DNA of 64,000 nt from Hymenobacter psoromatis (lineage in GTDB: Bacteria; Bacteroidota; Bacteroidia; Cytophagales; Hymenobacteraceae), in the NCBI GenBank assembly GCA_001596155.1, contig CP014771.1, positions 2,666,001 through 2,730,000 on the forward strand. Direction: 5' to 3'. Below, piece after piece: positions 1-64,000 of this stretch. The position numbers were made by a program, and so were the translations under genes. The notes below the pieces were generated by a model. The model saw only the letters and a list, made by a program, of their open reading frames with translations, did no database searches and was not told the DNA's origin. Positions within the stretch are counted from its first letter, which is position 1, and every line of letters begins with the position of its first letter.

Positions 1-300
1 GCGGGGCGCGCCGGTGGCGGGGTCGGCATCGAGCGGGCTGGTGCTGCCGTAGCACGAGCCCAGCACGTTGGCGCACACGATGTACCAGTCGGCCGGGTCA
101 AAGAAGCAGCCCGGCCCAAACAAGCCCGCCCACCAATCCAGCACGTCGGCATTGGCCGTGAGGGCGTGGCACACCCACACCACGTTGTCGCGCGCGGCGT
201 TGAGCCGGCCCCAGGTGCGGTAAGCCACCTGCGCACCGGCCAGCGCGGCCCCGCTCTCCAGCGGAAAGGGGGTAGGGAGGGTGAAAAACTGGTCTTGCAT
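1..300 (-). CDS. metX: Homoserine O-acetyltransferase, N-terminal part (runs off the window)
   Basis: Acetylates homoserine with acetyl-CoA, giving the O-acetylhomoserine used by MetY next door. The 100 visible residues start MQDQFFTLPTPFPLESG and carry the MetX N-terminal signatures VAYRTWGRLNAARDNVV, WVCHALTAN and ANVLGSCYGSTSPL of the alpha/beta-hydrolase fold. The nucleophile elbow and the other catalytic residues lie beyond the window edge. The ATG is the only good start and sits about 120 nt after the metY stop on the same strand, so the two are very probably co-transcribed. The gap between them is filled by an inverted repeat. Confidence 0.93.
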   Translation of the reverse strand, partial: MQDQFFTLPTPFPLESGAALAGAQVAYRTWGRLNAARDNVVWVCHALTANADVLDWWAGLFGPGCFFDPADWYIVCANVLGSCYGSTSPLDADPATGAPR

Positions 301-310
301 AACGTTAGTG

Positions 311-416
311 ATTTCACCGCAGAAGACGCAGAGGTTTTCGCAGAAGATTCGCGGAAGATTATCCCCCCTCTGCGTCTCTTCTGCGAAAACCTCTGCGTAT
401 TCTGCGATGAAAACGT
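311..416. repeat. Imperfect inverted repeat between metY and metX (CGCAGA family)
   Basis: The arms share the core ACGCAGAGGTTTTCGCAGAA, once in each orientation, around a short AT-rich centre. The element fills almost the whole metY-metX gap. The outer end TTTCACCGC also occurs in the element near 62985, suggesting one family. It could form a long hairpin in the mRNA and affect metX expression; that is inference. Confidence 0.8.
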
Positions 417-422
417 AAAAGC

Positions 423-1841
<1,419 letters not shown>

Positions 1842-1865
1842 TCAAGTAGAAAAAGAGGCGGCCCT

Positions 1866-2549
1866 CTAAGCTGGAATAGCCACCGGCAGCCGCGCCAGCG
1901 CGGCCAGCAGGGCCGCCGGGTCGGGCCGCTGCTTGAAGTTGGCCGCCACCTGCGCCCAGGCAATCACGCCATCGGTGCCGATGAGAAAGGTGGCCGTGAG
2001 CGGCAGCTCATCGTCGGCCGTGCCGTTGTAGGCGGCCAAGTCGATGCCCACGCCGCGCAGCGTGTCGGCCACTTCGGTGCCTACCCCGTAGGCCAGGCCA
2101 TACTGCCGGGCCAAAACGTTGCCGATGTCGCTCAGCACCGGGAAGGTCAGCTCTTTCTCATTGGCCGTCAAGCTGGTAAAGTCAGGGGTTTGGGGCGATA
2201 CGGCTACCAGCGTGGCATTGAGGCGAGCCAGCTCGGGCAGGGCCTGCTGGTAGGCGCGCAGCTGCACGTTGCAGAAAGGGCACCAGTTGCCGCGGTAAAA
2301 CGTGAGCACTACCGGACCTTGCTCCCGCAACTCGGCCAGAGTTTGGGGCCGGCCGGCCGCGTCGGGCAGGGTGAAGTTGGGGGCCGGCTGGCCAGCGGCC
2401 AGGGCGTGGCGGGCGGTGTCGGCGGCTTCGGTGCGGGCAATGCCCGCGTCGATGCTGCGGGTGGCGGCGGGGGGTAGGGCGGTGGCCAGGTGCTGGGTCG
2501 TAGCCGTAAGAGCTTGCTGAAAAGCGGTAGCGGAATTGATGGTGGACAT
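1866..2549 (-). CDS. Peroxiredoxin-like (AhpC/TSA family) protein
   Basis: A thioredoxin-fold peroxiredoxin-like protein of 227 residues. A variable N-terminal region of about 50 residues precedes the fold start (GQPAPNFTLPDAAGRP). The redox motif is RGNWCPFCNVQL, with Cys90 and Cys93 spaced as CxxC, typical of this Bacteroidota family rather than of classical 2-Cys peroxiredoxins. There is no signal peptide, so it should be cytoplasmic. It is the first full-length gene after the SAM-I/poly-Cys leader and lies 57 nt before metY, so a redox enzyme appears to share control with sulfur assimilation. A thiol or peroxide-repair role is likely; the substrate is not predictable. Confidence 0.85.
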   Translation of the reverse strand: MSTINSATAFQQALTATTQHLATALPPAATRSIDAGIARTEAADTARHALAAGQPAPNFTLPDAAGRPQTLAELREQGPVVLTFYRGNWCPFCNVQLRAYQQALPELARLNATLVAVSPQTPDFTSLTANEKELTFPVLSDIGNVLARQYGLAYGVGTEVADTLRGVGIDLAAYNGTADDELPLTATFLIGTDGVIAWAQVAANFKQRPDPAALLAALARLPVAIPA

Positions 2550-2773
2550 AACGCGTAACGGGAAATAGCTGCGAGAAAAAAGTTTTTGTCAAACTCCGTG
2601 CTGTTGGCTGGTTCGCGGCTTCTAGGGGGGGTAGGCGAGCAATTGCCTTGTTAACTACCTGCTAGTTAATGAATTGACCTTATATCAACCATAGCAAGTG
2701 GCCGGCGTCAGAACCAAGCCAGCTGGCGGAAGCAGTACCCACGAAAGAAACGGAGCGAACAGCGCCGAAGGTC

Positions 2774-2914
2774 TTAGCCTTGGCAACAACAGCACATTCG
2801 CATTCGCCCGGCCGCGGAAGCCGGGCCAGCTACAGCCGATTGCAGGAGGATTCCTAAGGTGCGCACCGAAGTGGCAGCCGAGTAGGGAGCAGCGAAGAAA
2901 AATGGGTGTGCCAT
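2774..2914 (-). CDS. Poly-cysteine leader peptide (uORF) of the metY/metX operon
   Basis: A 46-codon ORF between the SAM-I aptamer and the peroxiredoxin gene. It starts MAHPFFFAAPYSAATS and ends GRMRMCCCCQG, so four Cys codons (TGC TGT TGT TGC) come two codons before the stop. A hairpin (GCCAAGG/CCUUcGGC with one bulge) starts right after the Cys codons and spans the stop; another (GCCCGGC/GCCGGGC) lies just before them. This is the arrangement expected of a ribosome-stalling attenuator read out by Cys-tRNA. Poly-Cys uORFs acting as Cys-responsive attenuators are known in mycobacteria. The frame opens further upstream from a GTG inside the riboswitch, but the ATG gives a leader outside the aptamer. 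The sequence is too short for homology, and no U-tract terminator is obvious, so the mechanism is inference. Confidence 0.6.
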   Translation of the reverse strand: MAHPFFFAAPYSAATSVRTLGILLQSAVAGPASAAGRMRMCCCCQG

Positions 2915-2964
2915 GTTGGTACTCGGTTTATAGCCCCCCAGGCTACGCGCGGCAGCTACTGGGG

Positions 2965-3045
2965 TAGGAATTGGCACCTTTCAACGGGTGAAGGTTGCCA
3001 GCGGGTCAGGGAGCCTAATCTCTCGCCGCTTCTGTATAAAACTTA
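2965..3045 (-). promoter_or_regulatory. SAM-I (S-box) riboswitch aptamer, metY/metX operon
   Basis: Read on the minus strand, the aptamer carries the S-box landmarks in order: GAGAGATTAGGCTCCCTGA, then CCGCTGGCAACC, then a short hairpin, then AAGGTGCCAATTCC. GGCAACC and GGTGCCAATTCC are the conserved SAM-I core. The 5' half is of the AGGCUCC type, whereas the metH copy in this window has the GAGGGACCAGGCCC type. A CCCCAG/CTGGGG hairpin follows directly. No U-run follows that hairpin, so the expression platform is unclear. The 420 nt from aptamer to first structural gene is long for an S-box leader and holds the Cys leader peptide. Confidence 0.85.
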
Positions 3046-3091
3046 CTAAAACTGCCCCGCCTGCTGCGGAGGAGTACCGGATTGGTAAGGG

Positions 3092-3122
3092 CAAAGATAG
3101 ATGCCGCGCCTCATTTACCAAA
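3092..3122 (-). promoter_or_regulatory. Bacteroidota-type promoter of the SAM-I/metY leader
   Basis: On the minus strand TTTG is followed after 19 nt by TATCTTTG, an exact match to the -33/-7 pattern used by the primary sigma factor of Bacteroidota. Transcription would begin near 3085, about 40 nt before the riboswitch. Confidence 0.7.
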
Positions 3123-3138
3123 TTTCTCCTAAAAAAAC

Positions 3139-3221
3139 AGGGTGCGGGGCTTGCCCCCGCCCGTCGTTGAGCGAAATTAGGTGAATCGTTCAACGACGGG
3201 CGGGGCCAAGCCCCGCACCCT
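3139..3221. repeat. GCGGGGCTTGCCCC-family inverted repeat, copy 1
   Basis: The arms of about 32 bp begin AGGGTGCGGGGCTTGCCCCC and continue CGCCCGTCGTTGA, with a single mismatch, around a 19-nt AT-rich loop. The same family occurs near 6942 and 11495, and as a half copy near 13853. It sits between the met promoter and the LysM gene terminator. Confidence 0.9.
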
Positions 3222-3225
3222 ACAC

Positions 3226-3266
3226 GGCACAAAAACAAAAAGGCCACCCCAATGCTGGAGTGGCTT
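3226..3266 (-). terminator. Rho-independent terminator of the LysM gene
   Basis: On the minus strand the stem GCCACTCC/GGGGTGGC is followed by TTTTTGTTTTT, 30 nt after the LysM stop. A-runs on the other side make it potentially bidirectional. Confidence 0.85.
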
Positions 3267-3293
3267 TTCTCACCTTTTTTCTGCAAAAAGTAC

Positions 3294-3581
3294 CTAGTTA
3301 CTAGGTATGGTTAACTCCTGACCCACTTGGATGAGGTCGGGGTTACTGCCGATGATGGCCTTGTTGGCTTCGTATATCTGGTGCCACTTGGCGGCGTCGC
3401 CGTATTGGCTTTTGGCAATCTTGGAGAGCGAGTCGCCGCTCACTACGGTGTAGGAAGTGCCGGTGGTAGCCGCGGCGGCAGGCTGGGCGCTGTTGCCGAA
3501 AAAGTCGGTGCCAGTACCCGTAGTAGCCGGAGCAGCGGGCTTTTTATCACCTTCGTTATTCAAAAAATCGAGCAAACCCAT
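3294..3581 (-). CDS. Small LysM-domain protein
   Basis: A 95-residue protein starting MGLLDFLNNEGDKK; an upstream in-frame ATG would add 13 unlikely residues. After an Ala/Thr-rich linker (about 15-50), the C-terminal half is one LysM domain: YTVVSGDSLSKIAKSQYGD, then WHQIYEANK, then LIQVGQELTIP. LysM binds peptidoglycan or chitin-like glycans. No signal peptide or lipobox is visible, and the shape resembles small single-LysM proteins such as E. coli YgaU/Kbp. It is monocistronic with its own terminator. Domain assignment is certain; the cellular role is not. Confidence 0.88.
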   Translation of the reverse strand: MGLLDFLNNEGDKKPAAPATTGTGTDFFGNSAQPAAAATTGTSYTVVSGDSLSKIAKSQYGDAAKWHQIYEANKAIIGSNPDLIQVGQELTIPSN

Positions 3582-3757
3582 GTGACAAGTGCGGTTAGTG
3601 TGAGAAAGAAGAGCTGCCACAGCGGGGCTGGGTGGCTATGAGCCTTTTACGGGGGTAGGAAGCCAGGGTTGCTACCCATAACCAAAAAAAAGACAGTGCG
3701 TAAGCAGAGCCGTATTCATCAGAACTTTTCTCTTCACCTTCTTTTTTTTCTCCCCCC

Positions 3758-4174
3758 ATGAATCTTTCACACGCATCCTTCCGGTCCTACTTCACTTCCC
3801 TGCTCAGCGTAGTGACGCTTTTGTTCGTCATGTCTTCGTGCGGCAGCGATAAGGGTAAGGTAGAGGAAGTTAACAAGCTGTACGGCTCAAGCAGCAAGGC
3901 GTGGGTGACCGACAAGCAGACCGATGCGGCTGGCGACAAAGTGAAGCAGGACGCCGCAGCTCAGGACCAGGAAATCAGCTTTGCCTCGAATGGCACGTAT
4001 TCAGGTACGCAAAGCGGCAAGTACGTATTTGACCAGGCCGCCAAAACCATCACCATGACCCCGGAGGGCGGCACGACCAGCAACACGTTCAACATCGAAA
4101 CCCTGACCGACAGCAAGCTGACGCTCGTGAACCCCAACAGCCCCGATTCGAAGCTGATGCTGAAAGCTAAATAG
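3758..4174 (+). CDS. Small lipoprotein, lipocalin-like
   Basis: A 138-residue exported lipoprotein. The signal segment SYFTSLLSVVTLLFVMSSCGS ends in a lipobox with Cys28 as the lipidation site. The rest, with EISFASNGTYSGTQSGKYVF, TITMTPEGG and KLTLVNP, reads as alternating short beta strands, as in small lipocalin-like lipoproteins common in Bacteroidota. It is monocistronic, with a strong terminator 32 nt after the stop. No specific function can be given. Confidence 0.85.
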   Translation: MNLSHASFRSYFTSLLSVVTLLFVMSSCGSDKGKVEEVNKLYGSSSKAWVTDKQTDAAGDKVKQDAAAQDQEISFASNGTYSGTQSGKYVFDQAAKTITMTPEGGTTSNTFNIETLTDSKLTLVNPNSPDSKLMLKAK

Positions 4175-4206
4175 CAGAATTTTTTAGTGGGCCTATGCCC
4201 AGCCTA

Positions 4207-4239
4207 AACCCCGCGCTCTGACGAGCGCGGGGTTTTTTT
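4207..4239 (+). terminator. Rho-independent terminator
   Basis: Perfect stem AACCCCGCGCTC/GAGCGCGGGGTT with a 4-nt loop and a run of T. Confidence 0.93.
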
Positions 4240-4329
4240 ATGCGCGAAGGGCAGGGAGCGGCATTAAAAGCTGGTCCTTTGCGCTGAAATTTGGGCAATA
4301 TGATGGTTAACTTGAATCCTGGCCAGAAG

Positions 4330-6933
4330 ATGAAGTGGTTTTGCGCGCTATTGCTGTGGGTGTGCGGCGTAGGAATGGGGCCAGCCGCGTGGGCGCAGAC
4401 GGCTGGTGGCGAGGTGCCCGCGCGCCGCCTGCGTAGCGTGAGCCCGGCCGATACCACGTTTGCCGAGCTGGAGTTTTTGCGGGCGGAAATTGGCGGGGCG
4501 CGGGTAGTTTTTCTGGGCGAGCCGACCCACGGCGAAGGTAACGTGCTGAGTGCCAAGGCGCGGCTCGTGGCCTACCTGCAGCAGCGCCTGGGCTTCACGA
4601 CGCTGGCGATGGAGAGCGGCTTTTTTGAGATGAACAAGGCGCAACGGGAGATTGCGGCCGGCAAATCGGTGGTTAAAAACCTGCAAAGCAGCGTGTTTCC
4701 TGTTTGGATGGGTACGCAGGAGTTCCAGGCCGTAGTGCCGCTGGTGGGGCCCGATGGCCTGCGCGTTACGGGCTTCGACCCGCAACTGAGCGGCGACTAC
4801 AGCGACGACCTGATGGACGACCTGGAAGATTTTTTGGACGAAGGCAAGGCCAGCGACAAAGCCATAAATTTCGACCTGCTCGACGATGCCGTGGGCTATA
4901 TGGCCGAGCACTACGCCTTTTCACCCAGCCAAACGCTGGCCGCCTTCGAGGGCGAACTGGCTAAGGCCGCGCCGCTGCTGCGCCGCGCCGCCGCGGCCGC
5001 CAGCCCCACGCGCCGCGCCGAGGCCGCGTTCTGGCAGCAGTGCCTGCGCAGCCTACTGGCCCAGGCCCGCGACTACACCGCCCACGACCCCGGTGCCAAA
5101 ACCGCCGCCACCTTCGTGGCCGCCAACAGCAACCCCCGCGACGCCCAGATGGCCGATAATCTGCTGTGGTATCTGCGCCAGCACCCCGCCGAAAAAGTCA
5201 TTTGTTGGGGTGCCCTGCCGCATTTTGCCAACCACGTGGAGCTGCTGGGCAACGAGGAGCTGCGCGCCTACCACCCGATGGGCCAGCTCGTGCGGGCCGC
5301 CCTACCCCCCAATCAAACCTACATCCTGGGCACGCTCGCGGGCGGCGGCACCCACGGCCTGCCCGGCACCGCCGGCGAGCCCGTGCCCCCGCCCGCCCCC
5401 GGCACGCTGGAAGCCAGCTTGTTAAATCTTAATTCGCCCTACGCCTTCGTGAGTCTGAAGCACGACGCGCCCGGCCGGCAGCTCACGACCTACGCCTTCG
5501 ACTACCAGCCCCTGGCCGGCCCTTGGAGCGAGGTAGTGGACGGCTTTTTATTCCTAAAAACCGTGGAGCCGCCGCACCTGCTGCCACCCGACACCACCGC
5601 CCGCCCTACCCCCCCCGCCCCACCCGATAGCGCCAGCGTGGCCGCCGCGCTGGCCGCCCCGCCGCCCACGCCGCCCGGCTCGCTCAACCCCGCGGCCGGC
5701 CGGGGCGGGGCCACGCTGCGCCGCCCGGTGGCGGCGGCCGACGTGTCGGGGGTGCGCCCGGTGCGCGGCGTGGTGCTGGATGCGCGCCGCCAGCCGGTGC
5801 CCTACGCTTCTATTGAGCTGGTGGGGCAGGGCAAAGGCACCGTGGCCGACGCGCAGGGCCGGTTCGCGCTGGCGCTGCCGGGCCCTACCCCCCTGCTGGT
5901 GCGCAGCCTGGGCTACACGCCGGCCACGGTGCGCTCGCCGCGCGGCGATGAGGAGCTGACCGTGTTGCTGCACCCCGCTGCCTACACCCTGGCCGAGGCG
6001 CGGGTGACCGCTGCCGCGCCGCCCACCCCGGAGGCGATTATGAAGCAGATTATCAAGCAAATACCCGTCAACTATGAGCAGCAAGACTACGCCACGCAGG
6101 TGTACGCCTACCGCCGCCTCAGCAACTTCGATACCCTGCGCTACGAGGCCGAAACCGTGGGCCGGCTGCGGGTGCCGGCCGGCTACCGGCATTTTGCGGG
6201 CGGATTTATGGGGCACGAGCCCGACGTAAATTATGAGGTGCAGCAGCGGCACCTACTAACCCCGCCCATCAGCGCGGAGCCGGGGCCGGGACTGCGAATC
6301 ACGGAGGTGCAGGGGACGGCCATATCAACTGCCGACCCGGTGCGGATTTCGCCCTTGTTTGAAAGCCGCAATCAGCGCAAGTTTACGCTTAAGCTCGACA
6401 GTGTGCGGGTGCGGGGGGCTGATACACTGTATGCGCTTAGCTTCGCAGCCCGGCGGGCCAACCATCGCAGCACCGGCACCTACCTGATGGGTAATTATCA
6501 AGGCCAGCTGCTGGTGCGTGCCCGCGACTTCGCCGTGCTGCGCTACGAAGCGCTGTGGCAGCTTGACACGGCTACTTTCAACTCCACGGCCCGCAAAAAC
6601 TATGGGCGTAATAATGTGATTTCCAGGCTTTACGCCCAAGTATTTACGCTCAGCCGCACTACCCACGTAGTGGATTATCAAAAGGGCGACAATGGCCGCT
6701 ACTATGCCCGCCAGAGCGTGGGTCAGGGTTTGAGCACGGGCCGCACGCTGGGTAAAAGCCCCTTTTATTACCAAAATCTGACGGAATACTTCTTCCAGCC
6801 GCTGCCCACCGCCGGCCCCGCGCCGGCCCCACCCAAAAAAGGTGAGCCCGCCGCCAGGCAGCCCGAAGTGCCTTACCGGCCCGAGTTTTGGGCGGGCTAC
6901 AAGCGGCCGGGCGGCCCGCTGGCTACCCCTTGA
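4330..6933 (+). CDS. Secreted erythromycin-esterase-like domain fused to a carboxypeptidase-regulatory-like module
   Basis: The start at MKWFCALLLWVCGVGMGPAAWAQ gives a clean signal peptide; ATGs 27 and 30 nt upstream and a TTG are alternatives. Residues about 40-380 match the erythromycin esterase/EreA-like fold: FLGEPTHGEGNVL (62-74), TTLAMESGFFEM, VTGFDPQLSG and VICWGALPHFANH, with acidic and His residues where the family places its catalytic centre. A Pro-rich linker leads to a CarboxypepD_reg-like beta-sandwich from about residue 478 (VRGVVLDARRQPVPYASIEL). A C-terminal region of about 280 residues starts EAIMKQIIKQIP and resembles domains that follow such modules in Bacteroidota envelope proteins. 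The hydrolase substrate is unknown; macrolide resistance should not be assumed. Confidence 0.8.
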   Translation: MKWFCALLLWVCGVGMGPAAWAQTAGGEVPARRLRSVSPADTTFAELEFLRAEIGGARVVFLGEPTHGEGNVLSAKARLVAYLQQRLGFTTLAMESGFFEMNKAQREIAAGKSVVKNLQSSVFPVWMGTQEFQAVVPLVGPDGLRVTGFDPQLSGDYSDDLMDDLEDFLDEGKASDKAINFDLLDDAVGYMAEHYAFSPSQTLAAFEGELAKAAPLLRRAAAAASPTRRAEAAFWQQCLRSLLAQARDYTAHDPGAKTAATFVAANSNPRDAQMADNLLWYLRQHPAEKVICWGALPHFANHVELLGNEELRAYHPMGQLVRAALPPNQTYILGTLAGGGTHGLPGTAGEPVPPPAPGTLEASLLNLNSPYAFVSLKHDAPGRQLTTYAFDYQPLAGPWSEVVDGFLFLKTVEPPHLLPPDTTARPTPPAPPDSASVAAALAAPPPTPPGSLNPAAGRGGATLRRPVAAADVSGVRPVRGVVLDARRQPVPYASIELVGQGKGTVADAQGRFALALPGPTPLLVRSLGYTPATVRSPRGDEELTVLLHPAAYTLAEARVTAAAPPTPEAIMKQIIKQIPVNYEQQDYATQVYAYRRLSNFDTLRYEAETVGRLRVPAGYRHFAGGFMGHEPDVNYEVQQRHLLTPPISAEPGPGLRITEVQGTAISTADPVRISPLFESRNQRKFTLKLDSVRVRGADTLYALSFAARRANHRSTGTYLMGNYQGQLLVRARDFAVLRYEALWQLDTATFNSTARKNYGRNNVISRLYAQVFTLSRTTHVVDYQKGDNGRYYARQSVGQGLSTGRTLGKSPFYYQNLTEYFFQPLPTAGPAPAPPKKGEPAARQPEVPYRPEFWAGYKRPGGPLATP

Positions 6934-6941
6934 TTTTGCGA

Positions 6942-7029
6942 GTAGGGTGCGGGGCTTGCCCCCGCCCGTCGTTGAATGAAACAGGCATAAATCGTGCAAC
7001 GATGGGCGAGGACAAGTCCCGCACCCTAC
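6942..7029. repeat. GCGGGGCTTGCCCC-family inverted repeat, copy 2
   Basis: The left arm GTAGGGTGCGGGGCTTGCCC is near-perfect. The right arm has several mismatches, so this copy looks older than copy 1. Its right end supplies the TAG stop codon of the convergent flippase-like gene. Confidence 0.88.
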
Positions 7030-8102
7030 TTTCTAAACACCCGCGCCGCCCAGCGGGGCAGGAACAGCGCGCCCAGCGCCAGGTAGAAGTAGTAGGTAAC
7101 GATGCGGTAGAACAGCACCAGGAAGCTAGTCATAGCCGCCGAGCCCATAAAGCGGCCGAAAAACGTGGGAAACGCACCCTCCGCGATGCCTGCGCCGCCC
7201 GGCGTGATGGCCAGCAGCAGCACCACTTTGTAGGTAATGTTGCGGGCGAAGATGAACAGGAACGTGCCCGTGTTCATGGGCGTGAAGGCCGCGATGAGGC
7301 AGCCGATAACGGCGTAGCGGGCCGTCCACACGAACACGGTGCTCAGGCTGGCGCGCCACCAGTAGGCCGCGCCCGCGCCTTGCAGGTGCTCGGAGGCCAG
7401 CACCATTTCCTGGCCTTGCCGGTAGGCTTGCCGCCGAAACCGCCGCAGCAGCCGCGTCGAGGCCAGCCGCACCAGCAGCCGCCGCACCGAGCGCGGATTG
7501 ATAAACAAGGCATACAGCAGCAGCCCCGAATAGGCTGACACGGCCACGTAGCTGAAGATGAAAATGGCCCGCAGCGTTTGCACGAAGGCCGACTGCAAGC
7601 CCTGGGGGTAGAGGCCTTCGCCGGCCAGCCACACTACCAGCGGCACCATCAGCACGTAGTAGAGGTTGTCGAGAAAGGCCGTGACGATGACGTAGGCAAT
7701 GGATTTGCCCAGCGGAATGCCCTCGCTGGTGAGAATAACCGGGGCCGCCGCCGTGCCGCCCGCCGCTGAGGGCAGCACGCACGAGGCAAACTCCCACACC
7801 ACAATTACCCCAAACGCCTGCCGCCAGCTCAGGGTCCGCTCGGCAATGTAGCGGATGCGGTAGATGTAGCCCAGGTCGCGCGCCCACAGCACCAAGAGCG
7901 TGATTACCAGCCACTGCCACTTGGCATTGAGCAGCGGGTCGAGGTCGCCGGGCTGGTAGGAGCGCCAGAACAGAAAGCCCACCACGCTCAACCCAATCAG
8001 CGCCGGCAGCACGATGCGCGACGGCCGCAGCTGCCGCAGCAAGTTGCTTTCGGCGGCTACCACGTCGGACGCGGGCGGGGGGGTAGGGACGGCTGGGGGC
8101 AT
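7026..8102 (-). CDS. Flippase-like integral membrane protein (lysylphosphatidylglycerol synthase TM family)
   Basis: A 358-residue multi-pass protein of the UPF0104 / LPG_synthase_TM family, with about eight hydrophobic segments (for example IVLPALIGLSVVGFLFW and WLVITLLVLWARDLGYIYR). It has the family's mid-protein patch WEFASCVLPSAAGG and the C-terminal GGAGIAEGAFPTFF. Start chosen at MPPAVPTPPPASD; the frame opens 37 codons earlier but that stretch is Arg/Cys/Pro-rich and overlaps a hairpin. Family members move lipids or polyprenyl-linked precursors across the inner membrane. There is no catalytic synthase domain here, so aminoacylation is not implied. The stop codon is formed by the edge of an inverted repeat. 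Confidence 0.85.
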   Translation of the reverse strand: MPPAVPTPPPASDVVAAESNLLRQLRPSRIVLPALIGLSVVGFLFWRSYQPGDLDPLLNAKWQWLVITLLVLWARDLGYIYRIRYIAERTLSWRQAFGVIVVWEFASCVLPSAAGGTAAAPVILTSEGIPLGKSIAYVIVTAFLDNLYYVLMVPLVVWLAGEGLYPQGLQSAFVQTLRAIFIFSYVAVSAYSGLLLYALFINPRSVRRLLVRLASTRLLRRFRRQAYRQGQEMVLASEHLQGAGAAYWWRASLSTVFVWTARYAVIGCLIAAFTPMNTGTFLFIFARNITYKVVLLLAITPGGAGIAEGAFPTFFGRFMGSAAMTSFLVLFYRIVTYYFYLALGALFLPRWAARVFRK

Positions 8103-8165
8103 AGGCACGGTAAAGGTGCGGCAAAAATACGGCGGCCCACAGCGTCGGACCGGACGAGGGGGGTA

Positions 8166-8218
8166 GGGACATGAAAAGGTCCGGCCGCAACACGCGCGGC
8201 CGGACCTTTTCATGTCCC
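8166..8218. terminator. Perfect 23-bp hairpin between two minus-strand genes
   Basis: Perfect 23-bp arms (GGGACATGAAAAGG then TCCGGCCGC) flank a 7-nt loop. CCTTTTCATG follows the GC stem on one strand, so it may terminate transcription of the upstream minus-strand OMP gene. Arms this long and perfect are more typical of a repeat element than of a plain terminator. Confidence 0.65.
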
Positions 8219-8243
8219 AAACATTACCCGCGGAAAACGCGGG

Positions 8244-11200
8244 CTAGGGCCGCCCGCCCGTCTGGCCTGCCGGCGTAATGCCGCCCGGCGAGGTAGTGCC
8301 CGGTGAGGGCGCGCCCAGCGGCGACGGCGTATTCTGGGGCTTCACGGCCGGCGAGGTGGCCGGCCGGGTCGTGGTGCTGTCGGCGGGGGTAGGGGGCACG
8401 GCCACGCCGGGCGCGGCGGTAGCCGGAGTCGTTGCGCCGGGCATCGTTGCCGGGCGGCCCATCGCGCCATTGGGCTGGGCACCCTGGTTGCGCAGCTGCT
8501 GGAGCGAATCGGCCGGAATGATGCGGCGCGTCGAGTCGGTAGCGCTGGCCGGGCGGCCCGCGCCGGCCGGGCGCTGGCCCGCGCCTGGATAGCCACCAGG
8601 CCGGCCGGCACCGGCACCAGCGCCGGCCGGGCGGCCACCACTACCTGGCGCACCGCCACCACCTGGGGCACCGCCACCACCTGGCGCGCCGCCACCACCG
8701 CCCTGGCCGCCACCACCACTTGTGTCGCCGCCGCCCGCGTCGCCGCCTTCTTTCAGGTCGTCGTTGCTCACGCCCTTGCGACCGCGCCGCTGGTCCACGC
8801 TCAGCTTGCCGATGCGGTAGCTGAAGTTAACCTTGAAGCTCAGGCGGTTAAGGACGTTCGTGCTGTTCTGCGTCAGCACTGGCGCGTTGATGGTCACGCC
8901 GTTGTAGCTATCCACGAAGGGCGTGCTCACCGAGTTGTGGATGGTGATTTGATTACTGAAAAAGTTCTCAGCCCCGAAGCCGAAGCTGCCCCGCTTCTCG
9001 GCGAAATTGCGCTGTAGGCTCAGGCTGTAAATGCCAAAGCCCGACTGATTGCCCTGCAACTGCACCTGCTGGCCCCGCACGAAGGCGAATGCCTGCAAGG
9101 CCCAGTCTTTGGTGAGATTATACGCGCCAAATACCCGCCCATTCACCACGAAGCCCTGGTTGCTGGAGTTGTAGATGGCCGTGGGGTCGTTGTTGCGCAG
9201 CACGTCATAAAACACGTCCATGCTGCCGTTGAGGCTCATCTTGGCGTTGTTGATGCCCACAAATAGGTTGGTGCCGTAGGCCCGTTCGGTGCCCGCGTTG
9301 CGGTAGGTCGAGAGCAGCGCGCCCACCGCCTTGGTGGGGTTAAGCGAGTCGGGCAGCGGCACCCGCACCGTCTGAATGGCGTTGTCGGTGCTGCGCACGA
9401 AGGTCGAGATGTTCACATTCACCTTCTGCTTAATCATGGTGCTGTAGCCCAGCTCATAGTTCTGGGTGTTTTCCGGCCGCAGGGTAGGGTTGCCGGCCGA
9501 AGCGCTCAAGGGGTTGGAAGCCTGCACGTTCGGATTCAAAAATTGCAGCGAGGGCCGTTGAATCCGAATATTGTAGGCCATCTTGAGCACGTTGCCATTG
9601 GCAAATTTGCGCGACAGATTCACGCTCGGCAGCACCTTGAGGTAGTTGGGAATGGCGGTGGCGGTGAGCACTCCGTTGGGATTGCTGAAGTCGGCGCTGA
9701 TAGTGGTGTATTCGGCGCGCACGCCCGGCTTCAGGGCAAAGCCCAGGGGCAGGGCCATCGTGTAGGCCACGTAGGCGGCGGACACGTTCTGCTTGTAGAG
9801 GAAAGAGTTAGGGACGGGGGGGGTAGGCGGGGCCAGGCCGGGGCCGTAGAAATAGCTGTAGTCGCTGGTGACGCGCCGCACGATATTCTTTACCCCCACT
9901 TCCAGCAGCTGGTCCTTGGCGGTGGGCGTCTGGTAGTCTATCTGCCCCGTTATTTCCTGGTTGCGGCTCTGGTTGTTGTTGCCCAGCTGGCCCTGGTACG
10001 TGTGGTCACTGGGCGCGAACACATTGTTAGTGAAGTCACTGGTCTGGTTGTTCCGGCTAAACAACGTCAATACGCTCAGCTCGCGCTGCTTCACATCGTA
10101 GAGGTGTGTGTAGTTGAGGCTCGCGTCCACGGTGCCCGAGTTGCCGGTCGAAACCACGTCGCGCACCGTGTTGATACCCAGGTTGGCCCCGGCCAGGGTC
10201 TGGCTGGTTAGCTGGTCCTGGTAGTTCTTGCTGTTGCGGACGCCGTAGGCCACCGAGCCGGCCAGCGAATTTTGCTTGTCAAAATCATACGTCAAACCCA
10301 GCGTGTAGCGCCCGAAGGCGTTGGTTTGCCGCGTGGCAGCATTCTGCTGCACGGTGGTGCGCTGGCCATTGAGCAGGTTGGTGGTGGTCTGCACGTTCTC
10401 GAAGCTGCCCGGCGTGTTGTACTGCGCCCGCCCGAAGCCGCCCAGCGAGGCCCCGAATTTGCCGTTGCTCACGCTGCCGCTCAGGCCCAGGTTGCTGGCG
10501 CGGGTGCCGGCGCTGCTGTTTATATTGAGCGAGGCCCCGCGCAGGTTATTCTGCTTGGTGATGATGTTGATAATACCGCCCGAACCCTCCGCGTCGTACT
10601 TGGCCGAAGGCGAAGTAATAACTTCTACCGTCTGAATCTGCTCGGCCGGAATCTGCTTGAGCGCGTCGGCCACGCTGCTGGCCGCAATGGTGCTGGGCTT
10701 ATTGTTAATCAGCACTTTAATGTTGCTGCTGCCGCGTAACGTCACGTTGCCGTCCAGGTCCACGCTCAGCAGCGGCACGCGCTTGAGCACGTCGGTGGCA
10801 TCGCCGCCGGCCGTGGTTTTGTCCACGTCGGCGTTATACACGGTGCGGTCCACGCGCTCTTCAATGAGCGGCTTCCTGCCCGTCACTACCACCTCACCCA
10901 GCTTTTGGGCGCTGGCAGCCAGCGCGACGGTCCCCAGCGCCACGTTGCCGCCGGTGGCCGGTATGGTCACCGTCCGCACCTGGTTGGCGTAACCCAGGAA
11001 GCTGACCTCGACCCGATACGTGCCAGCCGGAATGCCGGACAGCACGAATTTGCCATCGTCGCCGGCCACGCCGCCGTTCACGGGGCTATTGGTGCTGGGG
11101 TTGATGACGTTGACCGTGGCGTACGAAACCGGTTTGCCGGTAGCCGCGTCAGTAATGGTGCCGCTGAGGCGGCCGGCCGACCGGGCCGGCGCGGCCGCGG

Positions 11201-11294
11201 CGGGGCGACCGCCGGCCTGGCCGTAGCCCAGCTGCGGGCTGGCAAAAAAAGTAGTGGCCAAAAGCCCCGCGAGGGGTAGTGTAGTCTTGTTCAT
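8244..11294 (-). CDS. TonB-dependent-receptor-like outer membrane beta-barrel protein
   Basis: The 1016 residues start at MNKTTLPLAGLLATTFFASP, a signal peptide; an upstream ATG adds 12 unlikely residues. Order: CarboxypepD_reg-like domain (about 42-125, GRLSGTITDAATGKPVSYAT); plug (EVVVTGRKPLIEERVDRTVY, then DVLKRVPLLSVDLDGNVTLRG and the IQTVEVITSPSAKYDAEG segment); then a beta-barrel of the OMP_b-brl_3 type. The barrel appears to end near SYRIGKLSVDQRRGRKG. About 150 further residues are low-complexity, with tandem APGGGG units and Pro/Ala/Thr-rich sequence. Such receptors import siderophores, peptides or glycans; no SusD partner is adjacent, so the ligand is unknown. Confidence 0.88.
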   Translation of the reverse strand: MNKTTLPLAGLLATTFFASPQLGYGQAGGRPAAAAPARSAGRLSGTITDAATGKPVSYATVNVINPSTNSPVNGGVAGDDGKFVLSGIPAGTYRVEVSFLGYANQVRTVTIPATGGNVALGTVALAASAQKLGEVVVTGRKPLIEERVDRTVYNADVDKTTAGGDATDVLKRVPLLSVDLDGNVTLRGSSNIKVLINNKPSTIAASSVADALKQIPAEQIQTVEVITSPSAKYDAEGSGGIINIITKQNNLRGASLNINSSAGTRASNLGLSGSVSNGKFGASLGGFGRAQYNTPGSFENVQTTTNLLNGQRTTVQQNAATRQTNAFGRYTLGLTYDFDKQNSLAGSVAYGVRNSKNYQDQLTSQTLAGANLGINTVRDVVSTGNSGTVDASLNYTHLYDVKQRELSVLTLFSRNNQTSDFTNNVFAPSDHTYQGQLGNNNQSRNQEITGQIDYQTPTAKDQLLEVGVKNIVRRVTSDYSYFYGPGLAPPTPPVPNSFLYKQNVSAAYVAYTMALPLGFALKPGVRAEYTTISADFSNPNGVLTATAIPNYLKVLPSVNLSRKFANGNVLKMAYNIRIQRPSLQFLNPNVQASNPLSASAGNPTLRPENTQNYELGYSTMIKQKVNVNISTFVRSTDNAIQTVRVPLPDSLNPTKAVGALLSTYRNAGTERAYGTNLFVGINNAKMSLNGSMDVFYDVLRNNDPTAIYNSSNQGFVVNGRVFGAYNLTKDWALQAFAFVRGQQVQLQGNQSGFGIYSLSLQRNFAEKRGSFGFGAENFFSNQITIHNSVSTPFVDSYNGVTINAPVLTQNSTNVLNRLSFKVNFSYRIGKLSVDQRRGRKGVSNDDLKEGGDAGGGDTSGGGGQGGGGGAPGGGGAPGGGGAPGSGGRPAGAGAGAGRPGGYPGAGQRPAGAGRPASATDSTRRIIPADSLQQLRNQGAQPNGAMGRPATMPGATTPATAAPGVAVPPTPADSTTTRPATSPAVKPQNTPSPLGAPSPGTTSPGGITPAGQTGGRP

Positions 11295-11494
11295 AAAAGT
11301 CATAACGGCCAAAGTGCGCAAACGGCGCACAAAAGTTGCATTGCCAGGCAGTGTTTTTAGTAAATGGTCGGCCGAAACCTTTCTTCTGCCGACTAAGCCA
11401 GCTACACCACCGCTTGCGGAGGACCATTTAATCGGCTCTTAGAACCAGGCATGCCGCTAGGTTTGCTGCTCCTGACCCCACTGCCCGTTAGTAC

Positions 11495-11582
11495 GTAGGG
11501 GCGGGGCTTGCCCCCGCCCGTCGCATGAACGAAACCTACCTGCATCGTTCACGCGACGGGCGGGGGCAAGCCCCGCCCCTAC
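11495..11582. repeat. GCGGGGCTTGCCCC-family inverted repeat, copy 3
   Basis: Arms GTAGGGGCGGGGCTTGCCCC followed by CGCCCGTCGC repeat essentially perfectly in inverse orientation around a loop of about 25 nt. It fills a third of the gap upstream of the OMP gene; nothing else but that gene's presumed promoter was seen there. Confidence 0.92.
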
Positions 11583-11599
11583 CGATACCCGAAGCTGCG

Positions 11600-12469
11600 T
11601 TAAGCTTTCGTGGGGGTCAGAAAGCGGGCCAGCACGTCGCGCATCGTTTGCGGAGGGCGGCCCAGCAGCGTGGCCAGCGTGGGGTCAACGGCCGCGAAGT
11701 CGCCGCGCCGGGCCGACCGGTACGTGCCGAGCAGCATCTCGGCCATTGGGGCCGGCACGCCCCGCGCGATGGTGGCCTGCCGCCACTCATCGTCCGAAAT
11801 TGTCACCCGCTTGATTTCACGCCCAGCCACTTCCGACGCGATGGCGGCCACCTCGTCCAGCGTGACGGCGGCGAGGGCAGTCAGCGGCGGCGTGATGCCG
11901 TCAAAGCGGCCTTCCTGGGCCAAGATGAGCGCGTCGGCTTCGGCCAGGTCGGCGCGGGTGGTCCAGCTCACCGGGCCGTCTTCGGGGGCGCGAATCACGC
12001 CTTCTTGCAGCCCGTGCCCCATCATTTGCAGCGCACTTTCGGCGTAGAAGCCGTGGCGCAGCGAGGTAAAGGCTACCCCCTGCTCGGCCAGCATCGCCTC
12101 GCTGGCGGCGTGGTTGAGGGCCGGCTCGAAGAACGAATCGGCCCGCGCGCCCTGGTGGCTCGTGTACAGAATGCGGCGCGCTCCGGCGGCGCGGGCGGCC
12201 TCAATGGCGGCCCGGTGCAGCCGCCGGGCCTCTTCCCCGAGCTTATTGACGGAGATAATCAATACTTGGCTCGCGCCCGCGAAGGCGGCCGGCAGGCTAT
12301 CGGGCCGGGCAAAATCGCCGGCCCGCACCTGCACGCCGCGCGCGGCCAGGGCCGTGGCTTTGCCGGGGTTCTGCACGCTGGCCGCCAGCTCATTGGCTGG
12401 CATAGTGCGCAAGAGATGTTGCATAATATCGGCTCCTAACTGGCCGGTGGCTCCAGTGACTACAAGCAT
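11600..12469 (-). CDS. NmrA-like NAD(P)-binding oxidoreductase
   Basis: A 289-residue atypical short-chain dehydrogenase. The N-terminus MLVVTGATGQLGADIMQHLL holds the Rossmann GxxGxxG loop. ILYTSHQGARADS is where YtfG/QorB-type quinone reductases have their active-site strand, and a PVSWTTRADLAEADALIL motif follows. Length and motifs suit an NAD(P)H:quinone oxidoreductase 2-like enzyme. A G-rich tract of nine G lies between its start and the next minus-strand gene; the genes are close (about 35 nt) but co-transcription is uncertain. Confidence 0.85.
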   Translation of the reverse strand: MLVVTGATGQLGADIMQHLLRTMPANELAASVQNPGKATALAARGVQVRAGDFARPDSLPAAFAGASQVLIISVNKLGEEARRLHRAAIEAARAAGARRILYTSHQGARADSFFEPALNHAASEAMLAEQGVAFTSLRHGFYAESALQMMGHGLQEGVIRAPEDGPVSWTTRADLAEADALILAQEGRFDGITPPLTALAAVTLDEVAAIASEVAGREIKRVTISDDEWRQATIARGVPAPMAEMLLGTYRSARRGDFAAVDPTLATLLGRPPQTMRDVLARFLTPTKA

Positions 12470-12503
12470 GGTAGGGGGGGGGTAGGAAAATTAAAAAAAT
12501 TGA

Positions 12504-12929
12504 TTAAAATGAGGATTGCCTGGCCCGCAGGCGCTCGGTCAGCACTTCCGGTGCCGCGCCCCGCAGGCGGTCGTAGTTCAGCCGAAACAGCCAGGTGGCG
12601 TGCTCGGCATCGGCCGCGGTACGAATCAGGAAGCAGACCCAATCGCCGTACCCATTTCCGTAGGGAAACGGCCGGGCCAGGCCGCACTCCAGCAGCGGCA
12701 CGCCCAGGGCGGAGGTCGTGGCCAGGTGCACTTCCCCATTCAGGTGAATGTGGCCCAGTTCGGCCTCGCCCACGTAAAAATCGGCCCCGTCCACGCGCTT
12801 GCGGTTGAATAAATCCCAGTGAGTGGCGGAAATAATGGCTGGCCACGCCTGAATGGCGGCGGCGGTTTGCTGGCCCGGCCCCGCCAGCACGGGCGCGGGT
12901 TGAAGGGGGCCTTTTTCGGTTAGCTTCAT
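12504..12929 (-). CDS. DUF5519 / luciferase-domain family protein
   Basis: A 141-residue cytoplasmic protein. The segment GEAELGHIHLNGEVHLATT, followed by VPLLECGLARPFPYGNGYG and DWVCFLIRTAADAEHATWL, matches the small family annotated DUF5519 or luciferase domain-containing. The biochemical role of the family is not established. It sits between an NmrA-like reductase and the wreck of an AraC regulator on the same strand, a combination common around oxidoreductases in this group. Confidence 0.7.
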   Translation of the reverse strand: MKLTEKGPLQPAPVLAGPGQQTAAAIQAWPAIISATHWDLFNRKRVDGADFYVGEAELGHIHLNGEVHLATTSALGVPLLECGLARPFPYGNGYGDWVCFLIRTAADAEHATWLFRLNYDRLRGAAPEVLTERLRARQSSF

Positions 12930-12945
12930 AACGGGGGGCAGGAAA

Positions 12946-13050
12946 TTAATTAACTGATGTTACGCGACGGGCAGTAGCGCGAACTTTGTAGTTCGCGCTA
13001 CTGCCCGCTGCCATTTCGAATAAGATAATGCGTAACAGCAGTTAATTAAA
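12946..13050. mobile_element. MITE-like element with 20-bp terminal inverted repeats
   Basis: The outer ends are TTAATTAACTGATGTTACGC and its inverse with one mismatch. Inside lies a nested palindrome of GGGCAGTAGCGCGAAC and its inverse around TTTGTA, followed by CCATTTCGAATAAGATAATG. The same internal unit and right end recur at 25454-25586, which shows this is a dispersed element. TTAATTAA at both ends could be a target duplication or part of the repeat. It ends inside the 3' end of the broken AraC gene. Confidence 0.8.
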
Positions 13051-13616
13051 TGAATGACGGAAGGCCAAAGGCGAGAGGGCCGTTTTGGTCTTGAAAAGCT
13101 TGCTGAACGACTGCGAATGCCCGAAGCCCAGGGCGTAGGCGACCTCACTCACCGACAGCTCCGACGTGGCCAGCAGCTGCTTGGCCTTGTCGATGAGCTT
13201 GGCCTGTCGGAGAGATGCAGCGCCTCGTGCACCGCGTAGCTGAAAAACGGGTACTGCCGAATAGTTTTGGCCAGCGGCGTATTCCACAGAAAATCGGGAT
13301 GCACCAGCAGCAGCCAGCCCGAATGGCGCAGCGTCTCATCCGCCTCGATAGTCAGCACCTGGCCGGGGGCCATGAACACTATCATCCCCTCGTCAAAATC
13401 ATAAACCTGCTGGCCATACTTCAGCTTGCCGTTGAAATTGTGTTTCAGCGCGATGGAGTAGAAGTTGTTGAGCAGCGGGGGGGTAGGCGTGGCCGCCGAG
13501 TGCTTAATATCCTCAAAATCCAGGACGCTGATGAGTGGATGCTCCGGCTTGGGCAGCCCCCACAGCTGATGAAAGGCCGAAATGGTGTTGACCCGGTGCG
13601 GTTGCTCGTTTTTCAT
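13042..13616 (-). pseudogene. AraC-family regulator with internal deletion and frameshift
   Basis: The first part (155 codons of open frame) has an AraC cupin-like N-terminus: MKNEQPHRVNTISAFHQLWG, YGQQVYDFDEGMIVFMAPGQ and HPDFLWNTPLAKTIRQYPFF. After YAVHEALHLSD the frame shifts. The C-terminal part, in another frame, reads QAKLIDKAKQLLATSELSV then YALGFGHSQSFSKLFK, the second helix-turn-helix and signature. Compared with intact members of about 300 residues, roughly 100 residues (including the first HTH) are missing exactly at the junction, so this is a deletion rather than a simple indel. The protein cannot bind DNA normally. Confidence 0.85.
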
Positions 13617-14016
13617 GGCGCGGCGACTACGGTTTACTGGTTCGTTTACATTCCCGCCGGGCGGGTTCGATTGCTGGCTGGCCCTTGTTTTGCAGCGAAC
13701 CCATTACCTACAGCAGGCAGCTTTGCTCGCGACACAAAGGTCAGCCGGCAATCCGCCCAGGCCCGTAGCCGAATCTCTGTTTGTTATAGCCGTTTCTTGC
13801 GGTAAGCTTTTTGGTCGTCACCCCCACAGTATTTCTTACACTCCTCGCAAAGCAGGGTGCGGGGTTTGCCCCGCCCGTCACTGAACAAATCCCAGGCGTG
13901 ACATTCTTTTTCACCAATCACTTCGCGACAAGTATCGGCCGGTGCACAGCCAATAGGGAAACGGCGCTACCTGGTTTTTGAGCTGCACACTTACAACCGC
14001 CCGCCGTGCCTTGCCG
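13617..14016. other. Intergenic region before dxs
   Basis: About 475 nt separate the AraC remnant from dxs. Apart from a half copy of the GCGGGG repeat family and a promoter-like box near its end, nothing recognisable was seen. Short ORFs here have no signal of being genes. Confidence 0.5.
13853..13885. repeat. Half copy of the GCGGGG repeat family
   Basis: CAGGGTGCGGGGTTTGCCCC continuing GCCCGTCACTGA matches one arm of the elements at 3139 and 6942. The second arm is reduced to a short GTGAC remnant, so this is a decayed copy. Confidence 0.7.
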
Positions 14017-14024
14017 TACCTTTG
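14017..14024 (+). promoter_or_regulatory. -7 box of the dxs promoter
   Basis: TACCTTTG is an exact TAnnTTTG box 69 nt before the ATG. A TTTG at the ideal -33 distance is lacking, so only the -7 part is convincing. Confidence 0.4.
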
Positions 14025-14092
14025 AGGTCGGCCGGCCAATCTTTTAGCCCGCCCGGCGGTTGCTTAGCCGCGCCCCCTTTTTGCTGCCCCCA

Positions 14093-16039
14093 ATGATTAT
14101 CGAACCCGGCCCGCTTCTGGCGGCGATTGCCTCGCCCGACGACCTTAAAAAACTCGCTCCCGAGCAGTTAGTGCAAGTGAGCACCGAGCTGCGCGAGTTT
14201 ATTATCGACACGGTGAGCATTTATGGCGGGCACTTCGGCGCTTCGCTGGGGGTAGTCGAGCTAACGGTGGCGCTGCACTACGTCTTCAACACGCCTTATG
14301 ACCAACTGGTCTGGGATGTGGGGCACCAGGCCTACGGCCATAAAATACTGACGGGCAGGCGCGACCGTTTTCCTACTAACCGCCGCTACGGCGGCATGTC
14401 GGGCTTTCCTAAGCGCAGCGAAAGCGAATATGATGCCTTCGGCGTGGGCCACAGCAGCACCAGTATCGGGGCGGCGCTGGGCATGGCCGTGGCTTCCGAT
14501 TATAAGAAAGAATTTGACCGCCAGCACATTGCCGTGATTGGCGACGGGGCCATGACGGCCGGCATGAGCTTCGAGGCGCTGAATCACGCCGGGGCCATCC
14601 GCAACAACATGATTGTCGTGCTCAACGACAACTGCATGAGCATCGACCCCAACGTGGGCGCGCTCAAGGAATACCTCACCGACATCACCACCTCGCGCAC
14701 CTACAACAAAGTGCGTGACGAGCTGTGGAACGTGCTCGGCAAGCTCTCCAAATTCGGCCCCAACCCGCAGCAGATTGCCCGCAAAGTAGAGGCCGCCATG
14801 AAGGCTACCCTCCTCAAGCAGAGCAACTTATTTGAGGCGCTGAACTTTCGCTATTTCGGCCCCGTGGATGGCCACGACGTGCAGCACCTGGTGGCGGTTC
14901 TCAACGACCTCAAGAGCATTCCCGGCCCCAAGCTGCTGCACTGCGTGACCGTGAAGGGCAAAGGCTACGCGCTGGCCGAACAGGACCAGACGCTGTGGCA
15001 CGCGCCGGGCTTGTTTGACAAAATCACGGGCGAGATTTACAAGAAAATTCCCGATAAACCGCAGCCGCCCAAGTACCAGGACGTGTTTGGCCACACGCTG
15101 CTGGAGCTGGCCCAGGCCAACGACAAGATTATGGGCGTGACGCCGGCCATGCCGTCCGGCTCTTCTTTGAATATTATGATGGCCGCCATGCCCGAGCGCG
15201 CCTTCGATGTGGGCATCGCGGAGCAGCACGCCGTCACGTTTTCGGCCGGCCTGGCCACGCAGGGGCTGGTGCCGTTCTGCAATATCTACTCGTCGTTTAT
15301 GCAGCGCGGCTACGACCAGGTGGTCCACGATGTGGCCCTGCAAAACCTGCACGTGGTGCTGTGCCTCGACCGCGCCGGCTTTGCCGGGGCCGACGGCCCT
15401 ACCCACCACGGCAGCTACGACCTGGCCTACATGCGCAGCATCCCCAACATGGTGGTGAGCGCCCCCATGAACGAGCAGGAGCTGCGCAACCTCATGTTCA
15501 CCGCTCAGCTGCCCGAAAACGCGGGGCCGTTCAGCATTCGCTACCCCCGCGGCGAGGGCGTGATGCCCGAGTGGCGCACGCCGCTGCAGCGCGTGGCCAT
15601 CGGCACGGGCCGCGTGGTGCGCGAGGGTGAAGCCGGGGGCGTGGCCATTCTCAGTATTGGTCACATCGGCAACTACGCCGCGAAAGCCACCGCCACCCTC
15701 GCCGCCGAGGGCCTCAACGTGGGTCACTACGACCTGCGCTTCTGCAAGCCGCTGGACGAAGAAATGCTGCTGGCCGTGGCCCGCCGCTACCGCGCCATCG
15801 TGACGGTGGAAGACGGCTGCCTACCCGGCGGCTTCGGCTCGGCCGTGCTCGAATTTCTGACCGATAACGGCCTGCACCTGCCCGTGCGCCGCCTCGGCAT
15901 CCCGGACCGCGTGGTGGAGCACGGCACCCAGGACCAGCTCTACCACGAGTGCGGCTTCGACGCCGCCGGCATCGCGGCGGCCGTGCGCGAAATGAGCGCC
16001 AAGGTGAGCGCCGCCGTGAGGGCCACGGTGCTGGGTTGA
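14093..16039 (+). CDS. dxs: 1-deoxy-D-xylulose-5-phosphate synthase
   Basis: Thiamine-diphosphate enzyme that condenses pyruvate and glyceraldehyde-3-phosphate to DXP, the first step of the MEP isoprenoid pathway. The 648 residues start at the ATG before IIEPGPLLAAIASPDDLKKL; an in-frame TTG 33 nt earlier is less likely. Visible: VWDVGHQAYGHKILTGRR (about 73-90), the TPP motif GDGAMTAGMSFEALNHAG from residue 150, and the transketolase middle and C-terminal domains (DVGIAEQHAVTFSAGLA, DRAGFAGADGPTHHGSYD, VEDGCLPGGFGSAV). Length matches the family. It stands alone with a strong hairpin behind it. Confidence 0.97.
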   Translation: MIIEPGPLLAAIASPDDLKKLAPEQLVQVSTELREFIIDTVSIYGGHFGASLGVVELTVALHYVFNTPYDQLVWDVGHQAYGHKILTGRRDRFPTNRRYGGMSGFPKRSESEYDAFGVGHSSTSIGAALGMAVASDYKKEFDRQHIAVIGDGAMTAGMSFEALNHAGAIRNNMIVVLNDNCMSIDPNVGALKEYLTDITTSRTYNKVRDELWNVLGKLSKFGPNPQQIARKVEAAMKATLLKQSNLFEALNFRYFGPVDGHDVQHLVAVLNDLKSIPGPKLLHCVTVKGKGYALAEQDQTLWHAPGLFDKITGEIYKKIPDKPQPPKYQDVFGHTLLELAQANDKIMGVTPAMPSGSSLNIMMAAMPERAFDVGIAEQHAVTFSAGLATQGLVPFCNIYSSFMQRGYDQVVHDVALQNLHVVLCLDRAGFAGADGPTHHGSYDLAYMRSIPNMVVSAPMNEQELRNLMFTAQLPENAGPFSIRYPRGEGVMPEWRTPLQRVAIGTGRVVREGEAGGVAILSIGHIGNYAAKATATLAAEGLNVGHYDLRFCKPLDEEMLLAVARRYRAIVTVEDGCLPGGFGSAVLEFLTDNGLHLPVRRLGIPDRVVEHGTQDQLYHECGFDAAGIAAAVREMSAKVSAAVRATVLG

Positions 16040-16073
16040 AGGCGGCTGCCTCACGTATTTACTGCCAGCTAAA

Positions 16074-16120
16074 GAGTAAGCCCCACCGGACGTTCCGGCG
16101 GGGCTTACTCTTTAGCTGGC
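16074..16120 (+). terminator. Long perfect hairpin behind dxs
   Basis: Perfect 21-bp arms (GCCAGCTAAAGAGTAAGCCC and C) enclose a second stem CCGGACGTTCCGG. There is no T-run. It may end dxs transcription, but its arms resemble those of the element at 30706, so it may equally be a repeat. Confidence 0.55.
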
Positions 16121-16300
16121 CGCCCCGGCGTGGGAGCTGCGCGGCTTTCGGCGCGTAGCCCCGCGTTTTTATGACTGCGTCGGCATTTATGAAAGGTAAG
16201 TAACTAAAAATCAAGCCTGTTTTAGCGAGCTGACGTATACCTGATAACCTGCGCCGGAGTAGTGCCAAAGGGGTAGGCCTTCAGCTTCTTATCCTGCTCC

Positions 16301-16711
16301 ATGAAAGTGCTCTCACCGCCGGCCCAGGGGGCCCTGGCTTTTCTGCTTATCGCGTTCCTGGCGATGGCCCCCACGGCGCTGAACCTGTCAGGACCGTACG
16401 CACTGGCCTGCTACCTGCTGGCGGGCGCGTACCTAGTGCTGACGCTGCTCACCGACTTCCCTATGGGCGTCGTGCGCCTGCTCTCCTACCGCACCTACGG
16501 CCGGCTTGAAATAATCAACAGCCTGGCTTTTATGGGGGCACCTTTTCTGTTCGGCTTTGCGGCCAGCAATCCCACGGCCCGCACGTTTTTTATGGGCTTT
16601 GGCGCGGCTCTGCTAGTGTTGTGGGTGCTTACCGACTGGTCGGGTAAGGTGCATTCAGAAATGGCCGACCGCCCCGGCAAAAACCTGGAAGGGCGCTCAG
16701 ACGACCTTTAG
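16301..16711 (+). CDS. Small four-helix membrane protein of unknown function
   Basis: A 136-residue protein with four hydrophobic segments: ALAFLLIAFLAMAPTALNL, LACYLLAGAYLVLTLLTDF, IINSLAFMGAPFLFGFAA and FFMGFGAALLVLWVLTDW. The C-terminus is short and charged (SEMADRPGKNLEGRSDDL). No enzymatic motif. The pairwise helix pattern, with LTDF and LTDW after helices 2 and 4, suggests internal duplication, as in SPW-repeat proteins, but I cannot assign it. The next gene starts 55 nt downstream and may be co-transcribed. Confidence 0.7.
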   Translation: MKVLSPPAQGALAFLLIAFLAMAPTALNLSGPYALACYLLAGAYLVLTLLTDFPMGVVRLLSYRTYGRLEIINSLAFMGAPFLFGFAASNPTARTFFMGFGAALLVLWVLTDWSGKVHSEMADRPGKNLEGRSDDL

Positions 16712-16765
16712 CGCCACTGCCAGCCCCGGCCCACGCACTTCTCTACCCTAACCAACCCGCTCGCT

Positions 16766-18139
16766 ATGCCGACTAAAATAGCTTCCCTGGAGCAGCTCAT
16801 GCACGCGCTGGCCGCCAACCAGCCACAGACGCTGGAACTGCAAGGCTCCCTGCTCTGCCCATACGCCCTAACGCTGCCCCCCGGCTATGCCCTGGTGGGG
16901 GCCAGCAAGGAGCGGTGCAGCCTAAGTTTCAGCAATGGCGACGGCCTCGGGCTGACGGCCAACAACCGCGTGCAGGACCTGGCCCTTATGGTTTCGCCGA
17001 CGTGCCGGGCCATCTACTCGCTCACCGGCTGGGCCGATATGGGCACGATGACCCTGACTAACCTCACCGTGACGGGCCAGGTTTCACTGATGATGCGCCT
17101 GGGCACCACCCAGCTCACCGTGCTGGCCGACAAGGTAGACGTGGTGGCCTGCGATGCCCGCCGCTACAGCGAGCAGCCCCAGAAATACGGCGTGAACGTG
17201 CTGCAAGGGGCCTTTACAGTCTATAATTTTAACAGCGACGCCCAAAGCCTGCTCACGGCCACGCTCACGGCCATTAGTGTGGGCCGGCTCCAGGCGCCGG
17301 TGCTGGGCTCGGGGGTTTTCGTGAGCGGCTTCGGCGACGCGGGCGGGCAGGTGAAGCTCACCAGCCTCACGACGGGCCCAGTCTATACCAATGGGTTGCT
17401 GCCCTTCGGCACGGCCGATGTGATTACGGCGGGCGTATTCATCGTCTTTGGCGTGCAGGCCGACGCGGTAGCCAGCGCGGCTGAAGTCGTGACGTACGGC
17501 GTCAACGACATGGTACTCGACAACTGGGGGCACGTCACGCGGTGGCTGGCTGCCGGTCCGCTTACCTCCTACGGCCCGAGCGGCATTGGTTTTGTTAATT
17601 TCGGCACCGTCAATACGTTTGAGGCGCAACAGGACATTACCACTTACGGCCTGGGGGCGCGCGGCTTCAACCAGTACGACGGTACAGTGCAGCGGGCCAC
17701 CTTCAAGGCCATCACTACCCACGGCGATGGCTCGATTGGGATGCAGGTAAGCAAGCCCGTGGGCACGCTGGAAGTGCAAGAAAGCGTCACTACCTACGGC
17801 GCGCTCGGCACCACTCTGGTGAAAGGCGTGCTGCAACAGCTACCGGCCGAAGCCTTCAGCGTGAAACCCGGCGGCGAAGTACAGCGCCTGGTCGTGGGCG
17901 GCGACCTAGTCACCCACGGAGCCCAAGTCAACACCTATGCCATTGAGGGCGGTACAGTAGCGCAGGTCCACATCGGAGGCCAGATACTTGCCACCGGTCC
18001 AGGCGCTACCGCCGTGCTGGTGAGCAGCGGCGGCCGCACGCCCCTCACCAACGTGAAGGCCCAGGCCCCGGCCGGGCAGGCCCTATGCGACGAAGGCGGC
18101 ACCATTACGGATAAGACCGGCTTCGAGGCGGGTACTTGA
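16766..18139 (+). CDS. Predicted beta-helix-like protein with 25-residue repeats, unknown function
   Basis: 457 residues with no signal peptide, lipobox or membrane segment, so probably cytoplasmic. The N-terminal part (LEQLMHALAANQPQTLELQG, LPPGYALVGASKERCSL) resembles the opening of parallel beta-helix proteins. Residues from about 245 contain at least four consecutive 25-residue units, each opening with a T-[TS]-[YH]-G signature: VVTYGVND, LTSYGPSGIGF, ITTYGLGARGF, ITTHGDGSIGM, then a fifth VTTYGALGT. Further, looser units run to the end (LVTHGAQ, ILATGPGATAV). Repeats of this length fit one right-handed helix rung. I do not recognise a characterised homologue. Confidence 0.75.
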   Translation: MPTKIASLEQLMHALAANQPQTLELQGSLLCPYALTLPPGYALVGASKERCSLSFSNGDGLGLTANNRVQDLALMVSPTCRAIYSLTGWADMGTMTLTNLTVTGQVSLMMRLGTTQLTVLADKVDVVACDARRYSEQPQKYGVNVLQGAFTVYNFNSDAQSLLTATLTAISVGRLQAPVLGSGVFVSGFGDAGGQVKLTSLTTGPVYTNGLLPFGTADVITAGVFIVFGVQADAVASAAEVVTYGVNDMVLDNWGHVTRWLAAGPLTSYGPSGIGFVNFGTVNTFEAQQDITTYGLGARGFNQYDGTVQRATFKAITTHGDGSIGMQVSKPVGTLEVQESVTTYGALGTTLVKGVLQQLPAEAFSVKPGGEVQRLVVGGDLVTHGAQVNTYAIEGGTVAQVHIGGQILATGPGATAVLVSSGGRTPLTNVKAQAPAGQALCDEGGTITDKTGFEAGT

Positions 18140-18291
18140 TGCCGGAAAGTTTAGTAGCTGGCAAAGCCAGATGCCAGAGGCCCGCTGTTGCCGATGAGCT
18201 AAACAATTGCCCGCGGCCGCTTGTCTTCTGCAACACTCCAAGCCGGGGCCTGGCCCCGCTGGCGGGCTCAACCTTACTTCCCTTTCCACTT

Positions 18292-19155
18292 ATGGCTACT
18301 ACCACCGTTTCCTACCCCGCCACGTTCACCATCGGCGGCGACCTGACTGTTAACCGCCTCGGCTACGGCGCGATGCGCATTACCGGCGAGGGCATCTGGG
18401 GGCCGCCCCAGGACCATGCCGAGTCTATTCGGGTGCTGAAGCGCGCCGTGGAGCTGGGCGTCGATTTTATTGACACCGCCGACAGCTACGGTCCCAACGT
18501 GTCGGAGGAGCTGATTGCGGAGGCGCTGCATCCGTACAAGAAAGGCCTCGTGATTGCCACCAAAGGCGGCCTGCTGCGCACCGGCCCCAACCAGTGGCCC
18601 GTCGATGCCAGTCCCAAACACCTCCAAGAGGCGCTGCACGGCAGCCTCAAGCGCCTCCAAGTAGCGCAGATTGACCTGTATCAGCTGCACCGCATCGACC
18701 CCAGTGTGCCGGTGGAGGACACATTCAAATTTCTGCAAAAAGCCCAGCAAGATGGCTTGGTGAAGCACATTGGCCTGTCGGAAGTGGACGTGGACCAGAT
18801 TAAAAAGGCCCAGGAATTCTTCAAAGTGGTGTCGGTGCAGAATATGTACTCGGTCGATAACCGCAAGTGGGAAGCGGTGCTCGACTACACCCGCGAACAA
18901 AACATGGCCTTCATTCCGTGGTACCCGCTTTCGGGCGGCAATAAGGAAGCCCTGGTGGCCCTCGATGGCGTGGCCAAGAAGCACGATGCCACCCGCCAGC
19001 AGATTGCCCTGAGCTGGCTGCTGCACCACTCGCCCAACATCCTGCTCATCCCCGGCACCTCCAAAGTGAAGCACCTGGAAGAGAACATGAAAACGGCGGC
19101 TATTCAGCTATCGCAGGAAGACATGGCGGCGCTGGATAAGATTAAATCCGCGTAA
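18292..19155 (+). CDS. Aldo/keto reductase
   Basis: NADPH-dependent carbonyl reductase, (beta/alpha)8 barrel, 287 residues from MATTTVSYPATFTIGGDL; the open frame extends 156 nt upstream without coding character. The family landmarks are present: LGYGAMRITG, the catalytic Asp/Tyr segment GVDFIDTADSYGPNVSEEL, the Lys in GLVIATKGG, the His in DLYQLHRIDP, and the cofactor loop LLIPGTSKVKHLEEN. Its physiological substrate cannot be inferred. A strong terminator follows. Confidence 0.93.
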   Translation: MATTTVSYPATFTIGGDLTVNRLGYGAMRITGEGIWGPPQDHAESIRVLKRAVELGVDFIDTADSYGPNVSEELIAEALHPYKKGLVIATKGGLLRTGPNQWPVDASPKHLQEALHGSLKRLQVAQIDLYQLHRIDPSVPVEDTFKFLQKAQQDGLVKHIGLSEVDVDQIKKAQEFFKVVSVQNMYSVDNRKWEAVLDYTREQNMAFIPWYPLSGGNKEALVALDGVAKKHDATRQQIALSWLLHHSPNILLIPGTSKVKHLEENMKTAAIQLSQEDMAALDKIKSA

Positions 19156-19177
19156 CGCGATTGACGCTTAGCGCGTT

Positions 19178-19218
19178 AAGCAAAGCCGACCAGCCTGCCT
19201 GGTCGGCTTTGCTTTTTT
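19178..19218 (+). terminator. Rho-independent terminator
   Basis: Stem AAGCAAAGCCGACCAG with its inverse around CCTGC, followed by TTTTTT. Confidence 0.93.
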
Positions 19219-19243
19219 CTCCCTACCCCCTCCGTTTCCACTC

Positions 19244-19804
19244 ATGCCGCGCTTTCTCTCTGCCATCAAAATGCCGCTGCTGGCCCTGGCCCTCGGGCTG
19301 GCCGCCTGCTCGTCGGAGCAATTCACGCAAACCGACAGCCGGCCGGGCGTGAACCTGAGCCGGTACAAGACCTATAATTTCATGGACCTGCTGGCCCGCA
19401 ACGACTCGGCGTTCACCAATTCGGGCTCCAATATCTTCGACCTCAAGCGGGCCGTGGCGCACGAGCTGGAGGCTCGCGGCTTCCGGCTGGCCGAAAAGCC
19501 TGACCTGTGGGTGAATATTGGCCTCGTGACCCAGCAGCGCACCCAGACCCGCACTGCCAACTACCAGACCGACGGCCCCTACTACATCGGCCAGCGCAAC
19601 TACCACTGGCAGGCCAACGAGATTCCGGTGGGCCAGTATCAGGAAGGCACCGCCACCATCGACCTGGTTGACGCGGCGCGCAAGGAGCTGGTGTGGCAGG
19701 GCACAACTTCTACCATTTTGTCGCGCACGCCCAGCCGCGCTTCCAAGCAGATTGACAAAGGGGTAGCCGACGCGTTCGCGCGGCTGCCCATGCCGGCGAA
19801 ATAG
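19244..19804 (+). CDS. DUF4136 lipoprotein
   Basis: 186 residues. A lipoprotein signal (KMPLLALALGLAACSSEQF, lipobox Cys at about 22) is followed by a DUF4136 domain: YKTYNFMDLLARND, LKRAVAHELEARGFRLAEKP, DLWVNIG, ATIDLVDAARKELVWQGTT and the C-terminal IDKGVADAFARLP. Family members are periplasmic lipoproteins of unknown function, widespread in Bacteroidota and Proteobacteria. Alone between two terminating regions. Confidence 0.92.
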   Translation: MPRFLSAIKMPLLALALGLAACSSEQFTQTDSRPGVNLSRYKTYNFMDLLARNDSAFTNSGSNIFDLKRAVAHELEARGFRLAEKPDLWVNIGLVTQQRTQTRTANYQTDGPYYIGQRNYHWQANEIPVGQYQEGTATIDLVDAARKELVWQGTTSTILSRTPSRASKQIDKGVADAFARLPMPAK

Positions 19805-19806
19805 GG

Positions 19807-19838
19807 GGTAGCGCGGACACTGCGAGTCCGGGCCGCGA
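19807..19838. repeat. Degenerate GTAGCGCG-type palindrome
   Basis: GTAGCGCGGACACTGCGAGT followed by CCGGGCCGCG has the layout of the GTAGCGCGAAC/GTTCGCGC unit at 12963 and 25463, with a different core. A related or degenerate copy directly after a stop codon. Confidence 0.45.
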
Positions 19839-19952
19839 AGAGGGGGTAGGGAGCAGCAGGTCCATCGGGGGAAACGGGAGGAATCGGACGTTTTTTGGTA
19901 GCCTACGCTCATATCGTGCTTACTTTGCGAGCCTTACCTTCTTGCTTGTACC

Positions 19953-22082
<2,130 letters not shown>

Positions 22083-22102
22083 TGCGGTCCGGCTGACTGC
22101 TC

Positions 22103-22143
22103 AAAAAACGCCAGACTCTCGTGGAGAATCTGGCGTTTTTTGA
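22103..22143 (+). terminator. Rho-independent terminator
   Basis: AAAAAACGCCAGATTCTC-like stem (arms AAAAAACGCCAGA/TCTGGCGTTTTTT) behind the peptidase gene. Confidence 0.92.
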
Positions 22144-22309
22144 GTTGAGTCTCCGCTACGCTTTTGCCTGGCAACGGCCGCTGCTCCGGGCTGGTCAGCA
22201 GAAAAAACAAAGCAGGTTGTAACGTCTGCGGCGCTTGCCGGTACTCCCGGTATGCTCACCCGAACAGGGGTAGGCACCAGTTCCTTTCTCACTTTCTGTT
22301 TTCACTCCC

Positions 22310-23095
22310 ATGAAATTTTTGTTCATTAGCCTAGTCCTAGCCAGCAGCCTGGCCGCTACTGCCCAAACCATTACTGCTCCGGCTTTCATCAGCACTTGCC
22401 GCCAAATGGACGACGACAACCAGCAGCGCTTCTGCGAAACCCGTGACCTGACCATGCCGGCCCCCACTGGCCGCCCCCTCAACATCGACGGTGGCCAGAA
22501 CGGCGGCATTACCGTCAAAGGCTGGGACGGGGTCGACGTGCGCATCCGCGCCACCGTTCAGAGCTGGGGTAGCAGCCAGGAGCAGGCCCAGGCGCGGGCC
22601 AAAGCTCTCAGCATCAGCACTGCCGGCAACACGCTGCGGGCCAGCACTACCGACCACGCGGCCGTCAGCTTCGAGGTATTCGTTCCGCGCCGCTTGGCGC
22701 TGACCCTCAACACCCAAAATGGGGGCATCAGCCTCCATGAGCTGCAAGGCACCATCACGTTCCACGCCCAGAATGGCGGCGTATCGCTGGATAAGCTCGG
22801 CGGCCAGGTTGCGGGCAACACCACCAACGGTGGCCTGTCTATCGCCCTCAGCGGCCGGCAGTGGGAGGGCAGCGGCCTCGACGTAGCCACTACCAACGGC
22901 GGTATCACCTGGCATTTGCCGGCCAGCTATTCGGCCCAGTTCTTTACCAGCACCAACGGCGGCGGCATCAAAACCACGCTGCCCATGAGCAAGCCCAAAG
23001 GGCAGTACCGCGAAGTAAAAGCCAGTCTGGGTGCCGGCGGCCAGCCTGTCAGGGCCGTTACCATCAATGGCGGCATTACCATCGAGCAAGGCTAG
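22310..23095 (+). CDS. Secreted DUF4097-like repeat protein
   Basis: 261 residues with a signal peptide (FLFISLVLASSLAATAQ). The mature part carries a recurring NGG motif at regular spacing: GGQNGGITVKGWDGVDV, TQNGGISLHELQG, AQNGGVSLDKLGG, TTNGGLSIALSG, TTNGGITWHLPAS, STNGGGIKTTLP and INGGITIEQG. This is the ladder typical of DUF4097/DUF2807-type beta-helical surface proteins. Two Cys near the N-terminus (TCRQMDDDNQQRFCE) may form a disulfide. Function of the family is unknown, probably envelope-associated. Confidence 0.8.
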   Translation: MKFLFISLVLASSLAATAQTITAPAFISTCRQMDDDNQQRFCETRDLTMPAPTGRPLNIDGGQNGGITVKGWDGVDVRIRATVQSWGSSQEQAQARAKALSISTAGNTLRASTTDHAAVSFEVFVPRRLALTLNTQNGGISLHELQGTITFHAQNGGVSLDKLGGQVAGNTTNGGLSIALSGRQWEGSGLDVATTNGGITWHLPASYSAQFFTSTNGGGIKTTLPMSKPKGQYREVKASLGAGGQPVRAVTINGGITIEQG

Positions 23096-23123
23096 CGTAG
23101 CTCAGCTTGGAGCAGCTTCACGC

Positions 23124-23170
23124 AAAAAACCCTTCCTGGTAGCTGGCGCGCTAGCAGAAAGGGTTTTTTT
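23124..23170 (+). terminator. Rho-independent terminator
   Basis: Imperfect stem AAAAAACCCTTcCTGgTAGC / GCTAGCAGaAAGGG followed by TTTTTTT. It faces the convergent esterase gene and may serve both. Confidence 0.88.
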
Positions 23171-23199
23171 AGGTTGATTTGGCTAAGCGCTTGCCTGCC

Positions 23200-24090
23200 T
23201 CATTGCGCCAGCCGGTGCAGCTCCTTATACAGCAAATTGTTACCCCAAAGCAGTTGTAACACCATCGGGATGTGATGCTTGCCGGGCAGCACCGTGTACT
23301 TGGGCGCTTCGCCCAGCGACGTGAGGCGCTGCCGAAACTTCTCGCCGCTATAAGCGATGCCAGGATAGGTTTTGCCGCCGATGTAGATGCTGTAGGGTGG
23401 CGCGCCGGCCCGCATGTGGTAGATGGCCGAAGCCTGCCGCCACACCGCCGGGTTTTTGCTGAAAGGCCCCAGGTATTGCTCGTCGCCGGGATACTGCATC
23501 TTGGTGAGGTAGTCGAGCATGTCGAGACCGGCGGGGTCGTCGAGTAGCACGGCGTGGGCCGCGGTGGGGGGTAGGCCGTGGCGGGCCAGCAGCGTGTCGG
23601 AGCCAGTGGCCAGCAGCGCGGCCAGCCCGCCGCCCGCCGAGTGGCCCATGAGCACGATGCGCGCCGGGTCGCCGCCGTACTCTCCGATATGCGCCACCGT
23701 CCAGGCCAAGGCGCGGGCGCAGTCGTCGGCTTGCTGGGGCACCAGTGCCTGCGGGGCCAGCCGGTAGCTAATCACCACGCCCACAAAGCCCTGCCGGGCC
23801 AGCCGCCGGCCGATGGCTTTATACAGAATATCGTCTTTGCTGCCGCTGTTCCAGCTGCCGCCGTGAATGAAGAGCACCACCGGGCGCGGCGCGGCCTTCT
23901 TGCGCGGCTGGTAGATGTCGAGCAACTGGCTTTTGGGGTCAAAATCGGGGGCCGAGGCGGGCACGTAGGCGATGTCGGCGATGCGGTGGCTGGCGCGGGC
24001 CACGGCCCATTCGTTGGCCAGCAGCACGGCCACGGCAGCCAGCAAAAGGCCCAGGGGGGGTAGGGCCAGCCGGCGAAGAGTACGCATCAT
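23200..24090 (-). CDS. Alpha/beta-hydrolase, carboxylesterase-like
   Basis: 296 residues with an N-terminal hydrophobic anchor or signal (LGLLLAAVAVLLANEWAVA). The oxyanion motif is FIHGGSWNSGSKDD, followed by VVISYRLAPQALVPQQADDC and the nucleophile elbow GHSAGGGLAALLATG, as in BD-FAE/Est carboxylesterases (HGG and GxSxG). The C-terminal VLPGKHHIPMVLQ supplies the likely catalytic His. An adjacent second ATG would shorten it by one residue. Substrate unknown, likely a short-chain acyl ester. Confidence 0.88.
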   Translation of the reverse strand: MMRTLRRLALPPLGLLLAAVAVLLANEWAVARASHRIADIAYVPASAPDFDPKSQLLDIYQPRKKAAPRPVVLFIHGGSWNSGSKDDILYKAIGRRLARQGFVGVVISYRLAPQALVPQQADDCARALAWTVAHIGEYGGDPARIVLMGHSAGGGLAALLATGSDTLLARHGLPPTAAHAVLLDDPAGLDMLDYLTKMQYPGDEQYLGPFSKNPAVWRQASAIYHMRAGAPPYSIYIGGKTYPGIAYSGEKFRQRLTSLGEAPKYTVLPGKHHIPMVLQLLWGNNLLYKELHRLAQ

Positions 24091-24249
24091 AAGGAGGGGG
24101 TAGGGAGCCCCCGACCTACGGCAGGGCGGCTAAAGTGGTTGGCGCAGAGCGGCACGAAAATGGTGACTGTCGCGTTTTCTTCGTAAATTACCGTATTCGG
24201 CCACTTTTAACCGGCCCCTTCCACTATGCAACGCTATTCCACCTCCCCC

Positions 24250-24561
24250 ATGTCAACCGTTACTACTGCCCGCACCCGCACCCACGAGCTACAGCTCTGG
24301 ACGCCCTGCTTCACGGCCGTAGCGGCTGGCACCAAGCCCTTCGACGTGCGCGAAAACGACCATGATTTCCAGGTCGGCGACGCGCTCTTAATCCGAGAAT
24401 ACGACCCCGATACCAGTACGTACAGCGGCCAAACGCTGCTGCGCTGGGCGAGCTACGTAATGCCCGGCGGCGCGTTCGGCGTCGAAGAAGGCTGGTGCGT
24501 GCTCGGCCTGGGCAACATGCCCCCGCTGCCACCCGGCATCACCGACACGCGCCTCTGGTAG
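24250..24561 (+). CDS. DUF3850 (ASCH/PUA-like) protein
   Basis: 103 residues from MSTVTTARTRTHELQLWTP; an ATG 24 nt upstream is possible. The block HELQLWTPCFTAVAAGTKPF, then DVRENDHDFQVGDALLIREY, is the DUF3850 signature: an ASCH-like beta-barrel thought to bind RNA or nucleotides. The C-terminal half (VEEGWCVLGL) is complete. No partner gene nearby suggests a process. Confidence 0.82.
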   Translation: MSTVTTARTRTHELQLWTPCFTAVAAGTKPFDVRENDHDFQVGDALLIREYDPDTSTYSGQTLLRWASYVMPGGAFGVEEGWCVLGLGNMPPLPPGITDTRLW

Positions 24562-24687
24562 GCAGTGCCTGGGTTATTAGTTGGTTAGGAAATCGTTGCC
24601 CCGGTATTTCGCCGGGGCTGGGTTAGTTTTGCCCAGCTACGGCGGCGCCGCAGTTTATTTTACCTGGCTTTTCAATTCTTTCGCAGC

Positions 24688-25428
24688 GTGTTTTTTTGGC
24701 TAACTCCCCGCGTTCGGCGCGGCGCGTTTCTCGTTTTGCTGGGCGCCACGCTCGGCCTGCCCGCCCAGGCTCAGAAGAGCCGCAAGGGTGCCCCTACCCC
24801 CCCGGCCAGCGGCCCGCAGCGGCTCCAGCCGCTGTTTGGCGGCGTGCCATTGGCGCAGGCGCAGGCGCTGGTGGGCCCCGCCGTGCTGGCCGACGTGGAC
24901 CGCAGCTTCCCCTCGCGGCCCGAGGCCAGCAAGTTTTTCAGCAAGAAGGGCTATGAGTATCTCAATGAAAACCAGCCCGATACGGCCATCGTGCGCTTCA
25001 ACCTGGCCTGGGTGCTCGACCCGGCCAACCCCGACCCCTACCAGGGCCTGGCCGTGATACTAAGCCGCCGCCCCGATACCCCGCCCGAGGCCGTGCAGCA
25101 CTTGGTGTTGCAAGGCCTGGCCGTAGCGCCCAACAACGTGTCACTACTCATCGACGCGGCCAACACGGTGCTGGGTCACTACGAGCAGGCCAAAAAGAAG
25201 AAAGACCTCACCCAGGCCAACGAGTACGTGCAGCGAGCCCTGCTCGCCGACCCCAACAATGCCAGCGCCTGGCAAACCCAGGCCCGCATCCGCTACTTCC
25301 AGGAAGACTACCCCGCCGCCTGGCAAGCCGTGCATAAAGGCCAGAGCCTCAGTCTCACCAGCCTCGATTTTGACTTCCTCGCCGAGCTAATGGCCAAGCT
25401 CCCCGACCCGGAAGGCAAGTTTCATTAA
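24688..25428 (+). CDS. Exported TPR-like protein
   Basis: 246 residues from a GTG start; no ATG gives the signal peptide (GAFLVLLGATLGLPAQAQ). Behind a Pro-rich stretch come helical pairs with tetratricopeptide character: SKKGYEYLNENQPDTAIVRF, NLAWVLDPANPDPYQGLAVI, VLQGLAVAPNNVSLLIDAAN, VQRALLADPNNASAWQTQAR and YFQEDYPAAWQAVHKGQSL. Probably a periplasmic or outer-membrane protein-interaction scaffold. A composite inverted repeat follows the stop. Confidence 0.78.
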   Translation: MFFWLTPRVRRGAFLVLLGATLGLPAQAQKSRKGAPTPPASGPQRLQPLFGGVPLAQAQALVGPAVLADVDRSFPSRPEASKFFSKKGYEYLNENQPDTAIVRFNLAWVLDPANPDPYQGLAVILSRRPDTPPEAVQHLVLQGLAVAPNNVSLLIDAANTVLGHYEQAKKKKDLTQANEYVQRALLADPNNASAWQTQARIRYFQEDYPAAWQAVHKGQSLSLTSLDFDFLAELMAKLPDPEGKFH

Positions 25429-25453
25429 GAAAACCGTCTGTCCTTGCGAGCGC

Positions 25454-25586
25454 AACGGGGAGTAGCGCGAACTTTGTAGTTCGCGTCCCCGCGCCGTTAA
25501 AGCCAGTAGAACGGCGCGGGGACGCGAACTACAAAGTTCGCGCTACTCCCCGTTACCATCTCGAATAAGATAGGACGTAACAGCAG
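25454..25586. mobile_element. Composite inverted repeat with GTAGCGCGAAC units
   Basis: Perfect arms of about 45 bp: CGGGGAGTAGCGCGAACTTT then GTAGTTCGCGTCCCCGCGCC. Each arm contains its own small palindrome GCGAAC/GTTCGC around TTTGTA. The right tail CTCGAATAAGATA...CGTAACAGCAG matches the right end of the MITE-like element at 12946. The left flank CTGTCCTTGCGAGCG belongs to another family seen near 61969, so one element may have landed in another. Confidence 0.85.
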
Positions 25587-25590
25587 GTAT

Positions 25591-26568
25591 CTAAAACAGC
25601 TCGGCTGCTACCCGCCGAATGGCTTCAGCTTTGCCCATCGAATAATAGTGCAGGCAGGGCACGCCGTGGGCTTGCAGCTCGCGGCTTTGGTGCAGGCACC
25701 ACTCGATACCCACTTCGCGGGCAGCGGCGTTGTCGGGGGCCTGATGAATGGCTTCGGCCAGCGCTTCGGGGATGCTCAGGAAAAAAGCGCGGGGTAGGGC
25801 CGTGAGCTGCGCCTTGGTAGTCAAGGGCTTGAGGCCGGGGATGATGGGCACCGTAATGCCCGCCTCGCGGCAGCGCTTCTCGAACTTGAAAAACTCCTCG
25901 TTGTCGAAAAACATCTGGGTCACGATGTAGTCGGCCCCGCGGTCGATTTTATCCTTGAGAAAGCGGATATCGGAGCCGTTGTTGGGGGCCTCGAAGTGCT
26001 TTTCGGGGTAGCCGGCCGTGCCGATGCAGAAGTCGGTGCACAGCACGGGCTCGGCGCCGGCGGGCTGGTACTGCTCGTCGTGGTCGTGGTAGCGGCCGTG
26101 GTTAAGGGAGTCAATTTGCCCGATGAGGTCGCAGGCATAGGTGTGGCCGTCGGGGTGCGGCTGGAAGTGGCCCTCGCTTTTGATGGGGTCGCCGCGCAGC
26201 GCCAGCACGTTGTCAATACCCAGGAAGTGCAAGTCAATCAGCGCGTTCTCGGTTTCCTCCTTGGCAAAGCCGCCGCAGATAAGGTGCGGCACGGTGTCCA
26301 CGTCGAAACGGTTTTTGATGGCCGCGCAAATGCCCACCGTGCCCGGCCGCTTGCGCACCGCCTTGCGCTGCAAGAGCCCGCCCGGCCGCTCGCGCAGCAC
26401 AAACTCCTCGCGGTGGTAGGTGACGTCAATAAACGGCGGCTTGAACTCCATCAAGGGCTCGATATTCGCGAACAGCGAGTGGATGTTCTCGCCCTTGCGG
26501 GGGGGTAGGACCTCGAAGGAAAACAGCGTTTTGCCGGCGGCGCGGGCCAGGTGGTCGGTTACTTTCAT
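25591..26568 (-). CDS. metF: 5,10-methylenetetrahydrofolate reductase
   Basis: FAD-dependent reductase that makes 5-methyl-THF for the methionine synthase encoded upstream. 325 residues from MKVTDHLARAAGKTLFSFEV; a start 57 nt earlier would translate repeat-derived sequence. Landmarks: FEVLPPRKGENIHSLF, FIDVTYHREEF, GICAAIKNRFDVDTVPHLIC, NVLALRGDP, FCIGTAGYPEKH, DYIVTQMFFDNEEFFKF and IIPGLKPLTT. It lies 90 nt behind metH on the same strand and is presumably under the same SAM-I riboswitch. Confidence 0.95.
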   Translation of the reverse strand: MKVTDHLARAAGKTLFSFEVLPPRKGENIHSLFANIEPLMEFKPPFIDVTYHREEFVLRERPGGLLQRKAVRKRPGTVGICAAIKNRFDVDTVPHLICGGFAKEETENALIDLHFLGIDNVLALRGDPIKSEGHFQPHPDGHTYACDLIGQIDSLNHGRYHDHDEQYQPAGAEPVLCTDFCIGTAGYPEKHFEAPNNGSDIRFLKDKIDRGADYIVTQMFFDNEEFFKFEKRCREAGITVPIIPGLKPLTTKAQLTALPRAFFLSIPEALAEAIHQAPDNAAAREVGIEWCLHQSRELQAHGVPCLHYYSMGKAEAIRRVAAELF

Positions 26569-26593
26569 TTTTTTAGCTGATGGCTTCCGGGGT

Positions 26594-26640
26594 AAAATCG
26601 TCTGTCCTTGCTTGATGCGCAACATGCTCGCAATGCCAGG
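26594..26640. repeat. Fragment of the TTGATGCGCAACATGCTCGC family
   Basis: TTGCTTGATGCGCAACATGC followed by TCGCAATG occurs in inverse orientation inside the element at 60901. Here it fills most of the metH-metF gap. Confidence 0.7.
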
Positions 26641-26658
26641 TAGCGCGAGTGTTAGAAA

Positions 26659-29600
26659 TTACGCCGGGTCGTAATTCAAATTCGGCATTAGCCACCGCTC
26701 CAGCTCCGGCAGCGGCATGTGCTTACGCTCGGCCATGTCGGCCACCTGGTCGGCCCCGATTTTACCCAGGCCGAAGTAGCGGGCCGCCGGGTGGGCATAA
26801 TACATGCCGCTGACAGCGGCGGTGGGGTACATGGCCAGGTTTTCGGTGAGGATGATACCCGTCTGGTTTTCCGCGTCCAGCAGCCGGAAAAGCGTGATTT
26901 TCTCGGTGTGGTCGGGGCAGCCGGGGTAGCCGGGCGCGGGGCGGATGCCGCGGTATTCCTCCTTAATCAGCTCCTCGCCGCTCAGGTTTTCATTGGGCGC
27001 GTAAGCCCAGAACTCCTCGCGCACGCGCTGGTGCAGGCGCTCGGCGAAGGCTTCGGCCAAGCGGTCGGCCAGCGCTTTTATCATGATGCTGGAGTAGTCG
27101 TCGTGGTCGGCCTCATACTTCTCAATGAGCTTTTCGATGCCCAGCCCAGCCGTTACGGCGAAGCCGCCGAGGTAGTCGGCGCGGCCGGTTTCGCGAGGCG
27201 CGAGGTAGTCCGAAAAAGCCACGTTGGGCAGGCCGGGGGCCTTTTCGCTCTGCTGGCGCAGCGTGAAAAACTCGTCGCGCACCCGCTGGCGGGTGTCGTC
27301 GGCGTAGATTTCGATGGTATCGTAATCCTTGGTATTGGCGGGCCAGAAGCCTAGCACGGCACGGGCCGTCAGGCTTTTATCGGCGATGACTTCGGCCAGC
27401 ATTTTTTGCGCATCCTCGAAGAGGCGGCGGGCGGCTTCGCCCAGGTTTTCATCTTCCAGAATACGGGGGTAGCGGCCCTTCAATTCCCAGGTGTGGAAGA
27501 AGGGCGTCCAGTCAATGTAGCGCGCCAGCTCCTCCAGCGGATAGTTATCAAGCACCTGCGTGCCCAGGAAACTGGGCTTGGTAATGGGCGAGGTTTCCCA
27601 ATCGGCGTGGAAGCCGTTGGCGCGGGCGGCCCCGATGGCGAGGTAGCTTTTTTCGCGCTGGCGGCTGGCATGGTCGGCGCGCAGGGCTTCGTACTCGGCC
27701 TTAATCGTTTGGTTATAAGCCACTTTTGCCGAGCCGAGCAGGCTAGCCGCTACCCCCACTGAGCGCGAGGCATCGTTGACGTACACCGCCGGACCGCTGT
27801 AGGCCGGGGCGATTTTCACGGCCATGTGCAGGCGCGAGGTCGTGGCCCCGCCGATGAGCAGGGGGGTAGTGAGCTTGCGCTTTTCCATCTCGCGGGCCAC
27901 GTACACCATCTCATCGAGCGAGGGCGTGATGAGGCCGCTCAGGCCGATGATATCCGCGCCCTGCTTCTGGGCTTCGTCCAGAATCCGTTCCAGCGGCACC
28001 ATCACGCCGAGGTCCACGATTTCAAAATTATTGCAGGCCAGCACCACGCCCACGATGTTTTTGCCGATGTCGTGCACGTCACCTTTCACGGTGGCCAGCA
28101 GGATTTTACCGGCCGTTTGGCGGGCCGCGCCTTCCTTCTCAGCTTCCAAAAACGGCTGCAAATACGCCACTGCCTTCTTCATCACACGGGCCGACTTCAC
28201 CACTTGGGGTAGGAACATCTTGCCGGCCCCAAACAGGTCGCCGACCACGTTCATGCCGCCCATCAGCGGGCCCTCAATCACGTCGAGTGGGCGGGGCAAT
28301 TGCTGGCGCACTTCCTCGGTATCCTGGTCAATAAAGTCGGTGATGCCGCGCACCAGGGCGTGTTGCAGGCGCTCGGCCACGGGCAGCGAGCGCCAGGCAT
28401 CGGCCACTACCTCCACCTTGCCCTTCTGCTGCACCGTTTCGGCGAAGTCCACGAGGCGCTCGGTGGCATCCTCGCGGCGGTTAAGCAGCACATCCTCACA
28501 GCGTTCGAGCAGGTCGGGCGGAATCTCATCGTACACGGCGAGTTGGCCGGCGTTCACGATGCCCATATCCAGCCCTGCCCGGATGGCGTGGTAGAGGAAG
28601 GCTGCGTTCATGGCCTCGCGCACCGTATCGTTGCCCCGGTACGAGAAGCTGACGTTGCTCACGCCGCCGCTGGTGCGGCAGCCCGGCAGGTGGGTTTTTA
28701 TCCAGCGCACGGCCTCGATAAAGTCCACCGCGTAGTTGCGGTGCTCATCCAGGCCAGTGCCCACGGTCAGGATATTGGGGTCGAAGATGATATCCTCGGC
28801 CGGGAAGCCAACTTCTTCGGTGAGAATGCGATACGAGCGCTCGCAGATTTCAATGCGCCGCTCGTAGCTGTCGGCCTGCCCGTTTTCATCGAAAGCCATG
28901 ACTACGGCCGCCGCGCCGTACTGGCGCACCAGCCGGGCGTGGCGCTTGAAGGTTTGCTCGCCCTCTTTCAGGGAAATGGAATTGACGATGCTCTTGCCCT
29001 GCACGCACTTCAGCCCCGCCTCAATCACGCTCCACTTCGAGGAGTCAATCATCAGGGGTAGGCGGGCAATGTCGGGCTCCGAGGCGATGAGGTGCAGAAA
29101 GGTGGTCATGGCCGCCTCCGAGTCGAGCATGCCCTCGTCCATGTTGATGTCGAGCACCTGCGCGCCGCCTTCCACCTGGGCGCGGGCCACGGCCAGCGCC
29201 GCCTCGTAATCGCCCGAGCGCACGAGCCGCGCAAAAGCCCGCGAGCCCGTCACGTTGCACCGCTCACCGATGTTGACGAACAGGCTGTCGGACGTGACGT
29301 TGAAGGGTTCGAGGCCGGCAAGGGAAAGGGAGCTTTGAGTTAAGAGTTGAGAGTTAAGAGTTAAGAATTGGGAGTTTGTATTTGTGGTTGAGTTAGCCAC
29401 CGCGCCGGTAAGCTCGTCTTCATAACTCTTAACTCTTAACTCATAACTCTTAACTTCCCTAGTTGGGTACCGCCCGGCCAATTTCTTCAGCTCCGCAATG
29501 TGCTGGGGCGTGGTGCCGCAGCAGCCGCCCACCACGTTCAACAAGCCTTCTTTCAGATAATCTTCCACCAGCGCGGCGAATTCCTGGGCGCTCTCGTCGT

Positions 29601-30492
29601 AGCCGCCGAAGGCGTTGGGTAGGCCGGCGTTGGGGTAGGCCGACACGGGCACGTCGGCGAGGCGGGCCAGCTCGCGCACGTAAGTGCGGAGCTGGTCGGC
29701 GCCGAGGGCGCAGTTGAGGCCCACGCTCAGCAGGGGTAAATGCTTGATGCTGTGCCAGAAAGCTTCCACCGTTTGCCCACTCAGGGTGCGGCCCGAGGCG
29801 TCGGTGATGGTGCCCGAAATCATCACCGGCACTTCCCTACCCCCCTCGTTGAAGAACTGCTGCACCGCAAACAGCGCGGCTTTGGCGTTCAGCGTATCGA
29901 AGATGGTTTCGATGAGCAGCGCGTCCACGCCGCCTTCCACGAGGCCGCGGGTTTGCTCCAGATAGGCTTTGGCCAGCTCATCGAAGGTCACGGCGCGGAA
30001 GCCGGGGCGGTTCACGTCGGGCGAGAGCGAGGCGGTGCGGTTGGTGGGCCCGATGGCCCCGGCCACGAAGCGCGGCTGCGCGGGATTCTGCGCCGTGAAC
30101 TCGTCGGCCACTTCGCGGGCCAGGCGCGCCGACTCGTAGTTCAGCTCATACACCACGCTTTCCAAAGCATAGTCGGCCTGCGCGATGGTGGTGCCGCTGA
30201 AGGTGTTGGTTTCCACCATGTCGGCCCCGGCCGCGAAATACTCGGCGTGAATGGCGCGGATAATGTCGGGCCGCGTGAGGCTCAGCAGGTCGTTGTTGCC
30301 GCGCAGCGGGCGCGGGTGGTCCCGGAACCGCTCGCCCCGAAAGTCCTCTTCTTCCAGGGGGTAGCGCTGAATCATGGTGCCCATCGCGCCGTCCAGGATG
30401 AGTAGGCGCTGGCGCAGCAGCGCGGGCAACGGCGAGCTACACGCGGGGTCGGCGGTGGTAGTGGGGGTAGGGAGCGTGGCGGTGGCGGGCAT
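26659..30492 (-). CDS. metH: Cobalamin-dependent methionine synthase
   Basis: Transfers the methyl group of 5-methyl-THF to homocysteine through cobalamin. 1277 residues, all four modules: homocysteine/Zn domain ([18 protein letters not shown] at the start, [13 protein letters not shown] near residue 320), pterin domain ([20 protein letters not shown]), B12 domain ([20 protein letters not shown], His near 807) and the C-terminal reactivation domain ([15 protein letters not shown]). Residues about 345-386, in the linker between the first two modules, are encoded by an in-frame palindromic repeat and read [14 protein letters not shown] ... [11 protein letters not shown]. The domain cores are intact, so the enzyme is probably active. 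A SAM-I riboswitch lies upstream, metF downstream. Confidence 0.96.
29337..29460. repeat. Palindromic AACTCTTAACTC repeat inserted in frame in metH
   Basis: Tandem AGTTAAGAGTT units on one side and AACTCTTAACTCTTAACTC on the other flank about 55 nt of unrelated sequence. The AT-rich composition contrasts with the surrounding gene. The insert has no stop in the metH frame and lies at the junction between two folded domains. A related fragment, AATTCGTAATTTCTAATTCG, occurs at 44786, before the LytTR gene. Confidence 0.85.
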
Positions 30493-30530
30493 ATTCTTTC
30501 GGAAAAAAGCAGGGCGGGCGGCCCCTATCC

Positions 30531-30562
30531 AGAAAGAAAGCCGCGCCGGGCGGCGCAGGTTC
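30531..30562 (-). terminator. Possible attenuator hairpin in the metH leader
   Basis: On the minus strand, GCGCCGCCCGGCGC followed by GGCTTTCTTTCT lies between the SAM-I aptamer and the metH start. It could be the SAM-responsive terminator; a small TTCAACC/GGTTGAA hairpin just before it could be part of the switch. Confidence 0.45.
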
Positions 30563-30597
30563 CGGCTGATATCTTCTTCAACCTAAATTAGTGGTTG

Positions 30598-30676
30598 AAC
30601 AGGAGTTGGCACCTACTCGTGGTAGGTTGCCAAGACGTCATCGGGCCTGGTCCCTCGGTCTTTCTGGATAGCAGCA
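30598..30676 (-). promoter_or_regulatory. SAM-I (S-box) riboswitch upstream of metH-metF
   Basis: On the minus strand: CTATCCAGAAAGACCGAGGG, ACCAGGCCCGATGACG, TTGGCAACC, a CCTAC/GTAGG hairpin, then GGTGCCAACTCCTG. These are the classic S-box blocks in order. It lies about 105 nt before the metH ATG. When SAM is plentiful the operon should be shut. TATCTTCG, 5 nt beyond the aptamer's 5' end, resembles the -7 box of the other S-box promoter (TATCTTTG). Confidence 0.93.
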
Positions 30677-30705
30677 AGGGCGAAGATACACCAAGAGCCG
30701 CAGTA

Positions 30706-30820
30706 TAGGGTAAGCTTTAGCTGGCCGCTCTTCCGCTCAAGGATTTTAAACCCTGAAACGCGTGCATAAAACTTGCCGCCTGTCAGGCTTACCCTTGGGG
30801 GCAAGCTAAAGCTTACCCTA
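30706..30820. repeat. Inverted repeat with TAGGGTAAGCTTTAGCTTGC-type ends
   Basis: TAGGGTAAGCTTTAGCTGGC at one end and GCAAGCTAAAGCTTACCCTA at the other pair with one mismatch; a loop of about 70 nt contains a further GGCTTACCC. It sits upstream of the metH riboswitch and shares its GCTAAAG...TAAGC core with the hairpin behind dxs. Confidence 0.8.
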
Positions 30821-30833
30821 CATTATTCACAAA

Positions 30834-30863
30834 AAAAGCGCCTCCCGAGTGGAAGGCGCTTTT
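30834..30863 (-). terminator. Terminator of the SGNH lipoprotein gene
   Basis: On the minus strand AAAAGCGCCTTCC-type stem (AAAAGCGCC/GGCGCTTTT) with a T7 run, 20 nt after the stop. Confidence 0.9.
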
Positions 30864-30882
30864 GATTGGAGAACATGGCGCC

Positions 30883-32250
30883 TTATGGCAGGAGCACGCC
30901 GCGGTAGTCATTGGGGTTCACGCCCGGTACGGAGGAGCCGTAGCTGGCATTGATAACCCGAATCCACTCATTGGCGATAACGGCGTAGCCGCGGGGGGTA
31001 GGATGCACGCCATCGAGCCCGAAGATATTGCCGGTTGCAAAAGTGGCCGTATTACTCACCGCGTTGGTAACCACCCCGTTGATGGCCACGCTGGTGAAGA
31101 AAGCATTCATATCTACCACGGGCACCTTGAAGCGCAGGGCAGTTTTGGCAATAATGGCATTCAGCTGGGTTGTACGGGCCACTACGGCCGCTATTTCGGT
31201 GGCGTCAAGTACATAGTCGCTGGGAATGGCGTTGGCGGGCGAAGTGCCGACACCAGGGTGGCCGGCGATATACGCCTGCGCCGTTAGCGTGAGCAAGTCG
31301 GCTGAGGTAGCCGCCCGCGCCGTAGCCGCCGTAGTACCAGTTCCTGGTTGAATGTAAATGGCCGTGACGGGCAGGCCGGCAGCTTTATATGCTGCTAATA
31401 CGGCCGCCACCGTGACAGTCGTGAAATACGGTATCCCCGTCACGTTCGGGATATTGGCTACGGCTCCCTTCACCGTGCCATTTTTAGTGATAGTGGTCAG
31501 AATAGCCCGGTAGCCAATGCCGAAGCGCGTGGTGTCGGTGAGGTTGCTGAAGGGGTTCGTAGCCGCTACTACCCCGCCGGCCGTGGCGTAAGTCAGCACG
31601 TCGTTGTTGCCCATCCAGCAAGTGAAGAAGGTGGGCGTTTTCTGGCCAATGTAGGTTACATAGTCCTTGGTCGGCTTTTCGGCCGCCGTCAGCAGGCGCT
31701 CATAAAACGGGTTGATAACCCCGTAAGGCGCCAGCCCGCCCGTGAGGGCCGAGAGGCTGCTGAGCACCGAGATGCCCGGTACGCCCAGGTTGTCGGGCTG
31801 CGACCCTGAATAGGCCTCGAGCTGGGCCTGGCCGCTGGGCAGCGCCGAGCCCGTGTAGGCCACCTGCTCACCCAGAAACTGGTTGGCCGCCGAGGGCACC
31901 ACCGGCCCCAGCGCGCCGTTGGCGGCCAGCAGCTTAATATAGCCCGAGCCATCGGCCTTGCCGGCCGAAAAGGCAGGCTGCACGAAAGCGGTCGGACCTT
32001 TGCCGGTTTTGCCAAACTGCTGGGCCAGCAGGGCGGGGTAGGACGTGGCCTGCGCCGAGTTGTAGAGGCCGCCGTCGGTGTAGCCCGCGGTGAGCGAGTT
32101 GCCCACGGCCACGTAGCTGGTGAAGTCGAGCGAGCCCGGCGAGGCCGATGGCCCGTCGATGTTGGTTTGGCAGCCGGCCAGCCCGAGGCCCAGGCCCAGC
32201 AGCGCCAGCGCCGGCCGGCCTACCTTGTTGATAACGAATGAAGTAGTCAT
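30883..32250 (-). CDS. SGNH/GDSL-hydrolase lipoprotein
   Basis: 455 residues. A lipoprotein signal ends in LALLGLGLGLAGCQ (Cys27). The SGNH nucleophile block is YVAVGNSLTAGYTDGG (Ser52), block III is CWMGNNDVLTYA and the C-terminal Asp-His pair is in GLDGVHPTPRGYAVIANEW. All four SGNH signatures are thus present, indicating an active surface lipase or esterase. The FadL-type porin gene ends 21 nt upstream on the same strand, a conserved pairing in Bacteroidota, so the two may release and import lipids or fatty acids together. Confidence 0.92.
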   Translation of the reverse strand: MTTSFVINKVGRPALALLGLGLGLAGCQTNIDGPSASPGSLDFTSYVAVGNSLTAGYTDGGLYNSAQATSYPALLAQQFGKTGKGPTAFVQPAFSAGKADGSGYIKLLAANGALGPVVPSAANQFLGEQVAYTGSALPSGQAQLEAYSGSQPDNLGVPGISVLSSLSALTGGLAPYGVINPFYERLLTAAEKPTKDYVTYIGQKTPTFFTCWMGNNDVLTYATAGGVVAATNPFSNLTDTTRFGIGYRAILTTITKNGTVKGAVANIPNVTGIPYFTTVTVAAVLAAYKAAGLPVTAIYIQPGTGTTAATARAATSADLLTLTAQAYIAGHPGVGTSPANAIPSDYVLDATEIAAVVARTTQLNAIIAKTALRFKVPVVDMNAFFTSVAINGVVTNAVSNTATFATGNIFGLDGVHPTPRGYAVIANEWIRVINASYGSSVPGVNPNDYRGVLLP

Positions 32251-32271
32251 TTGAATGGGAGTAAGACGGGC

Positions 32272-33540
32272 TTAGAATTTCACGTACAGCTGCACGCCGG
32301 GCACGGCGATGGTCGTCTTGTAGGTGCCGGCCACGCGGTCGGTGGTGCCATTGCTGATGAGGTCGTCCTGGCTCTGGCTGCGCTGCATGAAGTCTTCGAA
32401 CAGAAACGAGCCATCAATGCCGAAGCGGCCGGTGATGGCGTAGGTGAAGCCCGCCGTGACGCCAATGCGGTCCGCGTCGGGCGTTTCGGGCGTCACGAAG
32501 CCGTCGCGCACCGCGCTCATGTCGTAGAACGTGCCGGCCCGCACCGTAAATTTATCGGTCACCTTATACTGGCCGCCGAGGCGGAACGCCAGCGCATCCT
32601 GGTACTGCCGCTTGGAAGTAGAAGTCGCCTGGCCGCCGAGCACGCCGCCCGAATAGGTAAAGTCGAGCGACTGGTAGCGGCTCCAACCCACGAGGTTGGC
32701 ATCGAAGGCAATGAGCAGCTTCTCGTTGGGCTGCACGCCGATGCCGAAGCTGTACACGTCGGGCAGGGGTAGGGTCACGTCAAAATTCTTGGCCGTGAAG
32801 CTGCCGGCCGCCGAGGCGGGCACGTTGGTGAGCGTAACGTCGCCGCTGGCCACGTGCGCATCGATGGCCGAGCGGTAGCTCAGGCCCACGCTCAGCTTGT
32901 CGCTGGGCTTAAACATGAGGCCCAGGTTGTAGCCCAGCTTGTGGTCGGCCTTGCCGGTGAGCTGCGCGTGCAGCGGCTGGGCATTGCCCTGGCCCTGCAC
33001 GGGCACGTCGCGCTGCAGGTCCACATCGCCCACGGCCAGCATCACCAGGCCCGCGCCCACGGCCAGCTGCGGCGTGATGGCGTAGGCAGCCGTAGCCTGC
33101 ACGAACACCGAGCGCAGATTAATGTCGGTGAGCGCGTAGCGACCTTCCCAGCCCTGGGCATAGTGCAGCTCGCTGCCGAAGGGCGTGTACACGCCCGCGC
33201 CCAGCCGCCACTTGCCCTCCTTAGGCCCGAAGCCGACGAAGCCGCTAAACGGAAACACGTTGGTATTTTGCAGGGTACGCTGGCCCTGGTCGCCCGTGGC
33301 GGGCCGGAACGAAATGCGTGGAATAGCCATATTCACCCCGCCCTGAAAACCAACGGGGGCAAACGCGAACGCACCCGGATTGAAGAACTGCGAGGCCTGG
33401 TCGAGGTAGAGGCCGGTGCCCGTGCCGCCCATGCCGACGTTTTTGGCGCCGGTCAGGCCAACCTGAAAGCCGCTGGCCAGTGCGCCTGACGTGGCCGCCA
33501 GCAACGCGCCGCCCGCGAGGAGTAATGATTTGACTTGCAT
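32272..33540 (-). CDS. OmpP1/FadL/TodX-family outer membrane transport protein
   Basis: 422 residues from MQVKSLLLAGGALLAATSGA; the longer frame upstream is unlikely. After the signal peptide the mature protein begins GFQVGLTGAKNVGMGGTGTG, the FadL-type N-terminal hatch, followed by YLDQASQFFNPGAFAF (the conserved NPA/NPG segment) and a 14-strand barrel with FTPFGSELHYAQGWEGRYAL and YSFGIGVQPNEKLLIAFD. Transports hydrophobic compounds such as fatty acids. First gene of a probable two-gene unit with the SGNH lipoprotein. Confidence 0.92.
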   Translation of the reverse strand: MQVKSLLLAGGALLAATSGALASGFQVGLTGAKNVGMGGTGTGLYLDQASQFFNPGAFAFAPVGFQGGVNMAIPRISFRPATGDQGQRTLQNTNVFPFSGFVGFGPKEGKWRLGAGVYTPFGSELHYAQGWEGRYALTDINLRSVFVQATAAYAITPQLAVGAGLVMLAVGDVDLQRDVPVQGQGNAQPLHAQLTGKADHKLGYNLGLMFKPSDKLSVGLSYRSAIDAHVASGDVTLTNVPASAAGSFTAKNFDVTLPLPDVYSFGIGVQPNEKLLIAFDANLVGWSRYQSLDFTYSGGVLGGQATSTSKRQYQDALAFRLGGQYKVTDKFTVRAGTFYDMSAVRDGFVTPETPDADRIGVTAGFTYAITGRFGIDGSFLFEDFMQRSQSQDDLISNGTTDRVAGTYKTTIAVPGVQLYVKF

Positions 33541-33713
33541 AGAATGCAAAATAAGTAGGTGGGGGATTTGGGGGCTAAATGTACCGCTATTTTTCCAATC
33601 ACTACTCGGCACGCCGACCATTTATTCCCTACCCCCGCCCCGCGCGGTCATTGCGGCGTAGCGGCGGCGGATGCATTTTAGCTAACTAATTCGTTTAGAA
33701 ACATTGGCGTGAC

Positions 33714-33743
33714 CTTGATTTAGCGGATATGCTAGTAATTTTG
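33714..33743 (+). promoter_or_regulatory. Bacteroidota-type promoter of the T9SS nuclease gene
   Basis: CTTG, 18 nt, TAATTTTG: an exact TAnnTTTG -7 box with an acceptable -33, about 50 nt before the ATG. Confidence 0.5.
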
Positions 33744-33796
33744 CCGCCGTCATGTAGTTTTCATGTTCACTTTTTCTTCACTTTTTTCCTTTCCAT

Positions 33797-36700
33797 ATGC
33801 TGAAACGACTCCTCGCTTACTCGGTAGGACTGGCTTTGACCGCAGTGGGCGCGCACGCCCAGGCCACGCTCGGCACTAGCCCCTACACGGAGAATTTTGA
33901 CAACCTGGCCAGCGGCCTGCCCGCCGGCTTCAGCGTCTATACGGCGGCCACGGCCACCAGCCTGGGCACGGCCCCCACGGCCGCGCAGCTCATTCTGACC
34001 CCTGGCGCGGCCACGGCGTGGGCAGCCACGGGCACGGGCTTCAAGAACTTCGCCTCGGCTACCGGCCGGCACAGCAGTGCCGACGTGGCCACGCAAACGG
34101 CGGCCACCAACCGCGCCCTGGGCGTGCGCCAGACCGGCAGCTTCGGCGACGGCACCAACGTGGGGCCGGCTTTCGTGTTTCAGCTGGCTAACACAACCGG
34201 CAAGAGGGATTTCGCGCTCAGCTTTAAGCTCCAATCGCTGGACAGCACGATTATGACGACCGCTGCCACCGGCCGCACCACCGTGTGGCAGGTGGATTAT
34301 GGCTTGGGGGCCACGCCCTCGGCTTTTACCCAGGTAGGCTCCACGGCCACGACCGGGCCGGTTTTTTCTACTACGACCCTGACGGCCAGCTTTGGCGGGG
34401 CGCTCGACAACCTGGCCGGGCCGGTCTGGATTCGCATCGTAGCCCCGGCTGGCACCACGGGCGGGGGCAGTCGCCCATCGTCGGCCATTGACGACTTTTC
34501 GCTGAGCTGGAACGCCAACGCCAGCGCCCCTACCCTGGCCGTAGCGCCCAGCGCGCTGGATTTTGGCAAGCAGACGATTAATCAGCCTTCGGCCGCTAAA
34601 ACCTACACCCTGACCGGCACCAACCTGACCAACCCGGTGACGGTGCGCAGCAGCGGTGGCATATTTATGGTGTCGAAGGATGGGATTACGTTCAGCGACA
34701 GCCTGGTGTACGCCGTGGCTGAGCTGGCGCAGCCGGTGCAGGTATCCGTGCGTTTCACGCCCATCGCGCTGGGCCAGACGAGCGGGGCGACTACGGGCAC
34801 GGTGACCAACCGCAGCACGGGGGCCACCAACCGCACCGTGACGCTGACCGGCACCGGCAACGACCCGACCCAGACGGTGTATGATTTCAACGCCTGCACC
34901 GGCGGCGCTACCCTCTCCGATGGCTGGATGCAGTACAGCGTGACCGGCCCGCAAACCTGGGCCTGCACCACTTTCGGCCGCGACCCCGGCAACCCCAGCG
35001 GCACCGTCGCCTACCCCAACGCCGTGCAGATGAACGGCTATGCCAGCAGTAATATAGCCAATGAGGACTGGCTGATTTCGCCCGCCCTAACGCTGGCCAG
35101 CACCACCTACCCCCTGCTTTCGTACTGGACCCGCACAGCTTTCAATGGCCCGGCGCTGCGCCTGCTGGTTTCGACCACCTACACGGGCACCGGCGACCCG
35201 CACGCCAGCGGCGTGACCTGGACCGACCTCAACGCGACCTTCCCCACTCAGGGCTCCGACGTGTGGCAGAATAACTTCCTGGACCTGAGCGGCTACAAGA
35301 CGGGCACTGTGTACGTGGCGTTCGTGTATAATTCGACTACCAACGCGGCCGCCCGCTGGACCGTGGACGACGTGGTGCTGACCAACTCGGCCACGCCCGC
35401 TTCGCCCACCGTGCGCCTCAGCCTGAATGACCTCAATTTCGGCTACCAGCCGGTGAACACGGCGGCGTATAAAAAAATCACGCTGACGACCAGCAACCTG
35501 ACCGGCACGCTGACGGTGATTTCGGCCAACGCGAGCTTTCAGCTTGGCAAAGACAGCCTGAATTTCAGCCCCTCGCTGACCTATACCCAGGCGGAGGCCA
35601 ACAATAAGCAGCTGCCCATCTTCGTGCGCTTCCTGCCTACCCAGGCCACCGCGAGCTACGCCGCGGCCATCACCGTCACTACCCCCGGCGTGGCCCCGCT
35701 GACCGTGAAGCTGAGCGGCAACACCTACGATATGGCCAAGACGCTGGAAGTGGCGAACTGGAACATGGAGTGGTTTGGCTCGACGGCCGCGGGCCAGGGG
35801 CCGACCGACGTGGCCTTGCAGCAGGCCAACGCCACGACCGTGCTCCAGGGCCTGGCGGCCGACGTGTACGTGCTGGAAGAAGTGGTGGACACGGTGCGCC
35901 TGCGCAACGTGGCGGCCGACCTCTCGACCCGGCTGGGCACGGCTTACGGCTACAAAATCGCTGATTTTGGCTCGTATGGCGATGACGCGAACGACCCGGA
36001 CTACCCCGGCGACCAAAAAGTTACCTTTATCTACCGCAAGAATGTGGTGAAGCCGGTGCTGTTTCAGGGACTGCTACGCTGCACGCAGGCCGTCGCCTGC
36101 CCGGCCTGGAGCGCCTGGGCCTCGGGCCGCTTCCCCTACCTGATGGCCGCCGACGTGACGCTGGATGGCGTAACCAAGCGCATCAACTTCGTGGGCATTC
36201 ACGCCAAAGCCAACGCCACGGCTACCTCGCCCAACGACTACGCCCGCCGCCAGCAAGGAGCCGACCTGCTCAAGAGCCTGCTCGACACGAGCTACATGGG
36301 CGCTAATACACTGGTGCTGGGCGACTACAACGACGTGCTGAACGGCACCATCGCCACGGGCGTAACCCCGGCCGTGTCGTCGTATAATTCCTTCGTGGCC
36401 GACTCGGCCAATTACGTGGCCCTGACCCTGCCGCTGGCTAAGTCCGGGGCGCAGTCCACGGTGAGCTTCAACACGGTGATTGACAACGTGATTGCCAGCA
36501 AGCCGATGGCCGCCTACTACATCAGCGGCTCGGCCGCCGTGCGCACCGACCTGGCCGCCGGCATCGCTAACTACGGCACCACCACTTCCGACCACTACCC
36601 GGTGTACACGCGCTACTCGCTGAGTGCTACCCCCCTGGCCGCCCGCCGCGCCGCCACCGCCGCGCTGGGCCTCTATCCCAACCCGGTGACCAACACCGTG

Positions 36701-36904
36701 CGCTTCGACATCCCCGAAACCGGCAACGGCCTCAGCCTGAGCGTGTACACGACTACCGGCCAGGTGGTGCTCAGCGGCACCGGCTCGGCGGCGCAGCTCA
36801 ACCAGCAGCTCGCGCAGCGCGTGGGCGGCCTCAGCGCCGGCCTCTACGTGGTGCGCGTGGTAGGCCAGCAGCAAACCTACGTGAGCCGTTTTCAGAAGCT
36901 GTAA
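33797..36904 (+). CDS. T9SS-secreted endonuclease/exonuclease/phosphatase-family protein
   Basis: 1035 residues: signal peptide (LLAYSVGLALTAVGAHAQ); an N-terminal adhesion-like region (SPYTENFDNLASGLPAGFSV); two immunoglobulin-like repeats (LAVAPSALDFGKQTINQPS and VRLSLNDLNFGYQPVN); between them a choice-of-anchor-J-like domain (NEDWLISPALTLASTTYPLL, WTVDDVVL). From about residue 650 comes an EEP fold: VANWNMEWFG, VLEEVVD, INFVGIHAKA, TLVLGDYNDVL and TTSDHYPVYTRYSL, which include the Mg-binding Asn/Glu and the final Asp-His pair. The last 75 residues (LGLYPNPVTNTVRFDIPE, GGLSAGLYVVRV) are a type A T9SS sorting domain. Likely a surface or extracellular nuclease or phosphatase. Confidence 0.92.
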   Translation: MLKRLLAYSVGLALTAVGAHAQATLGTSPYTENFDNLASGLPAGFSVYTAATATSLGTAPTAAQLILTPGAATAWAATGTGFKNFASATGRHSSADVATQTAATNRALGVRQTGSFGDGTNVGPAFVFQLANTTGKRDFALSFKLQSLDSTIMTTAATGRTTVWQVDYGLGATPSAFTQVGSTATTGPVFSTTTLTASFGGALDNLAGPVWIRIVAPAGTTGGGSRPSSAIDDFSLSWNANASAPTLAVAPSALDFGKQTINQPSAAKTYTLTGTNLTNPVTVRSSGGIFMVSKDGITFSDSLVYAVAELAQPVQVSVRFTPIALGQTSGATTGTVTNRSTGATNRTVTLTGTGNDPTQTVYDFNACTGGATLSDGWMQYSVTGPQTWACTTFGRDPGNPSGTVAYPNAVQMNGYASSNIANEDWLISPALTLASTTYPLLSYWTRTAFNGPALRLLVSTTYTGTGDPHASGVTWTDLNATFPTQGSDVWQNNFLDLSGYKTGTVYVAFVYNSTTNAAARWTVDDVVLTNSATPASPTVRLSLNDLNFGYQPVNTAAYKKITLTTSNLTGTLTVISANASFQLGKDSLNFSPSLTYTQAEANNKQLPIFVRFLPTQATASYAAAITVTTPGVAPLTVKLSGNTYDMAKTLEVANWNMEWFGSTAAGQGPTDVALQQANATTVLQGLAADVYVLEEVVDTVRLRNVAADLSTRLGTAYGYKIADFGSYGDDANDPDYPGDQKVTFIYRKNVVKPVLFQGLLRCTQAVACPAWSAWASGRFPYLMAADVTLDGVTKRINFVGIHAKANATATSPNDYARRQQGADLLKSLLDTSYMGANTLVLGDYNDVLNGTIATGVTPAVSSYNSFVADSANYVALTLPLAKSGAQSTVSFNTVIDNVIASKPMAAYYISGSAAVRTDLAAGIANYGTTTSDHYPVYTRYSLSATPLAARRAATAALGLYPNPVTNTVRFDIPETGNGLSLSVYTTTGQVVLSGTGSAAQLNQQLAQRVGGLSAGLYVVRVVGQQQTYVSRFQKL

Positions 36905-36928
36905 AGGCTTTGTAGTCAGCTTATTTTG

Positions 36929-36963
36929 AAAGCGCCCCGGCCGGTTGGTCGGGGCGCTTTTTT
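36929..36963 (+). terminator. Rho-independent terminator
   Basis: Stem AAAGCGCCCCG/CGGGGCGCTTT with T-run. Confidence 0.92.
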
Positions 36964-37015
36964 ATTACCCGCTGACAGGTACGGTGGGCAGACCAGCCGC
37001 TAGGCCCTACTCAGC

Positions 37016-37055
37016 ATTTGGACCTTTCAACACACTAAATTTGGACTTTTCAACA
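37016..37055 (+). promoter_or_regulatory. Direct-repeat operator before the reductase gene
   Basis: ATTTGGACCTTTCAACA and ATTTGGACTTTTCAACA, 17 bp with one mismatch, start 23 bp apart, i.e. on about the same face of the helix. This is the arrangement of AraC-type binding sites, and an AraC-family gene follows the reductase. The last repeat ends 52 bp before the ATG. Confidence 0.65.
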
Positions 37056-37107
37056 AAGCCACCAAGGCGTTTAAAGGCCGAATTTTGCAGCACATAATTT
37101 GTAGACC

Positions 37108-38145
37108 ATGAAAACGTCAGAAACAGTCTTAGTAACGGGTGGCACCGGCTTTGTGGGCCTGTATTGCATCTTGCAACTGCTGGAAAAGGGCTACCCCGTC
37201 AAAACTACCGTTCGCTCATTAAGCAGGAAAAATGAGGTGCTAGAAACGCTCCGGGCCAACGGCAGCACGACGCTGGACAACCTGGCCTTCGTGGCAGCGG
37301 ACCTGACCAGCGACGCGAATTGGGACGAGGCCGCGCGGGGCTGCGCCTACGTGCTGCACGTGGCCTCCCCCATTTTCTTCACGCCTCCCAAGGACGAAAA
37401 CGAGCAGCTAAAACCCGCGGTGGAAGGCACGCTACGGGTGCTGCGGGCGGCGCGCGACGCGGGCGTGAAGCGCGTGGTGCTGACGTCGAGCTTCGGCGCA
37501 GTGGGCTTCAGCCACACCAATAGCCGGACCGAAACCACCGAAGCCGACTGGACGGACCCGGCCCTGAAAGGCCTCTCCACCTATGAAAAATCGAAAGTGC
37601 TGGCCGAGCGGGCCGCCTGGAAGTTTATCGGGCAAGAAGACGGCAGCCTGGAACTGAGCGTCATCAACCCCGTGGCTATTTTGGGTCCGTCGCTGGGCAC
37701 GCACGTCTCCGGCAGCTTCGGCATCCTTCAGCACTTGCTGGACGGCTCCCTCAAGGCCGTGCCGCCCATTGCCTTAAACGTGGTGGACGTGCGCGACGTG
37801 GCCGATTTGCACCTGCGCGCCATGACGGCTCCCGGCGCAAGCGGGCAGCGCTTCATCGCCTCGGCCGGCGGGCAGATTTCCATGCCGGAAATTGCGCGGC
37901 TGTTGCGGGAGCAGTTTCCCGCAGCTACGCAGCAGGTTTCCACCAAAACGGTGCCCGCCTGGGTCGTGCGGGTAGCATCCCTATTCAATGCGCAAGCAAA
38001 AACGGCGGCCATGCTTTTGCAAGTAAGCCGCAATGTGAGCAACGCGAAAGCCCGCGAAATCCTGAGCTGGACGCCGATTGCAAATAATCAGGAAGCCGTT
38101 CTGGCCGCGATGCGGAGCCTTCTGGAATATAAGATTGTGAAGTAA
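37108..38145 (+). CDS. NAD(P)-dependent aldehyde/dihydroflavonol-reductase-like SDR
   Basis: 345-residue extended short-chain dehydrogenase. Cofactor loop VLVTGGTGFVGLYCILQLLE at the N-terminus, VLHVASP, the catalytic Ser in VVLTSSFGAVGFS and the YxxxK pair in LSTYEKSKVLAERAAWKF. Substrate-side segment LSVINPVAILGPSLGTHVSG is typical of dihydroflavonol-4-reductase-like aldehyde reductases. A 17-bp direct repeat lies just upstream, and an AraC-family regulator gene follows 141 nt downstream, so the reductase is likely its target. Confidence 0.92.
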   Translation: MKTSETVLVTGGTGFVGLYCILQLLEKGYPVKTTVRSLSRKNEVLETLRANGSTTLDNLAFVAADLTSDANWDEAARGCAYVLHVASPIFFTPPKDENEQLKPAVEGTLRVLRAARDAGVKRVVLTSSFGAVGFSHTNSRTETTEADWTDPALKGLSTYEKSKVLAERAAWKFIGQEDGSLELSVINPVAILGPSLGTHVSGSFGILQHLLDGSLKAVPPIALNVVDVRDVADLHLRAMTAPGASGQRFIASAGGQISMPEIARLLREQFPAATQQVSTKTVPAWVVRVASLFNAQAKTAAMLLQVSRNVSNAKAREILSWTPIANNQEAVLAAMRSLLEYKIVK

Positions 38146-38286
38146 ACGCGCAGTTATTCGTCAGCTTATAGTCGATGCTCCCAAGGTCGTGCTTATCAAA
38201 ATCCTTTCGCCGTTTCTTTTACTACTCACCACCCTAATGAAAGCTCCTATCGCTAGAGGCTTTCCTATTTTTAGAATGACTAAAAA

Positions 38287-39102
38287 ATGGACGCGAAAAA
38301 AGAAGTAAGCGCCATTGGGCCGAACGCTCAGCCGGCCAAGGTCGAAATTTCGCCGGAGCATTTCGTCCCAGACCACGTTTTTGTGTATGTCACAAAGGGG
38401 GAATTACGTGCGCACGACGGCAATAAAAGCTATACTCTGCAAGCTGACGACTATTGCCTAGTGCGCAAAAACCAGTTGGTACGCTACGACAGAGAAAACC
38501 CCGAATTTGAGCGGGTAGTCATTTGCTTTGAGGAATCATTTCTCAAAACTTTTCAAGAAAACCATAACATTCAGCCAAGTTATTTTAATCCTGACGACAC
38601 TTTTGTTAGCATTCCAAAAAACAAAATAATCCCTGATTTTACCTGTTCGCTTAAACCTTATCTTGATAACTCAGGTCGAATAAACGAGGCATTTGCTACC
38701 GTAAAATACGAGGAGCTACTGATTATTTTATTACAGATTCAGCCCGAACTCGCCGGAATATTCTTTACCTATGACATTCCTGGCAAAGTAAATTTAGAGG
38801 AATTCATGAATAAGAATTATATTTTTAATGTAAGCGTTCAGCATTTTGCTTTTTTGACCGGCCGTAGCTTATCCGCATTCAAGCGGGATTTTCAAAAAAT
38901 ATTCCATAAAACGCCTAATCGCTGGCTGGTGCAGAAGCGCTTGCAGGAAGCGTATTTTCTTATTGAGAAGAAAAATAGAAAACCGACTGATATTTATCTG
39001 GACTTAGGATTTGAGAATCTGTCGCACTTTTCATTCGCATTCAGAAAGCTTTTTGGGCGCACCCCGACCACACTAGCAGAAAACGTGCATAGCAATCAGT
39101 AG
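38287..39102 (+). CDS. AraC-family transcriptional regulator, AT-rich
   Basis: 271 residues. N-terminal cupin-like sensor: FVPDHVFVYVTKGELRAHDG, then YTLQADDYCLVRKNQLVRYD. C-terminal double helix-turn-helix: FNVSVQHFAFLTGRSLSAFK for the first helix pair and RKPTDIYLDLGFENLSHFSF plus AFRKLFGRTPT for the AraC signature. Base and codon use are clearly more AT-rich than in the flanking genes, suggesting recent arrival, perhaps together with the SDR. The direct repeat before the SDR gene is its most likely target. Confidence 0.92.
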   Translation: MDAKKEVSAIGPNAQPAKVEISPEHFVPDHVFVYVTKGELRAHDGNKSYTLQADDYCLVRKNQLVRYDRENPEFERVVICFEESFLKTFQENHNIQPSYFNPDDTFVSIPKNKIIPDFTCSLKPYLDNSGRINEAFATVKYEELLIILLQIQPELAGIFFTYDIPGKVNLEEFMNKNYIFNVSVQHFAFLTGRSLSAFKRDFQKIFHKTPNRWLVQKRLQEAYFLIEKKNRKPTDIYLDLGFENLSHFSFAFRKLFGRTPTTLAENVHSNQ

Positions 39103-39248
39103 TTTTTATCTGGCGATAATTAATTTAAACAGAATCATTGCTGCTTCGCGCAGCCAATTTTTGCGCGGCCAGTTGCGCCAGTGCAACATTTACTGCTTTT
39201 CCTTCTACTTTGCGGCGGCCCTGCCCCTACCCCCTTGCGCCACCGCCC

Positions 39249-42200
39249 ATGCCCTTCTTTACTTTCCCCCGAAACCACCGCTTGGCTGGCCTAGCCGCCC
39301 TGCTGCTGGCCGCCGCGCCAGCGCTGGCCGCGCCGCCCGCCGCCCTACCCTCCTTTTCGGAGCCAGGCATCTCGCCCGACCGGCAGGAGATTGCCTTCGT
39401 GTCGGGCGGCGATATTTGGACGGTGCCGGTGGGCGGGGGCGAGGCCCGGCTGCTGGTGGCCCACCCCGCCACCGAGAGCCGGCCCCTGTACGCGCCCGAT
39501 GGTAAGTCGCTGGCTTTCATCTCCACGCGCAGCGGCAACGGCGATATTTACCTGCTCACCTTCGCCACCGGCGAGCTGAAGCGGCTGACGTTTGACGACG
39601 GGCTGGACCAGCTCGACGGCTGGGCGGCCGATGGGAAATACCTCTATTATTCGAGCACCAGCCGCGACATCGCGGGCATGAACGACATCTACCGCGTGCC
39701 GGTAGGCGGCGGCACGCCTACCCCCGTTTCGGCCGACCGCTACGCCAACGAGTTTTTCGCCGCGCCCAGTCCCGACGGCCAGACGCTGGCCTTCGCCGCC
39801 CGCGGCATCGCCTCCAACCAGTGGTGGCGGCACGGCCACAGCCATTTGGACGAGTCCGAAATCTGGCTGCGGCGGGCGGGCAAAACCGGGCCCGTGTACA
39901 CCGGCCTCACCCAGGGGGGTAGCAAGGCGCTGTGGCCGATGTGGGGGGTAGGGGGCCAAAACCTGTTTTTCACCTCGGACCAGGGCGGGCCGGAAAACAT
40001 CTGGACCGTGGCCGTGAGCGGCGGCGCGGCGCGGCCGGTCACGCAGTTTAAGGGGGGTAGGGTGCTGTGGCCCAGCGCCTCGGCCGATGGCAAGCTCCTC
40101 GTGTTTGAGCGCGATTTCGGGATTTGGACCCTGAACACCGAGAGCGGGCTGACGCAGCCGGTGCGGATTCAGCAGCGGGGCGCGCCGGCCAGCCCCGGCG
40201 TGGAGCGGCGGCGCTTCACCGACCGCTTGTAGGAGCTGGCACTCTCGCCCGATGGCAAGAAAGTGGCCTTCATCGTGCATGGCGAGGTATTCGCCGCTTC
40301 GGCCGCCGACGGCGGCGACGCGACCCGCCTCACCACCACCACGGCCGCCGAAACCGGCCTGGCCTGGGCTCCCGACAGCCGCCGGCTGGTGTACGGCTCG
40401 GCCCGCGACGGCGCTAACCACTTGTACAGCTACACTTTCGCTACCGGCCAGGAAACCCGCCTCACCAACGCGGCGGTGAGCGACGCCGAGCCGCGCTTTT
40501 CGCCCGATGGGAAATTGCTGGCCTTCGAGCGCGACGCGAAGGAATTGCGCATCCTGGACCTGGCCGCCAAGCAGGAGCGGGTGGCGGCCACCGGGCGCTT
40601 CGGCCGGCCGCCACTGAGCGCGGAGCGCTCCTTCGCGTGGTCGCCCGATGGGCGCTGGCTGGCTTTTGCACCCACCGGCGCGCGGGGCTTCACTAATGTG
40701 CAGGTGGTGCCCGCGGCGGGCGGCGCGGCGCGGCCGGTCAGCTTTTTGGCGAATTCGAACAGCAACACGCTGAGCTGGAGCCCCGATGGGAAATACCTGC
40801 TCTTCGACACCGGCCAGCGCACCGAGGATGCGCAGGTGGCGCGCATCGATTTGCAGTTGCGCACGCCACGCTTCCGCGAGGACCAGTTCCGGGACTTGTT
40901 CAAGGAGACGGTGCCGGGACCGATTTCGCCCGAAAAAAACCAAAGCCCGCCCCTGACTCCCACAAAGCCTACGGCCCCTACCCCCCTGCCAGCGGCCAGG
41001 GCCGACTCGGCGCGGGGCAAAACTTCGGCCCGCCAGAAGAAGGGCAAGAAAGGCGCAGCTCTGGCCGGCGCTACCCCCGCCAAGGCGCCGGTCAATATCA
41101 ATTTTGAGGATATTCGGCGGCGGCTGAGCCTGGTGCCGGTGGGCGTGGACGTGCGCGCGCAGAGCATCAGCCCCGATGGCAAGTGGCTGCTGCTCACGGC
41201 CAGGGTCTTGAACCAGACCAACTTATACATTTACCCGCTCGATGAGCTGAGCAAGGAGCCGGCCACGGCGCGGCAGCTCACGGCCACGGCCGGCAGCAAG
41301 GGCGAGGCGCAGTTTTCGCCCGATAGCAAGGAGGTATTTTTCCTGGACCAGGGCCACATTCAGGTGGTGCCGGTGGAGGCCAAAGGCCCCGCTGCCCGCG
41401 CCGTGGCCGTAACCGCCGAAATGGACGTGGATTTCGAGCAGGAGAAAATGGTGGTCTTTGACGAAGCCTGGAGCTACCTGCGCGATTTTTTCAACGACGC
41501 GAACTTCAACGGCACCGACTGGCCGGCGCAGCACGAAAAATTTGCCCCCTACCTCGCCGGGGCGCGCACCCCGGACGAGGCGCGCCGCCTCACCAATTTG
41601 ATGATTGGCGAGCTGAACGCTTCGCACTCGGGCATGGGGCCGGCCCCCGCGCCGCCCGGCACCGTGGCCCCCGCCACCGGCCGTCTGGGCCTGCGCTTCG
41701 ATGCCGCAGAGTACGAGCAGAATGGCCGCCTGCGCCTAACCAGCGTGCTGCCGCTGGGCGCGGCCGCGCTGGCCGGCCTCCAGCCCGGCGACGAGCTGCT
41801 GGCCGTGAACGGCCAGCCGATTTCGGGTACCGCCAACCTCGATGAGCTGCTGCAATACCAGGTGGGCCGCCGCACTACCCTGCGGGTTTTGGCTGATAAA
41901 AAGGAACGCGACGTGGTGGTGCGCCCGCTGAGCCGCGACATTGAGAAGGCCCTCGACTACCGGCAGTGGGTGGAGGAGCGCCGCGCCTACGTGGCGCAGG
42001 CCAGCGGCGGCCGGCTCGGCTACGTGCATATGTTCGACATGAGCGCCGCCGCGCTGGCGCAGCTTTACCTTGACCTCGATGCCGAAAACATGAGCCGCGA
42101 CGGCGTGGTGGTGGACGTGCGCAACAACAACGGCGGCTTCGTGAACGTGTACGCCATCGACGTGCTGGCCCGCCGCAGCTACCTCACGATGGCCAACCGC

Positions 42201-42581
42201 ACCATGACGACCCCCGTGCCCGCCCGCAGCGCCCTGGGCCAGCGCAGCCTGGAGCGCCCCACGGTGCTCGTCACCAACCAGCATTCGCTCTCTGATGCCG
42301 AGGACTTTAGCGAAGGCTACCGGGCCTCGAAGCTGGGTAAAATCGTGGGTGAGCCCACCGGCGGCTGGATAATCTTCACCTCCGGCACGGCTCTGCTCGA
42401 CGGCTCGACCCTGCGCCTGCCCACCAGCACCATCCGCGCCGTGCGCGACGGCAACATCATGGAAATGAACCCCCGCCCGGTGGACATCCCGGTGGTGCGG
42501 CCCATCGGCGAGAGCTACACCGGCCGCGACGCGCAGCTCGACGCGGCGGTGAAAGAGCTGTTGGCGGAGGTGGGGAAGTAG
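39249..42581 (+). pseudogene. Tricorn-type S41 peptidase interrupted by an in-frame TAG
   Basis: Signal peptide (LAGLAALLLAAAPALAAPP) and a TolB/WD-like propeller (SPDRQEIAFVSGGDIWTVPV, YAPDGKSLAFISTRSGNGDI) run in one frame to TAG at 40230-40232. The same frame continues at once with ELALSPDGKKVAFIVHGEVF, further propeller blades, a linker rich in Pro/Lys, a PDZ domain (GLRFDAAEYEQNGRLRLTSV, LAGLQPGDELLAVNGQPI) and the S41 core (VVVDVRNNNGGFVNVY, NQHSLSDAEDFSEGYRASKL with the nucleophile Ser, VGEPTGG). Without the stop the ORF is 1110 residues, normal for tricorn homologues. One C-to-T change (CAG to TAG) explains it; a sequencing error or suppression remain possible. The second part alone (from 40263) lacks a secretion signal. 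Confidence 0.85.
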
Positions 42582-42623
42582 CGGCAGTGGGAAAGTGATG
42601 CGGCAAAGGTGTCGGGCCGCCCT

Positions 42624-42771
42624 ACCCCCTCGAAATTTTATCATCCCAACCCAGCCGAACGTTACGCCAACGCCGACCCAACGCCACAGGCGGATTAGGG
42701 TCGGCGGTCGTCCGGGCCGGGCGGGCGTTGGGGATACATTTCGGGGGGTTGGGATAATAAATTTTGGGGAT
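42624..42771. repeat. Large imperfect palindrome with AAATTTTATCATCCCAACCC ends
   Basis: The left end CGAAATTTTATCATCCCAAC and the right end GTTGGGATAATAAATTTTGG pair imperfectly; inner blocks CCAACGCCGACCC and GGGTCGGCGG pair as well. At about 150 bp it fills the gap between the protease remnant and the M50-like gene. Confidence 0.75.
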
Positions 42772-42830
42772 GGTAGGCCGCCCAACACCTTTGGCTGGCC
42801 ATACGGACCACTTTATCCCCTCCCTACCCC

Positions 42831-43520
42831 ATGAAAATCACTCTTACCTGGCGGTCGCTGGCGGCGGTCGCTGCGCTGCTCTTCTTATGTGGGGAAGCCC
42901 ACGAACTGGTGCATACCGGCCTGGGCCGGCTACTGTGCGGCTGCTGGGGCACCCGCGATTTCAACGTCTGGAGCCTGTGCGATGCCTGCGCCCATAAGCC
43001 GCTGCAAAACTTAGCCGCCACGCTGTCCGGCCCGCTGTTCAGCTTCGCCCTCATGTGGGTTGGCTACTTTTGGCTGGCCCCGCGCCACTCGGCGGGGCGG
43101 CGGTCGCTGGGTTTCGCGCTGATTTTCGCCAATATCCCGTTTGCCCGCATCCTGGGAGCGGTTTTTATGGGCAGCAACGATGAGGTGTACGCACTGAGTA
43201 AGGTAATGCCCTATCATCTGGCTTGGGCGCTGGGCGGGGCGGTGGTATTGCTCGCCACGGTGCCGCCGCTGGTGCGCGCATACGCCGCGCTGCAACCGCG
43301 GGGGCGCATCTGGATTTTCCTAGGCTTCTTTCTACTGCCGACCTTACTATTGTTTATCGTGGTGCTGGGCGGCCTGAACTCGCTGCTGGCCGGTGGCTTT
43401 CTGGCCACGTACTGGATGCTGGGCTCTCCACTGCTGATTACGGCCTGGACGACCCTGGTGCTAGTGAGCTTGGGCCTGACGTACCGCGGCCTATTCACCC
43501 TGGGCCGCCCGGTAGCCTAG
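42831..43520 (+). CDS. Polytopic membrane protein with an HExVH motif (M50-like)
   Basis: 229 residues, about six hydrophobic segments. In the first, GEAHELVHTGLG (His24, Glu25, His28) is an HExxH zinc-site motif in the membrane, and LAATLSGPLFSFALMWVGYF resembles the glycine-rich second element of M50 site-2 proteases. A Cys cluster (LLCGCWG, LCDACAHK) lies in the first loop. A clear NPDG-type third ligand is not obvious; NDEVYALS may substitute. It is therefore a candidate intramembrane zinc metalloprotein, not a proven protease. It lies 48 nt before the LytS-type kinase gene and may be co-transcribed with it. Confidence 0.65.
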   Translation: MKITLTWRSLAAVAALLFLCGEAHELVHTGLGRLLCGCWGTRDFNVWSLCDACAHKPLQNLAATLSGPLFSFALMWVGYFWLAPRHSAGRRSLGFALIFANIPFARILGAVFMGSNDEVYALSKVMPYHLAWALGGAVVLLATVPPLVRAYAALQPRGRIWIFLGFFLLPTLLLFIVVLGGLNSLLAGGFLATYWMLGSPLLITAWTTLVLVSLGLTYRGLFTLGRPVA

Positions 43521-43568
43521 CTTGCGGAAAAGCCGCCTGAGTCGCTGCCATAAGCCTACTTTCTACCC

Positions 43569-44621
43569 ATGAACCGAAATCGCATCGTCCTCTACCAGGT
43601 GCTGGGCTGGGGGCTGATAGTTGGCTACGACCTGTTCTTCACCACCGTCAACATCAGCAAACAGCAAGCTGTCGTGCTGGATAAGCTGCTGCTGTTCAAG
43701 TTCACTTCTTGGCTGGCTACCATGAGTTTGTTTTACTACTGCTACCTGTTCGTATTCGGGCGAGGGCTGCGGCCGGGGCGCTGGCCGGTGCTAGTGCTAG
43801 GGCTGCTGGGCACGCCGCTGGTGTTCGCGGCCAGCCGCTACCTGCTGGACGAATTGCTGCTACCCCGGCTGTTTGGCTTTAGTAACTACAGTCCCAGCAC
43901 CACGCTACTTCATTATTTGCAGGATAACGCCTACTTCCTACCCCCCACCATCGTGCTGGCCGGGGCGGCGGTGCTGGTGCGCGATGCCTTCGTGCGCGAA
44001 AAGGAGCGCGAAAACCAGTTGCTTCTGCACGTCTTGGAGCAGGAAAAAACGCAGGCTGAGCTGGCGTTTTTGCGCTCGCAGATAAACCCGCACTTTCTCT
44101 ATAATACCCTTAACTACCTCTACGCCACGGCCTACCCCGTGTCGGAGCCGCTGGCCGCGGCGGTGCTGCGCCTCTCCGACCTCATGCGCTACCTGCTGCA
44201 CGACAGCCCCGATGGCCAGGTGGACCTGAGCAAGGAAATCGAGTACGTAGAGAATTACCTGGCCCTGCACCGGCTGCGCTTCGAGGAGAATTTCTTCGTC
44301 AACTTCAAGCACACCGGCCTACCCCCCGGCGGGCAGCGGGTGGCCACGCTGCTGCTCATCCCGTTCGTGGAAAACGCGCTCAAACACGGGGTCGTGAACC
44401 AGGCGGCGCATCCGGTGGAGATTCAACTCGCGCTGCCCGCGCCCGGCCGGCTGGCCTTCCGGGTGCATAACCGCATCAACCAGCACCAGAAGGATGCCAC
44501 CACCGGCGTGGGCCTGCCCAATATCCGGCGGCGGCTGGCGCTGCTCTACCCCGGCCGCCATTCGCTGCGCGTGCAGGATGATGGAATTACTTATACCGCT
44601 GAGCTGGAATTGAGCTTATAG
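43569..44621 (+). CDS. LytS-type sensor histidine kinase
   Basis: 350 residues. Four N-terminal membrane helices (VLGWGLIVGYDLFFT, WLATMSLFYYCYLFVFG, VLVLGLLGTPLVFAAS, LPPTIVLAGAAVLV), a short coiled coil (REKERENQLLLHVLEQEKTQ), then the His_kinase (PF06580) motif SQINPHFLYNTLNYLYA with phosphoacceptor His175. The HATPase_c part has LIPFVENALKHGVVN (N box) and GVGLPNIRRRLALLYPG (G box). No separate sensor domain, so the signal is probably sensed in or near the membrane. Pairs with the LytTR regulator 200 nt downstream. Confidence 0.93.
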   Translation: MNRNRIVLYQVLGWGLIVGYDLFFTTVNISKQQAVVLDKLLLFKFTSWLATMSLFYYCYLFVFGRGLRPGRWPVLVLGLLGTPLVFAASRYLLDELLLPRLFGFSNYSPSTTLLHYLQDNAYFLPPTIVLAGAAVLVRDAFVREKERENQLLLHVLEQEKTQAELAFLRSQINPHFLYNTLNYLYATAYPVSEPLAAAVLRLSDLMRYLLHDSPDGQVDLSKEIEYVENYLALHRLRFEENFFVNFKHTGLPPGGQRVATLLLIPFVENALKHGVVNQAAHPVEIQLALPAPGRLAFRVHNRINQHQKDATTGVGLPNIRRRLALLYPGRHSLRVQDDGITYTAELELSL

Positions 44622-44674
44622 CACGGCGGGGACTACCGTTTTTTGCGCGCCCCGTTTTTACTTAGCCCTGAAAA

Positions 44675-44780
44675 AACGGTCATGCTGACGAAGGAAGCAT
44701 CTCTACCGAATCGTTGACCAGCGCGGATGAAGCGGTAGAGATGCTTCGACTACGCTCCGCTTCGCTCAGCATGACCCGTT
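44675..44780. repeat. GTCATGCTGA-family inverted repeat, copy 1
   Basis: AACGGTCATGCTGACGAAGG plus AAGCATCTCTACCG, and the inverse GGTAGAGATGCTTCGACTAC then GCTCAGCATGACC. The right arm has an 8-nt insertion. Followed directly by AATTCGTAATTTCTAATTCG, a fragment of the repeat that invaded metH. The family recurs at 59321. Confidence 0.85.
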
Positions 44781-44821
44781 CCTTTAATTCGTAATTTCTA
44801 ATTCGTAATTCCCCTACCCCC

Positions 44822-45549
44822 ATGCTGCGCTGTATTGCCGTTGACGACGAGGCTTTTGCCACCCGGCTGCTGGCCAGCTACATTCAGAAGCTGCCGGGCC
44901 TGACGCTGGCCGGCACCACTACCAACCCGCTCGAAGCTCTGCAATGGGTGCAGGAAGGCCGCGCCGACCTGGTGTTTCTCGACATCCAGATGCCGGAGTT
45001 GACGGGCCTGCAATTCCTGAAAATCTGCGGCAACCGCTGCAAGGTCATCCTCACCACCGCCTACCCCGAGTACGCGCTGGAAGGCTACGAGCACGACGTG
45101 GTGGACTACCTACTCAAGCCCATTGCCTTCGACCGCTTCGTGCGCGCCGTGCAAAAGGCGCAGGCGCTGCTACCCGCCGCTGCGCCGCCCGCCCTACCCC
45201 CCCGCCCGCGCCAAGCGCGCCGGCCGCGTCCGACTACCTCTTTGTGAAGGGCGACAGCAAGAACAAGTACCTCAAGCTTAACTACGCGGATATTCTCTAC
45301 ATTCAGGGGCTGAAGAATTACGTGTCCATCGTGGTGCCGGGGCAGCGCATCATCACCTACCTCACCCTGCGCGAGCTAGCCGCGCAGCTGCCGCAGCCGC
45401 CGTTCGTGCGGGTGCATAAGTCGTTCATCATCTCGCTCGACCACCTGCGGCTGGTGGATGGCCACACGTTGCACGTGGGCCAGGAAGAAATCGTGGTGGG
45501 CGACACGTACCGCGAGGAGTTTTTTCGGCTGATTCGGGAGAAAGGGTAG
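44822..45549 (+). pseudogene. LytTR response regulator with frameshift in a C7 tract
   Basis: The receiver domain (VDDEAFATRLL, VFLDIQMPELTGLQFLKICG with phosphoacceptor Asp54, VDYLLKPIAFDRFVRAVQKA) is in one frame. The DNA-binding LytTR domain (YLFVKGDSKNKYLKLNYADI, LYIQGLKNYVSIV, FVRVHKSFIISLDHL) is in another. The break falls in the interdomain linker, in CTACCCCCCC (7 C, 45196-45203 region). One extra C restores a continuous 242-residue protein of normal length with a Pro/Ala linker. Possibilities: true mutation, phase-variable tract, ribosomal frameshift or sequencing error. As written, the receiver ends after a short wrong-frame tail and the DNA-binding domain is not joined. Confidence 0.85.
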
Positions 45550-45842
45550 GCAGGGCTGCTTTAGGCAACTTTTGGGTAACATGCAGGCCGTAGCGACGCG
45601 CAAGGTCACTTACGACGTGGACCCCTGCCGTGACTCTACTAACAAAAAACATTATTCCAGCTCAGGTTAAAATATTTTTCTCAACGTAGCTGACCATCAG
45701 GCCATTTTTTGCTCTTTACTCACAATAATTTTTCTCTTCATAATAGGTTCATCAAAAATAAATGTCTAGTTTTGAAACAAGCAAAGGCTAGCGGTTAATA
45801 AAGGCCGCTAGGTCTAGCCATTTCAATCCTCTTCCTTTATTT
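45550..45842 (+). promoter_or_regulatory. AT-rich intergenic region with -7 box and leader hairpin
   Basis: TAGTTTTG at 45767-45774 is an exact TAnnTTTG box; the -33 is weak. A CTAGCGG/CCGCTAG hairpin follows at about 45788-45811, between presumed start of transcription and the ATG. The rest is low in GC with no recognisable element. Confidence 0.45.
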
Positions 45843-47060
45843 ATGAAAATGCTTCCCCCCCCCCGCCGGCTCCGGGCGATTCTGACGGCCGCCGCGCTGG
45901 CCGCCAGCGTTATGAGCTGTAACCGCGACCAGGTGGTGCCCGGTGCGCCATCCGCCGTTACCCAGACCAACCAGGAGCTGGCCACCGTAGCCAAGGCCCT
46001 GGCCCACACCCTGGGCACCGAGGCCGCCTACCGGCAGTTGCTGAAGGCGGAAGCCCTCAAGCAGTTCGATGGCGACTACGATGTGCTCTACCGGGCCTTC
46101 ACCACCCTCAAGCCGGCCTTCGGGCAGCGCATGGACGAGCTGGTGGCGCAGAGCCCCACCGGCCAGGCCCTGACGGGCATGGCCGACGTGCTGGCCCACG
46201 TACCCAACCTCAACATTTCGGTGCCAGTCAACATCAACAAGTGGGATGCCGCCACTTATGCTCCGCTGGTGCTATTCATCCCGGCCGACTTCGACGAGAA
46301 AACCTACACTAAGCCCCTGCAAGCCTACGATAAAGATGGGCAAGTACACTTGCTCGACGCGAAACAGGCCCCGGACTACCCGGTAGTGGTCATCGGTCCC
46401 AGCGAGCGGGTTAGGGGTACCGCCCTCACGAGCGAGAATTTCGGGCCGGGTAAGGGGGCGGCTAGTGGCCAGAGCACTACCAATAGGGTGCCGGCCGATG
46501 ACCCCAATTATCCCGGCGACCCGTATTACCCCTATCCTCCTACCCCGCCCAGTACCCCACCGCAGTATTACGCGACCTGCCGTACGGATAAGCAGACGGA
46601 GTATTTAACCAGCATGTGGATGGCGGATGTGAGCGAGTATGAGTCCTGGTTTCTGGGTGACCCTGAGATGCGGCTCCAGGCAGTTATTCCGTCGGGGGCA
46701 GCAGGGACCTTGAGTGGTACTATTCGCGATTCCAGGTACACAATGGGCCGAAAAACCATTGAGGCTACCTACAACTGCGACGCAGACTTATATTTCTGGC
46801 AAAAGCAGTTCGTAGGAGAAGCCGTGGGCTTCATTTTTACGGAGGAGGATTACGGAGATATTGCAGATGTCAAGTTAAGCATAAGCTACATGCATAGCGG
46901 GGTAACTGGCTCGGCTGAGGTCACTTTTAAGATTGCTAACCACGACGATATGGTTTCCAATGGCATCGTCTTCTTCGACCAGTGCCCTACGAAAGGGTAT
47001 TACACAAATGGAAGTGGTGGTGGCTATGAGTTTCGGTATACCCTCGCAAATCGTCCATAA
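45843..47060 (+). CDS. Lipoprotein of unknown function with a C10 tract at its start
   Basis: 405 residues with a lipoprotein signal (ILTAAALAASVMSCNRDQ, Cys about 26). N-terminal half helical (LATVAKALAHTLGTEAAYRQ, LKQFDGDYDVLYRAFTTLKP); mid part FIPADFDEKTYTKPLQAYDK; a Pro/Tyr-rich linker (DDPNYPGDPYYPYPPTPP); C-terminal half beta-rich with several Cys (YYATCRTDKQTEYLTSMW, TYNCDADLYFWQKQF). Codons 4-7 are a run of ten C (CTT CCC CCC CCC C), a slippage hot-spot right after the start codon. The 3' third is more AT-rich than the rest. Not recognised; the next gene begins 2 nt after its stop, so they are one operon. Confidence 0.78.
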   Translation: MKMLPPPRRLRAILTAAALAASVMSCNRDQVVPGAPSAVTQTNQELATVAKALAHTLGTEAAYRQLLKAEALKQFDGDYDVLYRAFTTLKPAFGQRMDELVAQSPTGQALTGMADVLAHVPNLNISVPVNINKWDAATYAPLVLFIPADFDEKTYTKPLQAYDKDGQVHLLDAKQAPDYPVVVIGPSERVRGTALTSENFGPGKGAASGQSTTNRVPADDPNYPGDPYYPYPPTPPSTPPQYYATCRTDKQTEYLTSMWMADVSEYESWFLGDPEMRLQAVIPSGAAGTLSGTIRDSRYTMGRKTIEATYNCDADLYFWQKQFVGEAVGFIFTEEDYGDIADVKLSISYMHSGVTGSAEVTFKIANHDDMVSNGIVFFDQCPTKGYYTNGSGGGYEFRYTLANRP

Positions 47061-47062
47061 AC

Positions 47063-47845
47063 ATGGCTGGGGTCTATTCGCTTGCCAGTCGGGTTAGCTA
47101 CCGGACCTGGCTGGTATTCCTGCTGGCTAGTCTGCTACCAAGGTTGCCCAGCTACGGTCAGCACCTAGAAGCTATTGGGGTAGCGGTAAGCTTTAACGTT
47201 ACCCAAACGCTGGCTACGCCGGAGACGATTCTTCTGCCTTCCGACTACGCCATTGCTACCAACGGAGATGGGTCTAAATATGATGATATTGGCTACCGGC
47301 TAGCCGCGTTTGCCCGGTTCAGGGTGAAGCAGTCGCGCTTTTTTGTGCAGCCAGAGGTTGGCTACACAGCTACTGAGGGGCAACGCTACCTTGTTCTGTA
47401 TGGCTTATCCTCCCGGTACGGAGCTTCTTACTTTCCCTTTGCTCACCACATACGGCGCTGGGAAATAGCTGGCCTAGGAGGATTGCACACGGGCCGCCAT
47501 ACCTACGTGTTGCTTGGCCCAGTGTTAGCTTTCAATGAACACGAGGTGCCGTTGGTAGTAGACCCAACTGATTATCCTGCTGGGGCCAAAATCAGCAATA
47601 GTCTCACCGAAAGCGTTATCACAACTCAGGCCCTAGCTCAGTTGGGGGTAGGGGTCACGTTCGGCCGCTTTGACTTCAACCTGCGCATAGAGCAGAGCCT
47701 GACCCCTTATACGCGTCGCTTCACCTTCGACGGTGGCACGTACGGATACCGGCAGCAAATCAGGCAGGGGCTATTCACGGCGGGTATCCTACTGTACAAG
47801 GCCAAGCCGCAACCGGCCGCTGGCCGGGAGCAACTACCTTACTAG
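47063..47845 (+). CDS. Predicted outer membrane beta-barrel protein
   Basis: 260 residues. Signal peptide WLVFLLASLLPRLPSYGQ, then alternating beta strands: IGVAVSFNVTQTLATPE, LAAFARFRVKQSRFFVQPEV, HTYVLLGPVLAFNEHEV, LAQLGVGVTFGRFDFNLRIE, RQGLFTAGILLYK. The layout fits the PF13568-type small porin-like barrels of Bacteroidota. It starts 2 nt after the preceding lipoprotein's stop, suggesting they act together in the outer membrane. No specific substrate is suggested. Confidence 0.72.
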   Translation: MAGVYSLASRVSYRTWLVFLLASLLPRLPSYGQHLEAIGVAVSFNVTQTLATPETILLPSDYAIATNGDGSKYDDIGYRLAAFARFRVKQSRFFVQPEVGYTATEGQRYLVLYGLSSRYGASYFPFAHHIRRWEIAGLGGLHTGRHTYVLLGPVLAFNEHEVPLVVDPTDYPAGAKISNSLTESVITTQALAQLGVGVTFGRFDFNLRIEQSLTPYTRRFTFDGGTYGYRQQIRQGLFTAGILLYKAKPQPAAGREQLPY

Positions 47846-48080
47846 CGGTGCAGCTTGTTCCGGCAAGTTGAGTTTCAAAAACCGGGTCGGCTAGCTGCCT
47901 GTCGTCATTTGCGTCAGTTCTTGATAGTCGGCCCGGCATGGGACTGCCACGTCAGCAAAGCATTCTATTTTCCGGGTTCATCATCGTCCTACGGTTGCTA
48001 GGAATTACCAACTCATGCTCCGAACCGAACGAAGGTTTGACCAATCATACCCTTGTTTTCAATTTAGTAAACCATTGTTT

Positions 48081-48647
48081 ATGAAGACTTACCTCAATTT
48101 TGGGCTTATTTTCTGCATCCTATTCGGCGGCCTGACGGGCTGCCATAAAAAAGAGGCAACTCCCACCGAGCCATTGGTTTTTTCCTTTCAACTACTCAAC
48201 GAGCAAGGTCAGGAAACCAGCGTTTTCGCGCCGAATCAGAATATTATTTTTCACTTTGAGGCGCGGAATAATACGGACCAGACAATGTTCCTGCTCACTG
48301 ACCTTCGGAACCTAGATTACCAGGGTCTGCCGAGCATCTATAGTTTCACCAAAGGCGTTCCTCAATTGGTGGGCCGGCCTTATAATGGCCTGTGCGTGAA
48401 TTATGTGGGAGGGCCTCATCCAGTACCCGCGCACGACGCCTTGCAATTCACCATCAAGTGGTTAGAGCCAACCAAGCCCACTAACCCTTTTGAGAACGAG
48501 CCATTTTGTACACACACGGCCACTACTGCGCTACCGAAAGGCCATTATTATGCTTCCTTCTCCACGTCGTTCGTCTGGTATCAGGACGGGGTGACCACTA
48601 CCGAAACCGCCCCGCCAACTATGGTGCGGGAGTTTGACGTGCAGTAA
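48081..48647 (+). CDS. Lipoprotein of unknown function
   Basis: 188 residues from MKTYLNFGLIFCILFGGLTG; the open frame extends 66 nt upstream without signal character. Lipobox GGLTGCHKK (Cys21). The mature part has a BsuPI/intracellular-protease-inhibitor-like look: LVFSFQLLNEQGQETSVFAP, IIFHFEARNNTDQTMFLLTD, HDALQFTIKWLEP. The gene is clearly less GC-rich than most neighbours. It lies 33 nt before the secreted protease gene; an inhibitor role for that protease is possible but speculative. Confidence 0.72.
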   Translation: MKTYLNFGLIFCILFGGLTGCHKKEATPTEPLVFSFQLLNEQGQETSVFAPNQNIIFHFEARNNTDQTMFLLTDLRNLDYQGLPSIYSFTKGVPQLVGRPYNGLCVNYVGGPHPVPAHDALQFTIKWLEPTKPTNPFENEPFCTHTATTALPKGHYYASFSTSFVWYQDGVTTTETAPPTMVREFDVQ

Positions 48648-48680
48648 GCTTATTTCTTTTATTTCTTTTCCTCTTTTCCA

Positions 48681-50789
48681 ATGAAAAACAGCTACTTAGT
48701 AAGTATCTTACTGGCGCTACTCGGGCGGGTCGCCATAGCGCAGGTGCCCACGCGAAGCATTGCGAATCAGGAACGGCTAGCGGCGCGCTTGGCCGTCTCC
48801 GCCCAAGACACCCCGCCTGTTCTGCGGCTCAAAGCCCCTGACGTCACGGCTCTTCTCAAAGAAGACCAACGCAAGACCCGTCGGGGAGCCCTACCCCATT
48901 TTGGCAAACCAACGCCGCTGGCGCTCAACCTACTGGCAGCGGGCCGCTGGGAACCGGCCGCGGGCGGGCGGCGGTGGCAACTGGCGCTGACCTCGCCGGG
49001 GGCCACGTCGCTCAATTTCTTCTTTGATAAATTTTACTTACCGCCGGGAGCCGAGCTATACCTCTACAATGCTGACCATAGCATGGCGATTGGTCCTATT
49101 GACTCTACTCAAAATACGGTGGCCAGCGTGTTCGCTACTGACCTGCTCAAGGGTGAAACGGTAACGTTTGAGTTATTTGAGCCGGCTACATTCCAGGGGA
49201 AAAGCGTGTTGCACGCCGACCAGGTAGTGCATGGCTACCAAGACTTACCCGGCCAGCCCTATGCTGGTTATGGGCAATCAGCCCCCTGCAACGTGGATAT
49301 CAACTGTTCGGCCGGCCGTGATTGGCAAACAGAGTCCAATGCTGTTGCTTTAATACTCCTGCCTAATGGTCAGTATTCTACCGGCACGTTACTGAATGAT
49401 AACTGCAAGAGCTTGACTTCTAATTTTTTAACCGCTTATCACAGCGTAAATGGCATGGACGCGAACAGAATGGTATTTCGCTTTCAGTATAAGAGTCCTA
49501 CCTGCGCCGGAGCCGAACCAACTAATTATATTTCATTCTCAGGCGCGCAGATAGTTGCTTCTTACCAGCCTACTGATTTTGCGCTACTCAGGCTTAATCA
49601 GCGTCCGCCAACTGGCAGCCCCATTGCTTACGTGGGCTGGAACCGCGCAGTCACTCCGGCTACCAGTGCGGCTAGCTTGCACCACGCAGCGGGTGACGTA
49701 ATGAAGATTTCGCTTGCGCCAAGCGGTGTGCAACCCTTTTTATCTAATTATTGGCACGCCGACTTTGCGGTCGGTACTACGCAGCCCGGTTCATCGGGCG
49801 CAGCGCTGTTTGACCAAAATCATCTAGTGGTCGGACAATTGTACGGTGATGCAACTAATGATACCCGCGATTACTGCGTGAAGCACGATGGCGACTACGG
49901 TCGCTTTGACCTCTCCTGGACCGGGGGCGGCACCCCACAAACGCGGCTCTCGGACTGGCTGACGACGGACCCGAGCGTGACGCAGGTGCCGACCGTAATC
50001 AATCCATCTTTAATCGGCCCCGACCAGGTATGCTCCCAAACGGCTTTGTTCCAATCTAATACGACGCTGGTGTGGGCGGCTACCCCGGCTGGCTTATTCA
50101 CCAACAGCTCCAGTTACGGCAGCCAGCTGTTTACAGCGGGGGCGGCGGGGGCAGCGGGACAGGGCACCGTCACGGGCACCCTGCCCGGAGCCTGCGTGCC
50201 GAGCGTGACCAAAACCGTGCGGGTGGGCACCGAGCCCAGCGGCTACTTCTACGGCGGCGGCGTCAGCAGCGGCCAGACCCTGCAAACCGTGCAGTTCGTG
50301 ACGGGCGGGCAGATTAGCCTGTTTTTGAACGAGGCCGCCAATTTCACCTTTTCCAGCTCACCGGCCATCCCCCTCAACAGCTACTCTGGCCGCTCCACGT
50401 CTTTTTACCTGCCGCCGGGGCAGGGCGTGCAAATCAACGTATCGGCCCCCGGCTCGCCCTGCGCGCTGGCCACCAGTTTTGTGTTTGCCCCCCGCAGCGT
50501 GTATTACTACCGCTCCGCGCCCAACCCGGTGAGCGACGAGCTATTAGTGACGGCTACTGACCCCGACCAGCCGGCCGGTGCTTCCGCCCGCCTGCTGACC
50601 GCCACCACCACTGATAGCCTCGCGTTCGAAACGACGCTCTACGACAGCTACGGCCGGCCGGTTAAAACGCAGCGCAGCGCACGGGGCCAAGCCGTGCTCA
50701 ACGTGCGCGACCTGCCCAACGGCCTCTACCACCTGCGCACGGGCCACGGGAAAGATGTAGCGACTGAGCACATCCAGGTGGCACATTAA
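48681..50789 (+). CDS. T9SS-secreted trypsin-like (S1) protease, lysyl-endopeptidase type
   Basis: 702 residues. Signal peptide SYLVSILLALLGRVAIAQ; long propeptide region (to about 200); mature protease opening SAPCNVDINCSAGRDWQTES, as in Achromobacter-type lysyl/arginyl endopeptidases. Triad candidates: His254 in LTAYHSVNG, Asp299 in PTDFALLRL and Ser372 in TQPGSSGAALF. A PKD/Ig-like part (FVFAPRSVYYYRS region) is followed by a type A sorting domain (SAPNPVSDELLVTATDPD, RDLPNGLYHLRTG), so export is through T9SS. The replacement of the usual TAAHC by TAYHS removes the Cys next to His; activity is likely but untested. Confidence 0.88.
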   Translation: MKNSYLVSILLALLGRVAIAQVPTRSIANQERLAARLAVSAQDTPPVLRLKAPDVTALLKEDQRKTRRGALPHFGKPTPLALNLLAAGRWEPAAGGRRWQLALTSPGATSLNFFFDKFYLPPGAELYLYNADHSMAIGPIDSTQNTVASVFATDLLKGETVTFELFEPATFQGKSVLHADQVVHGYQDLPGQPYAGYGQSAPCNVDINCSAGRDWQTESNAVALILLPNGQYSTGTLLNDNCKSLTSNFLTAYHSVNGMDANRMVFRFQYKSPTCAGAEPTNYISFSGAQIVASYQPTDFALLRLNQRPPTGSPIAYVGWNRAVTPATSAASLHHAAGDVMKISLAPSGVQPFLSNYWHADFAVGTTQPGSSGAALFDQNHLVVGQLYGDATNDTRDYCVKHDGDYGRFDLSWTGGGTPQTRLSDWLTTDPSVTQVPTVINPSLIGPDQVCSQTALFQSNTTLVWAATPAGLFTNSSSYGSQLFTAGAAGAAGQGTVTGTLPGACVPSVTKTVRVGTEPSGYFYGGGVSSGQTLQTVQFVTGGQISLFLNEAANFTFSSSPAIPLNSYSGRSTSFYLPPGQGVQINVSAPGSPCALATSFVFAPRSVYYYRSAPNPVSDELLVTATDPDQPAGASARLLTATTTDSLAFETTLYDSYGRPVKTQRSARGQAVLNVRDLPNGLYHLRTGHGKDVATEHIQVAH

Positions 50790-50816
50790 CCGGCTGCAAT
50801 CTTGCCATTAATTTTG

Positions 50817-50849
50817 AAAAGGCTCCGCCGTCACGGCGGAGCCTTTTTT
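50817..50849 (+). terminator. Rho-independent terminator
   Basis: Perfect stem AAAAGGCTCCGCCGT/ACGGCGGAGCCTTTT with T-run. Confidence 0.94.
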
Positions 50850-50984
50850 CGTTACTACTCGCCAATTAAAAGTCCCCTACCCCACCAACCGCTGCAACGC
50901 TGGGCGGGCGGCTATGTCTTTTTCAGGAAAAAGCTGCATCTTGCCGGCTGATTTTCTGCCCACTGCCTTTAATTTCTTCCTGGA

Positions 50985-52637
<1,653 letters not shown>

Positions 52638-52639
52638 CA

Positions 52640-52780
52640 AAATCGTTTGTCATTGCGAGCAAAGCGAAGTGGAGCGCGGCAATCTTTCCTGCACGTTGGG
52701 GTTGCTAAGCAAATGCCGAGGACGACAAGGAAAGATTGCCGCGCTCCACTTCGTTGCGCTCGCAATGACAAACGATTTTT
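52640..52780. repeat. GTCATTGCGAGC-family inverted repeat
   Basis: About 50-bp arms, nearly perfect: AAAATCGTTTGTCATTGCGA then GCAAAGCGAAGTGGAGCGCG and GCAATCTTTCC, repeated inversely around a 40-nt loop. It begins 3 nt after the tldD paralogue 1 stop. Confidence 0.92.
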
Positions 52781-52833
52781 AGACCGAATACTTTAAAATC
52801 CCACCATTCTCTATCACTTAAACCCCTACCCCC

Positions 52834-54486
52834 TTGAACAGACGCGACTTCACTACCCTCACCGGCCTGGCCGCCGGGGCCTTGTGGCTCCCGAGCTTCC
52901 CGAGCCTGGCCGGCAACCTCGTGGACCCGGCTCAGCTGCTGGAGCCCGGCCTCGATGTGGCCCAGAAAAAGCGCCTTGCCGACGTGGCGCTGAACGCGGC
53001 CAAGGCCGCCGGGGCCAGCTACGCCGACGTGCGCATTCAGCGCACGCTCAACCAAGGCATCTTCACCCGCGAAAAGCAGGTGCAGAATATCGCCAGCGGC
53101 GAGAGCTTTGGGGTGGGCATCCGGGTGATTGCCAACGGCACCTGGGGCTTTGCGGCGACCAATAATGTGACCGACGCGAGCATCGCCAAAACGGCCCAGC
53201 AGGCCGTGGCCATCGCCAAAGCCAACTCGAAGGTGCAAAAAGAGCCGGTGCAGCTGGCCCCGCAAAAGGGCTACGGCGAGGTGAGCTGGAAAGCGCCGAT
53301 TCAGCAAAATTCGTTTGAGGTGCCGGTGAAAGAAAAGGTCGATTTGCTGCTGGCCGCCAATGGCATGGCGCTCGACAACGGCGCGTCGTTCGTGAACTCA
53401 GCGCTGTTTCAAGTCAATGAGCAGAAGTATTTTGCCAGCACCGACGGCTCATACATCGACCAGGATATTCACCGCATCTGGCCCACGTTTGGCGTGACGG
53501 TGGTGGACCGGGCCAGCGGCAAATTCCGCTCGCGCCAGGCGCTGAGCGTGCCGATGGGCATGGGCTACGAGTACCTCACGCCCAAGGCCGCCGACAAAAT
53601 TGCCGGCCCCACCGGCACCGACGTCATCGGCTATAAAAACAGCTACGACATTCTGGAAGATGCGGCCCTGGCCGCCAAGCAAACCAAGCTCAAGATTACC
53701 GCCAAGTCGGTGACGCCCGGCAAATATGACCTCGTGCTCGACCCGCACCACCTGGGCCTCACCATCCACGAATCGGTGGGCCACCCGCTGGAACTAGACC
53801 GCGTGCTGGGCTACGAGGCCAACTTCGCGGGCACCTCGTTTGCTACCCTCGACTGGCGCAAGAAGGGTATTCCGTACGGCTCGAAGCAGGTAAATATTGT
53901 GGCTGATAAGCTGCAACCCAACTCGCTGGGCGCGGTGGGCTGGGACGATGAGGGCGTGAAAACCAAGGAGTGGACGCTCATCGACCAGGGCAAATTGATT
54001 GATTACGAGAAGATTCGCGACCAGGCCTACATCGTGGGCCAGAATGCGTCGGACGGCTGCTGCTACTCGCAGTCGTGGCGCGACGTGCAGTTCCAGCGGA
54101 TGCCCAACGTGAGCCTGCGCCCCAGCACCGCCAAAATGACGCCCGACGAGTTGGTGAAAGGGGTAGAGAAAGGAATCTACATCGCCGGCAACGGCTCGTT
54201 TTCAATTGACCAGCAGCGCTATAATTCACAGTTTGGCGGCCAGGTATTCTACGCCATCGAGAAGGGCAAAATCACCGAAATGCTCGAAGACGTGGCTTAC
54301 CAAACCAATACGCTCGAATTCTGGGGCGCCTGTGCCGGCTCGTGCGATGCCTCGGACTACCGCTTTGCGGGCTTCTTCAACGATGGCAAGGGCCAGCCTT
54401 CGCAAAGCTCGGCCGTGAGCCACGGCTCGGCCACTTCGCGATTTAATGGGGTCAATATTATTAACACGGCCCGCAAGATTGGATAA
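52834..54486 (+). CDS. tldD: TldD-type metalloprotease, paralogue 2
   Basis: 550 residues, TTG start, Tat-like N-terminus NRRDFTTLTGLAAGALWLPS. Zinc site LTIHESVGHPLELDRVLGYE at residues 310 onward, same spacing as paralogue 1, and conserved IYIAGNGSFSIDQQRYN and SHGSATSRFNGVNIINTARK at the C-terminus. It is followed 95 nt later by a TldE/PmbA gene, so this is the first of two complete tldD-tldE pairs. TldD with TldE forms a peptidase that in E. coli matures microcin B17 and degrades CcdA; here the predicted export argues for an envelope substrate. Confidence 0.92.
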   Translation: MNRRDFTTLTGLAAGALWLPSFPSLAGNLVDPAQLLEPGLDVAQKKRLADVALNAAKAAGASYADVRIQRTLNQGIFTREKQVQNIASGESFGVGIRVIANGTWGFAATNNVTDASIAKTAQQAVAIAKANSKVQKEPVQLAPQKGYGEVSWKAPIQQNSFEVPVKEKVDLLLAANGMALDNGASFVNSALFQVNEQKYFASTDGSYIDQDIHRIWPTFGVTVVDRASGKFRSRQALSVPMGMGYEYLTPKAADKIAGPTGTDVIGYKNSYDILEDAALAAKQTKLKITAKSVTPGKYDLVLDPHHLGLTIHESVGHPLELDRVLGYEANFAGTSFATLDWRKKGIPYGSKQVNIVADKLQPNSLGAVGWDDEGVKTKEWTLIDQGKLIDYEKIRDQAYIVGQNASDGCCYSQSWRDVQFQRMPNVSLRPSTAKMTPDELVKGVEKGIYIAGNGSFSIDQQRYNSQFGGQVFYAIEKGKITEMLEDVAYQTNTLEFWGACAGSCDASDYRFAGFFNDGKGQPSQSSAVSHGSATSRFNGVNIINTARKIG

Positions 54487-54491
54487 TGTTC

Positions 54492-54539
54492 ACCCCACCC
54501 CCTACCCCTTCCCTTCGGAAGAGGGGTAGGGGGTGGGGT
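54492..54539. repeat. CACCCCACCCCC-family hairpin, short copy
   Basis: CACCCCACCCCCTACCCCT and its inverse flank a short TTCCCTTCGG centre, 5 nt after the tldD stop. A longer relative sits at the same place after tldD paralogue 3. Confidence 0.88.
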
Positions 54540-54581
54540 CAGCGCCAGAACGACATTCTAAAAATCAGTACCTCAACGATA

Positions 54582-55916
54582 ATGGCAATTCTCTCCCAAA
54601 CCGAAGCCCAGGACATTCTCAAGAAAGTTCTCAGCTTCAGCACCGCCGACGAGTGCGAGGCCAACCTGCAAGGCAGCCTCGAAGGCAACGTGCGCTCGGC
54701 GCGCAACTCCATTAGCACGGCCGGGGCTGTGGACAATGTGTCGCTGGCCGTGACGTCGTATTTCGGCAAGCGCTCGGGCACAGCCACTTGCAACCAGTTT
54801 GACGAGGCTACGCTGCGCCGCTGCGTGCAGCGCGCCGAGGAAATTGCCCGGCTGGCCCCCGAAAGCCCCGAGCACATGCCGTTGCTCGGGCCGCAAACCT
54901 ACCTGTCGTCGCCGCTGTCGTACGCAGCAAATACGGCGGCCATCACGCCCGACTACCGCGCCCGCCAGATGGCGGCCAGTATGCAGTATTGCGACACCAA
55001 AAAGCTGTCGTCGGCGGGCTTTTTGAACGACTCGGCGGGCTTCGTGGCCAAGCGCAACTCGAAGGGCCTGGAGGCTTACCAGCGCGTGTCGAACCTCGAT
55101 TTCAGCATCACGGTGCGCACGCCCGACGGCACGGGCTCGGGCTACGCGGCCACCGACTTTACCGACGTGTCGAAGTTCGACGCGGCGCGCCTCACGGCGG
55201 TGGCGGCCGGCAAGGCCTCGTCGTCGGTGGGTGCCAAGGCCATTGAGCCAGGCAAGTACACGGTTATTCTGGAGCCGAACGCGCTGGTTTCGGGTTCCGA
55301 TGCCTCGCTACTGGGCGCGCTCATGCGCTCGTTTGACGCCCGCTCGGCCGACGAGGGACGCAGTTTTTTGAGCAAGAAAGGCGGCGGCAATCGCAAGGGC
55401 GAAAAGATGTTCGATGAGCGGGTTACGATTTATTCGGACCCTACCAATGCCGAAGTGCCTGACCTAACTTTTTCGGGCGATGGCCGGCCGCAGCAGCGCA
55501 CTACCTGGATTGAGAAGGGGGTAGTAAAAAACCTCTACACCTCGCGCTTCTGGGCCCAGAAAACGGGTATTCCCGACCTGCCCAACCCCGGCGGGTTCAT
55601 CATGGAGGGCGGCACGCAAAGCACTGCCGACCTTATCAAGGGCACCAAAAAAGGCATTCTGGTGACGCGCCTGTGGTACATCCGCCCCGTGGACCCGCAA
55701 ACACTGCTCTACACCGGCCTCACCCGCGACGGAACGTTCTACATTGAGAACGGCGCTATCAAGTTCCCGGTCAAGAACTTCCGCTTCAATGAGAGCCCGA
55801 TTATCATGCTCAACAACGTGGAGGCCATCGGCCGCCCGGTGCGCCTGGCCGGCAACCTGGTGCCGCCACTGAAAATCCGCGACTTCACGTTTTCCAGCTT
55901 GTCGGACGCGGTGTAA
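54582..55916 (+). CDS. pmbA: TldE/PmbA-family protein, paralogue 1
   Basis: 444 residues from MAILSQTEAQDILKKVLSFS; the frame extends 96 nt upstream through the repeat but that stretch is not coding-like. The U62/PmbA fold shows ARNSISTAGAVDNVSLAVTS, QRAEEIARLAPESPEHMPLL, RNSKGLEAYQRVSNLDFSIT and the C-terminal LRFNESPIIMLNNVEAIGRP. As expected for the TldE partner, there is no HExxxH zinc motif. There is no signal sequence, while its TldD partner has a Tat-like one; export by hitch-hiking with TldD through Tat is a possibility. Confidence 0.9.
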   Translation: MAILSQTEAQDILKKVLSFSTADECEANLQGSLEGNVRSARNSISTAGAVDNVSLAVTSYFGKRSGTATCNQFDEATLRRCVQRAEEIARLAPESPEHMPLLGPQTYLSSPLSYAANTAAITPDYRARQMAASMQYCDTKKLSSAGFLNDSAGFVAKRNSKGLEAYQRVSNLDFSITVRTPDGTGSGYAATDFTDVSKFDAARLTAVAAGKASSSVGAKAIEPGKYTVILEPNALVSGSDASLLGALMRSFDARSADEGRSFLSKKGGGNRKGEKMFDERVTIYSDPTNAEVPDLTFSGDGRPQQRTTWIEKGVVKNLYTSRFWAQKTGIPDLPNPGGFIMEGGTQSTADLIKGTKKGILVTRLWYIRPVDPQTLLYTGLTRDGTFYIENGAIKFPVKNFRFNESPIIMLNNVEAIGRPVRLAGNLVPPLKIRDFTFSSLSDAV

Positions 55917-56005
55917 CGTTTGGGGGGGTAGGGCGGTAACCGGCAGTGCTAGGCCCGCCCTACCCCCTTGCTACGGAGCGAAGCTATTTAGGCAGTCGTC
56001 AGCCC

Positions 56006-56096
56006 GTCATTCCGAGCTTGCCGAGGAATCTCGCCAGCGGTCGTTCGGGCCTCGTTCGACGATGCGAGCGAGATTCCTCGGCAAGCTCGGAATGAC
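56006..56096. repeat. GTCATTCCGAGC-family inverted repeat
   Basis: Perfect 29-bp arms, GTCATTCCGAGCTTGCCGAG then GAATCTCGC, around a 33-nt loop. Between tldE paralogue 1 and tldD paralogue 3. Confidence 0.93.
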
Positions 56097-56164
56097 ATAC
56101 TGATAGCCCTTTCTACTTTTTAAATACCCCCTTTCCCTAACCAGCCACCTTACTTTTTTCTGCT

Positions 56165-57814
56165 ATGAACAGACGCGATTTTGTGGGCCTCACTGGCCTG
56201 GGCGCTACTGCCCTGCTGCTACCATCCCTACCGGGCTTCGGGGCCAAACTCGTGGACCCCAGCCGCTTGCTGGAGCCGGGTGCCGACACCATCCTCAAAA
56301 AGCGCCTGGCCGACGCGGCGCTGAACGCGGCCAAAGCGGCCGGCGCGAGCTACGCCGACGTGCGCATCGGGCGCTCACTGAATCAGTACGTGTTTGCCCG
56401 CGAGAAGCAGGTGCAGAACATCGTGAGCACCGAGAGCTACGGCGTGGGCATTCGGGTGCTGGTGAATGGCTGCTGGGGCTTCGCCTCCACGAGCGTCGTG
56501 ACCGAAGCCAGCCTGGCCGCCACCGCGCGCCTGGCCGCCGAAATCGCCAAGGCCGATGCCAAGGTGCAGAAGGAGCCCGTGCAGCTGGCCGCGCAGCAGG
56601 GCTACGGCGAGGTGAGCTGGAAAACGCCCATTCTGCAGAGCGCCTTTGAGGTGCCGGTGAAGCAGAAGGCCGACCTGCTGCTGGCTGCCAACGCGGCGGC
56701 GATGGACGCGGGTGCCAACTACATCAACTCGGCGCTCTTCCAGGTGAATGAGCAGAAGTACTTTGCCAGCACCGACGGCTCGTATATCGACCAGGACGTG
56801 CACCGCCTCTGGCCCACGTTCAGCGTGACGGCCGTGGATACCAAGAGCGGCAAGTTTCGTTCGCGCGAGGCGCTGAGCGCGCCGGTGGGCCTGGGCTACG
56901 AGTACCTCACGCCCAGCGCCGCCGAGCAGGTGCGCGGCCCGCAGGGTACTGATACCGTGGGTTATAAGCTACGCTACGACATCCTGGCCGATGCCGCGCT
57001 GGCCGGCAAGCAGGCCAAAGCTAAGCTGGGCATGAAATCGGTGACGCCCGGCAAGTACGACCTCGTGCTCGACCCCGGCCACCTGGGCCTCACCATCCAC
57101 GAGAGCGTGGGCCACCCCACGGAGCTGGACCGCGTGCTGGGCTACGAGGCCAACTACGCGGGCACCTCGTTCGCTACCCTGGAATGGAAGGCCAAGAACA
57201 TTCCCTACGGCTCCAAGCAGGTCAATATCGTGGCCGATAAGCTGCAAACCGGCTCGGTCGGCAACGTGGGCTACGACGACGAGGGCGTGAAAACCAAGCA
57301 GTGGGATATTATCCGGGAAGGCAAGCTGGTGGACTACCAGAAAATCCGGGACCAGGCGCACATCGTGGGTCAGAAAGAATCGGATGGTTGCTGCTACGCG
57401 CAGTCGTGGGAGGACGTGCAGTTTCAGCGCATGGCCAACATCAGCCTCAAGCCCGGCCCTACCCCCCTCACGCCCGACGAGATGGTGAAAGGCGTGGAAA
57501 AAGGCATTTACATTGCCGGCGCGGGCTCGTTCAGCATTGACCAGCAGCGCTATAACTTTCAGTTTGGCGGGCAATTGTTCTTCGCCATTGAGAACGGTAA
57601 AATCACGGAGCCGCTCGAAGACGTGGCTTATCAGTCGAACACCCAGGAATTCTGGGGTGCCTGCCAGGGCTCGTGCGACCAGCGCGACTACCGCCTGTTC
57701 GGCACCTTTTTCGACGGCAAGGGCCAGCCGGCGCAGGTATCGTCGGTGAGCCACGGCTCGGCCACCACGCGGTTTAACGGCGTGAACGTCATTAACACGG
57801 CGCGTAAGGTGTAG
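56165..57814 (+). CDS. tldD: TldD-type metalloprotease, paralogue 3
   Basis: 549 residues, ATG start, Tat-like N-terminus NRRDFVGLTGLGATALLLPS. Zinc motif LTIHESVGHPTELDRVLGYE with His312 and His316, third-ligand region GACQGSCDQRDYR, C-terminal SHGSATTRFNGVNVINTARK. More diverged from copies 1 and 2 than these are from each other (judged by eye). Followed by a second tldE 165 nt downstream, interrupted by a palindrome. Confidence 0.92.
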   Translation: MNRRDFVGLTGLGATALLLPSLPGFGAKLVDPSRLLEPGADTILKKRLADAALNAAKAAGASYADVRIGRSLNQYVFAREKQVQNIVSTESYGVGIRVLVNGCWGFASTSVVTEASLAATARLAAEIAKADAKVQKEPVQLAAQQGYGEVSWKTPILQSAFEVPVKQKADLLLAANAAAMDAGANYINSALFQVNEQKYFASTDGSYIDQDVHRLWPTFSVTAVDTKSGKFRSREALSAPVGLGYEYLTPSAAEQVRGPQGTDTVGYKLRYDILADAALAGKQAKAKLGMKSVTPGKYDLVLDPGHLGLTIHESVGHPTELDRVLGYEANYAGTSFATLEWKAKNIPYGSKQVNIVADKLQTGSVGNVGYDDEGVKTKQWDIIREGKLVDYQKIRDQAHIVGQKESDGCCYAQSWEDVQFQRMANISLKPGPTPLTPDEMVKGVEKGIYIAGAGSFSIDQQRYNFQFGGQLFFAIENGKITEPLEDVAYQSNTQEFWGACQGSCDQRDYRLFGTFFDGKGQPAQVSSVSHGSATTRFNGVNVINTARKV

Positions 57815-57822
57815 CGCCGTTC

Positions 57823-57928
57823 ACCCCACCCCCCGGCCCCCTCTCCTGTGGAGAGGGGGAGCCTGACGATTGTGTTCGCGCATGACCGGTGCCCCCTCTC
57901 CACAGGAGAGGGGGCCGGGGGGTGGGGT
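57823..57928. repeat. CACCCCACCCCC-family inverted repeat, long copy
   Basis: Arms ACCCCACCCCCCGGCCCCCT then CTCCTGTGGAGAGGGGG, inversely repeated around a 32-nt loop. It starts 9 nt after the tldD stop, the same place as the short copy behind paralogue 2. Confidence 0.92.
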
Positions 57929-57978
57929 AAGCCAGTTGGGCACCTTAGCACATCAACTAACTCCATACCTCAACTATC

Positions 57979-59304
57979 ATGGCTATTCTATCCAAAGACG
58001 ACGCCCAGGCTATTCTGAAGAAAGTACTGAGCTACAGCACCGCCGACGCGTGTACGGTGGGCATGAACGGGCGCACGGCCGGCAACATTCGCTACGCCCG
58101 CAACAGCGTGAGCACGGCCGGCGCCCAGGACACGGTGTCGCTCACCGTGGAGTCGAGCTTTGGCAAGCGCTCGGGCATTGCTACCTGCAATGAGTTTGAC
58201 GACGCCACGCTGCGCCGCTGCGTGCAGCGGGCCGAGGAAATCGCCCACCTCGCCCCCGAAAGCCCCGAGTACATGCCGCCGCTCGGCCCCCAAACCTACC
58301 TGAACCCGCCCTCGTCGGCCACTACCCCCCTCACGCCAGCCGGCCGCGCCCAGGCCGCCGCCGATAGCATGGCGCTGTGCGCGGCCAAAAACCTGGCCGC
58401 CGCCGGCTTTCTCGATGGCGGCACGCGCTTCACGGCGCTGCGCAACTCGAAGGGCCTGGAGGCTTATCAGCAGTCCACGAATACCGATTTTTCGGTGACG
58501 GTGCGCACGCCCGACGGCCGGGGCTCGGGCTACGCCATTGCCGACGTCACGGACGTGGCCAAGCTGAATACCAAGGCATTGACGCAGCGCGCCGCCGACA
58601 AAGCCACCGGCTCGCTCAATGCGAAGGCCATTGAGCCGGGCAAGTACACCGTGATTTTGGAGCCGGCCGCGCTCATGGCTGGCGACGACCTGTCGCTGCT
58701 CGGCGGGCTCCTATATGGCCTCGATGCGCGCTCGGCCGACGAGGGCCGCAGCTTTATGACCAAGAAGGGCGGCGGCAACCGCAAGGGCGAAAAGCTCTTT
58801 GATGAGCGCATCACTATCTACTCGGACCCCATGAATGCCGAGGTGCCCGGCCAGGCTTTCGACGGCGACGGCCTGCCCGCGCGGCGCATGAGCTGGGTGG
58901 AGAAGGGGGTAGTAAAAAACCTGTACTACTCGCGCTTCTGGGCCGAGAAAAACAAGGTGGCCCCTACCCCCTTCCCCAGCGGCTTCGTCATGGCAGGCGG
59001 CACGCAGAGCACCGCCGAGTTGATAAAAAGCACCACCAAGGGCATTCTGGTGACGCGCCTGTGGTACATCCGCCAGGTGGACCCGCAAACGCTGCTCTAT
59101 ACCGGGCTGACCCGCGACGGCACGTTTTACATCGAAAACGGGGCCATCAAATTCCCCATCAAAAACCTGCGCTTCAACGAGAGCCCGATTATTATGCTCA
59201 ATAATATCGAGGCCATCGGCCGGCCGGTGCGCCTGGCCGGCTGCCTGGTGCCACCGCTGAAAATCAGGGACTTCACGTTCACGAGCTTGTCGGACGCAGT
59301 GTAG
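57979..59304 (+). CDS. pmbA: TldE/PmbA-family protein, paralogue 2
   Basis: 441 residues, MAILSKDDAQAILKKVLSYS. Same landmarks as paralogue 1: ARNSVSTAGAQDTVSLTVES, QRAEEIAHLAPESPEYMPPL, LRNSKGLEAYQQSTNTDFSV, LRFNESPIIMLNNIEAIGRP. No zinc motif and no signal peptide. The upstream context ACCTCAACNATNATGGC is conserved between both tldE genes, which supports duplication of the whole tldD-tldE pair. Confidence 0.9.
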   Translation: MAILSKDDAQAILKKVLSYSTADACTVGMNGRTAGNIRYARNSVSTAGAQDTVSLTVESSFGKRSGIATCNEFDDATLRRCVQRAEEIAHLAPESPEYMPPLGPQTYLNPPSSATTPLTPAGRAQAAADSMALCAAKNLAAAGFLDGGTRFTALRNSKGLEAYQQSTNTDFSVTVRTPDGRGSGYAIADVTDVAKLNTKALTQRAADKATGSLNAKAIEPGKYTVILEPAALMAGDDLSLLGGLLYGLDARSADEGRSFMTKKGGGNRKGEKLFDERITIYSDPMNAEVPGQAFDGDGLPARRMSWVEKGVVKNLYYSRFWAEKNKVAPTPFPSGFVMAGGTQSTAELIKSTTKGILVTRLWYIRQVDPQTLLYTGLTRDGTFYIENGAIKFPIKNLRFNESPIIMLNNIEAIGRPVRLAGCLVPPLKIRDFTFTSLSDAV

Positions 59305-59320
59305 CCAATGCTCCACAAAC

Positions 59321-59428
59321 CCAGAACGTCATGCTGAGCTTGCCGAAGCATCTCTACCACGCCGAATGGATTACTAATTCCTGGCGGCGTGGTAGAGATG
59401 CTTCGACAAGCTCAGCATGACGTTCTGG
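59321..59428. repeat. GTCATGCTGA-family inverted repeat, copy 2
   Basis: Arms CCAGAACGTCATGCTGAGCT then TGCCGAAGCATCTCTACCAC and GCC, inverse with one mismatch, around a 22-nt loop. Between convergent tldE and porin-like genes. Confidence 0.93.
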
Positions 59429-59449
59429 TTTTGCCTGCGTTGCGCGCGC

Positions 59450-60076
59450 TTACAGCTTGGGCATTTGGAAGGCGGCGTAGAACTGGAACACCCGGTTTTG
59501 GAGGCGCGTGTCGTTCACGCCTTGCAGAAACTGAATGTTGTTGATGTCGTTGAGGCCCGCCACGAAGCGGCCGCCCACGCGCACTATGTGCCCCAGGTTG
59601 AGCCCTACCCCCGCGCAGAGGGCAAAGTCGCCGCGCTTGTAGTTGTCGGTCGCAGTCTGGTCCACGTTGCCAAACAGCACGTTGCCGCTGCTGCCGCGCA
59701 CCTGCACCGTGCCCTGCTCATTGGCCGACACGAGGTAGCCAAACTGCGGCCCGGCCTCTACGTAGAGCGGCCCGAAGGTGGCTTTGAGCAGGATGGGCAC
59801 GGCAATGTAATTGAGCCGGGTGGTATAATTGGTGCTGGTAAATGCCCCCGACAACTGCGAGCCCTGCAGCGAATACAGCGCCTCGGGCTGAATGGACAAC
59901 GGCCCAATAATATGGGCCTGATAAAAAATTCCGGCGTGGAAATAAGTTTTGTAAGCGGCATTTTCGCCGACGCGGCCCGTGAGCACGGCCTCGTTAATGC
60001 CACCTTTGACGCCAAATTGGGCGTGGGCCTGGCTGGCCAGAAGAAGCAGCAGGGCTGCGAGTGCAAACTGTTTCAT
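59450..60076 (-). CDS. Porin-like outer membrane beta-barrel protein
   Basis: 208 residues. Signal peptide LAALLLLLASQAHAQ; the mature part opens FGVKGGINEAVLTGRVG, the hallmark of PF13568-type barrels. It continues as eight or so amphipathic strands (FHAGIFYQAHIIGPLSIQPE, RLNYIAVPILLKATFGPLYV, AGPQFGYLVSANEQ) and ends with VFQFYAAFQMPKL, with a terminal aromatic-rich strand. Monocistronic and convergent with the tld cluster. Function within the family is undefined. Confidence 0.88.
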   Translation of the reverse strand: MKQFALAALLLLLASQAHAQFGVKGGINEAVLTGRVGENAAYKTYFHAGIFYQAHIIGPLSIQPEALYSLQGSQLSGAFTSTNYTTRLNYIAVPILLKATFGPLYVEAGPQFGYLVSANEQGTVQVRGSSGNVLFGNVDQTATDNYKRGDFALCAGVGLNLGHIVRVGGRFVAGLNDINNIQFLQGVNDTRLQNRVFQFYAAFQMPKL

Positions 60077-60278
60077 GTGCGTTGGTAATGAGTGTTTTAG
60101 GATATAATAAACTAGCTGCGGGCCTGTCAGCGGCAGCGAACCGCAGCCGGGTAACGCTTAAGCAGAGGCTTTTGAGGTGCACAAAGGTTGCAGAAACAAG
60201 TTTGCGAAGGCCGGCGTGAGTGGCCCATGAACCCGCGCAGTGCAACCCTACCCCCCATTTTTTCGCCTATTTCCCCCG

Positions 60279-60899
60279 ATGCCTACCCCCTTCACCTTCG
60301 TGCGCCTCAGCTACCACTCCGGCGACTGGGATGCCGTGGACGAGCGCATGCCCGCCAACCTGCTGCACTCGCTGGTGGAGTACACCACGGTGCCCGTGGC
60401 GCCCCAGGAAAAAGTGGTGGCCCTCGACAGCCCCGAGCTGTTTGGTTACCCTTTTTGCTACCTGAGCGGGCACCGGCTGGTACAGTTTTCGGCGCAGGAA
60501 AAGAAGAACTTCACGCAGTACGTGCGCAACGGTGGCTTCGTGTTCGTGGACGATTGCAACCACGACATCGACGGCCTGTTTGCCCGCTCGTTTGAGGAGC
60601 AGATGCGGGTGTGCTTCGGGGCAAATGCGCTGCAGAAAATCCCCAAAACGCACCCCATTTACTCGCAGTTTTTCAAGTTCAAAGACGGCCCGCCCAACAC
60701 GGGCTTCGAGCTCAATGGCTGGGGCGACGACCTGGTGCACGACTACCTCAAGGGCATCACGATAAATAACCGCTTGGGCGTGCTATACTCCAACAAAGAC
60801 TATGGCTGCGAGTGGGATTATGACTTTCGAAACAAGCGCTTTTTGGCCGAGGACAACACCAAGTTTGGGGTTAATATTCTGCTGTATGCGTTGAGCTGA
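60279..60899 (+). CDS. DUF4159-domain protein
   Basis: 206 residues from MPTPFTFVRLSYHSGDWDAV; ATG 39 nt earlier is less likely. The DUF4159 pattern is complete: FTFVRLSYHSGDWDA, FCYLSGHRLVQFSAQEKKNF, YVRNGGFVFVDDCNHDIDGL, KIPKTHPIYSQFFKF and GVLYSNKDYGCEWDYDF. Genes of this family typically open MoxR/DUF58/Bat clusters, exactly as here, though the molecular role is unknown. No signal peptide in this copy. Confidence 0.9.
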   Translation: MPTPFTFVRLSYHSGDWDAVDERMPANLLHSLVEYTTVPVAPQEKVVALDSPELFGYPFCYLSGHRLVQFSAQEKKNFTQYVRNGGFVFVDDCNHDIDGLFARSFEEQMRVCFGANALQKIPKTHPIYSQFFKFKDGPPNTGFELNGWGDDLVHDYLKGITINNRLGVLYSNKDYGCEWDYDFRNKRFLAEDNTKFGVNILLYALS

Positions 60900-60900
60900 C

Positions 60901-60965
60901 AACGCCCATCATTGCGCGTCGCCTATCATTGCGAGCATGTTGCGCATCAAGCAATGATAGGCGTT
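60901..60965. repeat. Small inverted repeat with AACGCC...GGCGTT ends
   Basis: AACGCCcATCATTGCG at one end and GCAATGATAGGCGTT at the other; inside is GCGAGCATGTTGCGCATCAA, the same block, inverted, as in the metH-metF gap. Confidence 0.72.
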
Positions 60966-60987
60966 TACCTGCTTGCAAAAACCTTAC

Positions 60988-61965
60988 ATGACCGAACAAG
61001 ACGTAAAAACGCTCCTCGCCAAGCTCCCTACCCTCAAGGCGGAAATCGGCAAAGTTATCGTGGGCCAAAGCCAGGTGCTGGACGAGGTGCTGGTGGCGCT
61101 GCTGGCTGGCGGCCACGCCCTGCTGGAGGGCGTGCCGGGCCTGGCCAAAACGCTGCTCGTGCGCACGCTGGCCTCGGCCACCGATTTGCCATTTCGCCGC
61201 ATCCAGTTCACGCCCGATTTGATGCCGACCGACATTCTCGGCACCGAGGTTTTGGAGGAAGACCACGGCACCGGCCACCGCTCATTCAAGTTCAACCCCG
61301 GCCCCATTTTCGCCAGCCTGGTTTTGGCCGATGAAATAAACCGCACGCCGCCCAAAACCCAGGCCGCACTGCTGGAGGCCATGCAGGAAGGCCACGTCAC
61401 CTACGCCGGCCAGGAGCACGCGCTTCCCAAGCCGTTCTTCCTGCTGGCCACGCAAAACCCTATCGAACAGAGCGGTACCTACCCCCTGCCCGAGGCGCAA
61501 CTCGACCGATTTTTGCTGTACGTGCGCATCGGCTACCCCTCTGAGCAGGAGGAAATGGCGGTGCTCAGCGGCACCACCGGCACGGCGCGGCCCGAGGTGC
61601 AGCCCATTTTGGGCGGCGAGGATATTCGGCAGTTGCAGCAATTGGTGCGGCAAGTCAGCCTCAGCCCCGAGCTGCTGAACTTCGTGAACCGGCTGGTGCG
61701 CGCTACCCGCCCGGCCACGTCGGAAGTCAAGTTTATCAAGGATTACGGCCGCTGGGGCGCGGGGCCGCGGGCCGGCCAGGCGTTGATATTATGTGCTAAA
61801 GCGCGGGCGCTGCTGCAAGGCCGCTTCGCCGCTACGCTGGATGATATTCGGGCGCTCGCGCCGCCGGTGCTGCGGCATCGGGTGCTGTTGAATTTCAATG
61901 CGGAAGCGGAGAATTTAACGCCCGATGATGCAGTGGCTGAGTTGCTGAAGGCGGTTCAGGTATAA
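60988..61965 (+). CDS. moxR: MoxR-family AAA+ ATPase
   Basis: 325 residues from the ATG before TEQDVKTLLAKLPTLK; a TTG 15 nt earlier is possible. Walker A is GVPGLAKT (48-55), Walker B LVLADEINR (about 111-119), sensor ATQNPIEQSGTYPLPEAQLD, and the C-terminal lid with DYGRWGAGPRAGQALILCAK. MoxR ATPases act as chaperones that assemble or activate von Willebrand (VWA) proteins and metal enzymes. The genes that follow (DUF58 and BatA) are the usual partners. Confidence 0.95.
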   Translation: MTEQDVKTLLAKLPTLKAEIGKVIVGQSQVLDEVLVALLAGGHALLEGVPGLAKTLLVRTLASATDLPFRRIQFTPDLMPTDILGTEVLEEDHGTGHRSFKFNPGPIFASLVLADEINRTPPKTQAALLEAMQEGHVTYAGQEHALPKPFFLLATQNPIEQSGTYPLPEAQLDRFLLYVRIGYPSEQEEMAVLSGTTGTARPEVQPILGGEDIRQLQQLVRQVSLSPELLNFVNRLVRATRPATSEVKFIKDYGRWGAGPRAGQALILCAKARALLQGRFAATLDDIRALAPPVLRHRVLLNFNAEAENLTPDDAVAELLKAVQV

Positions 61966-61968
61966 ACT

Positions 61969-62074
61969 ATTTGTCCTTGCGAGTGAAGCGAAGCAATCGC
62001 ACCCGAACGCTAGACGAACGACCGGGGCGGGTTCGGGTGCGATTGCTTCGCTTCACTCGCAAGGACGGACGTTT
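61969..62074. repeat. TGTCCTTGCGAGTG-family inverted repeat
   Basis: Arms TGTCCTTGCGAGTGAAGCGA then AGCAATCGCACCCGAAC, inverse and near-perfect around a 20-nt loop. It fills the moxR-DUF58 gap. The open frame of the DUF58 gene reads straight through it, giving a false N-terminus. Confidence 0.93.
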
Positions 62075-62105
62075 TTCACTGCTTGTTACTAACTGCTCAC
62101 TAAAA

Positions 62106-62981
62106 TTGCTTTCTCCCGAACTCCTTTTCGCGCTGCGCAACCTGCCGCTGGCTGCCCGCCAAGCGGCCGAGGGCTTTTTGGCCGGCGCGCACGCCAGCCG
62201 GCGGCACGGCGCGGGCATGGAGTTCAGCCAGTACCGGCCCTACCAGCCCGGCGATGACCTGCGCCGCCTCGACTGGCGCTTGGCTGCGCGGTCGGATAGG
62301 TACTACTTGCGCGAGTCGGAAGTCGATACCAGCTTGGTAGTTAACCTCGTGCTCGACGCCAGCGCCAGCATGAACCACCGCGACGACAACGGCCTCACCA
62401 AGCTCGACTACGCCCGGCTGCTGCTGGCCGCGCTGGCTTACCTGGCTCAAAAGCAGGGCGACGCGGTGGGCCTGACCATCCTGCGGCCCGGCGCTTTGCA
62501 GCACTACCCCGCCCGCGCCGATACGCGCCAGCTGCCCCGCCTCTACCACGCCCTAGCCACGGCCGAGGCCACCGGCACCTTCCCCGACACGGCCACGCTG
62601 GCGCCGCTCACGGCCCGGCGGCAGCGCGCCCTCACGGTGTGCGTGAGCGACTTATATGAAGAGCACGGCGAGATAAACCATTTGCTGGCCCGCCTGCGTG
62701 CCACTAGTGGCGACGTGCTGCTGCTGCACTTGGTGGCGGGCAATGAGCTGAATTTTAGCTACAAAGGCTCCGTAACATTCCGCGACCTCGAAACCGGACA
62801 GACCATCCAGCTCGATGCCGACCAGCAGCGCGCCGGCTACCAGCAGCAGCTGCGCCAGTGGCTGCGCGACACGGCCCAGGCCGCCCGCCAGCAGGGCCTC
62901 GACTACCACCAGCTCAGCACCGCCGAACCGCTGGACGCGGCGTTGCGCGAGTTTTTAAAACGCCGACAGCTGATGAGCTGA
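62106..62981 (+). CDS. DUF58-domain protein
   Basis: 291 residues from a TTG: LLSPELLFALRNLPLAAR. The frame is open 135 nt further up, but that part is the translation of a palindromic repeat (Arg-rich, symmetrical) and the family starts here. DUF58 signature: FSQYRPYQPGDDLRRLDWRL then AARSDRYYLRESEVDTSLVV. A VWA-like fold follows (LVLDASASMNHRDDNGLTKL with a MIDAS-like DxSxS). MoxR-DUF58-Bat operons are linked to envelope stress and aerotolerance. Confidence 0.88.
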   Translation: MLSPELLFALRNLPLAARQAAEGFLAGAHASRRHGAGMEFSQYRPYQPGDDLRRLDWRLAARSDRYYLRESEVDTSLVVNLVLDASASMNHRDDNGLTKLDYARLLLAALAYLAQKQGDAVGLTILRPGALQHYPARADTRQLPRLYHALATAEATGTFPDTATLAPLTARRQRALTVCVSDLYEEHGEINHLLARLRATSGDVLLLHLVAGNELNFSYKGSVTFRDLETGQTIQLDADQQRAGYQQQLRQWLRDTAQAARQQGLDYHQLSTAEPLDAALREFLKRRQLMS

Positions 62982-62984
62982 CCT

Positions 62985-63060
62985 TTTTTCACCGCGGAAG
63001 TCGCGGAAGAACAACCTCCGCGACTTCCGCGAAAATCTTCCGCGACTTCCGCGGTGAAAA
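62985..63060. repeat. CACCGCGGAAGTCGCGGAAG-family hairpin
   Basis: TTTCACCGCGGAAGTCGCGG and inverse CCGCGACTTCCGCGGTGAAA, with a second nested CGCGACTTCCGCG inside. The TTTCACCGC ends match the element at 311. It begins 4 nt after the DUF58 stop. Confidence 0.88.
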
Positions 63061-63096
63061 CTCCTGACACTCTTTTACTAGCATTTCTTAGCTCGC

Positions 63097-64000
63097 TTGC
63101 TCACCTTCACCAACTCGTCCGCGCTGCTAGCCCTGCTTGGCTTACTCGTGCCGCTGGCCATCCACCTCTGGAACCGGCGGCCGGGCCGCGAGGTGGCGGT
63201 GGGCAGCCTGCGCTGGCTGGCCGCCGGGGCCAACCGCCGCCTGCGCAACCTGCGCCTGGAGCAAGTGTGGCTGCTGCTGCTGCGGGCCGCGCTGCTGGCG
63301 GTGCTGGCCGGGGCGCTGGCCGGTCCGGCGTGGCGGCAGGTGCGGCCGGCGGCCCAAGGCCAAGTGCTGGTGAGCCCCGCACTGGCCGATGGCAGCAGCC
63401 TGGCGGCCGTGCGCCCCACCCTCGATTCGCTGCGGCGGCGCGGCTACCGGCTGCGCTGGCTGGCGGCGGGCCTACCCCCCCTCACGGCCGCCGAGTGGCA
63501 GCGCGACTCGCTGGGCCAGCAGGCCGCTACCGCGCTGGCTGATAACCTATACTGGGCTCGTCTGCAGCAGGCAGCGGATTCGTTTCCGGGCCAGCCGCTG
63601 TACGCCGTGACGCCGGCCGCGCTGCGGGGCTTTGGCGGCGCGCACCCGGCGCTGCCGGCTACGCTGACCTGGCAAACTATTCCGGCGCGCGCGGCCACCG
63701 ACTGGCTGCAGGCGGCCAACGCCAGCGCCGATAGCCTGCGCCTGCTGCTGGGCCACAGCGATGAAAAGCAGACGACTTTCCGCACGGTGCGCGTGGCGCG
63801 GCCCCGGCCGGGCACGTCGGTGGCCGTGGCCGGCCTACCCCCCTTGCGCTACGAAACCACGGCGGGCGGTGCACGACTGCGGCCCGTGGCGGCCGATTCG
63901 GGCCGGGCGCCGGCGGTGGTGCCGGTGGTGGACGGGCCGCTGCGGGTGTACCTCTATGCCACGGCTGGCTACGCCGATGATGCGCGCTACCTGCGGGCGG
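63097..64000 (+). CDS. BatA-like membrane protein, N-terminal part (runs off the window)
   Basis: Start is a TTG (no ATG in frame after the last stop): LTFTNSSALLALLGLLVPL followed by AIHLWNRRPGREVAVGSLRW. This is the BatA N-terminal domain, with its two membrane helices (second: VWLLLLRAALLAVLAGALAG) and the invariant HLWNRRPG turn. The visible remainder (ALADGSSLAAVRPTLDSLRR, YAVTPAALRGFGGAHPAL) is periplasmic and Ala/Leu/Arg-rich. It completes the DUF4159-MoxR-DUF58-BatA operon. The stop is outside the window. Confidence 0.85.
   Translation, partial: MLTFTNSSALLALLGLLVPLAIHLWNRRPGREVAVGSLRWLAAGANRRLRNLRLEQVWLLLLRAALLAVLAGALAGPAWRQVRPAAQGQVLVSPALADGSSLAAVRPTLDSLRRRGYRLRWLAAGLPPLTAAEWQRDSLGQQAATALADNLYWARLQQAADSFPGQPLYAVTPAALRGFGGAHPALPATLTWQTIPARAATDWLQAANASADSLRLLLGHSDEKQTTFRTVRVARPRPGTSVAVAGLPPLRYETTAGGARLRPVAADSGRAPAVVPVVDGPLRVYLYATAGYADDARYLRA

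Follow-up and report, generated by a model that had tools for sequence, protein, structure and literature searches.

The metY leader of Hymenobacter psoromatis carries, within one 5′ untranslated region, a SAM-I (S-box) riboswitch and a short upstream open reading frame (uORF) with a series of cysteine codons at its end. The enzyme MetY uses sulfide to form homocysteine. Both parts of the leader are of known kinds, and both riboswitches and leader-peptide attenuators are textbook devices. Here the leader was analysed in a window of 64,000 nucleotides (C3:2666001-2730000) of the 5.45 Mb genome. Leaders from other genomes were compared via metY and cysH, because the peptide itself is short and variable.

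Organisation of the metY leader

The original prediction placed a promoter, a SAM-I aptamer, a 46-codon frame with four terminal Cys codons between hairpins, and then a redox gene, metY and metX on the minus strand, and all of these elements were recovered (Table 1), although the metX match (292.9 bits) lies below the curated cut-off of 500. The aptamer and the uORF stand behind a single predicted promoter.

Table 1 Features of the metY leader and operon, numbered from the first nucleotide of the window
Feature	Position	Strand	Basis
Predicted promoter, TTTG-N19-TATCTTTG	3122-3092	minus	motif match
SAM-I (S-box) riboswitch aptamer	3042-2925	minus	Rfam RF00162, 65.4 bits, full length
46-codon uORF (leader peptide)	ATG 2914 to stop 2774	minus	open frame, conservation and codon bias
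Run of four Cys codons, TGC TGT TGT TGC	2794-2783	minus	sequence
Hairpin GGCCCGG...CCGGGC, just 5′ of the MRM-Cys codons	2827-2806	minus	predicted fold
Hairpin GCCAAGG...CCTTCGGC, over the last Cys codon, the stop and the next bases	2784-2764	minus	fold
Peroxiredoxin-like protein of the AhpC/TSA family, opening gene of this operon	2549-1866	minus	PF00578, E 1.4e-27
metY, O-acetylhomoserine sulfhydrylase	1808-423	minus	TIGR01326, E 8.7e-203, above curated cut-off
metX, 5′ part, running out of the window	300-1	minus	TIGR01392, E 3.1e-87

The pair of promoter boxes, whose sequence and spacing we take to be the Bacteroidota promoter consensus, occurs three times in the window against 0.27 expected by chance. 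Its strict form was found in 56 of the 163 leaders examined and a relaxed form in 127/163, compared with 0/163 mononucleotide shuffles, and the distance from the predicted promoter to the aptamer core had a median of 112 nt (IQR 109-113). The aptamer aligns to model positions 1-108 with a score well clear of the gathering score of 44.4, which makes it a family member by the covariance model. The uORF begins 178 nt past the end of the predicted -7 box, 10 nt behind the covariance-model end and 13 nt behind TATAA, the 3′ strand of P1. It encodes the peptide MAHPFFFAAPYSAATSVRTLGILLQSAVAGPASAAGRMRMCCCCQG, with the C-terminal tail RMRMCCCCQG directly before the stop. Folding of the whole 491-nt leader barely beat shuffles (z -2.05; 3/100 shuffles equally good).

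Several further features of the genome were noted. A cystathionine gamma-synthase gene (L398) scores above its cut-off elsewhere in the genome, so both routes to homocysteine seem present. The metX frame (L397, 5801-4989, minus strand) has just 270 amino acids, and its match reaches position 278 of the 351 in the MetX model; it is possibly shortened or frameshifted. Between the LysM gene and the promoter lies a long inverted repeat (3137-3224), which resembles several microRNA families below their thresholds and is therefore probably a terminator or repeat element.

Conservation of the uORF in Hymenobacter

Among 101 sampled genomes of the genus, metY was identified in 98 and the DNA upstream of it was read. 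All 98 leaders contain an S-box, 93 by the core motif GGYGCYAA and five by cmscan; cmscan matched each of the 31 genus loci scanned besides the window, giving 32/98 confirmed in this way overall. A filter requiring 15-110 codons with at least three Cys in the last 14 was passed by a Cys-tail uORF in 94 of the 98 leaders. In the remaining four (L073, L145, L147 and L149, judged by eye) a uORF occupies the corresponding position and is in frame, and its Cys tail is reduced: RMRPRRDCCRRR, RMRMCWGCWM and, twice, RMRMCWGCRM. Three leaders that came from a pattern search (L093 and L094 of the genus, and L099) were excluded from these 98 and from the 79 leaders described below; they were retained in the shuffle, folding, codon, promoter, T6, anti-P1, frame and ATG-spacing sets.

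Spread of the uORF across the order

Outside the genus, metY (E up to 1e-150) was detected in 164 genomes of the order sample, and 80 leaders were chosen among those listed to represent many genera, 79 of them usable. A Cys-tail uORF was present in 52 of these 79 chosen leaders and in 9/11 families (f1 11/11, f4 8/9, f14 6/7, f22 5/5, f2 4/4, f9 3/3, f18 3/5, f19 11/21, f5 1/3, f15 0/5, f11 0/6). The ninth f4 leader (L336) encodes a 14-codon uORF with CCCC, below the 15-codon limit, and therefore counts among the 27 order leaders in which no Cys-rich uORF reaches 15 codons. An S-box accompanies the uORF in 51 of the 52 (49 by core motif, with L335 and L362 added by cmscan), a count in which motif-only cases may include a few false ones, because L355 has the motif and no cmscan match. 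The cmscan set covered 62 of the 79 loci and matched 57, leaving L349, L350, L355, L356 and L378 without a match; the one uORF leader of the 52 in which no S-box was counted, L388, lies outside the scanned set. A Marivirga arenosa leader (L217, found by pattern) shows the same order of elements, with an S-box, a uORF ending MRMRMCCCC, 210 nt and then metY.

The aptamer end could be placed in 16 of the Cys-poor leaders, and all 16 have an ATG 7-14 nt behind it that opens a short frame lacking a Cys run. Since the nearby ATG is retained in every case, the S-box/uORF unit does not depend on a Cys run. Two of these frames, in L380 and L396, end RMRMC and RMRMCS. Six S-box metY leaders without a Cys run (L339, L340, L347, L348, L353 and L387) have an ATG at a distance of 12 nt from the aptamer end; the L339 and L340 frames have the ending IFFFYQTKR.KFNP.KIYNF in common.

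Leaders that keep riboswitch and genes without an ATG, frame or Cys run are therefore not the general state of Hymenobacter and its relatives. The expectation that relatives keep the uORF was borne out for the genus and for most order leaders; it needs amending for some clades, in which the S-box is joined by a nearby start and no Cys run. The arrangement is more general than is visible from the window alone.

The Cys run is in frame with a start codon behind the aptamer

It could be argued that the short frame is untranslated and that the TGY codons repeat by chance or serve as an RNA element. With 172 matches in the genome, the sequence TGYTGYTGYTGY is not rare, and no homologue of the peptide was found, either among NCBIfam and Pfam models at E up to 1 or as a candidate in a protein search. 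Against this, the arrangement of the repeat was examined in the 127 leaders with a placeable aptamer end. Dinucleotide-shuffled versions of these leaders passed the Cys-tail filter in only 108/2540 cases (4.3%), and their reverse strands in 3/127. A search for the first (TGY)4+ run after the S-box, made irrespective of frame, located one in 75 of the 127 leaders (46/66 in the genus, 29/61 outside). An ATG lies 5-20 nt behind the aptamer in 73 of these 75, and an open frame leads from that ATG into the run in 73/73, although the leaders are related by descent and such counts do not represent independent events. The spacing from TATAA to the uORF ATG had a median of 11.5 nt (IQR 10-12, n=104).

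Codon substitutions also argue for translation. Among 41 near pairs of leaders, changes at codon position 3 (369) exceeded those at the other two positions (286 and 262), and the synonymous share within the uORF was 0.412 compared with 0.282 expected. This bias was absent from the 120 nt past the stop, where the synonymous share was 0.311 against 0.299 expected (14 pairs). The peptide is under moderate selection (ratio 0.56), and within the genus the Cys codons are mixed (TGC 287, TGT 338). An untranslated frame is thus a very improbable explanation of the repeat.

A second operon with the same arrangement

Two S-boxes of the genus (L014 and L017) precede cysH-like genes, a name read from the sequence by eye, and are followed by a uORF, VVHSNNLRTLASPTLSG.VAACMGMMCCCACCC and stop, once GTG starts are allowed. 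A cysH-like gene is present in 67/101 genus genomes, with no match in the window's own genome. In the best 30 of these 67 by E-value, which were read, the S-box core motif was found at 30/30 loci (20/20 of those checked by cmscan) and a Cys-rich uORF passed the filter at 25/30. The uORF start, mostly GTG, lies 12-13 nt behind TATAA in 22 of these 25. Of the five loci that failed the filter, L414, L417 and L430 contain the same frame with an internal CCC cluster and L409 a longer frame with CCC, while L421 has no start at the uORF position. It would make immediate metabolic sense for sulfate assimilation to be under a Cys sensor.

Most metY and cysH S-boxes lack a nearby terminator platform

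Four S-boxes in the whole H. psoromatis genome score above the cut-off. The second one in the window (30674-30566, minus strand) precedes a metH-like gene and has a T-run within 60 nt behind a hairpin (-8.2 kcal/mol), with no Cys uORF behind it. In the metY leader (L003) there is no T6 within 140 nt, and the terminator platform, which is typical of S-boxes and not required of them, is absent. The comparison set consisted of 31 S-boxes among L001-L034 that belong to neither metY nor cysH. T6 occurs at 39-59 nt in 28 of these 31, preceded in 26 by a hairpin of -11.6 kcal/mol or stronger and in two by a weaker one (L002, -8.2; L004, -4.2 kcal/mol); the three without T6 precede metH-like genes whose start is 66-68 nt away. 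By comparison, T6 within 140 nt was found in 15/96 genus metY tandem leaders and 2/30 cysH leaders. The 28 also show an additional downstream partner for the 3′ strand of P1 (mean z -1.01), whereas no such anti-P1 partner was detected in tandem leaders (z +0.65, -0.08 and +0.51). The 16 metY S-boxes without a Cys run are likewise devoid of a platform (T6 in 1/16; anti-P1 z -0.24), so its absence goes with metY S-boxes generally and not with the Cys run.

Closeness of an ATG by itself proves little, because 23 of the 31 other S-boxes also have one, 5-7 nt behind the covariance-model end (for example L007, L010, L022 and L023). Taken together, the missing platform and the 10-12 nt spacing suggest that the metY and cysH S-boxes act on initiation at the uORF. 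The original prediction described a riboswitch stacked with a uORF; both are indeed present in one leader, and the relationship appears to go beyond stacking, with the uORF start taking the place of the missing terminator platform.

Alternatively, the two elements could be independent sensors in parallel, the S-box acting by long-range structure and the Cys uORF as a separate attenuator, so that their closeness would carry no mechanistic meaning. A Bacteroidota metagenome-assembled genome (L174) encodes an MRMCCCC uORF 100 nt before metY with no S-box by cmscan, and the two modules can therefore separate; other S-boxes occur without a Cys uORF, and some metY S-box leaders are without a Cys run. 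However, the distance between aptamer and start codon holds at 10-12 nt, at cysH also and there with GTG, and the S-box in tandem leaders has neither a nearby terminator nor an anti-P1 partner. We consider such independence unlikely.

From the uORF stop to metY

In genus leaders a hairpin covers the final Cys codons together with the stop (mean z -1.25 for the stretch starting 12 nt before the stop, over a folded set of 48 of the 96 leaders). The stop codon was fully paired in 48 of the 96, compared with a mean of 19.6 and a maximum of 28 in 40 shuffled sets; leader codons thus overlap a stem more often than in shuffles within the genus, and not above chance in other families, where the stop was paired in 15/53 leaders (shuffled mean 10.4, largest 18). 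In the window the hairpins claimed around the Cys codons were predicted on either side, and the stop falls in the loop of the second, so this leader is not among the 48. In the stop-hairpin alignment (A1, covering 74 genus leaders) the TAA and TAG types are offset from each other by one base, and matching of the third base of the stop codon to its partner, being partly built in by folding, was not taken as proof. Past the stop, genus leaders have a C-rich, G-poor stretch (C 0.56 and G 0.08 at +20 to +30). Outside the genus the structure past the stop is stronger than in shuffles (MFE -8.7 vs -6.9). When the ribosome was masked in the folding, the stop hairpin melted and no shared alternative fold emerged further downstream.

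An intrinsic terminator past the uORF was considered as a general mechanism and rejected. A scan for terminator-like structures returned 45/53 leaders outside the genus (30-34 in shuffles) and 30/32 in the genus (26-30), an excess outside the genus that was not matched by U residues behind the strongest hairpins: among the 53 leaders outside the genus, at least six T in 10 nt occurred behind the strongest downstream hairpin in eight and in front of it in eight. Because this U-tract is missing, the leader is not a standard attenuator, and Rho-dependent or translational output is favoured over intrinsic termination, a choice that we make with low confidence.

Poly-Cys frames at other genes

A pattern scan of named genomes, selected for ATGCGAATGTGY, returned at least 118 loci and is by design uninformative on how general the MRM motif is. 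Among the matches listed, short frames of the type MSNKRNMFNFPK.QMHANMRMCCCCCCC and stop lie about 44-58 nt before a PhyH-like gene in many Flavobacterium, and frames preceding PhyH-like genes in Pedobacter end in MRMCCCCA and stop. These PhyH-like loci include L157, L163, L172, L194, L211 and L233, the assignment being Pfam-based for L157; no S-box core was found within 400 nt upstream of the PhyH-associated frames. In Dysgonomonas and Dysgonamonadaceae, frames ending in MRMCCC precede TonB-receptor-like genes (L204 by Pfam; L215, L179, L261 and L264 by eye), which perhaps reflects Cys-regulated uptake across the outer membrane. Two Mucilaginibacter genomes (L162 and L228) carry an MRMCCC frame 165-176 nt before a gene of the AhpC/TSA family, as in the window. 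The PhyH-associated frames are possibly members of a wider class of poly-Cys leaders in Bacteroidota; pattern hits outside the phylum look like chance.

The recurrence of MRM before the Cys codons in many leaders bears on another explanation, namely that the uORF acts through its product, RMRMCCC touching the exit tunnel as an arrest peptide or the Cys thiols binding metal. The DNA is nearly identical among the pattern hits, and a peroxiredoxin-like gene comes next in the window. However, the pattern hits had been selected for MRM, and leaders of the order set, which were not chosen by pattern, often lack it while keeping the Cys run (ICCCCCCCCC, LICLACCCCC and NFYCCCCCCC). In addition, the longest Cys run varies from 1 to 9 across leaders, reaching nine in a row outside the genus, as would suit a counter of codons. 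Arrest or thiol sensing by the peptide is accordingly improbable.

A model for a two-input sulfur gate

On balance, the features of these leaders favour a two-input sulfur gate in which the S-box would govern initiation at the uORF and the supply of Cys-tRNA its elongation. Through the pair, the cell can probably sense its supplies of methionine and cysteine jointly. With SAM bound, the 3′ strand of P1 would abut the ribosome-binding region and uORF translation would be low, while scarcity of SAM would open P1 and allow the uORF to be translated. If Cys-tRNA were short, the ribosome would pause on the Cys run, at or just before the stop, where it would hold the stop-codon hairpin open and cover the C-rich, G-poor stretch behind, and transcription or translation would proceed into the operon. 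If Cys were plentiful, the ribosome would terminate and leave, the hairpin would re-form and the operon would stay low. We infer the response to SAM and to Cys, the sign of each, and a step from uORF to metY that would run through Rho or translation and not an intrinsic terminator. Production of MetY would be tied to a joint shortage of SAM and Cys, in which homocysteine has to come straight from sulfide rather than through transsulfuration of Cys; by requiring both to be low, the gate would draw on sulfide and spare Cys.

More tentatively, the gate may be arranged in series and be ancestral to the order, used at both metY and cysH. The uORF start would then be the expression platform of the riboswitch, with SAM setting ribosome entry and Cys-tRNA the stopping point; the core of the device would be the S-box/uORF pair, to which the Cys run would add a second, exchangeable input. 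This is a possible reading to which we would not yet give even odds.

Relation to known systems

As in other SAM-I riboswitches (RF00162), the aptamer in the window is full length and precedes methionine genes; it differs in having no terminator/antiterminator platform nearby and a uORF start 10-12 nt behind P1. Leaderless poly-Cys short ORFs reportedly serve as Cys-responsive attenuators of mycobacterial operons. In so far as those systems are known to us, both have a short ORF that contains a Cys run and precedes sulfur genes, whereas the uORF described here lies about 180 nt past its predicted promoter, after a riboswitch and in another phylum. Unlike a trp-type attenuator, no U-tract terminator follows the leader peptide in the 53 leaders outside the genus.

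In a T-box, the RNA itself binds the tRNA. For the published systems that follow, likenesses and differences refer to the accessible part of each source. In Bacillota, contiguous T-box and SAM riboswitches join an aminoacylation sensor to a SAM sensor in a single leader (PMC12452182), as proposed here, where the sensor would instead be a translating ribosome; the terms uORF and Bacteroidota are absent from the main text of that source. A Xanthomonas SAM-I riboswitch in a met-operon leader likewise integrates a second, tRNA-borne amino-acid signal by sensing uncharged initiator tRNA, with tRNA-fMet binding the platform directly, and the term uORF is absent from the main text (PMC7270179). The uORFC-8-2 motif before cysS in Rhodobacterales has tandem Cys codons inside a stem and was read as ribosome-mediated attenuation; it differs in its two Cys codons, an intrinsic terminator with a U run and a restriction to cysS, and no riboswitch is mentioned in the accessible text (PMC8632094). 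The SAM-II riboswitch of Sinorhizobium metA also adjoins an early start codon, although this AUG1, in frame with AUG2, is unused in its native context and the accessible text does not refer to cysteine (PMC9373788). Transcriptome papers on F. psychrophilum and B. theta describe leader-peptide-like uORFs in general terms in their accessible parts. No description of an S-box with a poly-Cys uORF in tandem was found in searches of open-licence literature, in line with the original prediction, which knew of no such combination in Bacteroidota.

The presence of this arrangement in 9/11 families sampled, and again at cysH, a sulfate-assimilation gene, points to an established type of regulation rather than an oddity of a single genome. 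The leader would amount to a natural RNA device with two inputs, and it offers a testable answer to how the choice is made between homocysteine from sulfide, through MetY, and homocysteine from cysteine, through transsulfuration.
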